This document shows, piece by piece, positions 1 through 64,000 of a DNA stretch of 64,000 nt. How positions within the stretch are numbered: the first letter of the stretch is position 1; each line of letters begins with the position of its first letter. Under the pieces are notes generated by a model, which was not told where the DNA came from, did no database searches, and saw only the letters and a list, made by a program, of their open reading frames with translations. This DNA is from Bacteroidota bacterium (GTDB lineage Bacteria; Bacteroidota; Ignavibacteria; UBA10030; SZUA-254). The position numbers and the translations under genes were made by a program. Location: NCBI GenBank assembly GCA_020056225.1, contig JAGVIE010000044.1, forward strand, positions 1-64,000, given 5' to 3'.

Positions 1-49
1 TCTTCTTCTTCTGACTTGTTCTGCTTCCATTTCGGACTTCTCCTTTTCT

Positions 50-556
50 CTAATATACTGGCTTTTCTCTCTGTCCGAAAATTAGGGGGAAGATCAATCG
101 AACAATGAGAGAGCCCATACTATGAGAAAGAAATACAATGTTGTTTCCTTCAAAATTATTTAGCTCATTTAAGTAGTTACCTAATTTTATTGAGGTAGTT
201 TTGATATCTTGACGCCAATCGTATCCGAAGAGAATCAAATCTTTTCCTTCTTCATAATGCATTTTTTGGGTAAGAAACTCCAGTAAAGATAGATATACAT
301 TTCTTTTCAACGTATTATGGAATTTCACTTCCCGTATTATTCTACCAGGTATTAATTTCCTTGACAATACACTTGGTTCGCTGGCTAAAAAGTGTAATAG
401 TACACTTATATCTTCTCCCCATACAGTAAAGTTTTCATATTCTTTTTGTTCCCCTTCACCAGAATAAATTAATTCAGTACACATTATCCCAGTAACGAAA
501 ACGAGAATATGTTTATGTCGCTCTCTCACTAAGAGTAAAAAATATTTATATAGCAT
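50..556 (-). pseudogene. Truncated LCAT-like lipase/acyltransferase (alpha/beta hydrolase)
   Basis: The 168-residue product resembles the N-terminal half of bacterial lecithin:cholesterol acyltransferase-like hydrolases. Visible marks are an early hydrophobic strand with VFVTGIM (about residues 19-25), the family-like FGYDWRQD at about 110-117, and a nucleophile elbow SHSMGS with Ser146 as the probable nucleophile (first Gly of the usual GxSxG replaced by Ser). The protein stops about 20 residues after the elbow, so the downstream catalytic Asp and His that the fold requires are absent; family members are normally well over 300 residues. It could be a gene broken by a nonsense or frameshift mutation, with the 3' part before the window. 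It lies next to a degenerate insertion sequence, fitting a decaying locus. Family call moderately sure; function probably lost. Confidence 0.5.
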
Positions 557-666
557 CTAATAATTACTTGCTAAATATAGTTATTACACACATAAGATGC
601 AATCCGTTATTGATTTATCGAGTTGCCCTATAAAAAAGGTAACCGAAGGGGTTTGCAAAAGGATTC

Positions 667-693
667 GTTGCCTCATAATATAGGTAACCCAAG
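667..693. repeat. IS left terminal inverted repeat
   Basis: 27 bp starting GTTGCCTCATAATA and ending AACCCAAG; its reverse complement is found, with one extra base, at 2050-2077. A ribosome-binding-like GAAAAGGA follows at once, 7 bp before the transposase ATG at 707. Confidence 0.85.
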
Positions 694-706
694 AAAAGGA
701 CCGATT

Positions 707-2019
707 ATGATGAGCAACGGATCAAGGCAAGAGTACCTCAGTGAGATACAGGAACGATACTGGCTTGCCGGCAGGAAAGAGAAGGGAACGATCTTAGATG
801 AATTTAGCTCTACCTGCCGATACAACCGGAAGTATGCTATACGGGTATTGAATATCCTTCCGAAACAACGGAAGGCTCGACAAAAGAAACGTAGAGGAAG
901 ACCAAAACATTACCATCATGAACATGTCATTCAATTTCTTCGCGATCTGTGGCAAGCGACCAACCTTGCCTGTTCAAAACGACTCAAGGCTATGATTCCG
1001 CTTTGGCTTCCATACTACGAGCAAACATATGATTTTGAACTTTCACTCGAAGTCAAAACATCTCTGATGAATATTTCACACTCCACAATTGATCGCCTCT
1101 TGGCTCCATTGCGATCACGCTATCAAAAAATCGGTCTTTCCACTACCAAGCCCGGCTCATTGCTGAAGAAACATATTCCCATTAGAGTCAATCAATGGGA
1201 TGAAACAAAGCCAGGGTTTCTTGAGGCTGACATCCCGCTATTAGCGGGACTCACTGCGGTACGTCAATGGCTGGCATGTTTGTCTATACGGTTAATACAG
1301 TTGATATTGCTACAGGGTGGACAGAACAAAGAGCTACATGGGGAAAAGGCGAATACGGTGTTTTACAAGCAATTGCCAGCATTGAGCAATCGCTTCCGTT
1401 CCGTCTCCGTGGGTTCGACTCTGATAACGGCAGTGAGTTCCTCAACTGGCGTCTTCTGAAGTATCTTACCAACAGAAAACGACCCGTACAATTTACCCGA
1501 TCTCGTGAATACCACAAAGATGATAATGCTCATGTGGAAGGAAAGAACTGGACTCATGTCAGACAGTATCTTGGCTATCGTCGGTTCAATCACCATGACT
1601 ATGCAACGCTCTTCAATGAATTATATACTTCCGAATGGAGATTGTTCTTCAACTTCTTTCTCCCTTCAATGAAGCTTCTCGATAAACAACGCATCGGTTC
1701 ACGAACAATCAAAAAACACGATCCACCAAAAACTCCATTCCAACGTGTTCTTGAATCTATTCATGTCACGCCTGCAATCAAGCTACAACTTCGTCAACAG
1801 CATCGCTCCCTGAATCCGTTTCTTTTGCATCATACTATCAAACGAAAAATCACTGCTATCTTCAGGCATCTGCCACAGACTACGCCGCTCGACCAGAAAA
1901 AAACCATAACCCGGAATAATGATCGATATCAATCAATGTTACCCAAAACCTTTACTCATAATAGCTCTACAGAAAGGAAAAACAATGTTATCTTCTCTAA
2001 GAAAAAAACCCTTGCTTAA
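707..2019 (+). pseudogene. Frameshifted DDE (rve-type) IS transposase
   Basis: Two overlapping frames together make one integrase-core transposase of about 435 residues. The first frame (start ATG at 707, inside the left repeat's inner edge and preceded by GAAAAGGA) carries the N-terminal helix-turn-helix region and reaches WDETKPGFLEAD, the first catalytic Asp. The second frame picks up at HCGTSMAGMFVYT (about 1252 on) and carries GFDSDNGSEF (second Asp) and DNAHVEGKNW (catalytic Glu). An upstream in-frame start at 623 is outside the element and unlikely. The two frames are separated exactly by a small palindrome at 1233-1249, so the break looks like an insertion rather than programmed frameshifting. 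Inactive unless rescued. Confidence 0.85.
1233..1249. repeat. Small GC palindrome inside the transposase gene
   Basis: TCCCGCT-ATT-AGCGGGA: a perfect 7-bp stem with a 3-nt loop. It falls precisely between the first catalytic Asp codon and the continuing reading frame in the other phase, and the residues it encodes do not look like the transposase family. It resembles the core of palindromes at 55211-55235 and 58944-58968. Confidence 0.7.
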
Positions 2020-2049
2020 TACCTCTTTCTCTTCGTATCTTTCCCTTCA

Positions 2050-2077
2050 CTTGGGTTACATTTTATTATGAGGCAAC
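2050..2077. repeat. IS right terminal inverted repeat
   Basis: 28 bp, the inverted copy of 667-693. It lies about 30 bp after the transposase stop at 2019 and marks the outer end of the element. Confidence 0.85.
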
Positions 2078-2157
2078 TGGTTATTACCATTGCTTTTATT
2101 CCAAATTTTGGCGATATTGAAGCACTTTTTGACATTCAGAAACCTACTACGGAGTAA

Positions 2158-3438
<1,281 letters not shown>

Positions 3439-3457
3439 CATGATAAAGGGCTGAGCC

Positions 3458-4501
3458 ATGAAACAAGTTTTCGCTGTTTTAGCGATCTTTATTTTCACCT
3501 CACTTGCATTCACACAGGAGAGAAGTGAAGATTCCACAGGATTGGAAGATATCGTCCAATCGTTTCTCGGATTAAACCAGCCGAAGCTCGGTTTCATGGC
3601 TCAATTCGCAGGGGAAGTATCCGACAATGGTTACAATACCACAAGCGCATTCACGATACGTAATCTCCGGATGTATTTTAGTGGATCGGTAGGCGAACAT
3701 TTTAAATACTTCTTCCAGGGAAATCTCAACGGTGGTTTTGAGATGCTTGATTTGAAATTATCATATATCTTTGATGAACATTTGAGAATAGATGGGGGAA
3801 GATTTAAAACTCCGTTCGGAGTAGAATATCTTGTTAACGATGCGAAACTCCTTTTTGTAAAACGTTCGACTGTTGCTTCAACCATCGGAACATTTAGAAA
3901 ATACGGCATGCAAGCTCAGGGTTCTTTATTGGATAAGCGGATAATTTTGACGGCAGGTGCATTTAATAGTGAGTATTCTTATCCGAAAAAAGTTTCTCTC
4001 TTCATTGGTAAAGCTCATACTATCCCAATAAAGTCCGATGAATTGATACCTGATTTTCAATTTGAAGCTGGTGGAAGCATTGTTTACACGCGCAACGAAT
4101 CTGATCTGTATCATTTTATTTTTTATCGAAACAATCATATTCTATTCAGTACAGATGCAAAATTGACTTATGATCGGTATTGGATTGGAGGGGAATACTT
4201 CGCTGCAACAAGTAACCGGCATTTGACTCTGGATGGATTTTACATAGATGCCGGCGGCACAATCAATTCTGAGTTTGAAGTGATTGGACGGTTCGACTGG
4301 TCTGGTAAATATTTGAAAGATGTATATTTGAATCATATCCGGCAATATATAAGCATTTACGATATTAGCAGAAAATATCTCATCGGAGTAAATTACTATC
4401 CATTGAATCACATTAAGCTGCAACTCGATTACGAAAGAGATTATACATTAAAGATGAATTCTGCATGGTTGAATTGTCAGTATGCAATAAATTTTGAATA
4501 A
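3458..4501 (+). CDS. Porin-like outer-membrane beta-barrel protein (phosphate-selective porin O/P type)
   Basis: A 347-residue exported protein. Residues 1-20 are a Sec signal peptide (MKQVFAVLAIFIFTSLAFTQ). The mature part has alternating amphipathic strands rich in aromatic residues; the stretch FTIRNLRMYFSGSVGEHFKYFFQGN followed by IDGGRFKTPFGVEYL is typical of the OprO/OprP-like porin family seen across Bacteroidota. The protein is somewhat short for that family (usually nearer 400). It ends ANFE-like without a clear C-terminal aromatic. The gene sits 19 bp after enolase and 27 bp before a phosphohexomutase, so it is probably co-transcribed. The transported substrate cannot be read from the sequence; the family name does not prove phosphate specificity. 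Confidence 0.75.
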   Translation: MKQVFAVLAIFIFTSLAFTQERSEDSTGLEDIVQSFLGLNQPKLGFMAQFAGEVSDNGYNTTSAFTIRNLRMYFSGSVGEHFKYFFQGNLNGGFEMLDLKLSYIFDEHLRIDGGRFKTPFGVEYLVNDAKLLFVKRSTVASTIGTFRKYGMQAQGSLLDKRIILTAGAFNSEYSYPKKVSLFIGKAHTIPIKSDELIPDFQFEAGGSIVYTRNESDLYHFIFYRNNHILFSTDAKLTYDRYWIGGEYFAATSNRHLTLDGFYIDAGGTINSEFEVIGRFDWSGKYLKDVYLNHIRQYISIYDISRKYLIGVNYYPLNHIKLQLDYERDYTLKMNSAWLNCQYAINFE

Positions 4502-4528
4502 CCCACTAACAAAAAGCATTAAGAAAAC

Positions 4529-5959
4529 ATGACTAACGACATCAAATTCGGTACTGACGGCTGGCGCGGCAAGATAGCCGATGATTACACATTCGATAAC
4601 GTCCGGCGATGCACGCAGGGCTTTGCCGATTATTTAAAATCAGTTTACCAACCAGATAAAATACAACACGGCGTAGTAGTTGGTGGCGACAGACGTTTTC
4701 ATTCTGAAAACTTTGCCGTTGCTGCCGCTGAAGTTCTCGCGGCAAACGGAATCCCGGTTCACTTTTGCGGAGGCGGCGTGCCGACACCGGTAATTTCCTT
4801 CAGCGTTAAAGCACGGAATGCCATAGCCGCCATCAATATCACTGCAAGTCACAACCCACCAGCAGATAATGGTTTTAAAGTCCGTGACGAGAACGGTGGG
4901 GCTATCGATCCGGATGGATTACTTAAGATTGAAGCGCTTATCCCGAAGGATGTTTCATCCGTAAAGCGAATTAAATTTGATGATGGGATTGCCTCGGGCA
5001 AAATAATGAAATTCAATGCCGACGAAGATTATATCAGGCAAATCAAAAAGTTAGTCGATCTTGAGCCGATAAAACAGGCAGGCTTCAAAGTTCTCGTCGA
5101 TCCGATGTGGGGCAACGGCGCCGGTTGGTTTACGCGATTGATCGGCGGTGGCAAAACCCAGATCATCGAAATCCACAGTGAACGCAATCCAATTTTCCCT
5201 GAGATGCACCGTCCAGAACCGATTCCACCCAACATCGATGCCGGACTTACAAAAGCAAAAGAAATCGGCGCCGATGTTGTTGTAATTACAGACGGCGATG
5301 CAGACCGGTGCGGCTTTGCGGATGAGAATGGAGAATTCTTAGATCAGCTTCGTGTATATGCTTTGCTTGCGATGTATTTGTTGGATGTTCGCAAGCAACG
5401 AGGCGCGATTGTGAAAACACTATCCACAACCTCGATGCTCGAAGCTCTTGGAAAGATATACAATGTACCGGTTCACGAAACGGGAGTTGGTTTCAAGTTC
5501 GTCGCTCCAAAGATGATGGAAACCGACGCGATCATCGGCGGCGAGGAAAGCGGAGGATATGCATTTCATGGTCATGTGCCTGAACGCGATGGAATACTCG
5601 CCGGACTTCTCTTCCTCGATTTTATGGTGAAGACAAAATTGAAACCCTCTCAGCTTCTTGCCAAGCTTTTCGAGAAAGTCGGACCGCATTTTTACGATCG
5701 GATCGATACGATCATCGAGGCGAGTCAAAAAGATGGAATCCTGAAAAACCTTAAAGAAAATCAACCCAAGAAATTAGGAAGTTGGGAAGTTGCGAATGTA
5801 AATCTAACTGATGGATTTAAGTTTATCCTCAACGATGGAAGCTGGCTGTTGATACGTTTCTCGGGAACAGAGCCGTTAGTGAGAATATATTCTGAAGCTC
5901 TGAGTAAGGCGCAAGTGAGCGTAATTCTTAATGAAGGGAAGAAACTCATTAAAGGATGA
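4529..5959 (+). CDS. Phosphoglucomutase/phosphomannomutase (alpha-D-phosphohexomutase)
   Basis: Interconverts hexose 1- and 6-phosphates, feeding glucose 1-phosphate to glycogen and nucleotide-sugar synthesis. All four signatures are present in the 476 residues: the phosphoserine loop TASHNP with Ser107, the Mg loop DGDADR at 255-260, the sugar-specificity loop GEESGG, and the C-terminal phosphate-binding [12 protein letters not shown]. Length is normal. Whether glucose or mannose is preferred cannot be decided from the loop alone. A GlgC/GlgA operon lies about 8 kb downstream, making supply of glucose 1-phosphate a plausible role (inference). The stop codon lies within the left arm of an inverted-repeat cassette starting at 5951. 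Confidence 0.93.
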
Positions 5960-6448
5960 ATGCTGAAGGAAGAAGGATGAGATGTTAAGAATGAAGTGTG
6001 AAGAATGAAGTGTGAAGGATGAAGGATGATAAGATGATGGATTTGAGGAAGAGAACGAAAGAATTTGCCTTGATGATAATAAAGATTTACTCCTCTCTTT
6101 CGAAGACAACCGAAAATCAGGTTTTGGGGAAACAATTATTGAGATCGGGTACATCTGTCGGGGCACACTATCGAGAAGGATGTCGCGCACGATCTAATGC
6201 AGAATTTATTAGTAAATTAGAAGGTGGATTGCAGGAACTTGAAGAGACACAGTATTGGTTAGAATTACTTATTGAAACAGCAAAATCAGACTCATCTGTA
6301 TTTCAAGAAGCGCTAAAAGAATCTGATGAATTAATTGCCATATTCACAACTATTGTTAAAGAAGTAAAGTTTAAAGGTAAGAAATGATATTTCTAACAAA
6401 TAATTTATTCAAAGTCATTCATCCTTCAACCCCCATCATTCATCCTTT
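5951..6448. repeat. Inverted-repeat cassette enclosing a four-helix-bundle gene
   Basis: A 12-bp perfect inverted repeat, AAAGGATGAATG at 5951-5962 and its reverse complement at 6437-6448, brackets about 500 bp containing a single gene. Inside the left arm is an exact 14-bp tandem repeat (5987-6000 and 6001-6014) followed by further GAAGGATGA units; inside the right arm CATTCATCCTTC recurs at 6416-6427. The left arm overlaps the last codons of the upstream phosphohexomutase. The structure looks like a small inserted module; no transposase is inside it. Confidence 0.65.
6019..6387 (+). CDS. Four-helix-bundle protein (23S rRNA intervening-sequence protein family)
   Basis: The 122-residue (or 117-residue) product matches the small all-helical family PF05635, first seen encoded in intervening sequences of 23S rRNA genes. 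Characteristic are the N-terminal LRKRTKEFALMIIKIY helix, the LLRSGTSVGAHYREG turn near residue 41-55, and the EFISKLEGGLQELEETQYWLELL helix. The better start may be ATG 6034, which has AAGGA 7 bp upstream, rather than 6019. Here the gene is not in an rRNA operon but free-standing inside inverted repeats. The molecular role of these free-standing proteins is not established; nucleic-acid binding or a role with repeat cassettes is inference. Confidence 0.85.
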   Translation: MKDDKMMDLRKRTKEFALMIIKIYSSLSKTTENQVLGKQLLRSGTSVGAHYREGCRARSNAEFISKLEGGLQELEETQYWLELLIETAKSDSSVFQEALKESDELIAIFTTIVKEVKFKGKK

Positions 6449-6493
6449 CCAATGTTCTGTTTACTTAGCATTCAAAAAGTAGTAATACAAATT

Positions 6494-7039
6494 ATGCACA
6501 ATCCCAAAACGATTTTCGTCCTGATCCTGCTTCTATGCTTGAGTGCTATTGCTTTTTCATCAACAAGACAGAAAACAAAGAAACAACCGCAGAAAAAAAT
6601 TGAAACAATCGGGAAAGTAGCGGCTGATTACGGAAAGTACGAATTCAGTTTTAAAGCGCTTGATGGAAAAACAATCCGGCTTTCGGACTATGCGGGTAAA
6701 GTTGTTCTCGTAAATATCTGGGCGCCATGGTGCCCACCCTGCAAAAAAGAAACGCCCGGATTCGTGAGGCTATATGAACAATATCACAAAAAAGGGTTCG
6801 AGATATTGGGAGTTGCAGTTCAAACAACCGAGAGCAATGTCCGCGCATTCATGTCTGAATACAAAGTTCAATGGCAAATCGGCATCAAGGATGAAATCGC
6901 TAAGATGTACGGTACCTACGGAATCCCGGATAGTTATCTCTTTCGCCCCGATGGATCGCTGGTGAAAGAATTTGTAGGATATGCCAGCGAAGATGCGCTC
7001 GAACCGCTAATAAAAGAAGCTTTAAAACTTTCCAAGTAA
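6494..7039 (+). CDS. TlpA/ResA-like thiol-disulfide oxidoreductase
   Basis: An exported or membrane-tethered thioredoxin-fold protein. From ATG 6494 it has 181 residues: a hydrophobic signal/anchor at about 5-22, the TlpA-type lead-in LDGKTIRLSDYAGKVVLVNIW, the active site WCPPC with Cys80 and Cys83, and the cis-Pro region YGIPDSYLF. The WAPWCPPCKKE form is typical of periplasmic reductases serving cytochrome c maturation or other disulfide reduction. An in-frame start 42 bp earlier (6452) would add 14 unsupported residues. It is followed by a terminator-like hairpin, so it is probably the last gene of its unit. The specific electron donor or client cannot be told from context. Confidence 0.88.
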   Translation: MHNPKTIFVLILLLCLSAIAFSSTRQKTKKQPQKKIETIGKVAADYGKYEFSFKALDGKTIRLSDYAGKVVLVNIWAPWCPPCKKETPGFVRLYEQYHKKGFEILGVAVQTTESNVRAFMSEYKVQWQIGIKDEIAKMYGTYGIPDSYLFRPDGSLVKEFVGYASEDALEPLIKEALKLSK

Positions 7040-7096
7040 AACAAAAAGTTATTTCCCCTCATTCCACATCCGATATTAAGCAAGGTTACCTCTGAT

Positions 7097-7135
7097 ATTA
7101 ATATCGGGCATTCTCGTCCGATATCAATATTTTTT
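7097..7135 (+). terminator. Rho-independent terminator
   Basis: Stem ATTAATATCGG (7097-7107) pairs with CCGATATCAAT (7118-7128) with one mismatch around a 10-nt loop, followed by a T run (7130-7135). It lies about 60 bp after the thioredoxin-like gene. Confidence 0.7.
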
Positions 7136-7220
7136 CATCAGTTTAACGCTTGAGATTCTCTTTGCTTCTTGTTATATTCTTTCATCGCGATAACGATAAT
7201 TTTAAACTCGGGACATTATA

Positions 7221-8390
7221 ATGATTCATATCTCACAACGGATGAACCGTCTCGGTACCGAGACGGCATTTTTAGTTCTCGCAAAAGCAAAAGCGCTTGA
7301 GGCTCAAGGGAAAAAAATAGTTCATCTTGAAATCGGCGAGCCTGATTTCGATACACCCATGAACATCAAACTTGCGGCGAAAAAAGCCATTGATGACGGT
7401 TTCACACATTATGGTCCTGCGCCGGGACTGCCTCAGCTTCGAGAAGCCATCGCACGGCACATCTCTCAAACGCGCGGCATTGATGTAAAACCGGAGAATG
7501 TTGTAGTTACGCCGGGAGGTAAACCAGTCATGTTCTATACAATCCTGGCAACAGTTGATGAAGGCGATGAGGTAATTTATCCTAATCCCGGTTTCCCAAT
7601 TTATGAATCTGTGATTGAGTTCGTAGGGGCAAAAGCAGTTCCGCTAGTACTGAAGGAAGAGAATGAATTCCGTGTCGATGTGAACGATCTCAAGAAACTG
7701 ATTACAAAAAAAACGCGTTTGTTGATTCTAAACTCACCTCAAAACCCAACCGGTGGTATTTTGAGGCTCGAGGATTTCAATGAAATTGCAAAACTTACGA
7801 TTGAAAACGACATAATCGTTCTCGCTGATGAAATTTACAGTCAGATTGTTTACGGCGATTTCAAACATTACAGCATCGCGGCGCTTCCAGGCATGCAGGA
7901 ACGAACGATCATACTCGACGGCTTTTCGAAAACCTTCGCGATGACCGGCTGGCGTCTCGGTTACGGAGTAATGCCGGCGGAATTGGTTTCGCTTATTACA
8001 CAGCTTCAGATCAACAGCAATTCATGCACGGCAAGTTTTACTCAAATTGCCGGTGTGGAAGGACTCAACGGTAAGCAGGATGAAGTCCACCGGATGGTGA
8101 AAGAGTTTAAGAAACGCCGCGACATAATTGTGGATGGATTGAACTCGATCCCCGGCTTTAAATGTCTCAAACCTCATGGCGCGTTTTATGTTTTCCCTAA
8201 TATTCGAGGAACCGGAATGAATTCTCGCGATCTCGCCGATAAACTTTTGAATGAAGCAGGTGTTGCCTGTCTATCGGGAACTGCTTTCGGGAAATTCGGT
8301 GAAGGATACCTTCGTTTCTCATACGCAAACTCGATTCCCAATATCGAATGGGCGCTTGAAAGTATAAGGAAAACATTAAAGACAAAATAA
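7221..8390 (+). CDS. PLP-dependent class I/II aminotransferase (aspartate aminotransferase-like)
   Basis: A 389-residue fold-type I aminotransferase. Seen are the substrate-binding EIGEPDFDTP near residue 37-46, YGPAPGLPQLREAIA, NSPQNPTGG with Asn175, ADEIY with Asp203 and Tyr206 that hold the PLP ring, and the Schiff-base lysine Lys237 in DGFSKTFAMTGWRLGY; the carboxylate-binding Arg is in the C-terminal YLRFSYANS. The subfamily is the aspartate/broad-specificity Ib type. The start ATG follows GGGACATTATA, a weak ribosome site. It stands alone between a terminator and nikR, so no pathway partner is visible. Exact amino-acid specificity cannot be settled by eye. Confidence 0.9.
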   Translation: MIHISQRMNRLGTETAFLVLAKAKALEAQGKKIVHLEIGEPDFDTPMNIKLAAKKAIDDGFTHYGPAPGLPQLREAIARHISQTRGIDVKPENVVVTPGGKPVMFYTILATVDEGDEVIYPNPGFPIYESVIEFVGAKAVPLVLKEENEFRVDVNDLKKLITKKTRLLILNSPQNPTGGILRLEDFNEIAKLTIENDIIVLADEIYSQIVYGDFKHYSIAALPGMQERTIILDGFSKTFAMTGWRLGYGVMPAELVSLITQLQINSNSCTASFTQIAGVEGLNGKQDEVHRMVKEFKKRRDIIVDGLNSIPGFKCLKPHGAFYVFPNIRGTGMNSRDLADKLLNEAGVACLSGTAFGKFGEGYLRFSYANSIPNIEWALESIRKTLKTK

Positions 8391-8467
8391 TCCTCTTAGT
8401 ACGCCGGGAACAATACTCTCCTTAATCACTGAAATTTTAATCCGGTATTTGCATTTCTCAATTAATC

Positions 8468-8494
8468 GTGCTATATTTCTAAAAAACGTAGCAC
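8468..8494. promoter_or_regulatory. Candidate NikR operator
   Basis: GTGCTA at 8468-8473 and TAGCAC at 8489-8494 form a perfect 6-bp dyad separated by 15 bp, ending 6 bp before the nikR ATG. The known Escherichia coli NikR box has 6-bp half-sites separated by 16 bp, so geometry is close though the half-site sequence differs. Autoregulation is an inference. Confidence 0.4.
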
Positions 8495-8500
8495 ACTCAT

Positions 8501-8944
8501 ATGAAAAAACTTATTCGATTCGGCGTCTCGATTGAGGAAACACTTCTCGGACGCTTTGATAAACTTATTACTGGAAAAGGTTATACAAACCGCTCGGAAG
8601 CCATCCGCGATATCGTACGCGAGAAACTTGTAGAAGAAAGCGTGGAGGAATCGACGGGTGAAGTCTACGGTGCTCTCGTCTACATTTACGATCACCACAA
8701 GAGGGATCTGGAAAAAAGTCTTGCCAACTTACAACACAAACATTTTCACAACATCATTTCAACGAGCCACGTCCACATTGATCGTGACCAGTGCTTCGAG
8801 GTAATCCTCCTACGCGGCAAAGCGGGAATATTGAAACAGATCGCTGAAAAACTCCTGAGCTTTACCGGTGTGAAGCACGGCAAACTGACACTGACAACAT
8901 CGCTGACGAAACATCCACAAACAAAACATCATCATCATCATTGA
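8501..8944 (+). CDS. nikR: NikR nickel-responsive transcriptional regulator
   Basis: A ribbon-helix-helix repressor fused to an ACT-like nickel-sensing domain. The 147 residues start with the DNA-binding strand KKLIRFGVSIEETLL and helices with NRSEAIRDIVRE; the sensing part carries all four expected nickel ligands in the right spacing: His79, His90, His92 and Cys98. A run of five histidines at the very C terminus is an addition to the usual family architecture and might store or scavenge metal (inference). It normally represses nickel uptake when nickel is plentiful. A dyad just before the start may be its own operator, and the outer-membrane gene 12 bp downstream is a likely regulated partner. 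Confidence 0.95.
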   Translation: MKKLIRFGVSIEETLLGRFDKLITGKGYTNRSEAIRDIVREKLVEESVEESTGEVYGALVYIYDHHKRDLEKSLANLQHKHFHNIISTSHVHIDRDQCFEVILLRGKAGILKQIAEKLLSFTGVKHGKLTLTTSLTKHPQTKHHHHH

Positions 8945-8956
8945 AAGGTACTCTTC

Positions 8957-9688
8957 ATGAAAAAAATTGTTATCACTGTTGTACTTTTATCTCTCTTCGC
9001 AAGCACTGCTTATCCATGCTTTGATACATATCTCTTCCTCAGGAGAGGATCGATGGTTTATCCATATAAATCCATCGTATTCGATCTTAACAACGAATAT
9101 TCTTTCAACAAACTTGGAAGTCCGCAGAACGATATGTTTTTTCTCAATGGAAATATTTATTACGGCGTAGTAAGAAACTTCTCGGTACAGTTCAGTCTAG
9201 GGTCTGGCGAGAAACCGCGTAACGATTTTAAAATCGATTCATACGGTATTAGAGGCGTTTACAATCTGTACACATCAGGCACACAAGATTACACTCTGGA
9301 TGTAATCGGGGAACATGCCGGACGGTTTGACGGAGTTGAAAATGAAGCGACATTTTCCTTACCAAACATCTTTCGCTTCGATCAATTCACATACGTACTT
9401 CATCCCACGGCAAGTTACGTGTTTGAAGATAAGAATATGACCATGGGCGGACACACCGGACTTTTCTACGATTTCAACCAAACGGGTGTTGTCGGAGTCG
9501 GGGCTGAGTATGCAAGCGTTCAAAGCAGCAGTTCAGCTGGGCAAAGGATAACGCAAAGTGAATTCTCTGCAAGCTTATTTCTCGGCGCATACCTCGGAAG
9601 CAACATCTACCTCCAGAACGAGATTGCTAAAGGGCTTGCAAACTCACGTGATTTCGGATTTGCTTTAACCACAAAAGTGATATTGTAA
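8957..9688 (+). CDS. Outer-membrane beta-barrel protein of unknown function, nikR-linked
   Basis: I do not recognise a named family. The 243-residue protein has a Sec signal peptide (about residues 1-20, cleavage near STAYPC), then a region of amphipathic beta strands (FDLNNEYSFN, VRNFSVQFSLGSG, GIRGVYNLY, FTYVLHPTASYVFED, GGHTGLFYDFN, SASLFLGAYLG) ending in a hydrophobic strand LTTKVIL, consistent with a small 10-12-stranded outer-membrane barrel. It begins 12 bp after nikR and is followed by a terminator, so the two form one transcript. An outer-membrane role in nickel supply is a guess from position only. Confidence 0.65.
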   Translation: MKKIVITVVLLSLFASTAYPCFDTYLFLRRGSMVYPYKSIVFDLNNEYSFNKLGSPQNDMFFLNGNIYYGVVRNFSVQFSLGSGEKPRNDFKIDSYGIRGVYNLYTSGTQDYTLDVIGEHAGRFDGVENEATFSLPNIFRFDQFTYVLHPTASYVFEDKNMTMGGHTGLFYDFNQTGVVGVGAEYASVQSSSSAGQRITQSEFSASLFLGAYLGSNIYLQNEIAKGLANSRDFGFALTTKVIL

Positions 9689-9719
9689 TTTCCTAAAGAC
9701 AACCAATCTGCTTATCAAA

Positions 9720-9752
9720 TAAAGCCGACCTCTCGACCGGGTTGGCTTTATT
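9720..9752 (+). terminator. Terminator after the nikR unit
   Basis: AAAGCCGACC (9721-9730) pairs with GGTTGGCTTT (9740-9749) with a single G-T wobble around a 9-nt loop, about 30 bp after the barrel gene. The tail is TTTATTATTT. Confidence 0.75.
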
Positions 9753-9893
9753 ATTTCCTGAAATCGTATAACACCCATTCAGAAAAGAAAACCACCACTG
9801 TCAGATTTCGGCAATAATAATCTAATACTGCCGCATCCCATATCGTCCGGTTTTTCCAATTGGGTTTTCTCTCGTAAAACATTATATTCTAAC

Positions 9894-10832
9894 ATGAATT
9901 CATCGCTAATAAAATCATTCCATCTCGCAATCGCTTGGAATTGGGAATTCGATTCGGATTTCATCAGCGGCATCGAGCATGAATGTGCCATTCAAGGTAT
10001 TTCCACTTATCGCATCGATACCGATCATCTGCCCTACATGCTCAGCGAACTCAATCAGAACAAGGTCGCGTTTCAGGCATTCTTCGACCGCGCTTCGGAT
10101 GCCGACCCTACGTTCCTACCGCTCGTCAAATGGATGGAGGAACATGCAACGTGCCTTATCAATCCATACCACAGAGTATCTCATGCAATCGACAAAGCAA
10201 CGATGCATTTGGAATTTATCACGAACGGAATTTACGTTCCATCAACCATCATCTTGTCGCCATACAACGAACAGCGATGCATTACTATTCAAGAGGAAGA
10301 ACTGAAACAGTTCGGAAAATCGTTCGTCATCAAACCGGCAAATACGACAGGAGGCGGAACCGGTGTGATTATGAATGCTACGAGTTTAAAACAAATAATC
10401 GCGGCACGACAGGAACACAAGAACGATAAATATCTTATTCAGGAAACTATTACGCCGAAAGTACTCGATGGAAAGCGCGCATGGTTTCGTGTTTATTTTG
10501 CCTTCGGTGAGATAATCCCATGCTGGTGGGATGACAAGACTCACCGATATACCGAATTGACACCGGATGAAGAAATTAAGTATAATTTGAGCGGACTTAA
10601 AAATACTATGACCGTAATACAGAATATCTGCGGTTTGGATTTCTTCTCTTCCGAAATCGCTCTGACGGAGAAGGGAACATTCGTGGTCGTAGATTATGTC
10701 AACGAGGTTTGCGATATGCGATTCCAATCTAAATATGATGATGGCGCTCCCGATGCAATCGTCCATAAAATCGAACGACTCATTGCCGAACACGTGAAGA
10801 CCCGGATTAACTGTAAGAATGGTGAAAAATGA
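9894..10832 (+). CDS. ATP-grasp domain protein in the glycogen operon
   Basis: A 312-residue protein whose central and C-terminal parts have the ATP-grasp pattern: FVIKPANTTGGGTGV (about 143-157, Lys and Gly-rich loop), YLIQETITPKVLDGKRAWFRVYF, and the metal-binding end FVVVDYVNEVCDMRF with the Asp/Asn pair. These enzymes join a carboxylate to an amine or thiol through an acyl phosphate. The substrate is not evident. Its stop overlaps the start of the GH13 gene by 4 bp, so the two are translationally coupled, which ties it to alpha-glucan metabolism in a way I cannot explain from known pathways. RimK/glutathione-synthetase-like and D-Ala-ligase-like alternatives cannot be separated by eye. 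Confidence 0.75.
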   Translation: MNSSLIKSFHLAIAWNWEFDSDFISGIEHECAIQGISTYRIDTDHLPYMLSELNQNKVAFQAFFDRASDADPTFLPLVKWMEEHATCLINPYHRVSHAIDKATMHLEFITNGIYVPSTIILSPYNEQRCITIQEEELKQFGKSFVIKPANTTGGGTGVIMNATSLKQIIAARQEHKNDKYLIQETITPKVLDGKRAWFRVYFAFGEIIPCWWDDKTHRYTELTPDEEIKYNLSGLKNTMTVIQNICGLDFFSSEIALTEKGTFVVVDYVNEVCDMRFQSKYDDGAPDAIVHKIERLIAEHVKTRINCKNGEK

Positions 10833-13800
10833 ACTGCCGCCCGCTGTATATCGTTCTTTTAAAATTTCCATCCCCTGTTGTGCCCATCCTAAACCGGCAG
10901 ATGAACGAATTCCATATCCTGTCATCTGTCCGCACGAAGTACGAGATTGATGACTCTCTCTTCACTACAACCGGCAATGTCATCTTCCCGAACTATCACG
11001 CTGTCCGCCTCCTTGCAGGCAAGATGAATGCCCGCCGCGACTTGCACAATCACCCTGAGCAAGCAGTACACGCCGGACAGCTTAACGCCATGGGACTTAT
11101 CGATGAAATTTACCATTACGTTCTACGGCTTTACGAAGAAACAACAAACCCTGAAGTATTTGCACGCGCATTGAAAAGAATAAGTCAGACTGCGGGATCG
11201 AAAAAAGCTTACGACACTTTACATCAGTTTGGAGTACTTTTTCCGCCTATCGAAGTATACATAGGCAAAAATACGCTCGACAAGTATCTGAAATCCGGCA
11301 CAGACGATAAACCGCACACAGAGGTTACACTCGAAGAAATGATTCTCCTTTACTTTGCCAACTTCAATCCTGCGAATACGGTCTTCAAAGAATTATTCGA
11401 TGATAAAGATTTAAAAGAGCGAACGTTTTATCTTCAATCGATAGTTGAACTCGAAAAATTTTTCCAGAATGAAAAACGGTTCGGTCCGCAGAACCAGCTT
11501 ATATTCGATCTACTCCGCGCTCCGATACTTGCAAGTCCGAACAGCTTGACGGGACAGCTCGACTACATCAAGAAAAATTGGGGATTGATACTCTCCGATA
11601 AATTTCTCAAAAAAATATTAGGCGCCGGTGATTTAATAAAGGAAGACGCGAAACTTATCTTCCACGGTGAACCAGCGACCCCGCCCGTACCTACTTACAG
11701 CATCGAAAATATAAAGGGAGTAGGATTACTCGATTATGAGCGATTCACATCCGACTTAGATTGGATGCCGAACGTTGTACTTCTGGCAAAGAACACTTAT
11801 GTGTGGCTCGATCAGCTCTCAAAAAAATATCGAAGGTCGATCACCAAGCTGAATGAAATCCCTGATGAAGAACTGGATCAGATAGCGCGATGGAATATTA
11901 CCGCACTATGGTTGATTGGAATATGGGAACGAAGTCCGGCTTCACAGAAAATAAAACAATGGACCGGAAACCCTGAAGCGGTTTCATCCGCTTATTCACT
12001 TTACGATTACACTATTGCTGACGATCTTGGCGGCGAGGAGGCTTTCCAGAATCTCCGCTATCGCGCATGGCAGCGCGGCATCAGACTTGCGGGTGATATG
12101 GTACCGAATCATATGGGAATTTATTCAAAGTGGGTTGCCGAGCACCCCGATTATTTTATTCAATCTAACTATCCGCCATATCCGAATTATAAATTCTCCG
12201 GCGGTAATCTTGCCGATCATAATGATATCGAGATTCGAATTGAAGACGGATACTGGAGCCGGAGCGATGCGTCTGTTGTCTTCCAGCGGGTTGATAAACG
12301 AAACGGAAACATCCGCTACATTTATCACGGCAACGACGGCACACATATGCCATGGAACGACACGGCACAATTGGATTTTCTGAAAGCGGAAGTCCGTGAG
12401 GCAGTTGTTCAAACTATTTTCCATGTCGCCAGAAAGTTTTCCATCATTCGCTTCGATGCCGCAATGACTCTCACGAAGCGTCACTTCCAGCGGCTGTGGT
12501 ATCCGCAGCCGGGAAGCGGCGGCGACATTCCCTCCCGCTCCGATTACGAACTCTCGACTGAAGAATTCAACAAACTTTTTCCGAATGAATTCTGGCGAGA
12601 AGTTGTCGACCGGATCAATCAGGAAATGCCTAACACACTTTTACTTGCAGAAGCGTTCTGGCTGCTTGAAGGATATTTCGTGCGCACACTCGGTATGCAC
12701 CGCGTTTATAACAGCGCATTCATGCACATGCTGATGAAAGAAGAAAACTCGAAATACCGCGAGCTTATTCGCAACACGATGCATTATAATCCTGAAATCC
12801 TCAAGCGGTACGTGAATTTCATGAGCAATCCGGACGAGCAGACTGCAATTGCACAGTTCGGGAAAGATGATAAATATTTCGGCGCCGCGCTGATGATGGT
12901 AACCTTACCGGGGCTTCCGATGTTCGCTCACGGTCAGGCGGAAGGATACACTGAAAAATACGGAATGGAATATAAGCGGGCATATTACGACGAGGAACCC
13001 GACCTTCACCTGATCAGGCGTCATGAGCAGGAAATATTTCCGTTGCTTGGTAAACGACATCTTTTCAGTCAGGTGACAAGTTTTGAACTCTTCGATTTTA
13101 TCGATGACAACGGCAATCTAAATGAAAACGTATTCGCATACTCGAACAAAATCGGCAACGAGCGTGCGCTTATTTTTTACCACAATAAATTTGAAGAGAC
13201 TTCCGGCAGGATTAATACCACTGTCGGCAGAAACATAGGAACCACAGATAATCCCAATATTGTCTATAAGAATTTAGGACAGGCGCTCGAATTATCGAAC
13301 GCAGAAAATGTTTTCTATATTTATAAAGATTATAAAACGAATCTTGAATACATCCGCTCCGCTAAAGATATGCACGAACACGGGTTACATATCGAATTAA
13401 AAGCGTTTCAGTACCGCATCTTTCTCGATTTCAAAGAAGTGCACGATTCTAACGGTGAATACGCGCGCCTCGCTTCACATCTGCATCGCGAAGGAGTCGG
13501 CGATATATTCAAGGAATTACTGCTTGTCAGGGCATTTCCTGTACATCTCAAGTTGTTCGACCTAATCAACGACTCGACCATAGAGCTACTTCTGAAGCAA
13601 TGCACAAACGCAGCCACTCAAACACCCTCAACAAAAGCTGAAGTAACTCCCATCGTCACCAAGTATCAATCTTTTGTTCACTTACTGAATTCTATTTATC
13701 CATCCGGCGTTGAACCAAACATATGTTCTGAAGTACTCGACGACAGAATACAAACAATTGTCAGTTTGTCAGCCGAGATAAAACATGCCGGAGCAAAGGA

Positions 13801-14323
13801 TAAGTTATGGCTTGAACTTACTGAACGGCGCAATTGCATTATTCTCTACAGCTGGGCGATTACCGATAGTTTCGGAATTAAAGATAAGAATGAAATATTT
13901 AATAATTTACGGTTGGATAAAGCTTTCCGGGATATCTTTGAGAGCTTCACAGCGACGAAGGAATCAGTGACTGAGTCGATCTCATTGCTGAAGCTGTTAC
14001 TTGCTGATAATGTATTTTTATTCACTACCCAGAACGAGATAGTAGAATATTTTAATCGTCCCGACGTTAAGGATTTCATTAATATCAACGAACATGATGC
14101 AGTTCTTTATTTCAACAAGGAACGATTCGAAGAACTGATCAGATGGATGCTCATTACCGGAGTGATACATTCGACAATCGCTGGAGAGAAACTATCTTTT
14201 ACAATTAAACGCATGAATTCAACGGTGGGGAATATCATAAAATTAAGCGAGGAGGTTGGCTATCGCTTCGATAAATTGATACCAAAATTATCCATGTTAA
14301 TGTTTAACCGGAAGGAAAAATAA
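10829..14323 (+). CDS. Large GH13 alpha-amylase family enzyme
   Basis: At 1164 residues this is a big glycoside hydrolase with the GH13 barrel in the middle (about 360-760) between extra N- and C-terminal helical regions. Visible motifs: LAGDMVPNHMGI (region I), IIRFDAAMTL with nucleophile Asp543, LLAEAFW with acid/base Glu608, and the transition-state Asp669 in MSNPDEQ, where the usual NHD is NPD. LPGLPMFAHGQAEGY follows, as in glucan-acting members. No signal peptide, so probably cytosolic. It lies between an ATP-grasp gene (4-bp overlap) and glgC (1 bp gap), arguing for a role in storage glucan turnover: branching, debranching or transfer. Which reaction is undetermined; the long flanks are unlike GlgB or GlgX. 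Confidence 0.85.
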   Translation: MNCRPLYIVLLKFPSPVVPILNRQMNEFHILSSVRTKYEIDDSLFTTTGNVIFPNYHAVRLLAGKMNARRDLHNHPEQAVHAGQLNAMGLIDEIYHYVLRLYEETTNPEVFARALKRISQTAGSKKAYDTLHQFGVLFPPIEVYIGKNTLDKYLKSGTDDKPHTEVTLEEMILLYFANFNPANTVFKELFDDKDLKERTFYLQSIVELEKFFQNEKRFGPQNQLIFDLLRAPILASPNSLTGQLDYIKKNWGLILSDKFLKKILGAGDLIKEDAKLIFHGEPATPPVPTYSIENIKGVGLLDYERFTSDLDWMPNVVLLAKNTYVWLDQLSKKYRRSITKLNEIPDEELDQIARWNITALWLIGIWERSPASQKIKQWTGNPEAVSSAYSLYDYTIADDLGGEEAFQNLRYRAWQRGIRLAGDMVPNHMGIYSKWVAEHPDYFIQSNYPPYPNYKFSGGNLADHNDIEIRIEDGYWSRSDASVVFQRVDKRNGNIRYIYHGNDGTHMPWNDTAQLDFLKAEVREAVVQTIFHVARKFSIIRFDAAMTLTKRHFQRLWYPQPGSGGDIPSRSDYELSTEEFNKLFPNEFWREVVDRINQEMPNTLLLAEAFWLLEGYFVRTLGMHRVYNSAFMHMLMKEENSKYRELIRNTMHYNPEILKRYVNFMSNPDEQTAIAQFGKDDKYFGAALMMVTLPGLPMFAHGQAEGYTEKYGMEYKRAYYDEEPDLHLIRRHEQEIFPLLGKRHLFSQVTSFELFDFIDDNGNLNENVFAYSNKIGNERALIFYHNKFEETSGRINTTVGRNIGTTDNPNIVYKNLGQALELSNAENVFYIYKDYKTNLEYIRSAKDMHEHGLHIELKAFQYRIFLDFKEVHDSNGEYARLASHLHREGVGDIFKELLLVRAFPVHLKLFDLINDSTIELLLKQCTNAATQTPSTKAEVTPIVTKYQSFVHLLNSIYPSGVEPNICSEVLDDRIQTIVSLSAEIKHAGAKDKLWLELTERRNCIILYSWAITDSFGIKDKNEIFNNLRLDKAFRDIFESFTATKESVTESISLLKLLLADNVFLFTTQNEIVEYFNRPDVKDFININEHDAVLYFNKERFEELIRWMLITGVIHSTIAGEKLSFTIKRMNSTVGNIIKLSEEVGYRFDKLIPKLSMLMFNRKEK

Positions 14324-14324
14324 A

Positions 14325-15614
14325 ATGCAAGATGTACTGGCAATCATTTTAGGCGGTGGGCGCGGCGAGCGCTTGTATCCGTTAACAAAGCTTCGCGCAA
14401 AACCGGCTCTCCCGCTAGCCGGTAAATACAGGCTCATTGATATACCTGTCAGCAACTGTATAAATTCCGATATCCGGAAAATATTTGTACTTACACAATT
14501 TAATTCCGCTTCACTTAACAGGCATGTTTCTACCACCTATTGTTTTTCTCCGTTCATGAAAGGCTTCGTCGAGATACTCGCCGCCCAGCAGACGACCGTG
14601 AGTCCGGATTGGTTTCAGGGAACGGCTGACGCTGTCAGAAAAATTTTATGGGTGATAGAACCGCAAAATGCGAACGATCTTTTGATCCTTGCCGGTGATC
14701 ATCTATATAAAATGGATTACAGATTATTCATGAAATCCCACCGTGAGACAAACGCCGATGTCAGCATCGCCGTTATTCCTGTAGCAGAGGCACATGCCTC
14801 AAGTTTCGGATTGATGAAGATAGACGGCGACGGCAGGGTTGTAGAATTTAAAGAAAAACCCACTGGTGTCGCGCTGGAGAATATGAAGGTAAACACTACT
14901 TCACTCGGATTCGTCGACGCATCTGCATGGGGCACTTCATATCTTGCTTCTATGGGTATCTATATATTCAGGCGTGAAGTTATCGCGAAACTATTGGAAA
15001 AGTATCCGCAGCACACAGATTTCGGGAAACATCTCATACCCGAAGCGATTAATGATTTTAAAGTTCAGTCATACATCTTTCGCGGATACTGGGAAGATAT
15101 CGGAACAATCGAATCGTTCTATCGTGCGAACCTCGCGCTGGTGAAACAGCCGAATCCGGATTTCAGTTTTTTTGACGAGCAGTTCCCGATTTACACACGC
15201 CCCCGTTTTCTGCCCCCAAGTAAAATTCTGAATAGTAAGATCGAACAATCGATGATTTCAGAAGGATGTATAATACGAAACGCCAAAATAGTAAATTCTA
15301 TTATCGGCATTCGTACACGGATGGAAGAAAATTCACACGCTGAAAACGTATTGATGATGGGTGCAGATTACTACCAGTCCGACTCCGAACGCGCTACCGA
15401 TTTAAATAATGGCATACCTGCTATAGGTATTGGAGAAAATAGCGTTATTCGTAAAGCGATAATCGACAAAAACGCAAGAATAGGGCGCAACGTTAAAATC
15501 ACAAACAGCAAAAACCGACAACAAGCAGATTGTGAAAAAGATGGATATTGCATACGCAACGGCATTATGATCATAATCAAAGGTGCGATCCTCCATGATA
15601 ATACTGTAATATAA
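14325..15614 (+). CDS. glgC: Glucose-1-phosphate adenylyltransferase
   Basis: Makes ADP-glucose from ATP and glucose 1-phosphate, the committed step of bacterial glycogen synthesis. The 429 residues contain the nucleotide-binding GGGRGERLYPLT at about 10-21, KPALPLAGKYRLIDIPVSNC, the WFQGTADAVR loop, GDHLYKMDY with the catalytic Asp, the glucose-phosphate loop around VEFKEKP, and a left-handed beta-helix C-terminal domain with hexapeptide-like IGENSVIRKAIIDKNARIGRNVKI. Length is normal. It starts 1 bp after the GH13 stop and is followed by glgA 18 bp on, so it sits mid-operon. Confidence 0.96.
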   Translation: MQDVLAIILGGGRGERLYPLTKLRAKPALPLAGKYRLIDIPVSNCINSDIRKIFVLTQFNSASLNRHVSTTYCFSPFMKGFVEILAAQQTTVSPDWFQGTADAVRKILWVIEPQNANDLLILAGDHLYKMDYRLFMKSHRETNADVSIAVIPVAEAHASSFGLMKIDGDGRVVEFKEKPTGVALENMKVNTTSLGFVDASAWGTSYLASMGIYIFRREVIAKLLEKYPQHTDFGKHLIPEAINDFKVQSYIFRGYWEDIGTIESFYRANLALVKQPNPDFSFFDEQFPIYTRPRFLPPSKILNSKIEQSMISEGCIIRNAKIVNSIIGIRTRMEENSHAENVLMMGADYYQSDSERATDLNNGIPAIGIGENSVIRKAIIDKNARIGRNVKITNSKNRQQADCEKDGYCIRNGIMIIIKGAILHDNTVI

Positions 15615-15632
15615 ATCTCGGAGTATCAGGAT

Positions 15633-17180
15633 ATGAAACAAATTATTATGATCGCCGCCGAGAATGACTCACTCATTGGCGGGAAGGTCGGCGGACTTGC
15701 CGATGTTATCAGAGATTTGCCGAACGCACTGGCGAAATACGAATTCGAAATCACGGTGATTATACCGGCATACGGTTTTCTTCACAAGGAAAATGCATCA
15801 AAATTTCTTACCGATGTGCACTTCTCATTCGGTGGTAAATCACTTAAAGGAAAAATTTTTGAGGTCGTGCCGAAGTTAACCCATAAAAATGTAACTCATC
15901 TTGTCTTCGAGCATCCTGAAATTCGCGGAAATCCAATTTATAGTCAGGATCCCCCCGGTCAGCCATTTGCACAAGATGCTACGAAGTATGCTCTCTTTTG
16001 TTCGGCTGTCGGGCAGTATTTGAAAGGACTCCCCGCTTCTTCAATTGTTCATCTGCACGACTGGCACATGGGAACTATGTTCTTATTGAGAGAACTTCAC
16101 CCCGGGTTCACCCATTTAAAAAATCTTAAACATGTTTTCACGATTCATAACTTAGGATATCAGGGTAATCGTCCGATAAGCGGTAATCACGCATCGGTTG
16201 AGCAATGGTTTCCCGAATTATTTACCGATACTGCATGGATTGAAAAATGGAAAGATCATCGATATAAAGAGCCACAGTTTACACCGCTTGCTGCAGGAAT
16301 CCGGTACGCAGATAAAGTTAATACGGTTTCGCCAACTTATGCTGAAGAAATCTTAAAGACAAGCGACCACAAGAATGGATTTTACGGCGGCGAAGGACTT
16401 GAACAATACCTCCAGCAGGCAAAAAAGAAAAATCGGCTCTCCGGAATTTTAAACGCAATCGAATATCCGTCTCACCGTGACGTCAACCCAATCCCATTCA
16501 TCGGCTTGTGCGACCTTATTATCGCCGAGATAAACAAAGAAGACCGGAAAAATTCCGGGGAATATTTCGATCTGGTAATTTCACGAATCAAAAAATATCG
16601 AATATCACAGCCAAAAATCCTCCTTACAAGTATTACCAGAGTAACGGAACAAAAGGTTCGTCTTCTTTTTGAAAAAGGATCTGACGGTAAATGCACGATA
16701 GATAAAATTCTGGAAACACTTGACCGTGAAAACGGTTTCTACTTGCTGCTTGGCAACGGCATAAAAGAATTTGAAGAAAAATGCGAGAGCGCATTTAAAC
16801 GACATGAAAGGTTAATATACTTGAAGCTTTATTCAAACCCGGTTGCACAAGCGCTTTATGCGAGCGGTTCAATATTCATGATGCCGAGTTCGTTCGAGCC
16901 GTGCGGTATAAGTCAGATGATTGCAATGCAGAACGGACAACCGTGCATGGTGCACGCTGTTGGGGGATTGAAGGATACAGTAATTGATGGCGTGAATGGA
17001 TTCCAATTTTCAGGTAACAACGTTAAAGAACAAGTCGATAATCTTGTAACGATAACAAATCAAGCAGTGGATATTTGCATTAATGATAAGCCGCGTTGGA
17101 AAAAAATAAAACGCGAGGCATCTTTCGCGCGGTTCGAATGGTCAAAAAGCGCTAAACTATATATCGACCTTTTATACTAA
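15633..17180 (+). CDS. glgA: Glycogen (starch) synthase, GT5
   Basis: Transfers glucose from ADP-glucose to the growing alpha-1,4-glucan. The 515-residue protein has the N-terminal ADP-glucose loop KVGGLADVIRDLP at about 18-30, HLHDWHMG, FTIHNLGYQG, a helix with TRVTEQKVRLLF holding the Arg/Lys pair, and the catalytic Glu in SSFEPCGISQM, followed by GGLKDTVIDGVNGF. A little longer than typical GlgA (about 480), with extra sequence in the linker around residues 280-310. The neighbours glgC and the GH13 gene make the operon function clear. Nothing terminator-like was spotted in the roughly 130 bp before the next gene. Confidence 0.95.
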   Translation: MKQIIMIAAENDSLIGGKVGGLADVIRDLPNALAKYEFEITVIIPAYGFLHKENASKFLTDVHFSFGGKSLKGKIFEVVPKLTHKNVTHLVFEHPEIRGNPIYSQDPPGQPFAQDATKYALFCSAVGQYLKGLPASSIVHLHDWHMGTMFLLRELHPGFTHLKNLKHVFTIHNLGYQGNRPISGNHASVEQWFPELFTDTAWIEKWKDHRYKEPQFTPLAAGIRYADKVNTVSPTYAEEILKTSDHKNGFYGGEGLEQYLQQAKKKNRLSGILNAIEYPSHRDVNPIPFIGLCDLIIAEINKEDRKNSGEYFDLVISRIKKYRISQPKILLTSITRVTEQKVRLLFEKGSDGKCTIDKILETLDRENGFYLLLGNGIKEFEEKCESAFKRHERLIYLKLYSNPVAQALYASGSIFMMPSSFEPCGISQMIAMQNGQPCMVHAVGGLKDTVIDGVNGFQFSGNNVKEQVDNLVTITNQAVDICINDKPRWKKIKREASFARFEWSKSAKLYIDLLY

Positions 17181-17310
17181 TACTCCTCAACATATTCGAT
17201 AAACACCAACTGAGAAATAATCTCATTCATAGTATAAACCCTTCCTCCCTCGCCGGCGTCATCTTAGTAGACAACCTATGTTCATACAGTATCAAATATC
17301 GGAGACAATC

Positions 17311-17856
17311 ATGGAACAGGAGAAGCAACTCCTTACCGACAGCGCAGACCTGATACATCTGGCAAAAACGGGTGATAACGCGGCGTTTCTTCAGCTTTGC
17401 AGGGAGAACTCGGGCAGAGTTTATGCCGTTTGCCTGCGTATGCTTGCTAACACCGAACTCGCCAAGGAATTGACACAAGAAACGATTGTTCGCGCATGGC
17501 AAATGCTTCACAGCTTTCGCGGCGAAAGTCCGTTTGGCGCATGGCTTCACCGTATTGCCGTCAACGCTGTGCTCGATCATATCCGCTCACAGAAAAGACG
17601 CTCGGCACGTATCCAATTCACAGACGACATTGAACGGTTTGAACGCGAAGAGGAACAGATTTCACCCGAAGCATTGATGGATCTCGAATCAGCCGTCGCT
17701 TCTTTACCGCTTCAAGCCAGAACCGTGGTGGTTCTCCACGATATCGAAGGATACTCGCATGACGAAATAGGTACAATGCTCGGAATTGCTTCCGGCACAT
17801 CTAAAGCAACACTACACAGAGCACGTACACTTTTGAAAGCGAGGTTAGGACGATGA
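17311..17856 (+). CDS. ECF-type RNA polymerase sigma factor
   Basis: From ATG 17311 (preceded by CGGAGACAATC, a good ribosome site) it has 181 residues; an in-frame start 33 bp earlier is less likely. Region 2 is seen as FLQLCRENSGRVYAVCLRML, then LAKELTQETIVRAWQML and FGAWLHRIAVNAVLDHIRS; region 4 as LPLQARTVVVLHDIEGYSHDEIGTML with the helix-turn-helix GIASGTSKATLHRART. Its last codon overlaps the next gene, which begins with a zinc-finger anti-sigma domain, so this is a matched sigma/anti-sigma pair. The stimulus is unknown; the partner's exported part suggests an envelope signal. Confidence 0.95.
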   Translation: MEQEKQLLTDSADLIHLAKTGDNAAFLQLCRENSGRVYAVCLRMLANTELAKELTQETIVRAWQMLHSFRGESPFGAWLHRIAVNAVLDHIRSQKRRSARIQFTDDIERFEREEEQISPEALMDLESAVASLPLQARTVVVLHDIEGYSHDEIGTMLGIASGTSKATLHRARTLLKARLGR

Positions 17857-20483
17857 ACGAGAAACATGTTTTAGATTTGATCCACGATTATATCGATGGA
17901 ACAATAAACGATACTCAGAGAAAGATGGTCGAACTGCACATAATGCAGTGTGAATCATGCAGGAAAGAATTGGATTCAATTCGCACACTTGTTGACGAAC
18001 TGAAATCTCTGCCGAAAAGCATTAACCCTCCTGCCGATATTCTTACCGATATCGAATCGAAGCTATCTGTAAAAGAATTAGAATCACTTGAAGTAGATCA
18101 TCGCCGGAATGGAAAGGTCGAAAAAAAGATTTTCCGGTTTGTCGATTATTTCAATACGAATAAAGTCCAGGCGGCATGGTATTTTCGGGCGGCGGCGATG
18201 TTGACGGTTCTGGTCGGAGCTTTCGCGGTTTGGTTTACGCTGAGAACTTCTCCTCCACAACGGGATATAACTGATATAATTACACAGCCGATCAACGAAA
18301 TAGAATCAACAAAAAAGCAATCGGATGTTCTCGATAAATCTAAATCGACTGAGCCGACCTCAGCTTTAAAAAAAGAACAGACATCTAAATCCAAAGTCTC
18401 GGAAAAACAAGCATCCGAACCAGAGCAACCAAAACTTGCTGTAGAGAATGCACAGATACCAACAAAGCCGATTACAACGCAAAAACCACAAGAACAGTTG
18501 ATGGCGGCAGCAACACCGGATTCAATTGTTGCGAAAATCGATTCAACTCAAAAATCGATGTATCAGATTACTCAGCTTGAAAAAGGTTCGAATAAAATTG
18601 TAGGCAGAGTTATCGATGCCACTTCCGGTGATCCGATTGTAGCAGTCAATGTGCTGGCCGTTGGAACAACACGAGGTGCGGTAACCGACATGGATGGTAA
18701 ATTCACGATTGTCGGTATTCCACCCGGTTCTTATACTCTGCGGGCAAGCAAAGTGGGATATGCTGCCCTTGAGATGAGAGATGTGAAGGTTGAAAACGAT
18801 AAAGGCGCACAGTTAAATTTCAGAATGAAGTCGAGTGAAGTCCAGATTTCCGGTGTAACAATTACTGCAGAACGCCCGATGATTAATCATTTGGCGACAT
18901 CAACTGTACGTGTGCAATCTAATAATGAAGAATTGAAAACAAAGCAAGGGAATAATCTTTTCCTGCGAGGTGGTAGAAATAATGAAGTTCAATATCTAGT
19001 TGACGGAGTACCTGTCACGAGCAAATTAGATCGATTGCAAACACAACAACGTCAATTCCATACAGAAGAATATGACAAAATTAATGAGAATGAATTTCTC
19101 GATGCCCGCCAGAATCCGCTTTCAACTTTTTCTATTGATGTCGATAACGCATCGTACAGTAACGTCCGGCGTTTCATCCAAGATGGACAGATGCCACCTA
19201 AGGATGCTGTGCGAATCGAAGAACTCATAAATTATTTCACGTACGATTATCCGCAACCGAAAAATGGATATCCATTTTCAATCACGACAGAGATGTCTAC
19301 ATGTCCATGGAATGGCGAGCATAAACTTTTACTGATTGGATTGCAGGGAAAGAAAATCGCCATGGAAAATTTGCCCCCAAGCAATCTCGTTTTCCTGCTC
19401 GATGTCTCCGGCTCAATGAATGAACCTAACAAACTCCCGCTTGTGAAAGCCGCATTCAGATTGCTTGTAGATCAGTTGCGCGAAGAAGACAAAGTATCAA
19501 TTGTTGTTTATGCCGGAAGAGCTGGACTTGTCCTGCCTTCAACTTACGGCGATGAAAAAGAAGAAATATTGCACGCCATAGATCAATTGCAGGCAGGCGG
19601 TTCAACTGCAGGTGGTGAAGGAATTCTTCTTGCATACAAAATTGCGCAGGAGAATTTTAAGAAGAACGGGAACAATCGTGTTATACTTGCAACCGATGGA
19701 GATTTCAATGTCGGTATATCGAGCGATGCAGAGCTTGAGCGTCTCATCGAAGAGAAACGCGATCTCGGTATTTATCTATCAGTTCTCGGTTTCGGTACCG
19801 GAAATTACAAAGATTCAAAGATGGAAAAACTTGCTGATAAGGGAAACGGCAACTATTCGTACATCGATAATCTTAAAGAAGCACGGAAAGTATTTGTCGG
19901 GCAGATGGCAGGAACGTTATTCACTATCGCAAAAGATGTGAAGCTTCAGATTGAATTCAATCCTACGAAAGTAAAAGCATATCGTTTGATCGGCTACGAA
20001 AACCGTATGCTTGCGAAAGAAGATTTCAATAGCGATAAGAAAGATGCGGGTGAACTTGGTGCAGGACATTCCGTTACCGCTTTGTATGAAATTATTCCAA
20101 GCGGCGGTGAAGTCAATCTGCCGGAAGTTGACGATCTCAAGTATCAGGATTCGCGCATCAATCGCATTGCAAAGAAAACAAACGAGATACTCACGGTAAA
20201 GTTCCGATACAAACCACCGAAGGAATCAGAGAGCCGATTGATTGTTCATCCGCTCGAAGATGAAACAGCAGAATTGGATGAAACATCAAACAATTTCCGT
20301 TGGGCTGCTTCTATCGCGGAATTTGGGATGCTGCTTCGTGATTCGCAATTTAAAGGAAGCGCATCATTCCGCGACGCGCTTGAGCTTGCGCAGGATGCGA
20401 GAGGTAAAGATCGTGAAGGATATCGTGCTGAATTTATCCGATTCGTTGAGCTATGCAAAGACCTTGCGAGATCTCAGAAGTAA
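17853..20483 (+). CDS. Anti-sigma zinc-finger / CarboxypepD_reg-TonB-plug-like / vWA fusion protein
   Basis: An 876-residue multidomain protein. Residues 1-50 are an anti-sigma zinc finger with His29, Cys33 and Cys36 (HxxxCxxC). A membrane segment at about 107-130 is followed by a low-complexity Lys/Ser/Glu linker (150-240). Residues 248-325 form a carboxypeptidase-regulatory-like beta sandwich (GRVIDATSGDPI...GSYTLRASKVGY). About 340-390 looks like the start of a TonB receptor plug (LRGGRNNEVQYLVDGVPV). From about 415 it matches the YfbK-type vWA protein: a leader with STFSIDVDNASYSNVRR, then vWA with MIDAS DVSGSM (Asp517, Ser519, Ser521), ending near residue 870. It overlaps the sigma gene by 4 bp. 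The architecture suggests a membrane anti-sigma factor whose periplasmic part senses or binds a ligand; the reading is inference. Domain calls are firm. Confidence 0.88.
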   Translation: MNEKHVLDLIHDYIDGTINDTQRKMVELHIMQCESCRKELDSIRTLVDELKSLPKSINPPADILTDIESKLSVKELESLEVDHRRNGKVEKKIFRFVDYFNTNKVQAAWYFRAAAMLTVLVGAFAVWFTLRTSPPQRDITDIITQPINEIESTKKQSDVLDKSKSTEPTSALKKEQTSKSKVSEKQASEPEQPKLAVENAQIPTKPITTQKPQEQLMAAATPDSIVAKIDSTQKSMYQITQLEKGSNKIVGRVIDATSGDPIVAVNVLAVGTTRGAVTDMDGKFTIVGIPPGSYTLRASKVGYAALEMRDVKVENDKGAQLNFRMKSSEVQISGVTITAERPMINHLATSTVRVQSNNEELKTKQGNNLFLRGGRNNEVQYLVDGVPVTSKLDRLQTQQRQFHTEEYDKINENEFLDARQNPLSTFSIDVDNASYSNVRRFIQDGQMPPKDAVRIEELINYFTYDYPQPKNGYPFSITTEMSTCPWNGEHKLLLIGLQGKKIAMENLPPSNLVFLLDVSGSMNEPNKLPLVKAAFRLLVDQLREEDKVSIVVYAGRAGLVLPSTYGDEKEEILHAIDQLQAGGSTAGGEGILLAYKIAQENFKKNGNNRVILATDGDFNVGISSDAELERLIEEKRDLGIYLSVLGFGTGNYKDSKMEKLADKGNGNYSYIDNLKEARKVFVGQMAGTLFTIAKDVKLQIEFNPTKVKAYRLIGYENRMLAKEDFNSDKKDAGELGAGHSVTALYEIIPSGGEVNLPEVDDLKYQDSRINRIAKKTNEILTVKFRYKPPKESESRLIVHPLEDETAELDETSNNFRWAASIAEFGMLLRDSQFKGSASFRDALELAQDARGKDREGYRAEFIRFVELCKDLARSQK

Positions 20484-20499
20484 CCCCATAAAAAAATCG

Positions 20500-20525
20500 A
20501 GCCCGGTGCTTGCTCGCGCCGGGCT
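20500..20525 (+). terminator. Hairpin after the anti-sigma/vWA gene
   Basis: AGCCCGG (20500-20506) and CCGGGCT (20519-20525) form a perfect 7-bp GC stem 16 bp after the stop codon. There is no T run after it, but an A run before it, so it is a weak terminator or one for the opposite strand. Confidence 0.45.
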
Positions 20526-20737
20526 ATCTCCAGTAAGCGAATGTAAGCTGTGGAGATCTCAGTTTACTTGTTCAATTAAACAGAAATCTACCCCTTTTGT
20601 TGTGGCTCCCCTCACATCAAAGAAATATTAATCGGCAAATCCGTTTGCTGTGATTAATTGTACTTACCAAAGATTTTTAATATTTTAAGACAAAGCATAT
20701 ATCAATTCAATGAATTTATCAAGAGGGGAGTTCATTT

Positions 20738-21724
20738 ATGTCAACAAGATTAATAATAGTTTTTTGTATTTGCCTGATCGCATCGGGTTCTTACGCGCAG
20801 GTTAGACCGGTACATACATACTCGATTGTTGCCAGGGATTCATTAACGGGCGAAATGGGTGTTGCAGTTCAATCGCATTGGTTTTCTGTCGGTTCAATCG
20901 TTGTATGGGGAGAAGCCGGAGTCGGTGTTGTTGCAACACAATCATTCGCCGATCCGGCATATGGTCCGCTCGGCTTGGAGTTAATGCGTGCCGGAAAAAC
21001 TGCAAGACAAGCATTGGCAGGAATTCTCGCATCCGATCCGGGCAGAGAAGTCCGGCAGGTAGCAATGTTAGACGCATATGGGACTGTTGCAGTACATACA
21101 GGAAAGAAATGCATTCATGCGGCGGGTCATGTTGAGGGTGAGCAGTTTACTGTTCAGGCAAACCTCATGATGAACGATAAAGTCTGGCCCTCGATGGCAA
21201 AAGCGTACCGCGAGACGAAAGGCGATCTCGCTGACCGAATGCTTGCCGCGCTCGACGCGGCACAGGAAGTTGGCGGAGATATCCGCGGAAAACAATCGGC
21301 AGCGATTTTGATTGTGAGTGCGAAATCCTCAGGCAAACCGTGGAGTGATCGCATTATGGATTTGCGCGTGGAAGATCATCCCGAACCTTTAAAAGAATTG
21401 CGGCGGCTTGTAAATGTCCATCGTGCATACCAGCACATGAATAACGGCGATCTTGCGGTTGAGAAAAATGATATCGACGGTGCGCTTCGCGAATATGGCA
21501 CTGCTGAAAGAATGATACCCGAAAATCTTGAAATGAAATACTGGCACGCCGTCGCTCTTGTGAACGCGGGAAAACTGGACGAGTCTCTTCAATTGTTCAA
21601 ACAAGTGTTCGATGCTGATCCAAACTGGATTGAATTAACGCCCCGACTACCTAAAGTTGATCTGCTCCATGTTAATGAAGCTGGTTTAAGACAGATACTC
21701 AATATGGTGCATAAAAGTAAATAG
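20738..21724 (+). CDS. Exported DUF1028 protein (Ntn-hydrolase-like) with TPR-like tail
   Basis: A 328-residue secreted protein with a signal peptide at 1-20 (ending SGSYAQ). Residues 24-225 match DUF1028: THTYSIVARD-like start at about 26, GEMGVAVQSHWFSVG, GVGVVATQSFADPAYGP, and RGKQSAAILIVSA with GDIRGKQSA typical of the family. The remaining 100 residues contain two TPR-like helical hairpins (DIDGALREYGTAERMIPENLEMKYWHAVALVNAGKLDESLQLFKQVFDADP). DUF1028 members are predicted hydrolases of unknown substrate. The gene has its own ribosome site (AGAGGGGAG) and precedes the three membrane-TPR genes by 30 bp. Confidence 0.85.
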   Translation: MSTRLIIVFCICLIASGSYAQVRPVHTYSIVARDSLTGEMGVAVQSHWFSVGSIVVWGEAGVGVVATQSFADPAYGPLGLELMRAGKTARQALAGILASDPGREVRQVAMLDAYGTVAVHTGKKCIHAAGHVEGEQFTVQANLMMNDKVWPSMAKAYRETKGDLADRMLAALDAAQEVGGDIRGKQSAAILIVSAKSSGKPWSDRIMDLRVEDHPEPLKELRRLVNVHRAYQHMNNGDLAVEKNDIDGALREYGTAERMIPENLEMKYWHAVALVNAGKLDESLQLFKQVFDADPNWIELTPRLPKVDLLHVNEAGLRQILNMVHKSK

Positions 21725-21753
21725 ATATGTAAAAGAAAAACTTTCTTGAGAGC

Positions 21754-23805
21754 ATGGAAAAACGATTTTTAGTTGCGACAATTTCATTATCGGTTTTTAT
21801 ACTAGGGCTTCAGATTATCGGATATGCAGCACCGAATGTTTTTTCATGGGGCTTTCATTCGTTCGCTTTCTTACCGACAACTTTCATTATTTTTTACTTA
21901 TTTATTACAGGTATAGCAATTTTTCTTGTTTCAAATGGGTTATTCGAAAAACCGCTGGAATGGTTTTCAATAAAATTTGCTCTGAATCCGGTTCTATTTC
22001 TTAGTCTTGTTGTCTGTGTTTTCATCTGCGCGGCATTGGCGTTTCGTGTTCAAGTACCCCTGCTCGGTGATGGGTTCGTTATAATTAATATTTTTGATAA
22101 CATATTCCGGGGTATTCATCCTTTAACTGAATTATTTCCAGAACCACTATCACTAATATTCTTTTATGGATGCGTCAAAATACTCGGAACAACTATTTTT
22201 CCAGACATTCTAACTGCTTTTCTTATAGGGGAGATTACGCTTGGGATAGGTTTTATTATAACAACTTTTTTTATTTCAAGAAATATTATAGATAATCCGC
22301 GAATTCAGTTCTTATCTTTTGTATATATATCAACAGCACCGTACATGCAGCTTTTTTTCGGGTATGTAGAAACATACGCTCTTGTTTTGTTTCTCCTCTC
22401 TATCTTTACTCTTATCTCTGTATTGGTACTGAAGGGAAAAATCCCATTCTATCTGATTCTACCGGTTTTCACTATACTCGTGTATGCTCATTTTCTTTCA
22501 CTAATGCTTGGATTTGCAATATGCTATCTCTGCTTTCTTGAGTATAAAAGACACGGGATAAAACAAATTTTGATAGGGGTTTTAATCTCAGTTGGCATTA
22601 CTCTGCTAGGATTATTTTTATTACATTTTGATGTTAATCGTCTATCACGAAATATTTCTCATGCACCATATCTATCATTTCGGCAAATAAACGACGGCTA
22701 CCAGCCATATACAATATTCTCTTACTACCACCTAATTGATCTATTCAATCTTTTTGTTCTTCTTTCTCCATTTTCATTTTTTCTCATCACATTGTCGATT
22801 GTTGCTGAGAATCGTGTTGTTTTTAAATCGATTGTTATAAAGTTTTTATTATTTTGTGTTATTCCAATTATATTTTTCTTAATTATAATCAAATATGATC
22901 TGGGGGCGGTGAAAGATTGGGATATATCAGCTTCATATTTTTTTGTAATTAATCTCGTTGCTATTGTAATGTTCATAACCGCTCAGATTGCAAACAAAGA
23001 AAAAATCCTTTTCCTCACGATGACGATGACTGTTTTAACTTCTTTTCCATGGTTCTATCTCAACTCAACCATTGAGCCGAACATTAACCGAATAAAGACA
23101 ATCATGGATCAGCGCACTATGGCACGCGAAGGGTTTTATCAATCGACCTTTCACCTTTCAATGTACTATTTTCATACAAAAAACATCGATAAGATGGTCG
23201 AAGTATGGAATCAATATGTTCAACGTTATCCAAATGATGGAAAGGGATATGAAAAACTCGCCAAGTCGTATTGGGAATTGGGAGTAACTGGCTACGATAA
23301 GATCGATATGGCATTTGAACAGTGGCTGAAGATAGATCCTGAGAATATCAATATTAGTAAACAACATGCTAATTTTTGTATAGTTGCAGGAAATGCCGAA
23401 ATGAATCTCAATAATCTCGGTAAAGCTGCTAAACATTTTCAAAGGGCAATTCAATTGGATTCTTCTCTTCCAGGCTCCTACAATAATTTAGGAAATATTT
23501 ATATTATGAAGAATGAATTAGATTCTGCCGCGATGTTGTTTTTAAAAGCAATCCAGATGGATAGCAATTACACACGAGGTTACAAAAACCTTGCTGATAT
23601 TTATCTTCGTAAAAATAATCCGCGAACAGCAATCACACTATATCAACAAGCGATACAACACAATTCTACATATGTAAATGCTCATGAAAAACTGGGTAAT
23701 GCATATGAAATCATTGGAGATAAAATGAAAGCAACCGAGTCATATCAGCGTGCAGCAAGGTTGAGAAAAGCGAATGCAAGAAATATTTTGAATATGAAGG
23801 ATTGA
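21754..23805 (+). CDS. GT-C-like multipass membrane protein with C-terminal TPRs (paralog 1 of 3)
   Basis: A 683-residue integral membrane protein, first of three tandem homologues. About ten to twelve hydrophobic segments fill residues 5-445, and residues 450-680 carry TPR repeats (PGSYNNLGNIYIMKNELDSAAMLF and similar). The first extracytoplasmic loop has LLGDG with Asp106 and a PEPLS motif near Glu130; later come FFGYVETYA and KYDLGAVKDWDIS. Acidic residues in the first loop after two or three membrane helices are the mark of GT-C glycosyltransferases, and TM plus TPR resembles the eukaryotic TMTC mannosyltransferases. The homology to GT-C is an inference from layout and motifs, not a proven match. 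It is 1 bp from paralog 2. Confidence 0.7.
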   Translation: MEKRFLVATISLSVFILGLQIIGYAAPNVFSWGFHSFAFLPTTFIIFYLFITGIAIFLVSNGLFEKPLEWFSIKFALNPVLFLSLVVCVFICAALAFRVQVPLLGDGFVIINIFDNIFRGIHPLTELFPEPLSLIFFYGCVKILGTTIFPDILTAFLIGEITLGIGFIITTFFISRNIIDNPRIQFLSFVYISTAPYMQLFFGYVETYALVLFLLSIFTLISVLVLKGKIPFYLILPVFTILVYAHFLSLMLGFAICYLCFLEYKRHGIKQILIGVLISVGITLLGLFLLHFDVNRLSRNISHAPYLSFRQINDGYQPYTIFSYYHLIDLFNLFVLLSPFSFFLITLSIVAENRVVFKSIVIKFLLFCVIPIIFFLIIIKYDLGAVKDWDISASYFFVINLVAIVMFITAQIANKEKILFLTMTMTVLTSFPWFYLNSTIEPNINRIKTIMDQRTMAREGFYQSTFHLSMYYFHTKNIDKMVEVWNQYVQRYPNDGKGYEKLAKSYWELGVTGYDKIDMAFEQWLKIDPENINISKQHANFCIVAGNAEMNLNNLGKAAKHFQRAIQLDSSLPGSYNNLGNIYIMKNELDSAAMLFLKAIQMDSNYTRGYKNLADIYLRKNNPRTAITLYQQAIQHNSTYVNAHEKLGNAYEIIGDKMKATESYQRAARLRKANARNILNMKD

Positions 23806-23806
23806 T

Positions 23807-25771
23807 ATGGTAAATCGAAGTTTAGCTTTTACTGTAATTTTTATCTGTATGTTGACCGGAATATATGTTCTCGGCTTCTTGTTTCCTGGTGCTTTGACGT
23901 GGGGGTTCCATGTATTCGGTTTCTTGCCAAGATACTTCCTGTACTTCTATGTTCTATTTATTATCGCATGCACTCTCCATTTCCTGAGGAAGGATATCAA
24001 TAATATTCTCACCAGGATTTCAGATTTCATGGCGGATGTACCATACAAATTTCTTGGGATAACTATTATTACTTTTATAATCACAGCGATACTTTTTCGG
24101 GTAAAAGTGCCGCTCCTCGGCGATGGTTTTTTCCTTGTTAAAAATATTTCAGAGGCATTACGCAATACAGCACCGCTCTACTATCGCAATGAACCTCTGG
24201 CGACATCTTTTTATTTCAATATGATGGATCTGTTCGGTGTTTCAACATATAAAGAGTTTTTGCAAGTTTTTCTGACAGCTGATTTATTATTGGGAATCGG
24301 TTTTATTGTAATAGTCTTTTTAATTGTCAGAAACTTATTTTCAGATAGTCAGCATCAATTTCTTGCCTTCCTATACCTGTTGACGCCGGCATACATACAA
24401 TTATTTTTTGGATATGTGGAAACATACGCCGCCATATTGTTTATCGTTGCCGTATATACACTCACCGCTGTCATTTACTTAAAAAAGAAAATACCTTTTC
24501 CGTACGTTGCCGTTGTTTTCTTGGTGATGGTTCTTTGCCATTATTTGTCTCTGGCGCTTTTTCCGTCGCTGTTATATATAGCATATCACGAATATCGATC
24601 CCGCGGCATTCGCGGACTCATATTTGGTTTCGGCGCAGCAGCGATTATTTTTGTTGGACTTCTTGCCCTGGTTAATTTCGACGTTGATAAGTTTTCCTCC
24701 TCCGTTCCTCACAGTCATTTTTTACCCGTGTTTAACCTAAACAATCCGGAAGAAGCATATTCAACCGCTTATACTCTTTTTTCGGGATATCATCTCCTCG
24801 ATCTATTAAACTTTCTCGTGTTAATGTGCCCCTTCTCTATTCTTCTCTTGCTGTTATCATTGGGAAAAAATAAGGCAACATTCACAAAATCTGTTGAATA
24901 TAAATTTTTTGTCGCAGCCATTATACCGCTCATTATACTTCTATGCACAATCAAATTTGACCTTGGCGCCGCAAAGGACTGGGATGTTCTTGCGCCGTTT
25001 GTTTTCATCGTAGTATTATTCAGCATTTATGTTTTTCTCAGAGCAAAAATAACTGAGATGTCCGGTATATTGTCGCTTGTAATAATTTTTTCTTTCCTGA
25101 ACGGGCTGAATTTTATCTCGCTTAATTCAACGTCAGAGGCAAGTATACAGCGTTATCAAACTCTTCTTGATAAACGAACGGTCGGGAATTTCGGTTTTTA
25201 CGGCGCCACGTTGCATCTTGCTTTATATTACCACCAAACAAATAATAAACCAGCCGCGGTGGACTCATGGGAAAAATACAGTCAGGCATTTCCTTCAGAT
25301 CCAAGGGGATACCGTAACATCGTTACAAATTTGCGTTATCTGGGACCCGGCGGTTTCGCCCGAATGTCAGAGACATATGTCCGGTGGCTGAGCACAAATC
25401 CGAATGACACTAACGCAACGGTTGAATACTCGCGTTTTTGCCTGGATGCGGGTAATTATTTTTCTGGGAATAGCAATCAGCGTCAGGCAAAAATTTATTT
25501 CGAAAAAGCTGTTATATTAGATTCAACATTCGACCGCGCATATAATAACCTCGGAAGCATTTACGCTAACGAAGGAAATCTTGAAAAGGCAATTGAATTG
25601 TTTCAAAAAGCAATCAAACTCAATCCGGCATACCCGGATCCGTTTTTTAATATGGGAAGTATCTACGAAAAACACAGCAATAAAAAATCATACGAATATT
25701 ATGAGCAGGCGGCACGACTCGGCAACGCTCCTGCTCAAGAAAAACTAAAGCAACTCAATAATATTAAATAA
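23807..25771 (+). CDS. GT-C-like multipass membrane protein with C-terminal TPRs (paralog 2 of 3)
   Basis: 654 residues with the same layout as its neighbours. Shared points are the N-terminal LGFLFPGALTWGFHVFGFLP, LLGDG with Asp106 at the same position, NEPLATS with Glu129, FFGYVETYA, and KFDLGAAKDWDV. The TPR tail (about 450-650) has a clear consensus repeat AYNNLGSIYANEGNLEKAIELF. The start ATG lies 1 bp after the stop of paralog 1, so translation is coupled. Function as a lipid-linked-sugar glycosyltransferase or polymer enzyme is inferred from the shared acidic motifs. Confidence 0.7.
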   Translation: MVNRSLAFTVIFICMLTGIYVLGFLFPGALTWGFHVFGFLPRYFLYFYVLFIIACTLHFLRKDINNILTRISDFMADVPYKFLGITIITFIITAILFRVKVPLLGDGFFLVKNISEALRNTAPLYYRNEPLATSFYFNMMDLFGVSTYKEFLQVFLTADLLLGIGFIVIVFLIVRNLFSDSQHQFLAFLYLLTPAYIQLFFGYVETYAAILFIVAVYTLTAVIYLKKKIPFPYVAVVFLVMVLCHYLSLALFPSLLYIAYHEYRSRGIRGLIFGFGAAAIIFVGLLALVNFDVDKFSSSVPHSHFLPVFNLNNPEEAYSTAYTLFSGYHLLDLLNFLVLMCPFSILLLLLSLGKNKATFTKSVEYKFFVAAIIPLIILLCTIKFDLGAAKDWDVLAPFVFIVVLFSIYVFLRAKITEMSGILSLVIIFSFLNGLNFISLNSTSEASIQRYQTLLDKRTVGNFGFYGATLHLALYYHQTNNKPAAVDSWEKYSQAFPSDPRGYRNIVTNLRYLGPGGFARMSETYVRWLSTNPNDTNATVEYSRFCLDAGNYFSGNSNQRQAKIYFEKAVILDSTFDRAYNNLGSIYANEGNLEKAIELFQKAIKLNPAYPDPFFNMGSIYEKHSNKKSYEYYEQAARLGNAPAQEKLKQLNNIK

Positions 25772-25779
25772 CTTAATTT

Positions 25780-27735
25780 ATGGAAAAGAAAATACTCAGC
25801 TACACAGTCATTACATCATTCAGCCTTATCGGACTTAACATACTCGGCTATTTTTTCCCGGGCAGCATGAACTGGGGATTTCATTTTCTCGGTTTCCTCC
25901 CGCCATTCTTTTTCATTATATATATACTGCTCGCCTGCGTTATCTTTCTTCTTTTCTATTCTGGAAGATTGGAGAGATTAGTTTCAGCCGGATCAGCGTT
26001 AATGGAAAATAAACCGTACACATTTCTTGCATCGACGATATTTATGTTCATTGTCTTCGCTTTTGTTTTCCGAATCAATGCTTCGGTACTCGGGGATAGC
26101 TTCAATATGATTTATAATTTCAGGAGTTTTGCTTCCGGAGTTTCCTACCTCGCCCCCTGGCATGAACCTCTCTCGATGTACGTGCTTTATTATGCGGTCA
26201 CAATGATAGGCTCCCTGGATTATTCACAATTATCAGCATCTTTCTTTATCATAGATATCATTTTAGGAATCCTGTTCATCATCGGAACATATTATTTGGT
26301 TAAGCGCATATTCTCGTCACCGCTCCACAAGTTTATGACGTTCGTATTTCTTACGACTTTACCATACATGGAATTTTATTTCGGCTACATCGAAGTATAT
26401 GCGGTTTCTTCTCTTCTGCTCGTTCTTTTCATATTATTTTCCATATCGACTCTTCAACATAAACTTCCTTTTTATTACGTACCAATTATCTGGCTTCTTT
26501 TAACATTCAGTCATTACATTAACGGTCTTCTTGGACCCGCCGTAATCTATCTTGCATATCTCGAATACAAAGAGAAGAGAATTAAAGAAGTTATCATTGG
26601 TTTTGCCGGCGCGTTAATCATTTTATTGATTACGCTCGTCGCCGCTGAATTTGACATGGAGCGATTAATCAATATAAGCCCGGTCAGCCATTTTCTCTCT
26701 TTGACGGGCAATATATCTGCCATTAATTCTTATTCTCAAGCCTATACAATATTTTCAATTTATCATTTTGTTGATATCGCCAATTACTTTATAATGATGT
26801 CGCCATTTGCAATACTGATTATTATAATATGGGCATCATATTATAAAGAAGAAAGTTTCTTCGGAAATCCGCTTAACCTGTGGTTTACAATAGCGCTCAT
26901 ACCGATTTTTCTTTATTACCTCGTTTCTAAACTTGAACAGGGAAACGCTAGTGATTGGGATGCGTTCGCCGGGCAGTTTTTTCTACTTGCTTTGTTTGCT
27001 ACGGTTTTATTTTTCCAGCGGGAAAATCAACTGACTGCCAAAATCTTTTCATTAATAATTTGTGTTTCATTACTTCACTCTCTGCCTTGGTTCGCTGTAA
27101 ACGCTCCGAAGGAATCCAGCATACGTCGGTTCCAATCGCTTTGGAACCCTCATATCCTGTCACACCTTGGCAATTACACTCACGCACTCCGTCTTTTCCG
27201 CTACTATGAATCACAGGATGATACTCTCGGGCAGCTCGATGTATGGGATAGGTACTCTCGTATTTATCCATACGATCCCCGAGCATATATCAATGAACTT
27301 GAGGTAACAAATCTTTATGCTTCGAATGATTATGATCGAAAAATAAAAACATACGAGCGTTGGGCGTTGGCTGATCCTTCGAACGACAGCGTTCGCTACG
27401 CTCTGTCAAGTGTGTGCGTCAATAGTGGCAACAAATATTTCCATGATGGAAAGTTAGATAAAGCGAAGAATTTTTATTTGAAGGCAATTCTTGCCGACTC
27501 GTCATCCTCGCGTGCATACAATAATCTCGGCAGTGTATATGCACAACAAGGAAAAATCGACACTGCCCTCATTCTGTTTGAACGGGCAATAAAGCTCGAT
27601 ACTTCTTACGCCGAGGCATTGTATAATATTGGAAATGTATTTATGGAGAAAGGCAATAAGAAGCAAGCCGTCGAATTCATCGTGCAAGCGGCAAGGTTCG
27701 GTAATCCTCAAGCCATAGAATTTCTTAAAAAATAA
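25780..27735 (+). CDS. GT-C-like multipass membrane protein with C-terminal TPRs (paralog 3 of 3)
   Basis: 651 residues; the most diverged of the trio but with the same frame: GYFFPGSMNWGFHFLGFLP at about 23-41, VLGDS with Asp106, HEPLSM with Glu129, FYFGYIEVYA, and LEQGNASDWDAFA keeping DWD. The TPR tail (about 450-650) again has AYNNLGSVYAQQGKIDTALILF. Conservation of Asp106, the nearby Glu and DWD across all three copies while other sequence has drifted argues that each is catalytically active and has its own acceptor or donor (inference). It lies 8 bp after paralog 2; the kinase gene follows 44 bp later. Confidence 0.7.
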   Translation: MEKKILSYTVITSFSLIGLNILGYFFPGSMNWGFHFLGFLPPFFFIIYILLACVIFLLFYSGRLERLVSAGSALMENKPYTFLASTIFMFIVFAFVFRINASVLGDSFNMIYNFRSFASGVSYLAPWHEPLSMYVLYYAVTMIGSLDYSQLSASFFIIDIILGILFIIGTYYLVKRIFSSPLHKFMTFVFLTTLPYMEFYFGYIEVYAVSSLLLVLFILFSISTLQHKLPFYYVPIIWLLLTFSHYINGLLGPAVIYLAYLEYKEKRIKEVIIGFAGALIILLITLVAAEFDMERLINISPVSHFLSLTGNISAINSYSQAYTIFSIYHFVDIANYFIMMSPFAILIIIIWASYYKEESFFGNPLNLWFTIALIPIFLYYLVSKLEQGNASDWDAFAGQFFLLALFATVLFFQRENQLTAKIFSLIICVSLLHSLPWFAVNAPKESSIRRFQSLWNPHILSHLGNYTHALRLFRYYESQDDTLGQLDVWDRYSRIYPYDPRAYINELEVTNLYASNDYDRKIKTYERWALADPSNDSVRYALSSVCVNSGNKYFHDGKLDKAKNFYLKAILADSSSSRAYNNLGSVYAQQGKIDTALILFERAIKLDTSYAEALYNIGNVFMEKGNKKQAVEFIVQAARFGNPQAIEFLKK

Positions 27736-27779
27736 ATATTTTTTGGAAATGTACCATTAATCTTATATATTCGATTCGT

Positions 27780-28448
27780 ATGAAATCAAAAATATTTGTC
27801 GCTGTCGCAGGTAATATCGGTTCCGGAAAATCTTCTCTGACGCGAATGCTCAGCTCGCATTACGGATGGAAATCATTCTACGAATCGGTCGAAGATAATC
27901 CCTATCTATCGGACTTTTACGCAGATATGAACCGTTGGTCATTCAATCTTCAGGTGTATTTTCTTTCAAAACGATTCAACGATCATAAACGCATTGTGGA
28001 GGGAACGGAAAGCGTCATCCAAGATCGTTCAATCTATGAGGATGCTGAAATTTTTGCAAAAAATTTATCGCTTATCGGCAAGATGGACAATAGAGATTAT
28101 ACGAATTACGTTGAGCTGTACAAAGTTATGATGCAGTACCTTCAGCCGCCGGATCTGCTTATATTTCTCGATGCACGCATCGAAACATTGCTGAAACAAA
28201 TCGCGCACCGCGGCAGAGATTACGAACAAAGTATACCAAAAAGTTACCTCGAACAATTAAGCGAGCATTACAAAGATTGGATCCGACGGTACAATCTTGG
28301 TCCCCTACTCGTAATTCCTTCCGATGAAGTAGATTTCGTGCACGAGCGCTGCGATTTCAACCGTATGCTGCTCCTGATTCAAGGCAAATTAATGGAACTC
28401 GGGTACCCGGCAGTACCGCTCAAAAACCTCCAAAGACAAACCCTCTGA
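27780..28448 (+). CDS. Deoxynucleoside kinase
   Basis: 222 residues of the dNK/dGK-dAK family, phosphorylating deoxynucleosides for salvage. The P-loop is GNIGSGKSS at about 11-19, the substrate Glu lies in FYESVEDNPYL, the DRS-type motif is QDRSIYEDAEIFA, and the lid has IAHRGRDYEQSIPKSYLEQL. All are intact and the length is normal. It ends 15 bp before a converging protease gene. Base preference among purine and pyrimidine nucleosides cannot be decided. Confidence 0.92.
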   Translation: MKSKIFVAVAGNIGSGKSSLTRMLSSHYGWKSFYESVEDNPYLSDFYADMNRWSFNLQVYFLSKRFNDHKRIVEGTESVIQDRSIYEDAEIFAKNLSLIGKMDNRDYTNYVELYKVMMQYLQPPDLLIFLDARIETLLKQIAHRGRDYEQSIPKSYLEQLSEHYKDWIRRYNLGPLLVIPSDEVDFVHERCDFNRMLLLIQGKLMELGYPAVPLKNLQRQTL

Positions 28449-28463
28449 GGAAATTAACACGAT

Positions 28464-30134
28464 CTAACGAACATTTAACCGATGTTTATATTCTTCGCCA
28501 TTCAGAAGCAATCCTATAGCCGCGATTACTTGATTATCGCTCTTCAAAGTTTCTTCAATGCGTCCCTTTTCACCTCGATAGCGGCTGACTATTTCAGGCT
28601 TCAATGTTGATAGAATTTCATCTTTATACCTAACAAGATTTTTTTCCTTATCAGCAGTAAGATCATTTTTCAACTGATCTATTTCCTTGCGTACAGATTC
28701 ACTGTATTTACACTTTTCAGAGAGATCGCAAAGTTCTTTTAACTTTGTTTCCACTTCATCCTGATAGATAAATTTCTGGCTTGTCAGGAATTGCTGAAAA
28801 TTATTAATCAAACTGTCAGATAACATGGAAGGCATTTCTTTATGGGCAGACGCATAACCGTTTGCAAATTTGAAAAACATCGATTTACGGATAAGTTCAT
28901 TGTAAAGCGCGCTGTGCTCTGGTTCCGTTACGATAGTATCCGGAAGAATTCCCCCGGCTTCCAGCTCAAGACGTCCATTGAGGGTTTTAAATTTTTTCTT
29001 AAGACTATCAGGGGTTGTCGCAAAAACCCCATCCTTATTTTTGTGCATATAATCAATTTCCTGTATACATCTTCCGCTCGGCGTGTAATATTTAGCAGTT
29101 GTAATTTTTAATTGCGTATTGTACACAAGCGGCGTAATCGTTTGTACAAGCCCTTTGCCGAACGATCTTGTGCCGAGGATTATCCCTCTATCTAAATCCT
29201 GAATCGCTCCGGCAACGATTTCACTCGCACTCGCGCTCTGGCGGTTAACGAGAACAACAAGCGGGACTTCCGGCAACATAGGGTCGGTTGATACGAAAAA
29301 TTTCTTCTCTGAATCTTGCCCCCGACCACGCGTGCTGACTACAAGGCTACCTTTCGTTACAAACTTTTCAACAACATTCACGGCAACATCTAAAAGACCG
29401 CCCGGGTTATTTCTAAGATCGAGCACAACACCTTTAATAGGACCTTTGAGCTTCAGATCTTTGATTGCCAATCCTAATTCATCACCTGCGCCTCGCGAAA
29501 AACGATCGAGCCGAATATATGCAATACCATCTTGCACAAAATCGGCATACGTTATATTTTTCAATTGGATTTCCTCGCGCACCACCACAAATTCGAGCAG
29601 TTTCGGTTCACTATCGCGTTCAACCTTCAGATGTAATTCTGTTCCCGGCTCTCCTCGCGTCATTGAGCGAATATTTTCCGGTTTTGATCCGGTCACGGGA
29701 ACGCCATCGATCTCTAATATGCGATCGCCCGGCTGAATGCCCTGCTTTTGCGCGGAGTATCCCTCCATAAGCGATAATATTGTTATGTAGCCGTCACGCA
29801 CACCGATCGTAACACCGATACCGCCGTACTTGCCAACCGTAATCAACTCTATTTCATCCGCCTCTTTCTCACTGATAAAATTAGTATAGGGATCGAGCGT
29901 GCCGAGAAGCCCATCGATTCCAGCTTCCATAAATTTTTCCGGGTCGACTTCGTCCACATAATTCATCGTTATTTCTCTGTACACACGGCCGAAAATATCG
30001 ATGCTTTTATTTATCTTGAAAAAATATTCCTGATCTGAAAGAGTGAATCCTACTAAAAAAGAACACGAAGCTACAATTGTAAGAACAATAGTAACAGCCA
30101 GAATTTTCTTTTCGTTTGAAAAAAAATATTTCAT
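28464..30134 (-). CDS. S41 family C-terminal processing peptidase
   Basis: A periplasmic serine protease of the CtpA/Prc family. The start used is ATG 30134 (556 residues), because the longer frame runs back through the thymidylate kinase gene. Residues 8-28 form a membrane anchor/signal. A PDZ domain follows (YGGIGVTIGVRDGYITI, QKGIQPGDRILEIDG), then the catalytic region with LDLRNNPGGLLDVAV, the catalytic Ser near residue 298 in RQSASASEIVAGAIQD, and the Lys in TRSFGKGLVQT. A C-terminal helical extension of about 130 residues follows YYTPSGRCIQ. These enzymes trim C termini of envelope proteins. It lies 13 bp downstream of tmk and is probably co-transcribed with it. Confidence 0.93.
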   Translation of the reverse strand: MKYFFSNEKKILAVTIVLTIVASCSFLVGFTLSDQEYFFKINKSIDIFGRVYREITMNYVDEVDPEKFMEAGIDGLLGTLDPYTNFISEKEADEIELITVGKYGGIGVTIGVRDGYITILSLMEGYSAQKQGIQPGDRILEIDGVPVTGSKPENIRSMTRGEPGTELHLKVERDSEPKLLEFVVVREEIQLKNITYADFVQDGIAYIRLDRFSRGAGDELGLAIKDLKLKGPIKGVVLDLRNNPGGLLDVAVNVVEKFVTKGSLVVSTRGRGQDSEKKFFVSTDPMLPEVPLVVLVNRQSASASEIVAGAIQDLDRGIILGTRSFGKGLVQTITPLVYNTQLKITTAKYYTPSGRCIQEIDYMHKNKDGVFATTPDSLKKKFKTLNGRLELEAGGILPDTIVTEPEHSALYNELIRKSMFFKFANGYASAHKEMPSMLSDSLINNFQQFLTSQKFIYQDEVETKLKELCDLSEKCKYSESVRKEIDQLKNDLTADKEKNLVRYKDEILSTLKPEIVSRYRGEKGRIEETLKSDNQVIAAIGLLLNGEEYKHRLNVR

Positions 30135-30147
30135 GTAAATCTCCGTC

Positions 30148-30762
30148 TTAGATAATTTGCTTCTTAACAATGTCCCAAATTTCTCTGTGAATTTCATCAG
30201 CCGGCAGTTTGCCGCTGACAATAATAAATCTGTCCGATTCCATTTCAGCCAACCTCCAATACCCATTACGAACGCGCTCAAAGAAATCCCTGCCGGAGGA
30301 TTCCATCCTATCTGCAGAAAGACCGGCGGCGATTTGCCGCCTGAATATTTCATCGATTTCTATATCGATGAAAAAAGTCATGCGGGGTTTTGTTCCTGAT
30401 GTAGCGATGCGGTTGATGGCTTGAATATCATTAAGATTGATACCCCGTCCATAACCCTGATACGCTGTTGTTGAATCGTAGAACCTGTCGCAAACAACTA
30501 CCTTCCCCGCTTGGAGTGCGGGAAGTATAACTTCGTTAACCAATTGAGTGCGAGCCGCAGAAAACAGGAACAATTCGGTTATCTGTTTCAACTCCAGATG
30601 TTTTTTATCCAAAAGGATATTACGGATTTTTTCCGAGATAGACGTTCCACCGGGTTCGCGAAGAAAAACGACTTCCTTCCCATGTTTTTCCAAACGGTCC
30701 ACGAGCAGTTTCGCCTGTGTACTCTTACCTGAGTAATCGATTCCTTCGAAGGTTATAAGCAT
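30148..30762 (-). CDS. tmk: Thymidylate kinase
   Basis: Converts dTMP to dTDP. The 204 residues begin with the P-loop FEGIDYSGKSTQ at about 5-16, followed by the DRX-like FLREPGGTSISEKIR, CDRFYDSTTAYQGYGRG, and FFIDIEIDEIFRRQIA. The usual DGAGKS of the P-loop is DYSGKS, a variant common in Bacteroidota and Chlorobi. The lid lacks the Escherichia coli-type arginine cluster. It is the first gene of a two-gene reverse unit with the S41 protease. Confidence 0.95.
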   Translation of the reverse strand: MLITFEGIDYSGKSTQAKLLVDRLEKHGKEVVFLREPGGTSISEKIRNILLDKKHLELKQITELFLFSAARTQLVNEVILPALQAGKVVVCDRFYDSTTAYQGYGRGINLNDIQAINRIATSGTKPRMTFFIDIEIDEIFRRQIAAGLSADRMESSGRDFFERVRNGYWRLAEMESDRFIIVSGKLPADEIHREIWDIVKKQII

Positions 30763-30887
30763 TCTTGATGGGTTTTTGTGTTAGAATGCTTCAAGTTAAC
30801 CAAATTCTTCTTATTATTCAAATTCTTTTGTTGCCTCTCTCTCTATTTTTTACTATGTTAACCATATTTGAAACAATTAAATAGCTG

Positions 30888-31562
30888 ATGCCTCAAACGA
30901 AGAAGAAATCACTGCGCCACGGGAAAAAACCGTCCAAGACATTGCATTCCATTCAACTTCAACCGTTATCACAGGCGAAGATCGATTCAAGGAAAGATGA
31001 CAAAGCGCTTATTCATGCGGCTCTTAAGGGCAGCCAAACCGCCTATAAGAGATTAATGAAAAAATATCATGACCAGATTTCAAATCTGATTTACCGAATC
31101 ATCCACCGCAGAGAACAGGTCGAAGACCTTACACAGGAAGTATTTATCAAGGCATTTGCATCGCTAAAAAACTTTAATGAAGAATATGCGTTTTCAACCT
31201 GGCTGTATAAAATCGCTACTAACAGCAGTATCGATTATATCCGCAAGAAAAAATTAAACACATTTTCAATTGATAAACCGATCGCGATGGAAGAAAGCGA
31301 TTCTACTTACGAATTACCCGATTCCACTTATGAACCCGACAAATACATAATCCAGAGGCAACGTTACCACCTGATACAGGAGGCAATAAACCAATTACCC
31401 GCAAAATATAAGCGGGTCATCATTCTCCGCCACAACGAGGAACTGGATTACAGCGAAATTGCTAAGATGCTAAAATTGCCTATCGGGACGATAAAAGCAC
31501 ATATTTTCCGCGCCCGTGAATTATTAAACAAATACTTACGCGATAAAATCTCACATTATTGA
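30888..31562 (+). CDS. ECF-type RNA polymerase sigma factor (second)
   Basis: A 224-residue sigma-70 family member with a basic N-terminal extension of about 40 residues (KKKSLRHGKKPSKT) not usual in the family. Region 2 reads AYKRLMKKYHDQISNLIYRII, QVEDLTQEVFIKAFASL, FSTWLYKIATNSSIDYIRKK; region 4 reads LPAKYKRVIILRHNEELDYSEIAKMLKLPIGTIKAHIFRAR. There is no zinc-finger anti-sigma gene next to it; instead a membrane toast-rack protein follows about 40 bp downstream and may take that role (inference). Confidence 0.93.
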   Translation: MPQTKKKSLRHGKKPSKTLHSIQLQPLSQAKIDSRKDDKALIHAALKGSQTAYKRLMKKYHDQISNLIYRIIHRREQVEDLTQEVFIKAFASLKNFNEEYAFSTWLYKIATNSSIDYIRKKKLNTFSIDKPIAMEESDSTYELPDSTYEPDKYIIQRQRYHLIQEAINQLPAKYKRVIILRHNEELDYSEIAKMLKLPIGTIKAHIFRARELLNKYLRDKISHY

Positions 31563-31604
31563 AACAATTCCGACTTACAATTCGTAATGGTATGTAGAGC
31601 AATT

Positions 31605-32501
31605 ATGATCTTAAAGAACTATAAAAATATTATCACTATCACGGTTATCGTATCGACTATCATCCTTGCCGGTTTCACCTTTAAATATGCTAACAAATAC
31701 CACAAAGAAATTCCCGCAACAGATGAACAGGAGTTGAAGGTAAATTTAGAAGCAGGATTCGGGAATATCCGGATTGAACGTGGAAATCCGAGACAAATCC
31801 TTCAGGTAGATATCGATGCTAACCTAAAAAATGATTTGACTGAATTTATCGATTATTCGAACCGCGATGAGATCGGTTATCTTAATATTAATACAAGCGA
31901 AGCGGCAACGCACGAATCAAGACGCGGGAAAAGCCGCTCACTCCATATTAGCGGTTTTGAAGATAATAATTGGAACATGCGCTTTACCGATGCGATCCCT
32001 ATTTCGTTTGAGATTGAACTCGGTATGGGAAAAGGTGATCTTGATTTCACCGGATTAACAGTTAATGATTTGAATATCTCTACAGGCGCAAGCTCGGTTA
32101 CGATGAATTTCGATAAACCCAATAAAGGTGAAATCGAAAATCTTAATATAGAAACAGGTTTGAGTAAGTTCAAGGGATACGGACTTTGCAACGCCAACTT
32201 CGACCATCTGAAATTCGAAGGCGGTGTGGGAAGTTATCTGCTCGATTTCGGCGGGACACTCGATAAAGAAGTTGATGCCGATATTCAGGTCGGATTAGGA
32301 TCGATCACAATCTCGATACCTGATGATATAGGTGTAAAAGTTTACTACGAGAAAAGCTGGGTTGCATCGATTGATTTGCCGAATGACTTTAAAGAAGAAG
32401 AAGAGAATAATTATTTTAGTAAAAATTATTATAACACAAACGGAAAAATCAACCTGCATATCGAAGCGGGGTTGGGAAGTGTGAAGATTAAAAGAGAATA
32501 A
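31605..32501 (+). CDS. Membrane-anchored toast-rack (LiaF-like/DUF2154-type) protein
   Basis: About 298 residues from ATG 31605 (an upstream ATG at 31587 adds 6 residues). One N-terminal membrane helix (about 8-28) is followed by an exported region built of short beta strands with repeated Gly-X-(I/L)-X-(I/L) steps: LEAGFGNIRIERG, IELGMGKGDLDFTGL, IETGLSKFKGYG, IQVGLGSITISIPDDIG, IEAGLGSVKIKRE. This beta-solenoid pattern matches the toast-rack N-terminal plus LiaF-like C-terminal pair found in envelope-stress proteins. It lies directly after the sigma factor gene and before a terminator, so the two form one unit, which suggests signalling. Confidence 0.75.
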   Translation: MILKNYKNIITITVIVSTIILAGFTFKYANKYHKEIPATDEQELKVNLEAGFGNIRIERGNPRQILQVDIDANLKNDLTEFIDYSNRDEIGYLNINTSEAATHESRRGKSRSLHISGFEDNNWNMRFTDAIPISFEIELGMGKGDLDFTGLTVNDLNISTGASSVTMNFDKPNKGEIENLNIETGLSKFKGYGLCNANFDHLKFEGGVGSYLLDFGGTLDKEVDADIQVGLGSITISIPDDIGVKVYYEKSWVASIDLPNDFKEEEENNYFSKNYYNTNGKINLHIEAGLGSVKIKRE

Positions 32502-32536
32502 CCTAAATTGGATTAGTGTAATGTGGATTAAGTAAG

Positions 32537-32567
32537 AGCCGGCTCAATAGCAAAAGTCGGCTTTTTT
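32537..32567. terminator. Terminator between converging genes
   Basis: AGCCGGCT (32537-32544) pairs with AGTCGGCT (32555-32562) with one G-T wobble, followed by a run of six T. It lies 36 bp after the toast-rack gene and 11 bp beyond the end of the opposing CHAT gene. Confidence 0.8.
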
Positions 32568-32577
32568 AATATTAAAT

Positions 32578-35193
32578 CTACTTTCCAAATCTATAGAACA
32601 ATCCCCATCTATGAAACCGGGAAAATTCAGGCTTCTTTTCCATTGCGCCGACCGCATCATGGTATGCCTGTGATACAGGAAGCCCGGCTATTAAACTTGT
32701 ATAGAACATCTCGCCGAAATATTTTTTTGCTTTTCTGTCCCCCCGCCACATCGTTGCGATCACAGTCGGTGTACCGTTTGCAAGGAATGCAAGCGGTGCG
32801 TAACGCCAAAATCCTCCGGCTCGGGTCGATACATTGCTAAAAATAATCGCTTGCGGCGGGCTGGCAAGAAAGTTGCCAAGCGGAACATCAATACCTCCGT
32901 AAAGTTTCTTCACATCGGATAAAACTATTACCGAATTATTCGGAACTTTAGTATCACTATTAAACTCGGCGGCAAAATGCAGCAAGTCGCAGGAAGCTGT
33001 ATCAAGATAATTGAACGGTGACGATTCCTCGAAAACCATTCTTGCTTTCTCGAAAAAACTGCGGATATCTTTTAACTCGTACTCAACATCCCAATTTGTT
33101 GAACCCGGATTTCCAATTCCGATCACATTTTGGATAACGCTCTCATTCTTATGAGAAAACAACAATACCGCAGACGTTGGCAGATAATTGATACTAAGGC
33201 GCTCTATTACGGGTTGACCATTGATTCTCAATCCATGAATAGGCAGCCAGCCGAACTCTTCCGGAGATACGACATAAACTTTTGAGATATTCTTAAACAA
33301 AGAAAGAATCGGTTCAATCAAAATCCCGCCAAGCTTTGCGGCAAGATCATCAACCCTATACATAGTTGCCGATTTATCAGACTGAAACGATTCTTCGCTC
33401 TGGTCGAAATCACCGGATAATTTATTAAATTCTCCGGTATATCCGATGATCTGTGAGTATGTAATTTCTCTTGCATGGACAAATGCAGAATCATGCGTAA
33501 CAACGAGTGTGTATATTCTGTCCGATAATGGAATGTATTGAATGAGCGCGCAATCAGATTGTAATGAGTCTTGAATCAGGGATAACTTCGGCGGATCAGG
33601 ATAGAGCAGACATCGGAAATTTGGAAGCGTAAGTTCACTAACCGAAGTCAATATGTCTGTACGCTTTTGCGACAGAAGCTGTGTGAGCATCTTCAAACGT
33701 ACGGAATCTTGATTCTTACCGGCAGATATTTCTGCAAGAATATCTCCTTCCAATACTTTCAAGGCGTTATACTTCCATTGCACCATCGCGATTGCTTGGT
33801 TAGTCCTGTCATCAGCCAGTTTGATTTTAAGCCGCGAGAAAAACCGGACCAATTCATGTAGGTTCTTTTTTTCGTTGATATAAAATATCTCATTCACATT
33901 ATCGTGAATACAGTAATATCTTAATAGAGGATCGTACCATCCCGAAGATTCACCATCCATGAACACATCAACAATCTCTGCATCAGTACTCCGGTCTACG
34001 GTTAACCATCCGGTTTCATCATATATCTGCATGACTCGTAAATAACGCGGTAATACGTCGGCAGTATCTCCACTTTTTTCTTTAATGGTTGCGTGAATAT
34101 ACTGAACAAATGCTTCTCCGGTACGATAATTATTTTGCAGACAGTTTGAAAAGATATCGGTTGTGCGTTTCAGAAATTCGGGAATGAGTTTCGACGATTT
34201 CTCACCGCTCAATTTCCAATCACAAGCTACAAGAATCGATTGCAGTAAATTCTCCTTCACAGGATTGTTCGATTGCTTTGCAAGTATCAGCGCGTCTCCG
34301 AAATACATTCTTGCATTATCGAAATGCCTTGATCGATATGCCAGACACCCGAGAGAGGTTAGTATGTCCGTCCGAATCGTCCGGTTCATTCCATCATCCA
34401 TTTTACTCACTGCAAGCGAGAAGGCGCGTAATGCGCTATCACGATGTCCCGATTTTTGCTGAATTAATCCCCACGAGAAATATGCCTGAACAAGAGCCGA
34501 ATCATTTTTCATCGATGATGCCCGCGATATCAGGTCTATATAAATCAATGAAGCCAGATCGTGCCGGTTTGAAGATTCATACGATTCAACCTGCGCACGC
34601 ATCAAATCCAGTTTGCCGCGGGATTCATAATGTGCGCTGTCTATCATCATTAATGATATAAGTCTATAAAGTTCATCATCATACTGGGCGTTGTTGTGGT
34701 ATGCTTTTGCCGCAAGCGACAGCGCGCGATACTCATCTAATGGATCGGAAAATACCTTCGCGGTTGCCGCTGCATCAACTGCGAGCGCGGCGGCTTCGGT
34801 ATTTTCGTTCATTAAGAGATAATATTCTGCAAGAATAATTTTTCCGCGGCGTTCTAACTTTTTGTTTCCTGTCGCGCGGAATGAAAGCAGGGCACTCTTA
34901 TAATTTCCGAGCACGCTGTCATATTGCCCGGTTGCTCTCCAGCATTCCGCTAAAAGCAAATAACATTCTCCCGAAGCTGAATCTCTCGATATCTCCGTGT
35001 TAATTTTAATGGACTTCTGAAATTGTAAAACAGCCTCATGATACTTATGCTGTTCGGTATAGATTCTTGCCTCATGCAGAGTGCGATCAGCCTCCAACAC
35101 TTTTTGATCTTTGCTGCGACTACAACTCCATGAAACTATTATCAGGAGAATAAACAAAAGAGGCGATATTTTGGCTGCGTACCGGTATATCAT
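32578..35193 (-). CDS. TPR-CHAT lipoprotein, probably catalytically inactive
   Basis: An 871-residue protein. The N terminus MIYRYAAKISPLLFILLIIV then SWSC looks like a lipoprotein signal, so it is probably exported and lipid-anchored. Residues 30-500 hold TPR-like helical hairpins (HEAVLQFQKSIKI, YDSVLGNYKSALLSF, RDSALRAFSLAVSKM). Residues 560-871 are a CHAT (caspase-HetF-associated) domain. In active CHAT proteases the consensus has a catalytic His in LHFATHG and a Cys in VVLSACETG; here the corresponding places read LLHFAAEF (Glu743) and IIFSNVST (Asn787-Val788), so both catalytic residues seem to be missing. The C-terminal APLAFLANGTPTVIATMW and HRWGLFYRFG fit the CHAT fold. It may be a binding scaffold rather than a protease. 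It stands alone between two terminators/divergent promoters. Confidence 0.82.
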   Translation of the reverse strand: MIYRYAAKISPLLFILLIIVSWSCSRSKDQKVLEADRTLHEARIYTEQHKYHEAVLQFQKSIKINTEISRDSASGECYLLLAECWRATGQYDSVLGNYKSALLSFRATGNKKLERRGKIILAEYYLLMNENTEAAALAVDAAATAKVFSDPLDEYRALSLAAKAYHNNAQYDDELYRLISLMMIDSAHYESRGKLDLMRAQVESYESSNRHDLASLIYIDLISRASSMKNDSALVQAYFSWGLIQQKSGHRDSALRAFSLAVSKMDDGMNRTIRTDILTSLGCLAYRSRHFDNARMYFGDALILAKQSNNPVKENLLQSILVACDWKLSGEKSSKLIPEFLKRTTDIFSNCLQNNYRTGEAFVQYIHATIKEKSGDTADVLPRYLRVMQIYDETGWLTVDRSTDAEIVDVFMDGESSGWYDPLLRYYCIHDNVNEIFYINEKKNLHELVRFFSRLKIKLADDRTNQAIAMVQWKYNALKVLEGDILAEISAGKNQDSVRLKMLTQLLSQKRTDILTSVSELTLPNFRCLLYPDPPKLSLIQDSLQSDCALIQYIPLSDRIYTLVVTHDSAFVHAREITYSQIIGYTGEFNKLSGDFDQSEESFQSDKSATMYRVDDLAAKLGGILIEPILSLFKNISKVYVVSPEEFGWLPIHGLRINGQPVIERLSINYLPTSAVLLFSHKNESVIQNVIGIGNPGSTNWDVEYELKDIRSFFEKARMVFEESSPFNYLDTASCDLLHFAAEFNSDTKVPNNSVIVLSDVKKLYGGIDVPLGNFLASPPQAIIFSNVSTRAGGFWRYAPLAFLANGTPTVIATMWRGDRKAKKYFGEMFYTSLIAGLPVSQAYHDAVGAMEKKPEFSRFHRWGLFYRFGK

Positions 35194-35390
35194 TGAGATA
35201 TTAGAATACTAATGGATGAATATAGAAAAGTCTTTACACAGATACAATCGCCGGTTTGATTTTTGACCGCATTTGCGTACATTTACTGAAATCGTGAATC
35301 TAATAGTTTATTGATACTGATCACTAAAAATACGGCAACCATTGACTAATTCATGTACATTATATAATATATATTAACAACGGAGATACT

Positions 35391-36302
35391 ATGGATAAAA
35401 AATATTTGTTTAAATATATCGGAATTGCTTACGTAATCTTTTTGTGCCTATTTATATCCACGGTCAGCCGAGCCCAAAATCCGATCGAGGATGCGGTAAA
35501 ACAGTTAACATCTGATAATGCAAAAGGATATCTTCAACCGATGGTAACATCGTTCGGTGCTAATTTAAATTCCGGCTTATACCATTCAGCAAGCATCAGC
35601 GAACTGGGTTTCACGCTCAAGTTCGACATCGTTGGTATGGCAACATTGATTGGTGATGACGAAAAAAAATACAAGGCGACCAGCCCAATTGACGGTTCAT
35701 TAACGGAAACAGCAACTATTTTTGGCGGTCTTGGCTCTACTGTTCCTGGTCCTGCCCCAGGGATGGAATATCAATTCCAAAACGGTCAGGTGAAAACAAA
35801 TTACGTTTTGTTCGCATCTCCACAATTGACAATCGGAGATGTATATTACTCACAAGTGGTAATCCGTTATGCTCCGATTCCAAAAATTGGAGATTTTCCC
35901 AAGGTGACGCTCTTTGGAATTGGTGGTCGGCATAATGTCAGTCATTATTTTCCGGTTGTTCCCCTTGATGTTGCTGCAAGTATTTATTATCAAACATTCG
36001 ATATCGGCGATATCTTCCAGGCGAAAACGTTTAACTTCGGCGCACAGGCAAGTAAAACGTTTTCAGTTTTAACAGTATACGGTGGCTTGCAGTACGAAAC
36101 TTCATCAATGGATGTATCCTATACATATGAGGGAGAATACGGGGCAACAAAAGGCACAAAGATGAATCTTAGTATGGATGGAGAAAATAAATTTCGTTTT
36201 ACTGCAGGTTTAAACGTGAATCTTCTTGTTCTCAATCTCTTTGCCGATGTTAATATTGGATCAATGACGATGTTCAGTGGCGGTCTCGGTTTTGGATTTT
36301 AA
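35391..36302 (+). CDS. DUF6588-like outer-membrane barrel protein
   Basis: A 303-residue exported protein with a signal peptide (about 1-28, ending SRAQ). The pattern SASISELGFTLKFDIVGMATLIGDDEK near the start of the mature part, KFRFTAGLNVNLLVLNLFADVN near the end, and the closing glycine-rich GGLGFGF match a Bacteroidota/Ignavibacteria outer-membrane family that I recall as DUF6588. Repeated amphipathic strands suggest a beta barrel. Function unknown. A lipoprotein gene follows 37 bp later and a clear terminator closes the pair. The upstream ~200 bp is AT-rich with no other gene. Confidence 0.65.
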   Translation: MDKKYLFKYIGIAYVIFLCLFISTVSRAQNPIEDAVKQLTSDNAKGYLQPMVTSFGANLNSGLYHSASISELGFTLKFDIVGMATLIGDDEKKYKATSPIDGSLTETATIFGGLGSTVPGPAPGMEYQFQNGQVKTNYVLFASPQLTIGDVYYSQVVIRYAPIPKIGDFPKVTLFGIGGRHNVSHYFPVVPLDVAASIYYQTFDIGDIFQAKTFNFGAQASKTFSVLTVYGGLQYETSSMDVSYTYEGEYGATKGTKMNLSMDGENKFRFTAGLNVNLLVLNLFADVNIGSMTMFSGGLGFGF

Positions 36303-36339
36303 TTTGAAATAGAACTTAAAACTATAAAAGGAAAATTTT

Positions 36340-36897
36340 ATGAAAAAGAACATTGTATTTTCGATAGCTGTACTCTTACTATCTTTAATTTTTGTTGTCG
36401 GATGCGAGATAGGAGTAAATCCACTGATACTTGACAGCAGCGTGAGTGAAAGTGTTATAGTTGACCAGGCGTCTCCTATACCATATCCGCTTGAGATACC
36501 GTTTCCCCTAACTCCACTTACCGTGAATACAAAATCACTACAAGATGTTGCTGGTAATGATATTGAAAAAATAAATTTTTACAAACTAACGTTGATGGTA
36601 GATCAAAATACAACTCCGGATACAGGAAAGATATCCGGTCGGCTCATGGTGGATGGCGATACTCTCGTAGCAATGAACAATTTATTATTATCTCTTTTTA
36701 AAACTGAACGCTCAATATTTGAAAATATCCCGGGATTTGAGGTCAAAAACAAGGGGGTAGGTAAAGTTCTGCAAGCCGTGAAAAACCCGCCACCCAACGG
36801 AATCGCGTTGCAAATGTTTGTCGGACCAACGAATACCCCGGTACATTTCCGTTTATGGGTCAAAGTTTATGGACAGATTCAAACAAAGGCGAAGTGA
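36340..36897 (+). CDS. Lipoprotein of unknown function
   Basis: I do not recognise a family. 185 residues with a clean lipoprotein signal (hydrophobic to about 20, lipobox VVGC, Cys22). The mature part has a short Pro-rich stretch (PIPYPLEIPFPLTPLTVN), then beta-rich sequence resembling an immunoglobulin-like or DUF-type surface domain, ending FRLWVKVYGQIQT. It has a good ribosome site (AAAAGGAAAA) and lies downstream of the barrel gene, so the two may form an outer-membrane pair. A terminator follows. Confidence 0.6.
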   Translation: MKKNIVFSIAVLLLSLIFVVGCEIGVNPLILDSSVSESVIVDQASPIPYPLEIPFPLTPLTVNTKSLQDVAGNDIEKINFYKLTLMVDQNTTPDTGKISGRLMVDGDTLVAMNNLLLSLFKTERSIFENIPGFEVKNKGVGKVLQAVKNPPPNGIALQMFVGPTNTPVHFRLWVKVYGQIQTKAK

Positions 36898-36918
36898 TGT
36901 TGTTAAAGAAAGTTTAAG

Positions 36919-36945
36919 GCCCCCACATCGGGGGCTTATTTTTTA
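36919..36945. terminator. Strong terminator between converging genes
   Basis: GCCCCC-ACATC-GGGGGC (36919-36935) is a perfect 6-bp GC stem with a 5-nt loop, followed by TTATTTTTTATT. It serves the lipoprotein unit and overlaps the end of the opposing GDPD gene. Confidence 0.9.
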
Positions 36946-37706
36946 TTGGACAGCAAATCTCTGATCTTGCGAGGATTATTTGTTATCAATGCATCGATGC
37001 CGAATCTCAGCGCTCTTTTAAATCCTCGCTCGGTATTGACCGTATATTCACCCACAAGTAATCCATCATTATGTGCATCATCTATCAATCGCCTGCTTAT
37101 TACTGATCTGCCGGTAATCAAATACTCTGCACCGATAGACTTCGTAAATTTAACCGGCGATTTAAGCTTACGACGAAAAGGAGAATAAAGAAAACCCGTT
37201 GCGATTCGTTGATCTACCTCTTTAACACGCTCAATGAATGGATGGTGAAACGATGATATGAGAACGTTTTTAATAAGACGAAAGGATTCGACTAATTCGA
37301 TGCATCTATCAACGATAAGCAGATTTTGTTTGCGTGCCGGTTCGGTTTTGATTTCGATATTAATTCCGATTTTATTCCGAATTACGGAAAAGACATCAGC
37401 AAGAGTTGGAATTTTTTCATCGGCAAATTTCTGATGATACCGGCTGCCTGCGTCGAGCCTTTTCAGTTCGGCAATATCATAGTCACTAACTAAACCTTTA
37501 CCGTTTGTTGTCCGATTCAGTCTACTGTCGTGGATAACGACAACCTCATCATCTTTCGTTAGATGAATATCTAATTCAATCGCATCGGTGCCATCTGTTA
37601 TTGCTTGCTTGAAAGCAGCTATCGTGTTTTCCGGCCTAATTGCAGACGACCCCCTGTGTGCAACTATAAGCGGCGCTTGACAATAATCAATCCATGAAAA
37701 TTTCAT
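36936..37706 (-). CDS. Glycerophosphodiester phosphodiesterase
   Basis: Hydrolyses glycerophosphodiesters to glycerol 3-phosphate and an alcohol. The 256 residues are a GDPD TIM barrel with the expected start IVAHRGSSAIRPENTIAAF (HR and E near residues 16-28), then AIELDIHLTKDDEVVVIHD (metal-binding Glu/Asp and catalytic His), LNRTTNGKG, and NIEIKTEPAR. There is no signal peptide, so the enzyme is cytoplasmic, of the UgpQ type. Its start overlaps the adk stop by 4 bp, so the two are coupled. Confidence 0.93.
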   Translation of the reverse strand: MKFSWIDYCQAPLIVAHRGSSAIRPENTIAAFKQAITDGTDAIELDIHLTKDDEVVVIHDSRLNRTTNGKGLVSDYDIAELKRLDAGSRYHQKFADEKIPTLADVFSVIRNKIGINIEIKTEPARKQNLLIVDRCIELVESFRLIKNVLISSFHHPFIERVKEVDQRIATGFLYSPFRRKLKSPVKFTKSIGAEYLITGRSVISRRLIDDAHNDGLLVGEYTVNTERGFKRALRFGIDALITNNPRKIRDLLSNKK

Positions 37707-38344
37707 TTATGATTTATCGATACAAAAATATCGCGCGTGACTTGCTCGATGCTCCCCTGTGCATTAACGGTTTTCAACAATCCAATCTTCTGATAATACC
37801 GCTTAACCGGCTCTGTTGATCGTGCATAAACCAGAAGCCGCTCTCGTATTGTATCCGGGTTATCGTCATCCCGTTGGCTCAATTGCCCGCCACAATTCGG
37901 ACATTTTGTTTTATCTTTTATTGTCTCTATACCGAAAATTTTCCCGCACTGGTCGCAGCTCGATCTTTTCCCCAGCCGTCTTATGATTTCCGTTTCATCA
38001 ACCTCCATGCTAATGACACAATCAATGTTCAAACCTAACTGCGCCAGCAGGAAAGATAACCCCTCTGCCTGTGGAATAGTTCTTGGGAAGCCATCGAGGA
38101 TAAAACCGTTCTTGCATTGTTCTGATTTTAACACATCCCTAATAATTCCAATCATAATGCTATCGGATACAAGCTGTCCTCCATCTAATATTGCCTTTGC
38201 CGCTCTGCCGAGTTCTGTATCTTTGACAATCGCTTCCCTGAGCAAATCGCCCGTTGAAATCTGTGGTATGTTCAGGGTTGCAGATAGTAATTTCGCTTGA
38301 GTGCCTTTTCCAACACCCGGAGGTCCAAACAGTATCAATCTCAT
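37703..38344 (-). CDS. adk: Adenylate kinase
   Basis: Interconverts ATP + AMP and 2 ADP. The 213 residues begin with LILFGPPGVGKGTQA (P-loop at about 7-15) and include the NMP region QISTGDLLREAIV, DGFPRTIPQAEGL, and a lid with four Cys, CDQCGK... and CPNCGG, that would bind zinc; this long-lid form is common. Length is normal. It is the third gene in a chain of tightly packed reverse genes (GDPD overlap 4 bp, M1 peptidase abutting). Confidence 0.97.
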   Translation of the reverse strand: MRLILFGPPGVGKGTQAKLLSATLNIPQISTGDLLREAIVKDTELGRAAKAILDGGQLVSDSIMIGIIRDVLKSEQCKNGFILDGFPRTIPQAEGLSFLLAQLGLNIDCVISMEVDETEIIRRLGKRSSCDQCGKIFGIETIKDKTKCPNCGGQLSQRDDDNPDTIRERLLVYARSTEPVKRYYQKIGLLKTVNAQGSIEQVTRDIFVSINHK

Positions 38345-40789
38345 TTAGTTATCCTTGTCCTCATTATCTTTTTCCCTTTCCTGAATTTTATCTATTGCGT
38401 CTCTTGCATCTTTTGTAATCCGACTGTCTGTTGCAGAGGCGGCATATTTTTGAAGCGGCTCTTCGGCTCTGGCATCGCCGATTTCGCCTAAAACACGAAT
38501 AACGGCACGCTGGAAATAAAAACTGGGGTCTTTCAGCGACTTGATAAGATAATATAAGACATCGTCTCGCTCTTTCCAACTTGAAGCAAGAATATTAACT
38601 GCCTGGATTCGTAAGTTCTGCTCAATGCCATATCTCGTATAGGATGTAACAGCCTGTAGGGCATACTCATCTTTTTGCTGAGACAACAAGTTGAGAGCAG
38701 TCCGCCGCAGAATTTCATTATGTGAATCTTGTTGCAACGCTTTTTCTAAATACGATTTCCTGTTCGTTGAATCCAGCATCACCAACGATTGAAGCGCTCC
38801 TGAAGAAACAGAATAACTGGAATCTTTCTCGAAAGCATGTTGTAATGTTCCGAGAACTTGTTCGCTTTTGAACTTGCCCATCGATCCGACCACAGCCGTT
38901 CGCACACGCGCATCACGGTCACCGTATGCTACGATGAGTGTATCTCTAATCCACGATTGTTTAGCGCCTGCCAATGCCCAGACCGCATCGCTCCGTACAG
39001 CCCAGAATTTATCTTCTAACGCCGCCCTGCTCAAAGCATCCACTACAGAATCATTCCCCGGGTACCACTGAAGCTCATCAATCGCGTGAAGCCGGTCAAC
39101 TCCATCGGATGCGTATTCAAGCTGAAAAATCCATTCTTCAGTTGATTTTTGGAAATTGACTTTCTTAAGAATTTTACTTCCCTTATCGAATATTATAAGA
39201 TCGGGCTGCCTATAAGCGGGGAAAGAAAATGTTTCTTCCGCATTTGAAATCAGCACACGATGCGTTTCTGGCTGACCGTGAACCCAGACTTCAATTTCAA
39301 CCGGTGTTTTAAAAATTCCGGTCAGCGAATCGATATTCTGTGTTTGCTTCACAGTTAGTTGAACACTTCGGGAGGATTGATCCCATCGTGAAGTAACATC
39401 GAATGTTGGACATCCGGCTTTATATACCCACTGATTAAAGAACCAATAAAGATTGTATCCGGTTGCTTCCTCGATTGCATTTTTGAAATCGTTAGTCTCT
39501 ACACACCGGTACGCAAATTTATCGACATAATGATTGATAGCTTTGAAGAACAGTTCATCTCCAAGATAATCACGAAGCATATTCAGGACGACGGCACCTT
39601 TTCCATATATTCTGTTATCGAACACATCCATCGGATTAATATATCGATTACAAACTGTCGGTCTGCGATGATTGTCCCTGTCGACATTACTAAGTGTGTT
39701 TTGGTTATCCAGCATTGCTTTTGCCGCGTCATCCTTACTGAGGTCATATTCTCTGAAGAGATTTTCGAAATAGCTGGCGAACCCCTCGTTCAGCCATGCA
39801 TGCGACCAATCCTTGCATGTAATCAAATCACCGAACCATTGATGAGCCAACTCGTGCGCTACCAATCCGTCGCTTGAGTTATCGAGATGCGCGCGCGCGT
39901 CGTGGATCGTGTTATCGTTCAAGGTTACGGCGCTTACATTTTCTTGTCCGCCAAAAATGAAATCAGCTACCACCGTCTGAGAAAATTTTTCCCACGGGTA
40001 TGGATAGCCGGTCTTTGACGAGAAAAATTCTATCATCTTCGGTGTTTTCTCAAACGAACGCATCGCATCATCCCGCTGATGCTTGTATACAAAATAGCTT
40101 ATCGGCAGCGTATACAATGAATCCTTTATTTCAACATACTCGCCTACAATCAACGAGATCAGATACGAAACATGCGGCTTGCTTTCAAGCCAGTGGTAAG
40201 TTACTATATGATTTTTCGGATTCTTCTTTAGCTCAATGAGTTTACCATTGCTTATTGCCGTTAAACGGTCGCCTACCGTTACAATCATCTCGCTTGTTGC
40301 AAAATCGTTTGGATAGTCGTAACACGGAAACCAGTAGTGATTGTCCTCTGCCTCGCCCTGCGTCCATGCCTGATATTGTTTTTGTGGATATCCGCTATCC
40401 GGAGTTACGAAATACAGTCCTTTCCTCGGTGAACTGACTGAATATGAAACTGTTAGATTCAAAGTATCGCTGAGTCCATAAGGTTTATCAAGTGTAACAA
40501 AAAGTGTTTCGCCTCGCTGTTCATAATGTAACTGCTGAATATCCAACCGTACGCTGCTAATACTCATATCGGCGGCATCAAGCAGGACTTCAATGAACAT
40601 CGGTCTGAGCGGAACAAGCTTGATGCTCACATCACCGACACAGGTTTTTTCCATTAGATCGACTGATATGTTCAGTTTGTAATGGAGAATATCGTAGGTT
40701 CGCTCGCGTGCGAAGCGTTCAGCAGGGATTTGTGCAAATAGGATAATAGAACAAAAAAGAAAAATAGCCGGTAAATATAAATGTTTCAT
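38345..40789 (-). CDS. M1 family aminopeptidase with HEAT-like tail
   Basis: An exported 814-residue zinc peptidase. Signal peptide at 1-18 (SIILFAQ). The gluzincin core has the exopeptidase-type motif GGQENVSAV (the usual GAMEN is GGQEN), HELAHQWFGD with the zinc His residues near 308-312, and WLNEGFASYFENL with the third ligand Glu. Residues 560-800 contain repeated helical units (ALEDKFWAVRSDAVWAL, DRDARVRTAVVGSMGKF, FQRAVIRVLGEIGDARA) like HEAT repeats. It abuts adk without a gap and overlaps rlmN by 4 bp. It probably digests peptides in the periplasm. Confidence 0.93.
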   Translation of the reverse strand: MKHLYLPAIFLFCSIILFAQIPAERFARERTYDILHYKLNISVDLMEKTCVGDVSIKLVPLRPMFIEVLLDAADMSISSVRLDIQQLHYEQRGETLFVTLDKPYGLSDTLNLTVSYSVSSPRKGLYFVTPDSGYPQKQYQAWTQGEAEDNHYWFPCYDYPNDFATSEMIVTVGDRLTAISNGKLIELKKNPKNHIVTYHWLESKPHVSYLISLIVGEYVEIKDSLYTLPISYFVYKHQRDDAMRSFEKTPKMIEFFSSKTGYPYPWEKFSQTVVADFIFGGQENVSAVTLNDNTIHDARAHLDNSSDGLVAHELAHQWFGDLITCKDWSHAWLNEGFASYFENLFREYDLSKDDAAKAMLDNQNTLSNVDRDNHRRPTVCNRYINPMDVFDNRIYGKGAVVLNMLRDYLGDELFFKAINHYVDKFAYRCVETNDFKNAIEEATGYNLYWFFNQWVYKAGCPTFDVTSRWDQSSRSVQLTVKQTQNIDSLTGIFKTPVEIEVWVHGQPETHRVLISNAEETFSFPAYRQPDLIIFDKGSKILKKVNFQKSTEEWIFQLEYASDGVDRLHAIDELQWYPGNDSVVDALSRAALEDKFWAVRSDAVWALAGAKQSWIRDTLIVAYGDRDARVRTAVVGSMGKFKSEQVLGTLQHAFEKDSSYSVSSGALQSLVMLDSTNRKSYLEKALQQDSHNEILRRTALNLLSQQKDEYALQAVTSYTRYGIEQNLRIQAVNILASSWKERDDVLYYLIKSLKDPSFYFQRAVIRVLGEIGDARAEEPLQKYAASATDSRITKDARDAIDKIQEREKDNEDKDN

Positions 40790-41925
40790 TTAACCTCCAA
40801 TTTGGAATGATGGAATTTTGGAGTAATGGAGTTACGCTTTTTTCTTTCAACGCTTACTGCTAATTGTCCGCATGCGGCATCTATATCCTCGCCGGCACTA
40901 CTTCGAACGAAGACGGTTACATGCGACTCACGAAGTTTTTTAACAAATTCTTCCATCTTTGATAATTTTACCGGTCGCAATTTTAAATCTATTCCTTCCG
41001 GATGCTTAAACCCTATATCATGGAACGGGATGATATTCACTTTGCATGGAATCTTCTTCGATAATCTGATGAGTTGTTTGATGTCTTGATCTCTATCATT
41101 CACTCCATCAAAAAGAATGTATTCGAATGTTGGACGGCGTTTTATCTTACGGTAATAGTATTGAAGAGAATCTATCATTTCCGGAAGCTTGTATCGTTTA
41201 GCAATGGGCATTAGTTTTTCCCTCACACTTTGATCGAGCGAGTGGAGCGAGACGGCAAGTTTTACTTTTCTATTTTCATCTGCCATCTTCCGAATCTGAG
41301 GTACCAGCCCGACTGTCGATACAGTGATGTGCTTTGCGGCTATTGCCATTCCGGTAGTGACAATTTCAATTGATTTCATCACATCATCATAATTCAGCAT
41401 CGGCTCGCCCATTCCCATATAGACAAGGTTGGTAATACGTTTGCCGGAATATTTTTTCACCTGTAATATTTGATCGATAATCTCTCCTGTGGTGAGATTG
41501 CGAATGAAACCCATAGTACCCGTTGCGCAGAACTTACAATCGAGCGGACAGCCGACCTGAGTTGAAACACAGAGTGTAAGGCGTTTAGGTCCATCTTCAT
41601 CGTCAGCTTTGGAATTTTCAAATTCAATCTTTGGCGGAATCAGCACGCTTTCGATTTTCGTTCCATCTTTCAACTGGAACAGAAATTTTTCCGTTCCATC
41701 AGAGGATTTTTGCACATCGACAATCCCAATAGAATCAATTTTGGAAATCTCAGTCAAGTTATCCCTCAGCGACTTTGCAAGCGAACTCATTTCTGTGAAT
41801 GAAGATACTTCTTTGGTGTACAACCAATCGAAAAGCTGTTTACCGCGAAACTTCTTCTCGCCAATGGAGAGAGCGAAGTATTCCAGTTCCTGCAATGTGA
41901 GTCCTTTAAGATTAACTTTTTTCAT
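40786..41925 (-). CDS. rlmN: 23S rRNA (adenine2503-C2)-methyltransferase
   Basis: A radical SAM methylating 23S rRNA A2503 and some tRNAs. The 379 residues have CPLDCKFCATG with the three iron-sulfur cysteines near 125-132, MGMGEPMLNYDDV, TVSTVGLVP, and the C-terminal methyl-carrying Cys in DIDAACGQLA. An N-terminal helical domain (LTLQELEYFALSIGEKKFRGKQLFDWLY) is the usual accessory. The stop overlaps the M1 peptidase start by 4 bp. About 20 residues after the Cys extend the C terminus. Confidence 0.96.
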   Translation of the reverse strand: MKKVNLKGLTLQELEYFALSIGEKKFRGKQLFDWLYTKEVSSFTEMSSLAKSLRDNLTEISKIDSIGIVDVQKSSDGTEKFLFQLKDGTKIESVLIPPKIEFENSKADDEDGPKRLTLCVSTQVGCPLDCKFCATGTMGFIRNLTTGEIIDQILQVKKYSGKRITNLVYMGMGEPMLNYDDVMKSIEIVTTGMAIAAKHITVSTVGLVPQIRKMADENRKVKLAVSLHSLDQSVREKLMPIAKRYKLPEMIDSLQYYYRKIKRRPTFEYILFDGVNDRDQDIKQLIRLSKKIPCKVNIIPFHDIGFKHPEGIDLKLRPVKLSKMEEFVKKLRESHVTVFVRSSAGEDIDAACGQLAVSVERKKRNSITPKFHHSKLEVK

Positions 41926-41971
41926 AATGGTGTTATAATGTAAGAAATGGTTGGAAGGGTTGCAAGGCAGG

Positions 41972-42045
41972 GTAGAGTCCTTTCCTCAGAAAGGACTTCG
42001 GTATCAAACGAATCCCAGGTGTCCGCTCAGGGGACTGGACTCTAC
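41972..42045. repeat. Palindromic repeat near the yggU 3' end
   Basis: Two nested dyads: GTCCTTTC-CTCA-GAAAGGAC (41977-41996, perfect 8-bp stem) inside GTAGAGTCC (41972-41980) and its inverted copy GGACTCTAC (42037-42045). The outer arm reaches into the last codons of the yggU gene. It has no coding content and could act as a transcript-end structure or belong to a dispersed repeat family. Confidence 0.7.
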
Positions 42046-42260
42046 GCGATGTCGACGATTTTGGTTTTCCCGGTTATTCCACGAAGGATTGTAAAACACC
42101 TCTTCGGTTTTCCGAAATACTCTGACAGCAATTCAATCACTTTATCGTTTGCCTTGCCTTCTATCGGCGGAACGGATACGCTGACAACGAAGCTGTTCTC
42201 ATCAATCTGCTTCACCTCGTTCTTGCGGGCATTAGTTTTAACACGAACAGTGATTTTCAC
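42042..42260 (-). CDS. YggU/DUF167 family protein
   Basis: A 72-residue protein of the DUF167 (YggU) family, recognised by VRVKTNARKNEV at the start, VVSVSVPPIEGKANDKVIELLSEYFGKPK in the middle, and ILRGITGKTKIVDI near the end. The family has no firm biochemical role. The gene stands about 120 bp upstream of rlmN in transcription order. The last codons overlap a palindromic repeat. Confidence 0.88.
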   Translation of the reverse strand: MKITVRVKTNARKNEVKQIDENSFVVSVSVPPIEGKANDKVIELLSEYFGKPKRCFTILRGITGKTKIVDIA

Positions 42261-42286
42261 AATTACGCTTTCTCTTTATTCAAAAA

Positions 42287-42394
42287 ATTTCTAAATCCTA
42301 ATTTCTAAATCCTAAACAAATTCAAATCTCTAAATTCTAAATAGCATTTAACATCTATTTGATGTTTTAATATTCGAATTTGAGATTTGTTTAG
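42287..42394. repeat. AT-rich repeat cluster
   Basis: An exact 14-bp tandem repeat ATTTCTAAATCCTA (42287-42300, 42301-42314) precedes an imperfect long dyad: CTAAACAAATTCAAATCTC (42312-42330) against GAGATTTGTTTAG (42382-42394), with a central perfect hairpin AACATC-TATTT-GATGTT (42350-42366). It fills the 160 bp between purC and yggU and resembles a small non-coding repeat element. Confidence 0.6.
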
Positions 42395-42422
42395 TATTTC
42401 GAATTTCGTGCTTCGAATTTTA

Positions 42423-43316
42423 CTACTCAACTTCCTTCCCCGTCAATTTCCTCAACGCTTCGCGGTACAACTCGGATGTTTTTTGTATAACATAATCCGG
42501 CATCATCGGTCCCGGCGGCTGTTTGTTGAAATTGATGGAAAGTAAATAATCGCGCACAAACTGTTTATCGAAACTTTCCTGACCTGTTCCGGGTTTGTAT
42601 TTCGTGGTAGACCAGAAGCGTGATGAGTCGGGCGTCAATAATTCATCGATTAAAATAAGTTGATTGTCGAAGAAGCCGAATTCCATTTTTGTATCTGCGA
42701 TGATTATTCCTTTTGTTTCTGCGATGCGAGCGGCACGTTTATATATTTCAAGCGTATATGTTTTAACTTTCTCCGCGACTTCCTTCCCGATAATAGCGGC
42801 GGCTTCATCGAACGAAATATTCTCATCGTGTCCAACATCTGCTTTGGTTGATGGAGTGAAAATCGGTTCCGGTAATTTTGATGATTCAACTAACCCATCG
42901 GGTAACTTGATACCGCAGATTGATTTTGATATTTTGTATTCATTCCAACCGGAGCCGGAAATATATCCGCGAACTATGCACTCAACCGCCAACGGCTTGG
43001 CTTTCTTGACAACTATACTTCTTCCGCGAAGTTGTTCTTTGTACGGCGCACATTCTTTAGGAAATTTGTCAACATCAGAAACAACAATATGATTTGGAAT
43101 GATGTCTCTTACAGCATCGAACCAAAAATAGGAGATTTGCGTCAACACTTTCCCCTTGTCGGGAATCGGCTGAGGCATCACGACATCGAACGCCGAAAGC
43201 CGGTCGGTTGCAACTATGAGAAGATGCTCGCCTAAATCATAAATATCGCGGACTTTACCTCGTTTTAAGAATTTGAGTGAAGGAAAGTTGGTTTGATAAA
43301 TTGATGTTGAGTTCAT
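42423..43316 (-). CDS. purC: SAICAR synthase
   Basis: Phosphoribosylaminoimidazole-succinocarboxamide synthase, step 8 of purine synthesis. The 297 residues carry the substrate loop [13 protein letters not shown] near 17-29, [30 protein letters not shown], and [12 protein letters not shown] with [12 protein letters not shown]. This is the fused-length form seen in Bacteroidota and eukaryote-like PurC rather than the ~240-residue type. It has no purine neighbours here. Confidence 0.97.
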
Positions 43317-43380
43317 GATGATGTTAGATGTTAGATTTAGGTTTTAAGTTTCAGGAATATCTTTTTTCATTTTTGCATTT

Positions 43381-43827
43381 TTAATTTTTACTTGACGTGT
43401 GGTCATGGATGATTTTCCAACCATCCTTAAACTTTCTGAAAATGAGCGTGAATACACCTTTCGGATTATCTTTTTCCCGTTTCAATTCCCAGCGTCCAAA
43501 AATCCATGCCGATTCTTTTGATAATAATCTTATTTCCAATTCCGTAAATTTCAACTCTCCCATTTTCTCTTTAGAATTATAGCTCTTCTTATATTTTTCG
43601 TAAGTTGCATTCCATCCCTGCTGGATATTTCCGCCGCTTGTAAACAATAGACTGTCGGATTTCCAGTAATCATTCATATAATTTTTGATATCGCCATTAT
43701 TCCACGCGTCTTTCTGCCGCTCCAAAAGCGAGGATATCTGTTGTTTTGCAATGTCATCGTGCTGAGACAAAGCCGGAAGATAAATTCCGGCAAGAAGAAA
43801 AAATACCGCGCCTATTCTGCCAATCAT
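43381..43827 (-). CDS. Exported DUF4440/SnoaL-like protein
   Basis: 148 residues with a signal peptide (cleavage near ALSQ at 21). The rest is one NTF2-like cone domain: QISSLLERQKDAWNNGDIKNYMNDYW, SLLFTSGGNIQQGWNATYEKYKKSY, and FTLIFRKFKDGWKIIHDHTS are typical of DUF4440. Members bind small ligands or act as isomerases; none can be assigned here. It lies 7 bp after the aldehyde dehydrogenase stop in transcription order. Confidence 0.85.
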   Translation of the reverse strand: MIGRIGAVFFLLAGIYLPALSQHDDIAKQQISSLLERQKDAWNNGDIKNYMNDYWKSDSLLFTSGGNIQQGWNATYEKYKKSYNSKEKMGELKFTELEIRLLSKESAWIFGRWELKREKDNPKGVFTLIFRKFKDGWKIIHDHTSSKN

Positions 43828-43834
43828 ATTATAC

Positions 43835-45253
43835 CTACGAATTTTTACTATACTCTTTTTCCAGATCGATTGCCGTCAATGCTTCATTAAGATATTTATT
43901 CACATCGATGTTCAGCCACTTTTCATTGATACGACGACGGCAGATACGGTGAATATTCAACAGATGTCGAGTCGAGATATTATCGGTCGTACTGTTTTTT
44001 CCGCCTGAACCGCAGCTAAGCGTAAATGAAGTAGAAAGTGTATTGAACATCCCGCCCAACGCACCCTGTGTAGACGGCGTGTTCACTAGAATCCTGGCAA
44101 CATCGACTGAGTTTGAAAAATACTCGATCCTTTCCGGGTTGTTGGAATAAATCACGGCGGTATGACCTATTCCCCCGAACTTTGTAATCTCGATACACCG
44201 GTCGATTGACGATTCGAAATCCTGTTCGATATAGAAAGCAAGTATAGGCGCAAGAATTTCCGCGGAGAGCGGACAAGTTCTGGAGACTTCATTCAGTTCT
44301 GCTATAAGAACAGTTGTATCGTCCGGTACTTTTAAGTTTGCCATCTCGGCAATTCTTTGAACCGGCTGACCCACAATTACCGGCGACATCAATCCGCGAT
44401 TTTTATCATACGCAATGTTCCCGACTTTTTCAATTTCTTCGGCGTTAAGGAAATACGCTTTTTGATTTTTAAATTCTTCCCTTACTTTATCTGCAATACC
44501 TTTCTTAACAACAATCGCCTGCTCGCTGGCGCAAATCGAGCCGTTATCAAAAGTTTTTGACATCAGAATACTTCTAACAGCAAACGGAATATCCGCCGAC
44601 GCTCCGATATACACCGGGACGTTTCCAGCGCCAATTCCTATCGTTGGAGTACCGGAACTGTAGCTTGCCTTTACCATTTCACCTGTTCCGGTAGCTAAGA
44701 TTAATGCCAATCCATGATGGCTCATCAATTCTTTAGTCGTCAGCATATTCGGCTTGGTAAGCCATTGAATACAGTTTTCCGGCGCTCCGGCATTGCAGGC
44801 GGCTTCATAACAAATTCGAGCCGTCTCACCGACACAATTTTTAGCGGATGCAGTCGAACTTATTATGATTGGATTGCGCGTCTTCATCGATATGAGAATT
44901 TTGAAAATCGTCGTGGAGGTCGGATTGATTACCGGTACGAGACCGAGGATTGGACCGATCGGTTCAGCTAATTCTAATATTCCGGAAAACGGATCTTCGA
45001 ATATTATGCCGACTGTTTTCTGGTTTTTTATCTGCTCATATACAAGTTGACTCGCTATAACATTTTTTATGACCTTGTGTTCCCAAACTCCAAGTGCTGT
45101 TTCTTCGACAGCCATTTTCGCGAGATGTATGCGATTGTCCATCGCCGTCAGGTAAACCGCTCTGACTATTTGATCAGTTTGCTTCTGATTCAATTTCCTG
45201 AACGCCGCCGCGGCTTTTTTCGCCCGCTGAATTATTTCATCTGGTTTTGCCAT
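43835..45253 (-). CDS. Acylating (CoA-dependent) aldehyde dehydrogenase, EutE/AdhE-N-like
   Basis: 472 residues of the aldehyde dehydrogenase superfamily in its CoA-acylating form, converting acetaldehyde (or a short aldehyde) and CoA to acyl-CoA and NADH. Seen: EDPFSGILELAEPIGPILGLVPVINPTST, the Rossmann-like ALILATGTGEMVKASYSSGTPTIGIGAGNVP, and the catalytic Cys in FDNGSICASEQAIVV. It matches the N-terminal half of AdhE; no alcohol dehydrogenase half and no microcompartment genes are near, and no encapsulation peptide stands out. An NTF2-like gene follows and aat precedes it. Physiological aldehyde unknown. Confidence 0.9.
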   Translation of the reverse strand: MAKPDEIIQRAKKAAAAFRKLNQKQTDQIVRAVYLTAMDNRIHLAKMAVEETALGVWEHKVIKNVIASQLVYEQIKNQKTVGIIFEDPFSGILELAEPIGPILGLVPVINPTSTTIFKILISMKTRNPIIISSTASAKNCVGETARICYEAACNAGAPENCIQWLTKPNMLTTKELMSHHGLALILATGTGEMVKASYSSGTPTIGIGAGNVPVYIGASADIPFAVRSILMSKTFDNGSICASEQAIVVKKGIADKVREEFKNQKAYFLNAEEIEKVGNIAYDKNRGLMSPVIVGQPVQRIAEMANLKVPDDTTVLIAELNEVSRTCPLSAEILAPILAFYIEQDFESSIDRCIEITKFGGIGHTAVIYSNNPERIEYFSNSVDVARILVNTPSTQGALGGMFNTLSTSFTLSCGSGGKNSTTDNISTRHLLNIHRICRRRINEKWLNIDVNKYLNEALTAIDLEKEYSKNS

Positions 45254-45345
45254 ATCATATGCTCCAATTTAGTCATATCGTCAAACATTAACGCGAAGTT
45301 ATTGATGCCGTTCGTAAGAGAATATAGAAACAAATTCACACGATT

Positions 45346-45954
45346 TCAATCGGGAAAGGATCGCCGTTTGACCACCGCTTTTTTTAGGAGGCGCAGATAA
45401 TCTTCCCGTGGTATTTCTATCGCTCCTAATCGCGCAAGATGAGGAGTATTGAATTGAGTATCGAGCAATTCAAATTTTCCGGCGCGAAGTTTATCAACTA
45501 AATAAACAAGAGCCACTTTCGATGCATCCCGCACCCGGCTGAACATCGACTCACCGAAAAATGCCGCCCCCAAAGCTACACCGTATAATCCACCGGCGAG
45601 GGAATCGTCCTTCCAAGCCTCGACAGAGTGTGCAAAACCGAGTTTATGAAGCTGGACATAACTTTGTATAATTTCATTGGATATCCATGTATCATCCCGC
45701 TTCGCACATTGATGCATGATTTCTTCGAATGCAGTGTTAATCCGAATCTGAAAAAATTTTTTCTTTATCGTCTGGTGCAAGCTTCGAGTAATTTTTAAAC
45801 CATCTATCGGAATAATCGCACGCGGATCGGGAAAATGCCACCAAATATCACCTTGACGTGATTCAGCCATAGGAAAGTAACCCGAGGCATAGGCAAAGAG
45901 CAAAAAATCAGGATCTATAATCTTACTATTTGATATCAGATTAGATTTTATCAT
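45346..45954 (-). CDS. aat: Leucyl/phenylalanyl-tRNA-protein transferase
   Basis: Attaches Leu or Phe from tRNA to the N terminus of proteins bearing Arg or Lys, marking them for ClpS/ClpAP degradation. The 202 residues show FAYASGYFPMAE, IWWHFPDPRAIIP, KITRSLHQTIKKKFFQIRIN, TWISNEIIQSYVQLHKLGFAHSVEAW, and the C-terminal FELLDTQFNTPHLARLGAIEIPREDYL, all family hallmarks. Length is normal. A 13-bp inverted repeat separates it from pfk. Confidence 0.95.
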   Translation of the reverse strand: MIKSNLISNSKIIDPDFLLFAYASGYFPMAESRQGDIWWHFPDPRAIIPIDGLKITRSLHQTIKKKFFQIRINTAFEEIMHQCAKRDDTWISNEIIQSYVQLHKLGFAHSVEAWKDDSLAGGLYGVALGAAFFGESMFSRVRDASKVALVYLVDKLRAGKFELLDTQFNTPHLARLGAIEIPREDYLRLLKKAVVKRRSFPD

Positions 45955-45967
45955 TGTATCATTTTAT

Positions 45968-46012
45968 CATTGATTCATTGTTTAAATGATTAAATGTTTC
46001 AATGAATCAATG
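45968..46012. terminator. 13-bp perfect inverted repeat between pfk and aat
   Basis: CATTGATTCATTG (45968-45980) and CAATGAATCAATG (46000-46012) form a perfect 13-bp stem with a 19-nt AT-rich loop, 11 bp after the pfk stop. The low GC makes it a weak terminator; it could equally be an mRNA stability element or dispersed repeat. Confidence 0.5.
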
Positions 46013-46023
46013 CATCAATTTTC

Positions 46024-47115
46024 TCAATCTCCGAAGCAAACTCCGACAGCGCGGGCGGCAATAACCATCTGCGAATCCGGTGGAACGAGCCTCTGACGTC
46101 GAATAGCGTCTTCAAGTTTTACCGTTACCACATCCCGACCTATCAAGCTTACCATACATCCAAATTCTCCTCGTGAAGCCGCCTGCAGTGCCATGGCTCC
46201 AAATTTTGTTCCAAGGATTCTATCGAATGCCGTCGGACTTCCACCCCGTTGTGTGTGTCCTAGTACAGTAACGCGTGTTTCTAATTTCGTTTCTTCCTGA
46301 ATCCGCGATGCAACAATCTCACCGATTCCGCCTAAACGGACAGGGTCAGTTCTTTTTACGTCTTTTTCTTTGATAATGTGGTTACCATTTGCCGGCTTAG
46401 CGCCTTCGGCGACACAGATGATACTATATCGCGCGCCTTTACTTCGCTTCCAAACAAAATCAAAAATTGTTTGCCACTTAAAAGGAATTTCCGGTATCAG
46501 AATTACATCGGCGCCGCCCGCAAGACCGGAGCCGAGCGCTATCCATCCTGCATATCTCCCCATCACCTCAATCACGATAACGCGATGATGTGATGATGCG
46601 GTTGTTTGTAATCGGTCAATTGCTTCGGTTGCAATTTGAAGAGCTGAATCGTGACCGAAGGTGATATCGGTCGCATCGAGGTCGTTATCAATAGTCTTGG
46701 GCACACCAATGATATTCAATCCCATACCGGTTAGTTTATGAGCGATATTCATCGTTCCATCGCCGCCAATGGCGATTAATGCATCCAAGCCCCATTGCTG
46801 ATAATTTTCAAGAACCATATCGGAACAATCTGTTATAGTAATGCCTGAAGCGCTCTCACGCGGAAAGCGAAACGGGTCGCCTTTATTAGACGTCCCGAGA
46901 ATCGTTCCGCCGACATTAACAATGCCGGTGACATCAAGTCTTGTAAGTTCCCGCATACGACCTTCAACAAAACCCTCAAACCCGTCGAGGATGCCGATGA
47001 CTTTCGCGTTGAAAAACGATAGCGCGGGTTTCGCTATACTTCGTATAACTGCATTCAGCCCGGGACAATCGCCGCCGCCAGTAAGAATTCCTATCTTTTT
47101 TAAAATTATTGCCAT
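46024..47115 (-). CDS. pfkA: 6-phosphofructokinase (group III-like)
   Basis: Phosphorylates fructose 6-phosphate. The 363 residues have GGGDCPGLNAVIRS near the start, IGGDGTMNIAHKL, PKTIDNDLDATDITFGHDSA, IEVMGRYAGWIALG, IPEIPFKW, and LGHTQRGGSPTAFDR. The residue matching Escherichia coli Gly104 is Gly120, as in ATP users, while the one matching Gly124 is Lys140, as in pyrophosphate users. This mixed pair is seen in group III enzymes, so the phosphoryl donor is not certain. It is longer than PfkA of Escherichia coli (320). Confidence 0.94.
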   Translation of the reverse strand: MAIILKKIGILTGGGDCPGLNAVIRSIAKPALSFFNAKVIGILDGFEGFVEGRMRELTRLDVTGIVNVGGTILGTSNKGDPFRFPRESASGITITDCSDMVLENYQQWGLDALIAIGGDGTMNIAHKLTGMGLNIIGVPKTIDNDLDATDITFGHDSALQIATEAIDRLQTTASSHHRVIVIEVMGRYAGWIALGSGLAGGADVILIPEIPFKWQTIFDFVWKRSKGARYSIICVAEGAKPANGNHIIKEKDVKRTDPVRLGGIGEIVASRIQEETKLETRVTVLGHTQRGGSPTAFDRILGTKFGAMALQAASRGEFGCMVSLIGRDVVTVKLEDAIRRQRLVPPDSQMVIAARAVGVCFGD

Positions 47116-47165
47116 TCGTTGTACTCAACATTCAAACAAAGATTTATTTAATATACGAAATCATT

Positions 47166-50100
47166 TTATTTATTCTCATCGGTTTGTTCAGCCGTCATCG
47201 TATCGGATTGGAGCGAGACAGCAGTTCGTACTCTGCATATTGTTTTATAGTCACAATATTTACATACTTTGTCGGGATCCTTCGGCGCCACAGGAAAATT
47301 CCCGTTTGCAATTTCATCAACATACGAGTTGACAAACTCAATCGACCGGGTAATAATTCCGCTGAGCTCTTCGTCTGTATCGAGTAGTTGATTCGACTTT
47401 CTTGCCTCGAATACTTTTCCGCGATGCTGTGCGCTCCCGATCCCAAGTTTTTCGCTAACCGGTGAATTCAATTTATAATAAATTCCGGCGGCACCGCGGC
47501 GTTTTTTCCCGGACTGCCAGGTTAAAATATGTTCAACCGCGTACAAATATATCGGCAGCTGGAGACTGATACCGAGATCTATTTCTTTTCTTTTCGGTAA
47601 ATTCGTGCCGGTTTTATAATCAATAATTCGAAAAGTTTCATCCCCAACGTCAATCCTATCCACTTTACCGCGTAATTTAACATCTCCTGCAAGTATCGAT
47701 TCTTCATAAGATAGGTCGGGATCGGTTTTTCTTAGTGAACCTACTTTTGAACCGAAAACGGCTTCAAAATATTTCGGCTGGACTTCAAAAGTACTTCCGC
47801 GTTCCGTATCTAGAAACTCACGCAAGATGCCTTTTTGATTTGCCGAACCGATTATACTCTCCTTATCGATATCCCAGAATATATCTGTAATATTTAGATC
47901 ATGCAATTTCTTCAGCGCAATTTTCTGAATATCTTCGAGCGCTTCCTGAAACTCCCGATCATCTGTCCGGGATAATGGTATAAGCCGGCGGTTTCTCCGG
48001 TCGATATAAAATTCAAATAGAATATCATGGAGGATGCCGCCCTTCTCAAGCGGTGTAATTCCTTCCTCCAGTTCTTTTATAACATTCAGGCGAAGAACTC
48101 TGTTCGAAAAAAATTGGAATGGACAACGCCCGTACGATTCCAACTGTGTTACCGAGTAAACACGATCTCGAAATTGCTGAAGGACGCTTTTTGTCGCCGA
48201 ACTAATACTCTCAGCTATCTTTCCGTTAAACTCGGATAAAGGATTACCTTCGATACGGCTCCGCTCGATATGTATTGCGCGATACATGTAATTCATCACA
48301 TCTGTTAACTCTCCGTCCATACCGGAAAAATCTAATTCAATCTTTGTATCCGGATGATCGAGATTGAAAGAATTTACTTTTCCAAGATAATGCAAGAATT
48401 CATCGCGAGAGTAAATTGTGCCGGAGATATCAGCCGGAAGTTCATCCCTGCAATCTTCCGGATCGGTAATCTTGGTGAGGGCATCTATAAATGATGATGG
48501 AACAAGGTCGACGTCAGAATCGCTCCTCGGATAGGTCAGATAAAGATGCTCGGTCATATTAGTCAGCGCTTGATAGAAAAGATACCGGTGCTCGTGAAGA
48601 TGGTACCGTTCTATTTCCGCGCGGCGGTTCTGGCTGAAAAAAATTTCCGGTTTGTAGATTGGCGGAAATTCACCGTCAACCAGACCGGCAATTATCATGA
48701 CATCGAAATGGAGTCCGCGTGTCTCATCGAAAGATGTCACTGAAACGCCGTATCCATATTTCTGGCGAATATTATAACGCACCTGTGAAATTGCTTCACG
48801 CAGTCTATCGACATAAAATGAGATGGTCTCATTAATTTCTTCTTGTCTTTCAAATGTTAGGATTTCAAGAAATTCCTCCAGAAAGGATAAAAATTCTCGG
48901 TATGCCCTCGAATCGATTTCCAATTTCTCGTCGTCCTGGAGTGGACTGCGACCGCGTAAGATCCCTTCCACAATATGAATATCATCAAGCAGGGCAACAA
49001 GCCGGTTCTTAAATTGCCGGGGAGTCATCCGACTTTCGAATGGTTTAAGAATTTGGGTAAGCCTTTTCAAATCAGCGAATGCTTTCGTGAGCATTTGCTC
49101 TTCATGGTTAAGCTGTGTTTTCTCAATTTCGTCTTCACTATCAGCTAGCCCGTTGGCAATTTTCTTCAAACGATCTTCAATCCGCTTCTGCCACGAATTC
49201 CATCCGACACTTATTTTCAGCGTAGACGCTGCTTCGTACAAATTGCCGGCATCAATTGAATCTCCATCGACACCAAGCTGCATATACGGACTTGAAAGGG
49301 CACGCATAATATCGTTGACGCGATAATTATTCTGCAGTATTGCAAGAAGAGATATGATAGATATTATAAGTGGTGACTGATCGAGATAATATCTATCCGT
49401 AATATTGACGGGGATACCGTATCTTGCGAATACTTCCCGGAAAAGATTCGTGTACAACTGGGGATGGTACATAGAAACACATATCTTGCTAAGATCGCGG
49501 TCAGGTCTTTCAATCACTATTTTTTTTACGATCTTAGCTATCAGTTCAACTTCAGCCTCCCTGTCATCCGCGCCAAGCAACGTTACCGTATCCCTGCATG
49601 AGTACTTAGCTACTTTTACATCGTATCTAAACATATGTCCGATAATATGATGGGTGAACGTTTTCTGCGGCTGTGTGGGTACCGTAATTTTCGTGAATCC
49701 CATGCTGATAAATTTTCGGTAATTATCCCGCAAATGCCCGAACATCTCTTCATTCTCCAGATGGTAATCGAACGATACAACGGTTCCGGTTTCTTTCATA
49801 TTCGAGAGATTGGACAAGATCGTTAATTCCGGATCTGAAAATTCATCGAAACCGGAGACAAAGATCGTATCAATATTTCCAAAAAAAGATTTAACTGCTG
49901 ATGAGGAGTTCAAATCATCCCATTGTTCATTTACAAGCTTGAATAGCCCGGGTGAGTCGACAAATTGATCGCCAAGAAGATTTTCGTATGCCTCATATAT
50001 TGTAATAATATCCTGAAGCTTCGGCTTCTCGAAACTTTCCGCAATTTCCAATTCGCTCAAAAGTGTCGAGAGATATACACCTTTCTCCTTAAAAGTATTC

Positions 50101-50483
50101 ACCACGTCGGTGATTCTTTGAAGTGTTCCTTTCGGCAACTTTCGTTTGCCGGTATGAAGCCGAAAATATTGCAGTGAATTCGCCGATTTATGCACTGCTT
50201 CGCTCATCAACACAGCCTGAATAGTCCCGGAAATATGACGCCGCGAATCACAAACTATAGAATGAAGTTTCGATGCAAGCGTCTCGAGCGTAAAAAGATA
50301 AGGAGTCGGAGAAACGCCGTTAGGAGTTAATCCCAGGAATTCTCTCTGCAGGTCTCTGATTTTCCGTTTCGTGGGTGCGATATAGATGAACGAGCTTGTC
50401 TCCCCTCGGCGCAATCGCCGATGAACTTCAACATCGATATCTTCTATTACTCCCGGATAATTCTTCTTCAAAATAACAGGCAT
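47166..50483 (-). CDS. AddB-like nuclease/helicase subunit with PD-(D/E)XK domain
   Basis: 1105 residues resembling the AddB subunit of AddAB-type double-strand-break processing complexes. The N-terminal part begins IYIAPTKRKIRDLQREFLG, a degenerate helicase motif I, and has a UvrD-like YHPQLYTNLFREVFARYGIPV. The nuclease core is GKVDRIDVGDETFRIIDYKTGT around residue 950, and four cysteines (one near 786 in YGRCPFQFF, three near 1074-1085 in KVCKYCDYKTICR) fit the iron-sulfur cluster of AddB-type nucleases. Its partner AddA is not in the window. A 63-residue gene lies 5 bp upstream and probably shares the transcript. Confidence 0.85.
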   Translation of the reverse strand: MPVILKKNYPGVIEDIDVEVHRRLRRGETSSFIYIAPTKRKIRDLQREFLGLTPNGVSPTPYLFTLETLASKLHSIVCDSRRHISGTIQAVLMSEAVHKSANSLQYFRLHTGKRKLPKGTLQRITDVVNTFKEKGVYLSTLLSELEIAESFEKPKLQDIITIYEAYENLLGDQFVDSPGLFKLVNEQWDDLNSSSAVKSFFGNIDTIFVSGFDEFSDPELTILSNLSNMKETGTVVSFDYHLENEEMFGHLRDNYRKFISMGFTKITVPTQPQKTFTHHIIGHMFRYDVKVAKYSCRDTVTLLGADDREAEVELIAKIVKKIVIERPDRDLSKICVSMYHPQLYTNLFREVFARYGIPVNITDRYYLDQSPLIISIISLLAILQNNYRVNDIMRALSSPYMQLGVDGDSIDAGNLYEAASTLKISVGWNSWQKRIEDRLKKIANGLADSEDEIEKTQLNHEEQMLTKAFADLKRLTQILKPFESRMTPRQFKNRLVALLDDIHIVEGILRGRSPLQDDEKLEIDSRAYREFLSFLEEFLEILTFERQEEINETISFYVDRLREAISQVRYNIRQKYGYGVSVTSFDETRGLHFDVMIIAGLVDGEFPPIYKPEIFFSQNRRAEIERYHLHEHRYLFYQALTNMTEHLYLTYPRSDSDVDLVPSSFIDALTKITDPEDCRDELPADISGTIYSRDEFLHYLGKVNSFNLDHPDTKIELDFSGMDGELTDVMNYMYRAIHIERSRIEGNPLSEFNGKIAESISSATKSVLQQFRDRVYSVTQLESYGRCPFQFFSNRVLRLNVIKELEEGITPLEKGGILHDILFEFYIDRRNRRLIPLSRTDDREFQEALEDIQKIALKKLHDLNITDIFWDIDKESIIGSANQKGILREFLDTERGSTFEVQPKYFEAVFGSKVGSLRKTDPDLSYEESILAGDVKLRGKVDRIDVGDETFRIIDYKTGTNLPKRKEIDLGISLQLPIYLYAVEHILTWQSGKKRRGAAGIYYKLNSPVSEKLGIGSAQHRGKVFEARKSNQLLDTDEELSGIITRSIEFVNSYVDEIANGNFPVAPKDPDKVCKYCDYKTICRVRTAVSLQSDTMTAEQTDENK

Positions 50484-50488
50484 GATCG

Positions 50489-50680
50489 CTATCGCCGCAA
50501 TCGTTCGGGAACAAATTTCACATATAGCTCCGACAAACGGCGGCGCGAAAGTACGTCCAGGTCTTCGTCGTCCCGGTCACGCTTACGCATCATCTCATAA
50601 TCGTCCAGATCATTGCCGTGCATTTTATGGAGATAGTCACGGAGTATTTCTACAATTTCATGCTGTTCAACTTTTGTCAT
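50489..50680 (-). CDS. Small conserved-looking protein of unknown function
   Basis: 63 residues, highly charged and mostly helical (EIVEILRDYLHKMHGNDLDDYEMM, then RDRDDEDLDVLSRRRLSELYVKFVPERL). It has a good ribosome site (AAAGGAATTTCAGAT before the ATG) and lies 5 bp before the addB-like gene in transcription order, both pointing to a real gene. No family is recognised. A regulatory or structural partner of the nuclease is only suggested by position. Confidence 0.6.
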   Translation of the reverse strand: MTKVEQHEIVEILRDYLHKMHGNDLDDYEMMRKRDRDDEDLDVLSRRRLSELYVKFVPERLRR

Positions 50681-50725
50681 ATCTGAAATTCCTTTTTATA
50701 TAACGATTGCTTGTTCCTATAGATA

Positions 50726-51346
50726 TTAAGCCGCAACTAACATACTGACATCACCCGCCCCTTCGCGTAAGATTACCGGCGGTTCTTCCGTAAGATCTAT
50801 TATTGTGGAAAGCTCAAGAGAACTGTTTCCGGCATCTAAGATCATATCAACACGCGTGCTGTAATATTCTTTTATCATCTCCGGATCGTTAATGATATTA
50901 CCTTGCGGATCGGTTACGCTTGCGCTGAGAATCGGATGCCCGAGCTCTTTGATAAGTGTTAAAGATATTTTATTGTCCGGAACCCGTATTCCAACTGTCT
51001 TCCTTTTCGAGATCATGCTTTTGGGAAGTTGTTTTAACCGGCTTGCAGGCAGGATAAACGTGTATGGTCCGGGAATAAGCTGTTTCATCAAACGGAATGC
51101 GCCTGTCGATACCTTTGCATATTCACTTATGTGGCTGAGATCGGAACAAATAAAACTGAACGGTTTAGATATATCCTGTTCTTTGATTTGATAGATCCGC
51201 TCGATGGCATGGGTATTGAAAATCGAGCAACCAATCCCATATACCGTATCCGTCGGATATATAATAACACCGTCATTTTTTAATACTTCGACCGCATTTT
51301 TTATGTGCCTGCCCTGCGGGTTATCGGGATGAACTTTCAGATACAT
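50726..51346 (-). CDS. YrdC/Sua5/YciO-family protein (threonylcarbamoyl-AMP synthase-like)
   Basis: 206 residues with the YrdC fold: GVIIYPTDTVYGIGCSI near residues 30-42, ISKPFSFICSDLSHISEYAKV, PGPYTFILPAS, KRKTVGIRVPDN and HPILSASVTDPQGN. The family makes threonylcarbamoyl-AMP for tRNA t6A modification; the lack of a C-terminal Sua5 domain and the LKQLPKSMISKRKTVGIR segment are closer to the YciO branch, whose activity is weaker or different. Start ATG has AAAGGAGACGAC upstream. Confidence 0.85.
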   Translation of the reverse strand: MYLKVHPDNPQGRHIKNAVEVLKNDGVIIYPTDTVYGIGCSIFNTHAIERIYQIKEQDISKPFSFICSDLSHISEYAKVSTGAFRLMKQLIPGPYTFILPASRLKQLPKSMISKRKTVGIRVPDNKISLTLIKELGHPILSASVTDPQGNIINDPEMIKEYYSTRVDMILDAGNSSLELSTIIDLTEEPPVILREGAGDVSMLVAA

Positions 51347-51398
51347 TGTCGTCTCCTTTCATTAATTCTGTTAATTTAATTAATAATATCGATCAACA

Positions 51399-52565
51399 TT
51401 ATTGGTTCAAAAGTTGTTTAGCGGCGCTGTCGGGGAGGGAATGTTCGGCAATATTTTCCAACCTGCCTTCAAAGTTAGATAATTTTTTGTCGGCATCTTC
51501 ATATTTCTTTCTCGCATTATCTATATGTGTTCCGAGTATATCGAAAACTTCCCGAACTTTAGAAATATCGCCCTGTAAACGAGACAGATTGTTTAAAATC
51601 TCACGCGCACTCTGTTCGATGTAAAGCCCGCGCAACCCAAGCGCGATGACCTGTAGATAAGCATAAAAACTATTCGGTGAGACTGGGATTACCTTACGCT
51701 CAATTGCATAATTGTATAAGCCCGAACCGTTCGCGGCGCCATCGTCTTTGATAATCACTTCGTAGTAAATATTTTCAGCGGGAATATACATGAGCGCAAA
51801 TGGGAATGTACCCTCATCCGGAAGAATATATTTTGAAGCGATCGCATCGATGTGTTTCTTCACATCCGAAAGAAATGTTTTCTGGGCATTTTTTTTATCG
51901 GTCTCATTATCAGCGGCAAGTATCTTCTTGAAATTTTCCAGCGGGAATTTTGAATCGATCGGAACTATTCGGTCCGATGTGCGAATGATGGCATCGACTG
52001 CCTGACCGTTTTTAAAATGGTACTGCATCTCGAAATGTTCGGCGGGAAGAACTTGCTTCAGCAGATCCTCGAGTAAGTATTCGCCTAATCCTCCACGCAA
52101 TTTCGGCGCCCTGAGAAGTTCATCGAGCTTTGAAACGCTTTGACCGAGTTCTTTGATTTCTTTAGTTGCCTGCCCGAGTTCACCAAGATTTTTCTGCACC
52201 TCTCCTATAACACGAGCCGCATTGTCAAGCCGGTCTCCCACACTCGACGTTTGCGATTGCATTTGCTGGGTGACCGAATTTAACTGCTGGCTTACGTGTT
52301 CCGTTACTTTCTGCAGATGACTGCCTACATTCGCCGACTGCGATTGAAGCTGATTGGTAACTGATGTCAGTTGCCGGTTCACATTTTCCGTCACCGACTG
52401 CAAACTATCGCGCATATCTCCGCGCAATGACTCAACTTGTTGCTGCATTAAGCTCAGCACCTGATCATTCTGAGACGATTGGGGAGATGGTTGACGCTTG
52501 AAAAGTAATAAAATAAGAACAGCGATGAGGATGACAAGTGCGATGAGGAGTATTTCCATAATCAA
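51399..52565 (-). CDS. rmuC: RmuC family protein
   Basis: 388 residues. An N-terminal membrane helix (about 4-22) is followed by a long coiled coil (30-130) made of near-repeats such as QLTSVTNQLQSQSANVG and QLNSVTQQMQSQTSSVG, then the RmuC nuclease-like core: RGGLGEYLLEDLLKQVLPAEHFEMQY, VDAIIRTSDRIVPIDSKFPLENF, FALMYIPAENIYYEVI, and VSPNSFYAYLQVIALGLRG. RmuC limits DNA inversion at short repeats in Escherichia coli. The internal repeat makes the coil grow by about 28-residue units. A 53-bp gap separates it from the yrdC-family gene. Confidence 0.93.
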   Translation of the reverse strand: MIMEILLIALVILIAVLILLLFKRQPSPQSSQNDQVLSLMQQQVESLRGDMRDSLQSVTENVNRQLTSVTNQLQSQSANVGSHLQKVTEHVSQQLNSVTQQMQSQTSSVGDRLDNAARVIGEVQKNLGELGQATKEIKELGQSVSKLDELLRAPKLRGGLGEYLLEDLLKQVLPAEHFEMQYHFKNGQAVDAIIRTSDRIVPIDSKFPLENFKKILAADNETDKKNAQKTFLSDVKKHIDAIASKYILPDEGTFPFALMYIPAENIYYEVIIKDDGAANGSGLYNYAIERKVIPVSPNSFYAYLQVIALGLRGLYIEQSAREILNNLSRLQGDISKVREVFDILGTHIDNARKKYEDADKKLSNFEGRLENIAEHSLPDSAAKQLLNQ

Positions 52566-52833
52566 ATTACCCTACTGAATAAAAGAAAAATTCACACAAG
52601 GCTTCGTTGCACATACCGGAGCTGATATCATCCCTGTGGTGCGCCTTGATGTTTGCGACATCTTCGTATCTTTTGTAAGGTACAATAGAGCTTAATAAAA
52701 ATCAAATCAAAGCGTAGTACAATTTTTTCGTCAAATATTAATTGTTTTCTTTCATATTTGAGGATATTTTGCTTCATTAGATGTAGATGTTCACATATCG
52801 GAAGTTTTTTTTATATTAGCAACAATCATATAA

Positions 52834-54525
52834 GTGAAACTAATGGACTCAATACAGGATTTAAAAGACAGAATCGTAAAGGCATTTACATCTTGGAATA
52901 AGAATTTGGATAAAAAAACCGCCCGGCAAATTCCCGAACGAGATGCTTCCTTCACAACTGCATCGTTTACGGAAGTTAAAAATTTGTATTTGCCCAATGA
53001 TTATTCATTCGATGAATATTTAGAGAAAGCCGGTTTCCCCGGTGAGTATCCTTTCACTCGCGGCATACAGCCGACAATGTATCGCGGCAAGTTTTGGACA
53101 ATGCGCCAATACGCCGGATTCGGATCAGCTCGTGAATCGAACGAGCGCTATCGCTACCTTCTATCTCAGGGACAAACAGGATTGTCTGTAGCATTCGATC
53201 TTCCAACACAAATCGGGTACGACAGCGATGCACCGATTGCCAACGGTGAGATAGGAAAGGTTGGCGTTGCAATTGATACACTTGCCGATATGGAAATATT
53301 GTTCGACAAGATTCCTCTCGATAAAGTTTCCACCTCTATGACCATAAACGCTCCCGCTTCTGTTTTGCTTGCGATGTACATCGCTGTTGCTGAAAAGCAA
53401 GGAGTTAGCAAAGATAAAATCAACGGCACGATCCAGAATGATATACTGAAAGAATATATCGCGCGCGGAACTTACATCTTCCCTCCGAAACCATCGATGA
53501 GATTGGTAACAGATATTTTCAAATATTGCTCGAAGGAAATCCCGAAGTGGAATACGATTTCCATTTCCGGCTATCACATCAGAGAAGCCGGCTCAACCGC
53601 CGCGCAGGAAGTTGGGTTTACACTTGCAGATGGAGTTGCTTATGTTGAAGCCGCAATCAAAGCAGGACTCAATGTTGATGCGTTTGCAGGACAGCTTTCT
53701 TTCTTCTTCAACGCGCACAACGATTTGTTGGAAGAAGTTGCAAAGTACCGTGCCTCCCGTCGGCTTTGGGCGAGAATTATGAAAGAACGTTTTCATGCAA
53801 AAGAACAAAAGTCGATGATGCTTCGCTTCCATACGCAAACTGCCGGTTCAACTTTAACCGCACAGCAAATTGATAACAACATCGTCCGCGTAACGATCCA
53901 AACACTTGCGGCAGTATTAGGTGGAACTCAAAGTCTGCACACAAACTCGCGCGATGAGGCGCTGGCGCTGCCAACGGAAGATTCAGTTCAAATTGCTCTG
54001 CGCACACAGCAGATTGTTGCGCATGAAAGCGGAGTTACAAACACAATTGACCCGCTTGCCGGCTCGTATTACATTGAAGCGATGACAGATCAGATTGAGA
54101 AAGAAGCCGAAGAATATATTAATCGAATCGATGCAATGGGTGGGATGACTGAAGCAATCGAGAAGGGATATGTGCAAGCTGAGATCCAAAAATCGGCTTA
54201 TCGTTATCAGCAGGAAATTGAATCAGGAAAGCGAATTATAATTGGAGTCAACAAATATCAGGTTAAAGAAGAAAAGCCACCAAAGACTTTAAAGATTGAT
54301 ATGAAAGTGCAGGAAGAGCAAATCAAATTTCTTAGCAAAGTGCGCTTTGAAAGAAACAACGAAGAAGTGAAAACAAAACTCGCAAAATTAAAATCCACAG
54401 CTTCGAGTGATGAAAATCTGATGCCTCCAATCATCGATGCGGTGCGGAGTTACGCGAGCATCGGAGAAATATGCAACACACTGCGAGAAGTTTTCGGTGA
54501 ATACAAAGAACGGAGTATAGTTTAG
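52834..54525 (+). CDS. Methylmalonyl-CoA mutase, catalytic (large) subunit without B12 domain
   Basis: Interconverts succinyl-CoA and (R)-methylmalonyl-CoA. The 563 residues cover the CoA-binding TIM barrel: [107 protein letters not shown] and [17 protein letters not shown]. The cobalamin-binding domain, with its DxHxxG motif, is absent and must be a separate gene outside this window. The start is either GTG 52834 or ATG 52843. The methylmalonyl-CoA epimerase gene follows after a repeat. Together they belong to propionate metabolism. Confidence 0.95.
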
Positions 54526-54690
54526 ACCCTCTCTCCCGTCGGGGTTGGCTAAAAAGAAAAAAAGTCTGGTAGCCGCAGACTTTATGTCTGCGATAACATC
54601 GCAGAAACGCAACCTGAAGGTTGCGGCTACCACCCGAAACCTTTTTAGTCAGCCACATGGTTCCGACGTAGTCGGAATCGGGGAGAGGGT
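54526..54690. repeat. 165-bp nested palindromic repeat between mutase and epimerase genes
   Basis: Outer arms ACCCTCTC (54526-54533) and GAGAGGGT (54683-54690); next GGTTGGCTAAAAAG (54543-54556) against CTTTTTAGTCAGCC (54641-54654) with two mismatches; GGTAGCCGCA (54568-54577) and TGCGGCTACC (54622-54631) perfect; inner hairpins GCAGAC-TTTAT-GTCTGC (54575-54591) and CGCAACCT-GA-AGGTTGCG (54608-54625). The whole would fold into one branched structure. CCCTCTC arms recur around the DUF559 gene. Confidence 0.85.
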
Positions 54691-54713
54691 TATACAGCGC
54701 GAAAGGACAACCA

Positions 54714-55112
54714 ATGAAACCCACACACATCGAACATATTGGCATTGCAGTGAAAGACCTGCAGGCATCAATCAAATTTTATGAAAACATATTGGGATTA
54801 AAATGCTACGCCGTCGAAGAAGTGCAAGACCAAAAAGTAAAAACCGCTTTCTTCAAAGTCGGACAAACAAAGATTGAATTATTAGAGTCAACCGAGCCGG
54901 ATGGTCCTATCGCGAAGTTCATAGAGAATAAAGGCGAAGGCATTCACCATATTGCATTCGCTGTTGACGATGTTGAAGCTTCGCTGAAGGAAATGGAATC
55001 AAAAGGCGTTCAATTAATTGACAAACAACCTCGTAAAGGTGCGGAAGAGATGAGCATTGCCTTCCTCCATCCCAAATCCACCGGTGGGGTGTTGATTGAG
55101 TTGTGTGAGTAA
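54714..55112 (+). CDS. mce: Methylmalonyl-CoA epimerase
   Basis: A 132-residue vicinal-oxygen-chelate (VOC) protein that swaps (R)- and (S)-methylmalonyl-CoA. Two betaalphabetabetabeta units carry the metal ligands: His8 in IEHIGIAV, His79 in GIHHIAFAVDDV, and Glu129 in LIELCE, with a further Glu in KIELLEST. Length is normal for the family. The start ATG has AAAGGACAACC before it. It follows the mutase subunit in the same direction, confirming the pathway. Confidence 0.95.
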   Translation: MKPTHIEHIGIAVKDLQASIKFYENILGLKCYAVEEVQDQKVKTAFFKVGQTKIELLESTEPDGPIAKFIENKGEGIHHIAFAVDDVEASLKEMESKGVQLIDKQPRKGAEEMSIAFLHPKSTGGVLIELCE

Positions 55113-55125
55113 AACATGGGAACCA

Positions 55126-55239
55126 TGTCATTCCCGAATGCTCCTACCGGCCTGCCTGCGTGCCGCTACAGCAGGCAGGAAATCCAGAGCTTAGTTAATC
55201 TGAGGACTGGACTCCCGCTAAAAACTTGCGGGAGTGACA
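55126..55239. repeat. Palindromic intergenic repeat
   Basis: Fills much of the roughly 300-bp gap between the epimerase and TIR genes. Outer arms TGTCATTCCCG (55126-55136) and CGGGAGTGACA (55229-55239) pair with one mismatch; inside are CCTGCCTGC (55151-55159) / GCAGGCAGG (55171-55179), perfect, and ACTCCCGC (55211-55218) / GCGGGAGT (55228-55235), perfect. No gene is seen in the rest of the gap. Confidence 0.75.
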
Positions 55240-55415
55240 GTTTGGAGTTTTTTTGACTTTCATCCGACCAAGCTTTATATTCATTACGTTATGTAGACTG
55301 ATTATGGCCGATAGGAATGGAATAAACGAAATTCGTTAATCCACAAGTTAAACGCCATTTAAACTAATTGTTTGACGCACTAAGTACAATATTGAACAAG
55401 ACAGGGATGAGACTC

Positions 55416-56510
55416 ATGGATATAAGGAAGCTCAAAGTTTTCATTTCATATTCGCACAAGGATGAGCGGCTCAAACGTCTATTAGAAAAACACCTTAGCG
55501 TTCTCCAGAAAAACATCTCAATTGAATATTGGAGTGATAAAAATATACTACCAGGAGAGAATTGGGAAAATATGATCAGCGAAAAGCTAGAAGCCGCCGA
55601 CATAATTCTTCTTTTGGTTAGTGCTAACTTTCTTTCATCGGATTATTGTTACAATGTTGAATTACAACGTGCGATAGATCGGCATCAGGCTGGCAAAGTT
55701 ACAATGATACCGATTATCCTAGAACCTGTCTACTGGAATGAACTTGATATAAGCAAATTACAAGCCTTACCCACTGGTGCAATTCCAATTTCGAAATGGA
55801 ATAATAAGCACGAGGCCTGCGCCAATGTAACGAAAGGTATTCGAGACGCCGTGATTACATCGGCCGATGTATTAGCAAGGAACAACATAGAAGATGAGAG
55901 CCGAAGAGCTCTTTGGCGAGTCAAACGAATTACATCATCGAGGCTAAAACTAAAGAGAAACATTGATCCGCGTTTGAACTCAAACATTAAAAAAGGTAGT
56001 GCAACAACATCACAAAACGAAAATAAGCACACGAAAATTCAACTTGAGGTTGCCGGCCTAACAACACACTCACCGCACTTATCCTTGAGTTCAATAATGC
56101 CTGCTCTGAGCTCACAAGTCTATTTACTTACTTTTAAGGAAATCAACGGCACTAGAACCTTGAATATACCTATTGGGTATGTAGAAGCACAGGCCATTGC
56201 ACTTCATTTAGAGGGGATCAAACCACCCAGACCACTAACACATGATCTCATTAAATCTTTTATTTCAGAGTTTCAAGCAACGATAACAGAGATCGTAATC
56301 TCGAAGTTCGAGAATGCAGTGTTTTGCTCGACAATCTTTTGTACACTAAACAGAAAAAAACTTAAAATTGATTCCAGAACATCCGACGCAGTAGCCATAG
56401 CTATTCGTTTGAACGTCCCAATTTTTGTTCATGCCGACATCCTGCAAGAAATGAACTCAACAATAGCTTTTCCACTTGTTCCGACCGAAGAGGTTGTAAT
56501 ACATAAATAG
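55416..56510 (+). CDS. TIR - DUF151 (bifunctional nuclease) fusion protein
   Basis: A 364-residue cytosolic fusion; no signal peptide. Residues 5-125 are a TIR domain: KVFISYSHKDERLKRLLEKHL, IEYWSDKNILPGENW, AADIILLLVSANFLSSDYCYN, with Glu82 in VELQRAI at the place of the NAD-cleaving glutamate, then VTMIPIILEPVYW. After a basic, weakly ordered linker (150-205), residues 207-350 match DUF151 (BFN): PIGYVEAQAIALHLEG, PPRPLTHDLIKSF (about 270-282) and DSRTSDAVAIAIRLNVPIFV (319-338). TIR domains often cleave NAD or make cyclic-ADP-ribose signals in phage defence; BFN proteins have been reported as nucleases. Start ATG 55416 has AGGG 10 bp upstream; a longer frame opens at TTG 55368. Codon use is more AT-rich than neighbours and the gene lies between repeats, so it is probably acquired. 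No partner gene is evident. Confidence 0.82.
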   Translation: MDIRKLKVFISYSHKDERLKRLLEKHLSVLQKNISIEYWSDKNILPGENWENMISEKLEAADIILLLVSANFLSSDYCYNVELQRAIDRHQAGKVTMIPIILEPVYWNELDISKLQALPTGAIPISKWNNKHEACANVTKGIRDAVITSADVLARNNIEDESRRALWRVKRITSSRLKLKRNIDPRLNSNIKKGSATTSQNENKHTKIQLEVAGLTTHSPHLSLSSIMPALSSQVYLLTFKEINGTRTLNIPIGYVEAQAIALHLEGIKPPRPLTHDLIKSFISEFQATITEIVISKFENAVFCSTIFCTLNRKKLKIDSRTSDAVAIAIRLNVPIFVHADILQEMNSTIAFPLVPTEEVVIHK

Positions 56511-56637
56511 GTCTAACAAATAACTAGCGCAAACATTATCGAAGCATCGACAAATTTGTTCTATACATCGTTTCTAATTCAGGTTAGAGTTTCTCTCTTT
56601 TCATTGCACTCACAACTAAATCATTTAGCTTCAGATG

Positions 56638-56706
56638 TTATATTAATCCCGACGGCAACCTCGGCGATGAAATCAATTTCTTAAACTCTTTCCACCTATT
56701 TTAGGT
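56638..56706 (-). pseudogene. Remnant of a DUF885 peptidase gene 3' end
   Basis: Reverse-strand reading gives RWKEFKKLISSPRLPSGLI then a TAA stop, almost the same as the C terminus RWEEFKKLISSPRLPSGLV of the intact peptidase gene at 57633-58877. Similarity at the base level begins near 56706, 3 bp before the stop of the META lipoprotein gene. It is a leftover of a duplicated gene end, too short for a protein. Confidence 0.8.
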
Positions 56707-56708
56707 AG

Positions 56709-57545
56709 CTAATCTTCTAAATTAAACGAGTAGAATCTACCATCCGAAATACGTGTCAATGTCAGAGTAGAACTGATTGTAGAATAATTAGTCGCAGTTA
56801 ACAAATCCTCGATGAGGTCTCTTGACATTCTTTCAGCGGAGGGTGGAGTACCGATGCACGATGGAGTATACCCCCTGTCATAAATGAATATTGAATTATT
56901 TATTCCAATCCCGAAATAAATTGAATTATACGTACAGTCGTATTCTGTGTTTGGAACAGTGTTGATCTTTCGGATCGTCAACATACGTTCACCGGAGAGT
57001 TTTATTTTAAAAATATAACCAACAGATTCAAGATAAGAATATCTATCATCGTTGGTAGCAGTAAGCTTCCAAACTTTATTCGTGAAAGTAGAGCCCGACA
57101 GTGAACGAGTGTAATAGCTCGTAAATTTAAAGGTAGTATCATTTTTGAAGAGCGTGAAAGAAGTATCGGTAAGATTGAAATTCCATGAATTTATTAACAT
57201 ATATGGGTTATAATTAATCCACTGGGGACAACCCACCTCTGTGTGTCCCATTCCAACAATATTAAAATATCTACTCTCGATTATAAACTTACCGTCGAAC
57301 CAATTGCATCCGTCATATCCAAAAACTGCTGTATCATTTAACAAAAGTGTATATCCGTCGTAAAAATGAGAAATCAAAGAACTATCGCCTGCAGTTGCAC
57401 TTTTCAAAATCCAAGGAACATTTTTAAAGCGATTGATAAGCTCAATACCTGATTGAGGGGAGATGGTTTCGACCGATGAATCTTTGCAGGAAAACATACT
57501 CCCAAGTATAATAGCAAATGTTAGAAAACCAAATGTTTTTTTCAT
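56709..57545 (-). CDS. META-domain lipoprotein
   Basis: 278 residues from ATG 57545, which has an excellent ribosome site (GGAGGTTTCT before ATG); an in-frame start 12 bp earlier is unlikely. Residues 1-18 are a lipoprotein signal with lipobox SMFSC. The mature part resembles the HslJ/META fold: a strand pair with FGYDGCNWFDGKF and a cluster VGCPQW, and a second, weaker copy starting WKLTATNDD and YDCTYNS. META proteins are surface proteins of uncertain role. It sits between an intact DUF885 gene and a remnant of that gene's end, so it probably came in by recombination. Confidence 0.72.
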   Translation of the reverse strand: MKKTFGFLTFAIILGSMFSCKDSSVETISPQSGIELINRFKNVPWILKSATAGDSSLISHFYDGYTLLLNDTAVFGYDGCNWFDGKFIIESRYFNIVGMGHTEVGCPQWINYNPYMLINSWNFNLTDTSFTLFKNDTTFKFTSYYTRSLSGSTFTNKVWKLTATNDDRYSYLESVGYIFKIKLSGERMLTIRKINTVPNTEYDCTYNSIYFGIGINNSIFIYDRGYTPSCIGTPPSAERMSRDLIEDLLTATNYSTISSTLTLTRISDGRFYSFNLED

Positions 57546-57632
57546 AGAAACCTCCAAACGTTTGTAATTTTATTGTATCAAGTTATTGATTTTTCACATC
57601 AATATCAAGACATTCTTCATTTCTGAAATGCT

Positions 57633-58877
57633 TTATACTAACCCCGACGGCAACCTCGGTGATGATATCAACTTTTTAAACTCTTCCCATCTTTTCTGAG
57701 GTTTGTCTGGTGTGCCGCCACGCTTCTCGATATACTGCTTCACCAAATCCTGTCCGAGATTATAGTTAATCACATAACTGCGGTAAGTATCAAAAAAGCG
57801 TGTGCGCTGTTGCGCGCGATCGGGTGACATAAGCGCATACTTCACAAGCCACTCCGCCGCTTCATCGCGAGTCATTGTGCCGTTTAGGTAGCCGCGGGCG
57901 GCTTCGTTGCCTGCGTATGCTAATTTCAGGAACAACTCATGCACCTTGTAATATTTTTCTGCCTTGCTTGCATCCATGCCAGCAAGCGGGAAAAGCACTT
58001 TCTTCTCGAATTCAATCCGCTCGTTTCCTGGGAACACTACTTCAATCCCGAAGTTTGCCGTCCCTTCGGCAATCAATGATTGCGGACTGAACAAAGCATA
58101 AACCGATGCCTCCACCCATCCATATTTTTTGTAGAGAATACTTTCAAGCAAAGAGTTATACACATGATGTCCGGGATAACCCTCGTGTGCGGCAAGATCA
58201 ACTGCACGGTCGATGTAAATCGGCAGGTCGGTGTTCATCTGAATCAAACTAAACCCGTTACCTTTAAACCAGTTGTAGCCGCTCCAGGGTTTGTTGTTAA
58301 CATATTCGATAGTAAAGCTCTCGTTTGTGGGAAGCTCGATATATTCCTTGGTGCGTTTGCGGCATTCTTTAATTGCGGTCTGAAACACTGCATCGAGTTT
58401 GTCTTTTGGAATGATGAACTCTTTTTTAAATTCATCGTACCGCGCGCTGATGGAGCCGGAACCGGGCAAGAGTGAATCCATTTCAGAAAGAATTTTCTGA
58501 AAATGGCTTTCGGGATATTTTGGCGGGTCGGCATCATAAAGTGCCTGAGCTTCTTCGTCAAATGAAAATTTCTTCCCCTGCAGCATTTCAACATGAGCGA
58601 GAAGCGATTGCAATTGTTTAAGGAGGTACTGATGTCGCAGTTGTATTATTTCCTCTGCCGTTTTTGTATCCAACCTCTTTAGTTCTTCAATGGATGTTAA
58701 TGTATCTTTCTTAATTATATCAAGCGGTTTATTTTCCGATTTGACCTTTACTAATATTTCTGGATCACCGAAATACGCATCGACATAGCTTTCGTCGTGC
58801 TGACCGACGGAGAGAACGAGCTTAACGTATGCTTCAGCGATGTGGTCGAGAGTATGTAGTATCTGAATAGATGGCAT
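57633..58877 (-). CDS. DUF885-type zinc peptidase
   Basis: A 414-residue metallopeptidase. The active-site signature is HEGYPGHH with His231, Glu232 and His237-238, and a downstream Glu271 in SLIAEGTANF, typical of DUF885. There is no signal peptide, so it appears cytoplasmic, unlike many exported DUF885 proteins, and it is shorter than the ~580-residue classical members. The substrate is unknown. A copy of its final 20 codons lies about 0.9 kb downstream, on the other side of a META lipoprotein gene. Confidence 0.85.
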   Translation of the reverse strand: MPSIQILHTLDHIAEAYVKLVLSVGQHDESYVDAYFGDPEILVKVKSENKPLDIIKKDTLTSIEELKRLDTKTAEEIIQLRHQYLLKQLQSLLAHVEMLQGKKFSFDEEAQALYDADPPKYPESHFQKILSEMDSLLPGSGSISARYDEFKKEFIIPKDKLDAVFQTAIKECRKRTKEYIELPTNESFTIEYVNNKPWSGYNWFKGNGFSLIQMNTDLPIYIDRAVDLAAHEGYPGHHVYNSLLESILYKKYGWVEASVYALFSPQSLIAEGTANFGIEVVFPGNERIEFEKKVLFPLAGMDASKAEKYYKVHELFLKLAYAGNEAARGYLNGTMTRDEAAEWLVKYALMSPDRAQQRTRFFDTYRSYVINYNLGQDLVKQYIEKRGGTPDKPQKRWEEFKKLISSPRLPSGLV

Positions 58878-58910
58878 AATATATATTTTTTATTTTGACT
58901 GAATGAGTTA

Positions 58911-58995
58911 ACCCTCTCCCCCTGTCTCAGTATTGACTTATTTCCCCTCTCCCGAATCGGGAGAGGGGATGTCACGAAGTGACAGAGGAGAGGGT
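58911..58995. repeat. Nested palindrome at the 3' end of the DUF559 gene
   Basis: Outer arms ACCCTCTCC (58911-58919) and GGAGAGGGT (58987-58995); inner hairpin CCCCTCTCCCG-AAT-CGGGAGAGGGG (58944-58968), perfect 11-bp stem; and GTCAC-GAA-GTGAC (58971-58983). It ends at the DUF559 stop codon. Confidence 0.85.
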
Positions 58996-59360
58996 CAATA
59001 CCTAAACTTTAAAATCTTCTTTATTATATTTTCAATATTATTAATGACTTCATCATTTTTTATTCTTAATATTTTATATCCACATGATTCAAGCTCTTCA
59101 AATCTTGCCTCATCATATTCCTTTTGAATTGTTTCGTCATGAATACCACCTTCCAATTCAACAATGAGATTCAATTCACCACAAAAGAAATCAACGATAT
59201 ATCTTCCAACATGATGCTGACGTTTAAACTTTAATCCACCAAGTTGATGTCGGCGTAATCGTTCCCATAAAATCTTCTCTGGAATTGTGGATCTCTTACG
59301 CAACAGCCGCGCAACATCGATAATATAATGTGGATACGCAGACATAATATTGTTTAACAT
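58995..59360 (-). CDS. DUF559 endonuclease-like protein
   Basis: 121 residues of the Vsr/PD-(D/E)XK-like DUF559 family. Characteristic are TIPEKILWERLRRHQLGGLKFKRQHHVGRYIVDFFC (RRQ/KFKRQ and VDF segments), LIVELEGGIHDE with the acidic pair and His, and the closing YKILRIKNDEVINNIENII. The catalytic-type Glu28, Asp57 and Glu68 are present. The start may be Met1 or Met6. The gene is closely bracketed by GC-rich palindromes of a shared sequence (58944-58968 and 59361-59384), so it looks like a mobile cassette rather than part of an operon. The function in cells is unknown. Confidence 0.88.
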   Translation of the reverse strand: MLNNIMSAYPHYIIDVARLLRKRSTIPEKILWERLRRHQLGGLKFKRQHHVGRYIVDFFCGELNLIVELEGGIHDETIQKEYDEARFEELESCGYKILRIKNDEVINNIENIIKKILKFRY

Positions 59361-59384
59361 CCCTCTCCCGCGTGCGGGAGAGGG
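59361..59384. repeat. Palindrome at the 5' end of the DUF559 gene
   Basis: CCCTCTCCCGC-GT-GCGGGAGAGGG, perfect 11-bp stem with a 2-nt loop, starting 1 bp after the DUF559 ATG on the reverse strand. The arms match the hairpin at 58944-58968 apart from the loop and end bases. Confidence 0.85.
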
Positions 59385-59402
59385 ATTATAGGGTGAGGGT
59401 AC

Positions 59403-60725
59403 TTACTTTCCACCCACAGTCATCTCGGCTACCTTGATAGTCGGTCCAGTGATGGAATCTTTGAATTTCACATCATTGCCAACCATTTCAATTCCCTTTA
59501 AAAGCTGTCCAAGATTTCCGGAAATTGTAATCTCGGCAACAGGATAAGTAAGTTCTCCTTTTTCGATCCAAAGACCGAATGCACCGCGGGAAATATCGCC
59601 GGTTGTTGGAACTAAACCAAAACCAATTGTACCGGTAAGAAATAATCCCCTATCAACCGATTTGATAATTTCCTCCGGTGTCGATTTGCCAGCCGAGAGA
59701 TAGAAATTATTTGTACCCGAACTGTTACCTGTGGATTTCATATTCAGCTTCTTACTTGCGTAAGTATCCATAAGGTAATTTTTCAGTACACCGTTTTCAA
59801 TTACAACGGTTTTTCTCGTCGGAACTCCTTCACCATCGAACGGTTTTGTGCCTGCGGCACCGGGAATAAGTCCATCATCTGTTACTGTCACGAGATCGCT
59901 TCCGATTTTTTCACCTATCTTTTCTGCAAGGAACGACTGCTTGAGATAGATGCTATTTCCGTTGATGCAATTAAACAGAAAGGCGAGCAGACTTGCTGTC
60001 ATCGGCGCCTCGAACACAACCGGAACATTCTGCGTATCAACTTTCTTTCCGCCAATGAGTCGTGTGACTCTGTGAATTGCTTTCTTGGCAATCTCCTCTG
60101 GACTTTCAAGCTCACCCAGTATTCTGGAGGAATCGTTCCATCCTTCATCGAAGAGATTCGGTTCTTCACCTGACTGCAGATAAACACCTGACGAACAAGT
60201 AGTGCGTTGATACGATCCGCTGAATCCATTCGAATTGGCAAGGAATGTCTCACCTGTATATGTTCCATACGATGAACCATAACTTTTCTTCACACGCTTA
60301 TCGGCTAAACAGATTTTTTCTATCTCTTTTGCTACCGCGATTTTTTTCTCCGGCAGAAGTTCAAGAATAGCCGGATCCCACATTTTCAATTTTTCGATAT
60401 CGACAGATATGACTTCCTTTTCAGGAAGACCCGCCAGCGGATCTGCACTGGAAAGTTTCGCACGCTCAATAGCATTCTCGACAAGTTTTTCCAACGTTTC
60501 TTTTGAAAGATCGGAAGAACTTGCACGCGCCATCTTTCCTTCCAGAAAGAGTCGAAGTGAAAGTCCCTTCGATCCGGCTTCTACTAATCGCTCGACTTCA
60601 CCTTCACGAACATCAAGAGAAAACTCACTTCCTTGCCTGATTGATACTTCAATTTGACTTGCACCTTTTTTGCGTCCGAAGGAAACTAAATCTTCGGCAA
60701 TCTTAATGAGATTATCGTTTTTCAT
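59403..60725 (-). CDS. TldE/PmbA-family protein
   Basis: 440 residues of the TldD/PmbA family without the HExxxH zinc motif, hence the TldE (PmbA) partner. Family points: IEVSIRQGSEFSLDVREGEVERL, YQRTTCSSGVYLQSGEE, PVVFEAPMTASLLAFLFNCINGNS, GEGVPTRKTVVIENGVLKNYLMDTY, STGNSSGTNNFYLSAG and GDISRGAFGLWIEKGELTYPV. In TldD/TldE complexes this subunit lines the protease chamber. Its start overlaps the tldD stop by 4 bp. No signal peptide is seen, unlike TldD here. Confidence 0.92.
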   Translation of the reverse strand: MKNDNLIKIAEDLVSFGRKKGASQIEVSIRQGSEFSLDVREGEVERLVEAGSKGLSLRLFLEGKMARASSSDLSKETLEKLVENAIERAKLSSADPLAGLPEKEVISVDIEKLKMWDPAILELLPEKKIAVAKEIEKICLADKRVKKSYGSSYGTYTGETFLANSNGFSGSYQRTTCSSGVYLQSGEEPNLFDEGWNDSSRILGELESPEEIAKKAIHRVTRLIGGKKVDTQNVPVVFEAPMTASLLAFLFNCINGNSIYLKQSFLAEKIGEKIGSDLVTVTDDGLIPGAAGTKPFDGEGVPTRKTVVIENGVLKNYLMDTYASKKLNMKSTGNSSGTNNFYLSAGKSTPEEIIKSVDRGLFLTGTIGFGLVPTTGDISRGAFGLWIEKGELTYPVAEITISGNLGQLLKGIEMVGNDVKFKDSITGPTIKVAEMTVGGK

Positions 60726-62239
60726 TGTCGACCTCCTACCGTCATCTGACGTAGTTTAAGTGTTGGAGTTCCTGCCGTAACCGCCGCCGATTGTCCATCT
60801 TTACCGCATGTACCGAGGAAGAATTGTGTATCGTTTGCAATCATCTCAACTTCATTCAGTATCTGCACGTTCGTACCGATGAGTGTAGCGTTCTTGACGG
60901 GCTTTGTAAGTTTCCCATCCTCAATCATGTAACCCATATTAACAGAGAATGTAAACTTTCCGGTGTCACTAACCTGACCACCCTGATAAGTTTCGGCATA
61001 GAAACCTTTTTTAACCGATTTGATAATATCTTCGGGAGTGGAATCTCCAGGCGCCAATACTGTATTACCCATTCGGGGGATCGGATTATTTTGATAGGTT
61101 TGTCTGCGTCCGTGGCCGTTCATTTCCATCCCCATCAACTTCGCAGACTGACGATCCTGAATATAACCTACAAGCGTTCCCTTTTCTATAAGCATAGTTT
61201 TTTTGGGAATTGTTCCTTCATCATCAATATTGAGACTGCCTCGATAGTTTGGGATTGTCGGATCGTCATAAATTGTAACGATTGGATTTGCTACCTGTTT
61301 ACCTAACTTGTCCCACATTATGGAAGTCTTCTTTCGATTGCCGTCAGCTTCGAGCGGATGTCCGACTGCTTCGTGAATCATCACACCGGATTGATATGAA
61401 CTCAACACAACAGGTTGTTCACCTGCGGGTGGATCGACCGCGGAAAGAAGTATGATTGCGTCTTGTGCAGCTCTTTTTCCAACTTCCTTAGGCGTCATTA
61501 TATTTTGGTAAAAACCAAGTCCATACCTGCCCCCAGCTGTTTTGAATCCGGTATTTCTAATTCCATTCTCTTCAGCCGTTGCAGATGCAGCCATCATTAT
61601 CTGTGGACGTGCATCGGATATAAGCAATCCTTCGCTATTCGCAATCGTAACATATTGAATCTCATCCATCAAAGAAGCTTGCGCTTTGACGATACGTGGA
61701 TCATAAGATTTAACTGCATTGTACGCTTCTTTCACAAGATCGACTTTTGGAGCAAGTTTCATTTCGTTAAGCGGAGATTTCAAATCATATACTTGAAGAT
61801 TGGATGATTTTTGTGTAAGGTTTGCAACCGAGAGTTTGGACATTCCAGCAGCGATTGCGGCGGCAGTGAGTGCGGTTTGTTTCATCTTCTCGAATGATAG
61901 GTCATCGGTGTATCCGTAACCGGTTTGCGCTCCTTTTAGAACGCGGATGCCGACACCGAGTGAAATGTTTTCTGATGAATCTTTGATGATGTCTTCTTCC
62001 ATCCTCACAGAATTTAGGATGCGGTATTCGAAAAACAGTTCCGAAAATTCTCCGCCCTTAGAAAGGGCTATCTCTAAAATCTTCCTCATGTCTTCGGGTG
62101 AAACGCCGAAGCGTTCTTCGAAGAATGCGGAAGAAGGCGGTGGGATTTTTCCGTGAGCGAGCAAGTCAAACCACATTGCCGATGTAATCCCGGCAGCAAG
62201 TCCTGCTCCGCTCTTTCTCAGGAAATCCCGACGATTCAT
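60722..62239 (-). CDS. tldD: TldD-family metalloprotease with Tat-like signal
   Basis: 505 residues from ATG 62239 (an in-frame ATG 9 bp earlier adds 3). The N terminus NRRDFLRKSGAGLAAG followed by a hydrophobic run and a helix break is a twin-arginine signal pattern, which is unusual, as TldD in Escherichia coli is cytoplasmic. The protease part has the zinc motif HEAVGHPLEADG (HExxxH), GSLNIDDEGTIPKKT, NGHGRRQTYQNNPIPRM and FTFSVNMGYMIEDGKLTKPV. It precedes the TldE gene with a 4-bp overlap, so the two subunits are made together. Possible export of one or both subunits is inference. Confidence 0.93.
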   Translation of the reverse strand: MNRRDFLRKSGAGLAAGITSAMWFDLLAHGKIPPPSSAFFEERFGVSPEDMRKILEIALSKGGEFSELFFEYRILNSVRMEEDIIKDSSENISLGVGIRVLKGAQTGYGYTDDLSFEKMKQTALTAAAIAAGMSKLSVANLTQKSSNLQVYDLKSPLNEMKLAPKVDLVKEAYNAVKSYDPRIVKAQASLMDEIQYVTIANSEGLLISDARPQIMMAASATAEENGIRNTGFKTAGGRYGLGFYQNIMTPKEVGKRAAQDAIILLSAVDPPAGEQPVVLSSYQSGVMIHEAVGHPLEADGNRKKTSIMWDKLGKQVANPIVTIYDDPTIPNYRGSLNIDDEGTIPKKTMLIEKGTLVGYIQDRQSAKLMGMEMNGHGRRQTYQNNPIPRMGNTVLAPGDSTPEDIIKSVKKGFYAETYQGGQVSDTGKFTFSVNMGYMIEDGKLTKPVKNATLIGTNVQILNEVEMIANDTQFFLGTCGKDGQSAAVTAGTPTLKLRQMTVGGRQ

Positions 62240-62426
62240 GTCTATCATATGTTGTTCTCCTGATAATTTTTTTACTGAAATAATTAATAGATGTCCAAAC
62301 TCAAATTTATTATAAGTTAAATTTTAATAGATACAATTTTATTTTCAATACTAAATCGATCGGTAATATTATCAGCGGTTGAATGGTCTTAATAATGATA
62401 CGGTCATTGTGGAAAAATGTTAGAAG

Positions 62427-62472
62427 AACTCCGACTTCTGACCCTTTCAAATCAGAGAAAGAAGTCGGAGTT
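62427..62472 (-). terminator. Hairpin downstream of the BNR-like gene
   Basis: AACTCCGACTTCT (62427-62439) and AGAAGTCGGAGTT (62460-62472) make a perfect 13-bp stem with a 20-nt loop, 10 bp after the gene at 62482, with a T-rich stretch beyond. It is a likely terminator for the reverse-strand gene. Confidence 0.75.
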
Positions 62473-62481
62473 ATAATCCGC

Positions 62482-64000
62482 CTATTCCCCTTTCCACACC
62501 GGCACTCTACCGCTTGTCCATGGCGCACCAGCGGCTTCAGCGGCTTGCTCAAGATTCTTCATATCAACTTCAACAAGTGTACGAAGCTTCTGCAACTCGG
62601 TTGTAAATTCCGCGTTCGCAATATCGTATGCATCCTGAACTGTTTGGGTTGGGCGTGAAGTAGAGCTGCTCATATCATAGACAGTCTTGTTCACACGATC
62701 ACTAATAGATGGTCGTGAGTTTTCATTTCGTGAACGCTTTGTTTGATCCCCTCGAAAGTTGCGGATGATTTCATTAAGCCGCGTCTCTAAGGAGAGCGCA
62801 TCACTAACTAAATTATCGACAGGAGATGCAGTTTCGTTTAAAGCACGTTTTATCGAAGTCAAACGAATTTTTATCTCACCAGCTAATTGCGAAGCTCCAC
62901 TAAATGCTCTTTGTAATTTTGCAGCTTTATTCTGAAATTCAACCAACATTTTTCGATCTTCAGGAATCATATTTTCCTGTCCCGTAACAAACGCTGTAAA
63001 TGACTGTGGCTCACCAAGGGGAGTTACAATGCCATTCACTTTTTTAGAAAGTGTGATTGTATATTTCCCCGGCATAACCATCGGACCACCTTCGGGTTCA
63101 TCATCACTTCCCGGTGGCGGTGGTGATGCAAGATATGGTAATGGATAACGCAAATCCCATGTAGTTCTATTTATCCCTTTCGAATTTGCACCGGTTAATT
63201 TCCTTACAATGTTTCCATCTCCATCTGTAACAGTCAGCAAAATAGCCGGTGCTTCCTCTTCATCCTCTGTCCTAAGTTCGTCGAAAGTGGGATAACGAAC
63301 AGGTTGCTTTTTCTTTTCTGCTTCCTTCTCCGCTTCCTGACGAATTTCTTTCTTCGTTTTTAAAGCATCTTTGATATAATACGTGAGGGTCGCGCTGATT
63401 GGTGGATTCGGTGTAGTGAAGAACGATTCACCCTGCGTTGCCTTTTTTGAACCGCCGAGTGGATATGCCTGCATAAACATCATCGCGTCTTCGATTGGAA
63501 ATGTAACAACATCTTTTTCAAGCATTTCCTTTTTGATTGAACGAAGCGGTGAATAATCATCTAAAATATAAAATCCCCTGCCGAATGTCGCCAGCACTAA
63601 ATCGTTTTCTCTTTTCTGGATTGCAATGTCACGAACCGCGATTGTGGGAAGTCCGCTTTTAAGTTGAATCCATTTTTGTCCGCCATCAACTGTGAAGAAA
63701 ACACCGAATTCCGTTCCTACAAATAATAAATTTGGATTGATATGATCTTCCGCTATCGCAAGAACAGGTCCGTTAGCTGGAAGATTTCCTTTTATTGATG
63801 TCCACGTTTTACCGGCATCGATACTTTTGAGAATGTATGGATTGAAATCTGCCATTTTATGATTATCGAACGAAGCATAGACTGTATTGAGATCGTGTTG
63901 AGAAGTTAGTAATCGACTGACGAATGTTTTTTCAGGAACGCCAGTGAATTTTTCATATTTCTTCCACGAAGTACCGCCATCTTCGGTAACGTGAATCAGT
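62482..64000 (-). CDS. BNR/sortilin-like repeat protein, 3' part (partial)
   Basis: The frame stays open from 62482 to the window edge, so the ATG at 63855 is internal and at least 505 residues are present. The upstream part contains BNR-type repeats, with Asp-box-like DAGKTW, TEDGGTSW and VDGGQKWIQL, and FVGTEFGVFFTV, FGRGFYILDDYSPL. The C-terminal part has a beta domain with TWDLRYPLPYLASPP, GKYTITLSKKVNGIVTPLGEPQSFT and a helical end. This matches the large WD40/YVTN/BNR-like secreted proteins (usually around 1000 residues) of Bacteroidota and Acidobacteria, often related to VPS10/sortilin propellers. The start, and any signal peptide, lie outside the window. Confidence 0.8.
   Translation of the reverse strand, partial: LIHVTEDGGTSWKKYEKFTGVPEKTFVSRLLTSQHDLNTVYASFDNHKMADFNPYILKSIDAGKTWTSIKGNLPANGPVLAIAEDHINPNLLFVGTEFGVFFTVDGGQKWIQLKSGLPTIAVRDIAIQKRENDLVLATFGRGFYILDDYSPLRSIKKEMLEKDVVTFPIEDAMMFMQAYPLGGSKKATQGESFFTTPNPPISATLTYYIKDALKTKKEIRQEAEKEAEKKKQPVRYPTFDELRTEDEEEAPAILLTVTDGDGNIVRKLTGANSKGINRTTWDLRYPLPYLASPPPPGSDDEPEGGPMVMPGKYTITLSKKVNGIVTPLGEPQSFTAFVTGQENMIPEDRKMLVEFQNKAAKLQRAFSGASQLAGEIKIRLTSIKRALNETASPVDNLVSDALSLETRLNEIIRNFRGDQTKRSRNENSRPSISDRVNKTVYDMSSSTSRPTQTVQDAYDIANAEFTTELQKLRTLVEVDMKNLEQAAEAAGAPWTSGRVPVWKGE

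Follow-up and report, generated by a model that had tools for sequence, protein, structure and literature searches.

The window, i.e. the whole stretch of 64,000 nt that was analysed, contains a single gene that joins an N-terminal TIR domain to a C-terminal BFN (DUF151) domain (Table 1). The frame starts with ATG and is uninterrupted over its 364 codons. Profile matches, predicted folds and the retained catalytic positions leave no doubt about either domain. Pfam TIR_2 (PF13676) covers residues 8–116 with E=1e-16, and BFN_dom (PF02577) matches the core of the C-terminal part with E=1.7e-33; both scores are far over the curated cut-offs. The homology to BFN proteins starts at about residue 207, where KIQLEVAGL in the fusion corresponds to KVQVDILGL in the resident BFN of the same genome. 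Therefore, the whole BFN core is attached to the TIR part. At the junction neither ATG nor GTG nor TTG is present where a free BFN protein would begin, so the locus represents one fused gene and not two overlapping ones. The gene lies inside a 143-kb contig of a near-complete genome (estimated completeness 100 %, contamination 0.8 %), and together with the missing start codon this argues against both overlapping genes and an assembly join.

Table 1. Positions of the fusion gene, its domains and selected residues, and the flanking repeats in the window.
Feature	Position	Strand	Basis
TIR-BFN fusion gene, 364 aa	55416..56510	+	open frame with translation; Pfam TIR_2 and BFN_dom
TIR domain, residues 6–146, similar to the ThsB model (PADLOC PDLC00420)	55431..55853	+	Pfam, PADLOC, AlphaFold, Foldseek
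Codon of E82, putative catalytic glutamate (= Cat1 E74)	55659..55661	+	invariance in 72 TIRs, Cat1 alignment, PMC12162218
Linker, residues 147–206, predicted long helix to ~182	55854..56033	+	AlphaFold, helix 131–182
BFN/DUF151 domain, residues 207–352 (Pfam core 240–348)	56034..56471	+	Pfam, alignment, Foldseek match to TM0160
T275-H276 (= TM0160 Thr57-His58), proposed active-site residues	56238..56243	+	alignment
D324 (= TM0160 Asp115), proposed active-site residue	56385..56387	+	alignment
Palindromic intergenic repeats upstream of the fusion gene	55130..55255		sequence; RNA fold z-score
Partial copy of the 3' end of the downstream peptidase-like gene	56638..56700		other copy 57633–57695, 86 % identical

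Both halves of the protein were modelled separately with AlphaFold. With an alignment of relatives as input, the N-terminal half is predicted as a TIR fold (mean pLDDT 87), and its best structural matches by Foldseek are plant TIRs, AbTir, SARM1, SPARTA and Cat1. The last TIR helix runs on into the linker as a single long helix. For Cat1 the active site comprises S7, H8, N9, N10, D33, S68 and E74 (PMC12162218). In a HMMER alignment S7, D33, S68 and E74 correspond to S11, D41, S75 and E82 of the fusion, and the position of N10 is taken by H14. E82 is invariant across the aligned TIR proteins (72/72). With profile, fold, catalytic glutamate and companion residues all found, the NADase-type active site looks intact, in accordance with the initial annotation, which had described an intact TIR domain with the glutamate at position 82 kept.

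The C-terminal half is predicted to adopt the BFN fold (mean pLDDT 84) and is best matched by TM0160 (Foldseek E 3e-12, TM 0.82 by target). The active site proposed for TM0160, as quoted in PMC7249048, consists of Asp115, His58 and Thr57 of the partner monomer. All three are found in the fusion, next to the PF02577 match and the TM0160-like fold, and judged from the alignment the proposed active site looks intact. The motifs EAQAIALHLEG, PPRPLTHDL and DSRTSDAVAIA, which had been pointed out before, are present, and 31 of the 39 positions that are at least 95 % conserved in 41 BFN proteins are kept. The profile search and the structure prediction, suggested in the initial annotation as checks of a TIR domain fused to DUF151, both confirm its domain assignment.

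Among the matches listed, relatives of the TIR half with 40–54 % identity occur in Cyanobacteria, Chloroflexota, Acidobacteria, Proteobacteria and Bacteroidota. Their TIR domains are fused to different partners, namely LRR-Roc-COR, AAA_35, TPR, CHAT, FGE-sulfatase and GUN4. Several relatives exhibit the same plan as the fusion, in which an N-terminal TIR is followed by a helical stretch of about 60 residues and by one small C-terminal domain, namely GUN4, Clp_N or iSTAND. In Nostoc proteins the tetrapyrrole-binding GUN4 domain replaces BFN after the linker (L092:5986-7128, L104:3440-4675, L117:5986-7197), Nostoc sp. CMAA1605 carries two Clp_N repeats, a copy of the Clp chaperone N-domain, at this position (L069:5986-7002), and the TIR-iSTAND protein (L123) follows the same plan. 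GUN4, Clp_N and BFN are alike in being domains of housekeeping proteins. GUN4 in such proteins was proposed to act as cell-state sensor and allosteric regulator of the attached enzyme (PMC7159879). Since varied domains follow a similar linker in the TIR relatives, BFN looks like the occupant of an apparently swappable sensor slot on a reusable TIR-plus-helix chassis. The ThsB model of PADLOC (PDLC00420) is matched by residues 7–181 with E=6.6e-44, covering model positions 3–179 of 319.

Other TIR proteins were also observed. The source genome encodes an LRR-Roc-COR-TIR (ROCO) protein whose TIR shares 48 % identity with the TIR of the fusion (L163). In a relative of the same family (G006) a TIR protein (L005:1012-2604) has a C-terminal part that by eye resembles Mrr-type restriction endonucleases and is unnamed by Pfam.

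BFN was found in each of the sampled Bacteroidota genomes (296/296), and in 293 of them as a single copy. The three genomes with two copies are the source genome, G420 and G535. In the latter two the extra copy stands alone (L158, L159). One of these two genomes has the rare motif variant DSRTSDA in common with the fusion. The source genome retains a normal resident BFN-UVR gene, which leaves the fused copy free to take on another role. The fused domain shows less than 50 % identity to the resident BFN, lacks its C-terminal UVR motif and contains an insertion of about 10 residues near 216–233, which is absent from the aligned relatives. In a tree of 42 BFN domains it groups with its own class, with the exact placement being unsure, and its branch is by far the longest (6.6 vs a median of 0.22). 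We infer from this pattern that the duplicate has come under a different type of constraint. In plastids, DUF151-UVR proteins associate with, and are trapped by, the ClpC1 chaperone CLPC1 (PMC8889267). Considered together with the TIR-Clp_N relative, this link may go beyond chance, with one example known from each side.

With a GC content of 0.36–0.42 compared to about 0.43–0.46 outside, the fusion gene is indeed richer in AT than its surroundings, as stated in the initial annotation. The palindromic repeats mentioned there belong to an upstream stretch (55113–55415) that folds strongly (RNA fold z −5.1); a search for known structured RNAs gave none in the window. Upstream neighbours are the genes of a methylmalonyl-CoA mutase and of a glyoxalase-family protein, likely an epimerase, and downstream a gene for a DUF885-like peptidase is found. 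The gene remnant noticed earlier could be assigned as a 63-nt copy of the 3' end of this peptidase-like gene. A dispersed genome-wide element was considered for this tail repeat and ruled out, as the genome contains two copies and both are located here. A lipoprotein-like gene (56709–57557), with a weak META-domain match and no match to a defence or phage family, separates the tail repeat from the peptidase gene. A small gene of DUF559/Vsr-like endonuclease type (58995–59360) occurs also in G011 and is absent from G010.

In the relatives G009, G010 and G011 the glyoxalase-family protein is 90–96 % identical and is followed by different genes (L180, L181, L182). As cargo we observed a 212-aa protein plus DUF2442, a 348-aa TPR/TonB-like protein and, in one relative, an AAA_21 OLD-like ATPase that is similar to several models of defence ATPases. 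The peptidase gene then follows the cargo in G010 and G011; the contig of G009 stops before that point. Extra partial copies of the peptidase 3' end flank the cargo in the source genome as well as in G010, which suggests repeated insertion at the 3' end of the peptidase gene in the spot 55113–57700. Since relatives carry unrelated cargo at the same site, the fusion gene occupies what is, as judged from these genome comparisons, a variable accessory spot between conserved genes. The view of a stand-alone accessory gene thus holds for the location, but not for the company expected of a defence gene: among the genes tested with PADLOC, no defence genes flank the fusion for about 12 kb on each side, and PADLOC gave only weak similarities, of RmuC and of a DUF559-like protein. 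The near neighbourhood is housekeeping and is not a defence island, so that no defence neighbour supports the function.

The search for a second TIR-BFN protein was negative in about 1,100 genomes (about 690 Bacteroidota and about 430 others, mostly Cyanobacteria). The full protein was searched against 15 genomes of the family, all 98 genomes of the order and samples of 391 and 395 genomes from class and phylum; further genomes were 50 TIR-rich ones from other groups and 386 from the phylum of the cyanobacterium G690. Each match in these genomes is confined to the TIR or to the BFN part, and only the gene in the window spans both. With tblastn no place covering 80 % of the fusion was found in 72,556 plasmid and 50,697 phage records, and full-protein scans for close relatives in genome contigs and viral contigs gave no match. 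The TIR profile detected 12 TIR loci in viral contigs, none of them with a BFN part, and the BFN profile had no match in these contigs. In the literature searched, a pairing of TIR with DUF151 or a bifunctional nuclease domain was not found, and the titles and abstracts covered by a broader search contained no TIR-BFN fusion. The initial annotation, for which no such fusion was known, is in agreement with this result. The TIR architecture is of a known kind, and the combination of TIR with BFN is new within it.

We propose that this one gene encodes a self-contained TIR protein, acting as effector or signal generator and gated by its C-terminal BFN domain, and estimate the probability of this reading at roughly 0.5. 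The scheme that follows is inferred with regard to the activity of the enzyme, the sensing role, the trigger and the outcome in defence. The BFN domain, which has diverged from the universal BFN protein after duplication, would dimerise and bind a ligand linked to invasion or stress, which could be a nucleic acid, a nucleotide or a phage protein. In the latter case, the ligand would be a protein that attacks or copies the housekeeping BFN, and the fused domain would serve as an integrated decoy. Binding would be relayed through the long helical linker and would join the TIR domains. TIR active sites generally require contact between two TIRs, as was shown for Cat1 (PMC12162218). In the fusion, such a contact would complete the NAD-cleaving site and result in NAD+ depletion or an ADP-ribose signal. 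TM0160 and Rv1829 dimerise via their DUF151 domain (PMC7249048), so the BFN part would also pair the TIRs: a BFN dimer joined by helices to two TIR domains could keep them apart or bring them together depending on the BFN ligand. The kept TIR catalytic positions, the partner swapping, the sensor role proposed for GUN4, the duplication of a BFN that is nearly always single-copy, its long branch with retained core residues, the dimerisation of BFN homologues and the accessory spot, which in one relative holds the OLD-like ATPase, support a gated TIR effector. Its occurrence in one genome, and consequently the lack of a cross-species conservation that would show the joined protein to be maintained, speak against it, as does the absence of flanking defence genes.

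The intact BFN catalytic triad would be equally expected if BFN were an active nuclease, which counts against gating. BFN would then be the effector itself, i.e. a DNase or RNase that TIR oligomerisation releases or assembles, or that is supplied with the TIR product. All three active-site residues proposed for TM0160 are kept, and plant DUF151 proteins were reported as bifunctional nucleases in vitro; however, these reports concern plant members, and even the same source calls the molecular function of DUF151 unknown (PMC7249048). The partners of the close TIR relatives are mostly non-nucleases and a universal housekeeping protein makes an implausible toxin, so that we consider an effector role of BFN unlikely. 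BFN as sensor or decoy appears favoured over BFN as second effector because of the partner swapping in the TIR subfamily and because BFN is a universal single-copy protein. For these reasons, the coupling to nuclease action raised in the initial annotation is less supported than sensing by BFN, whereas its candidate single-gene defence or signalling protein stands. Its observations proved correct in all points that were checked.

The housekeeping neighbours would also agree with a regulator outside defence, in which the TIR acts as protein-interaction or NAD-dependent signalling module and tunes the pathway of the housekeeping BFN, e.g. by formation of mixed dimers. The dimerisation of BFN homologues (PMC7249048) points in this direction, and a link to proteostasis is possible from the association with CLPC1 (PMC8889267) and the TIR-Clp_N protein of the TIR subfamily. 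Such a regulator is nevertheless improbable in view of the variable accessory spot and the intact TIR catalytic residues, and the far divergence from the resident copy argues against mixed dimers. A recent chance fusion, or a decaying gene without a function of its own, could explain the occurrence in one genome among those searched and the very long BFN branch. In contrast, the 364 codons are free of stops, the domains are full length with kept catalytic residues, both halves give high-confidence predicted folds and most of the highly conserved BFN positions (31/39) persist despite about 50 % divergence; a chance or decaying fusion is thus very unlikely.

Plants build immune receptors with integrated decoys, a concept that was derived from plant NLRs. 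A narrower form of the BFN-gated TIR effector would be a bacterial immune protein of this type, in which BFN is the bait and a phage factor acting against BFN or a Clp-linked pathway would trigger NAD-based abortive infection. We know of no phage factor that targets BFN, and regard this form as rather doubtful. A duplicate of a host protein is found on a candidate immune effector, the genome containing a second BFN and the original, intact BFN-UVR. The decoy reading agrees with the duplication, with the retention of the resident copy, with the rapid divergence around a conserved core and with the accessory site. In that case the TIR-Clp_N and TIR-GUN4 relatives would follow the same modular principle and act as additional baits or as sensors of status. 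BFN/DUF151 occurs in every sampled Bacteroidota genome, and what it does at the molecular level is not settled. A TIR coupled to a BFN copy would be a probe of BFN binding, since the trigger of the TIR would be a ligand or an attacker of BFN. It would also show whether bacteria assemble immune receptors by joining duplicated core proteins to a reusable TIR-plus-helix chassis.

Compared to known systems, the fusion shares the N-terminal TIR (40–54 % identical), the helical linker and a single C-terminal domain with the TIR-GUN4, -Clp_N, -iSTAND, -CHAT and -FGE proteins, which occur mostly in Cyanobacteria. The C-terminal domain of those proteins likewise derives in some cases from a housekeeping protein or domain, but BFN/DUF151 is absent from all of them. 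With the housekeeping BFN/DUF151 proteins (TM0160, Rv1829 and the Bacteroidota BFN-UVR) the fold and the proposed active-site residues are common; unlike these, the fusion has a TIR domain, the insertion of about 10 residues and the longest branch, and it lacks the UVR motif of the resident copy. Similar to the ThsB-type TIR of Thoeris (PDLC00420), the fusion exhibits the same catalytic residues, and its TIR and part of the linker match this model. BFN, however, replaces the C-terminal half, and a relative with a full ThsB-like C-terminus scores E=1.6e-117. No gene for the Thoeris partner ThsA (SIR2-SLOG or other) was found within about 12 kb upstream and 17 kb downstream of the fusion. Cat1, the CARF-TIR effector of type III CRISPR, differs in its sensor, which is a CARF domain for cyclic oligoadenylate, and the fusion is located outside a CRISPR context. 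The TIR active-site positions S7, D33, S68 and E74 of Cat1 are kept in the fusion, and in both a TIR is joined to a dimerising sensor domain, which for BFN would be the role proposed here.
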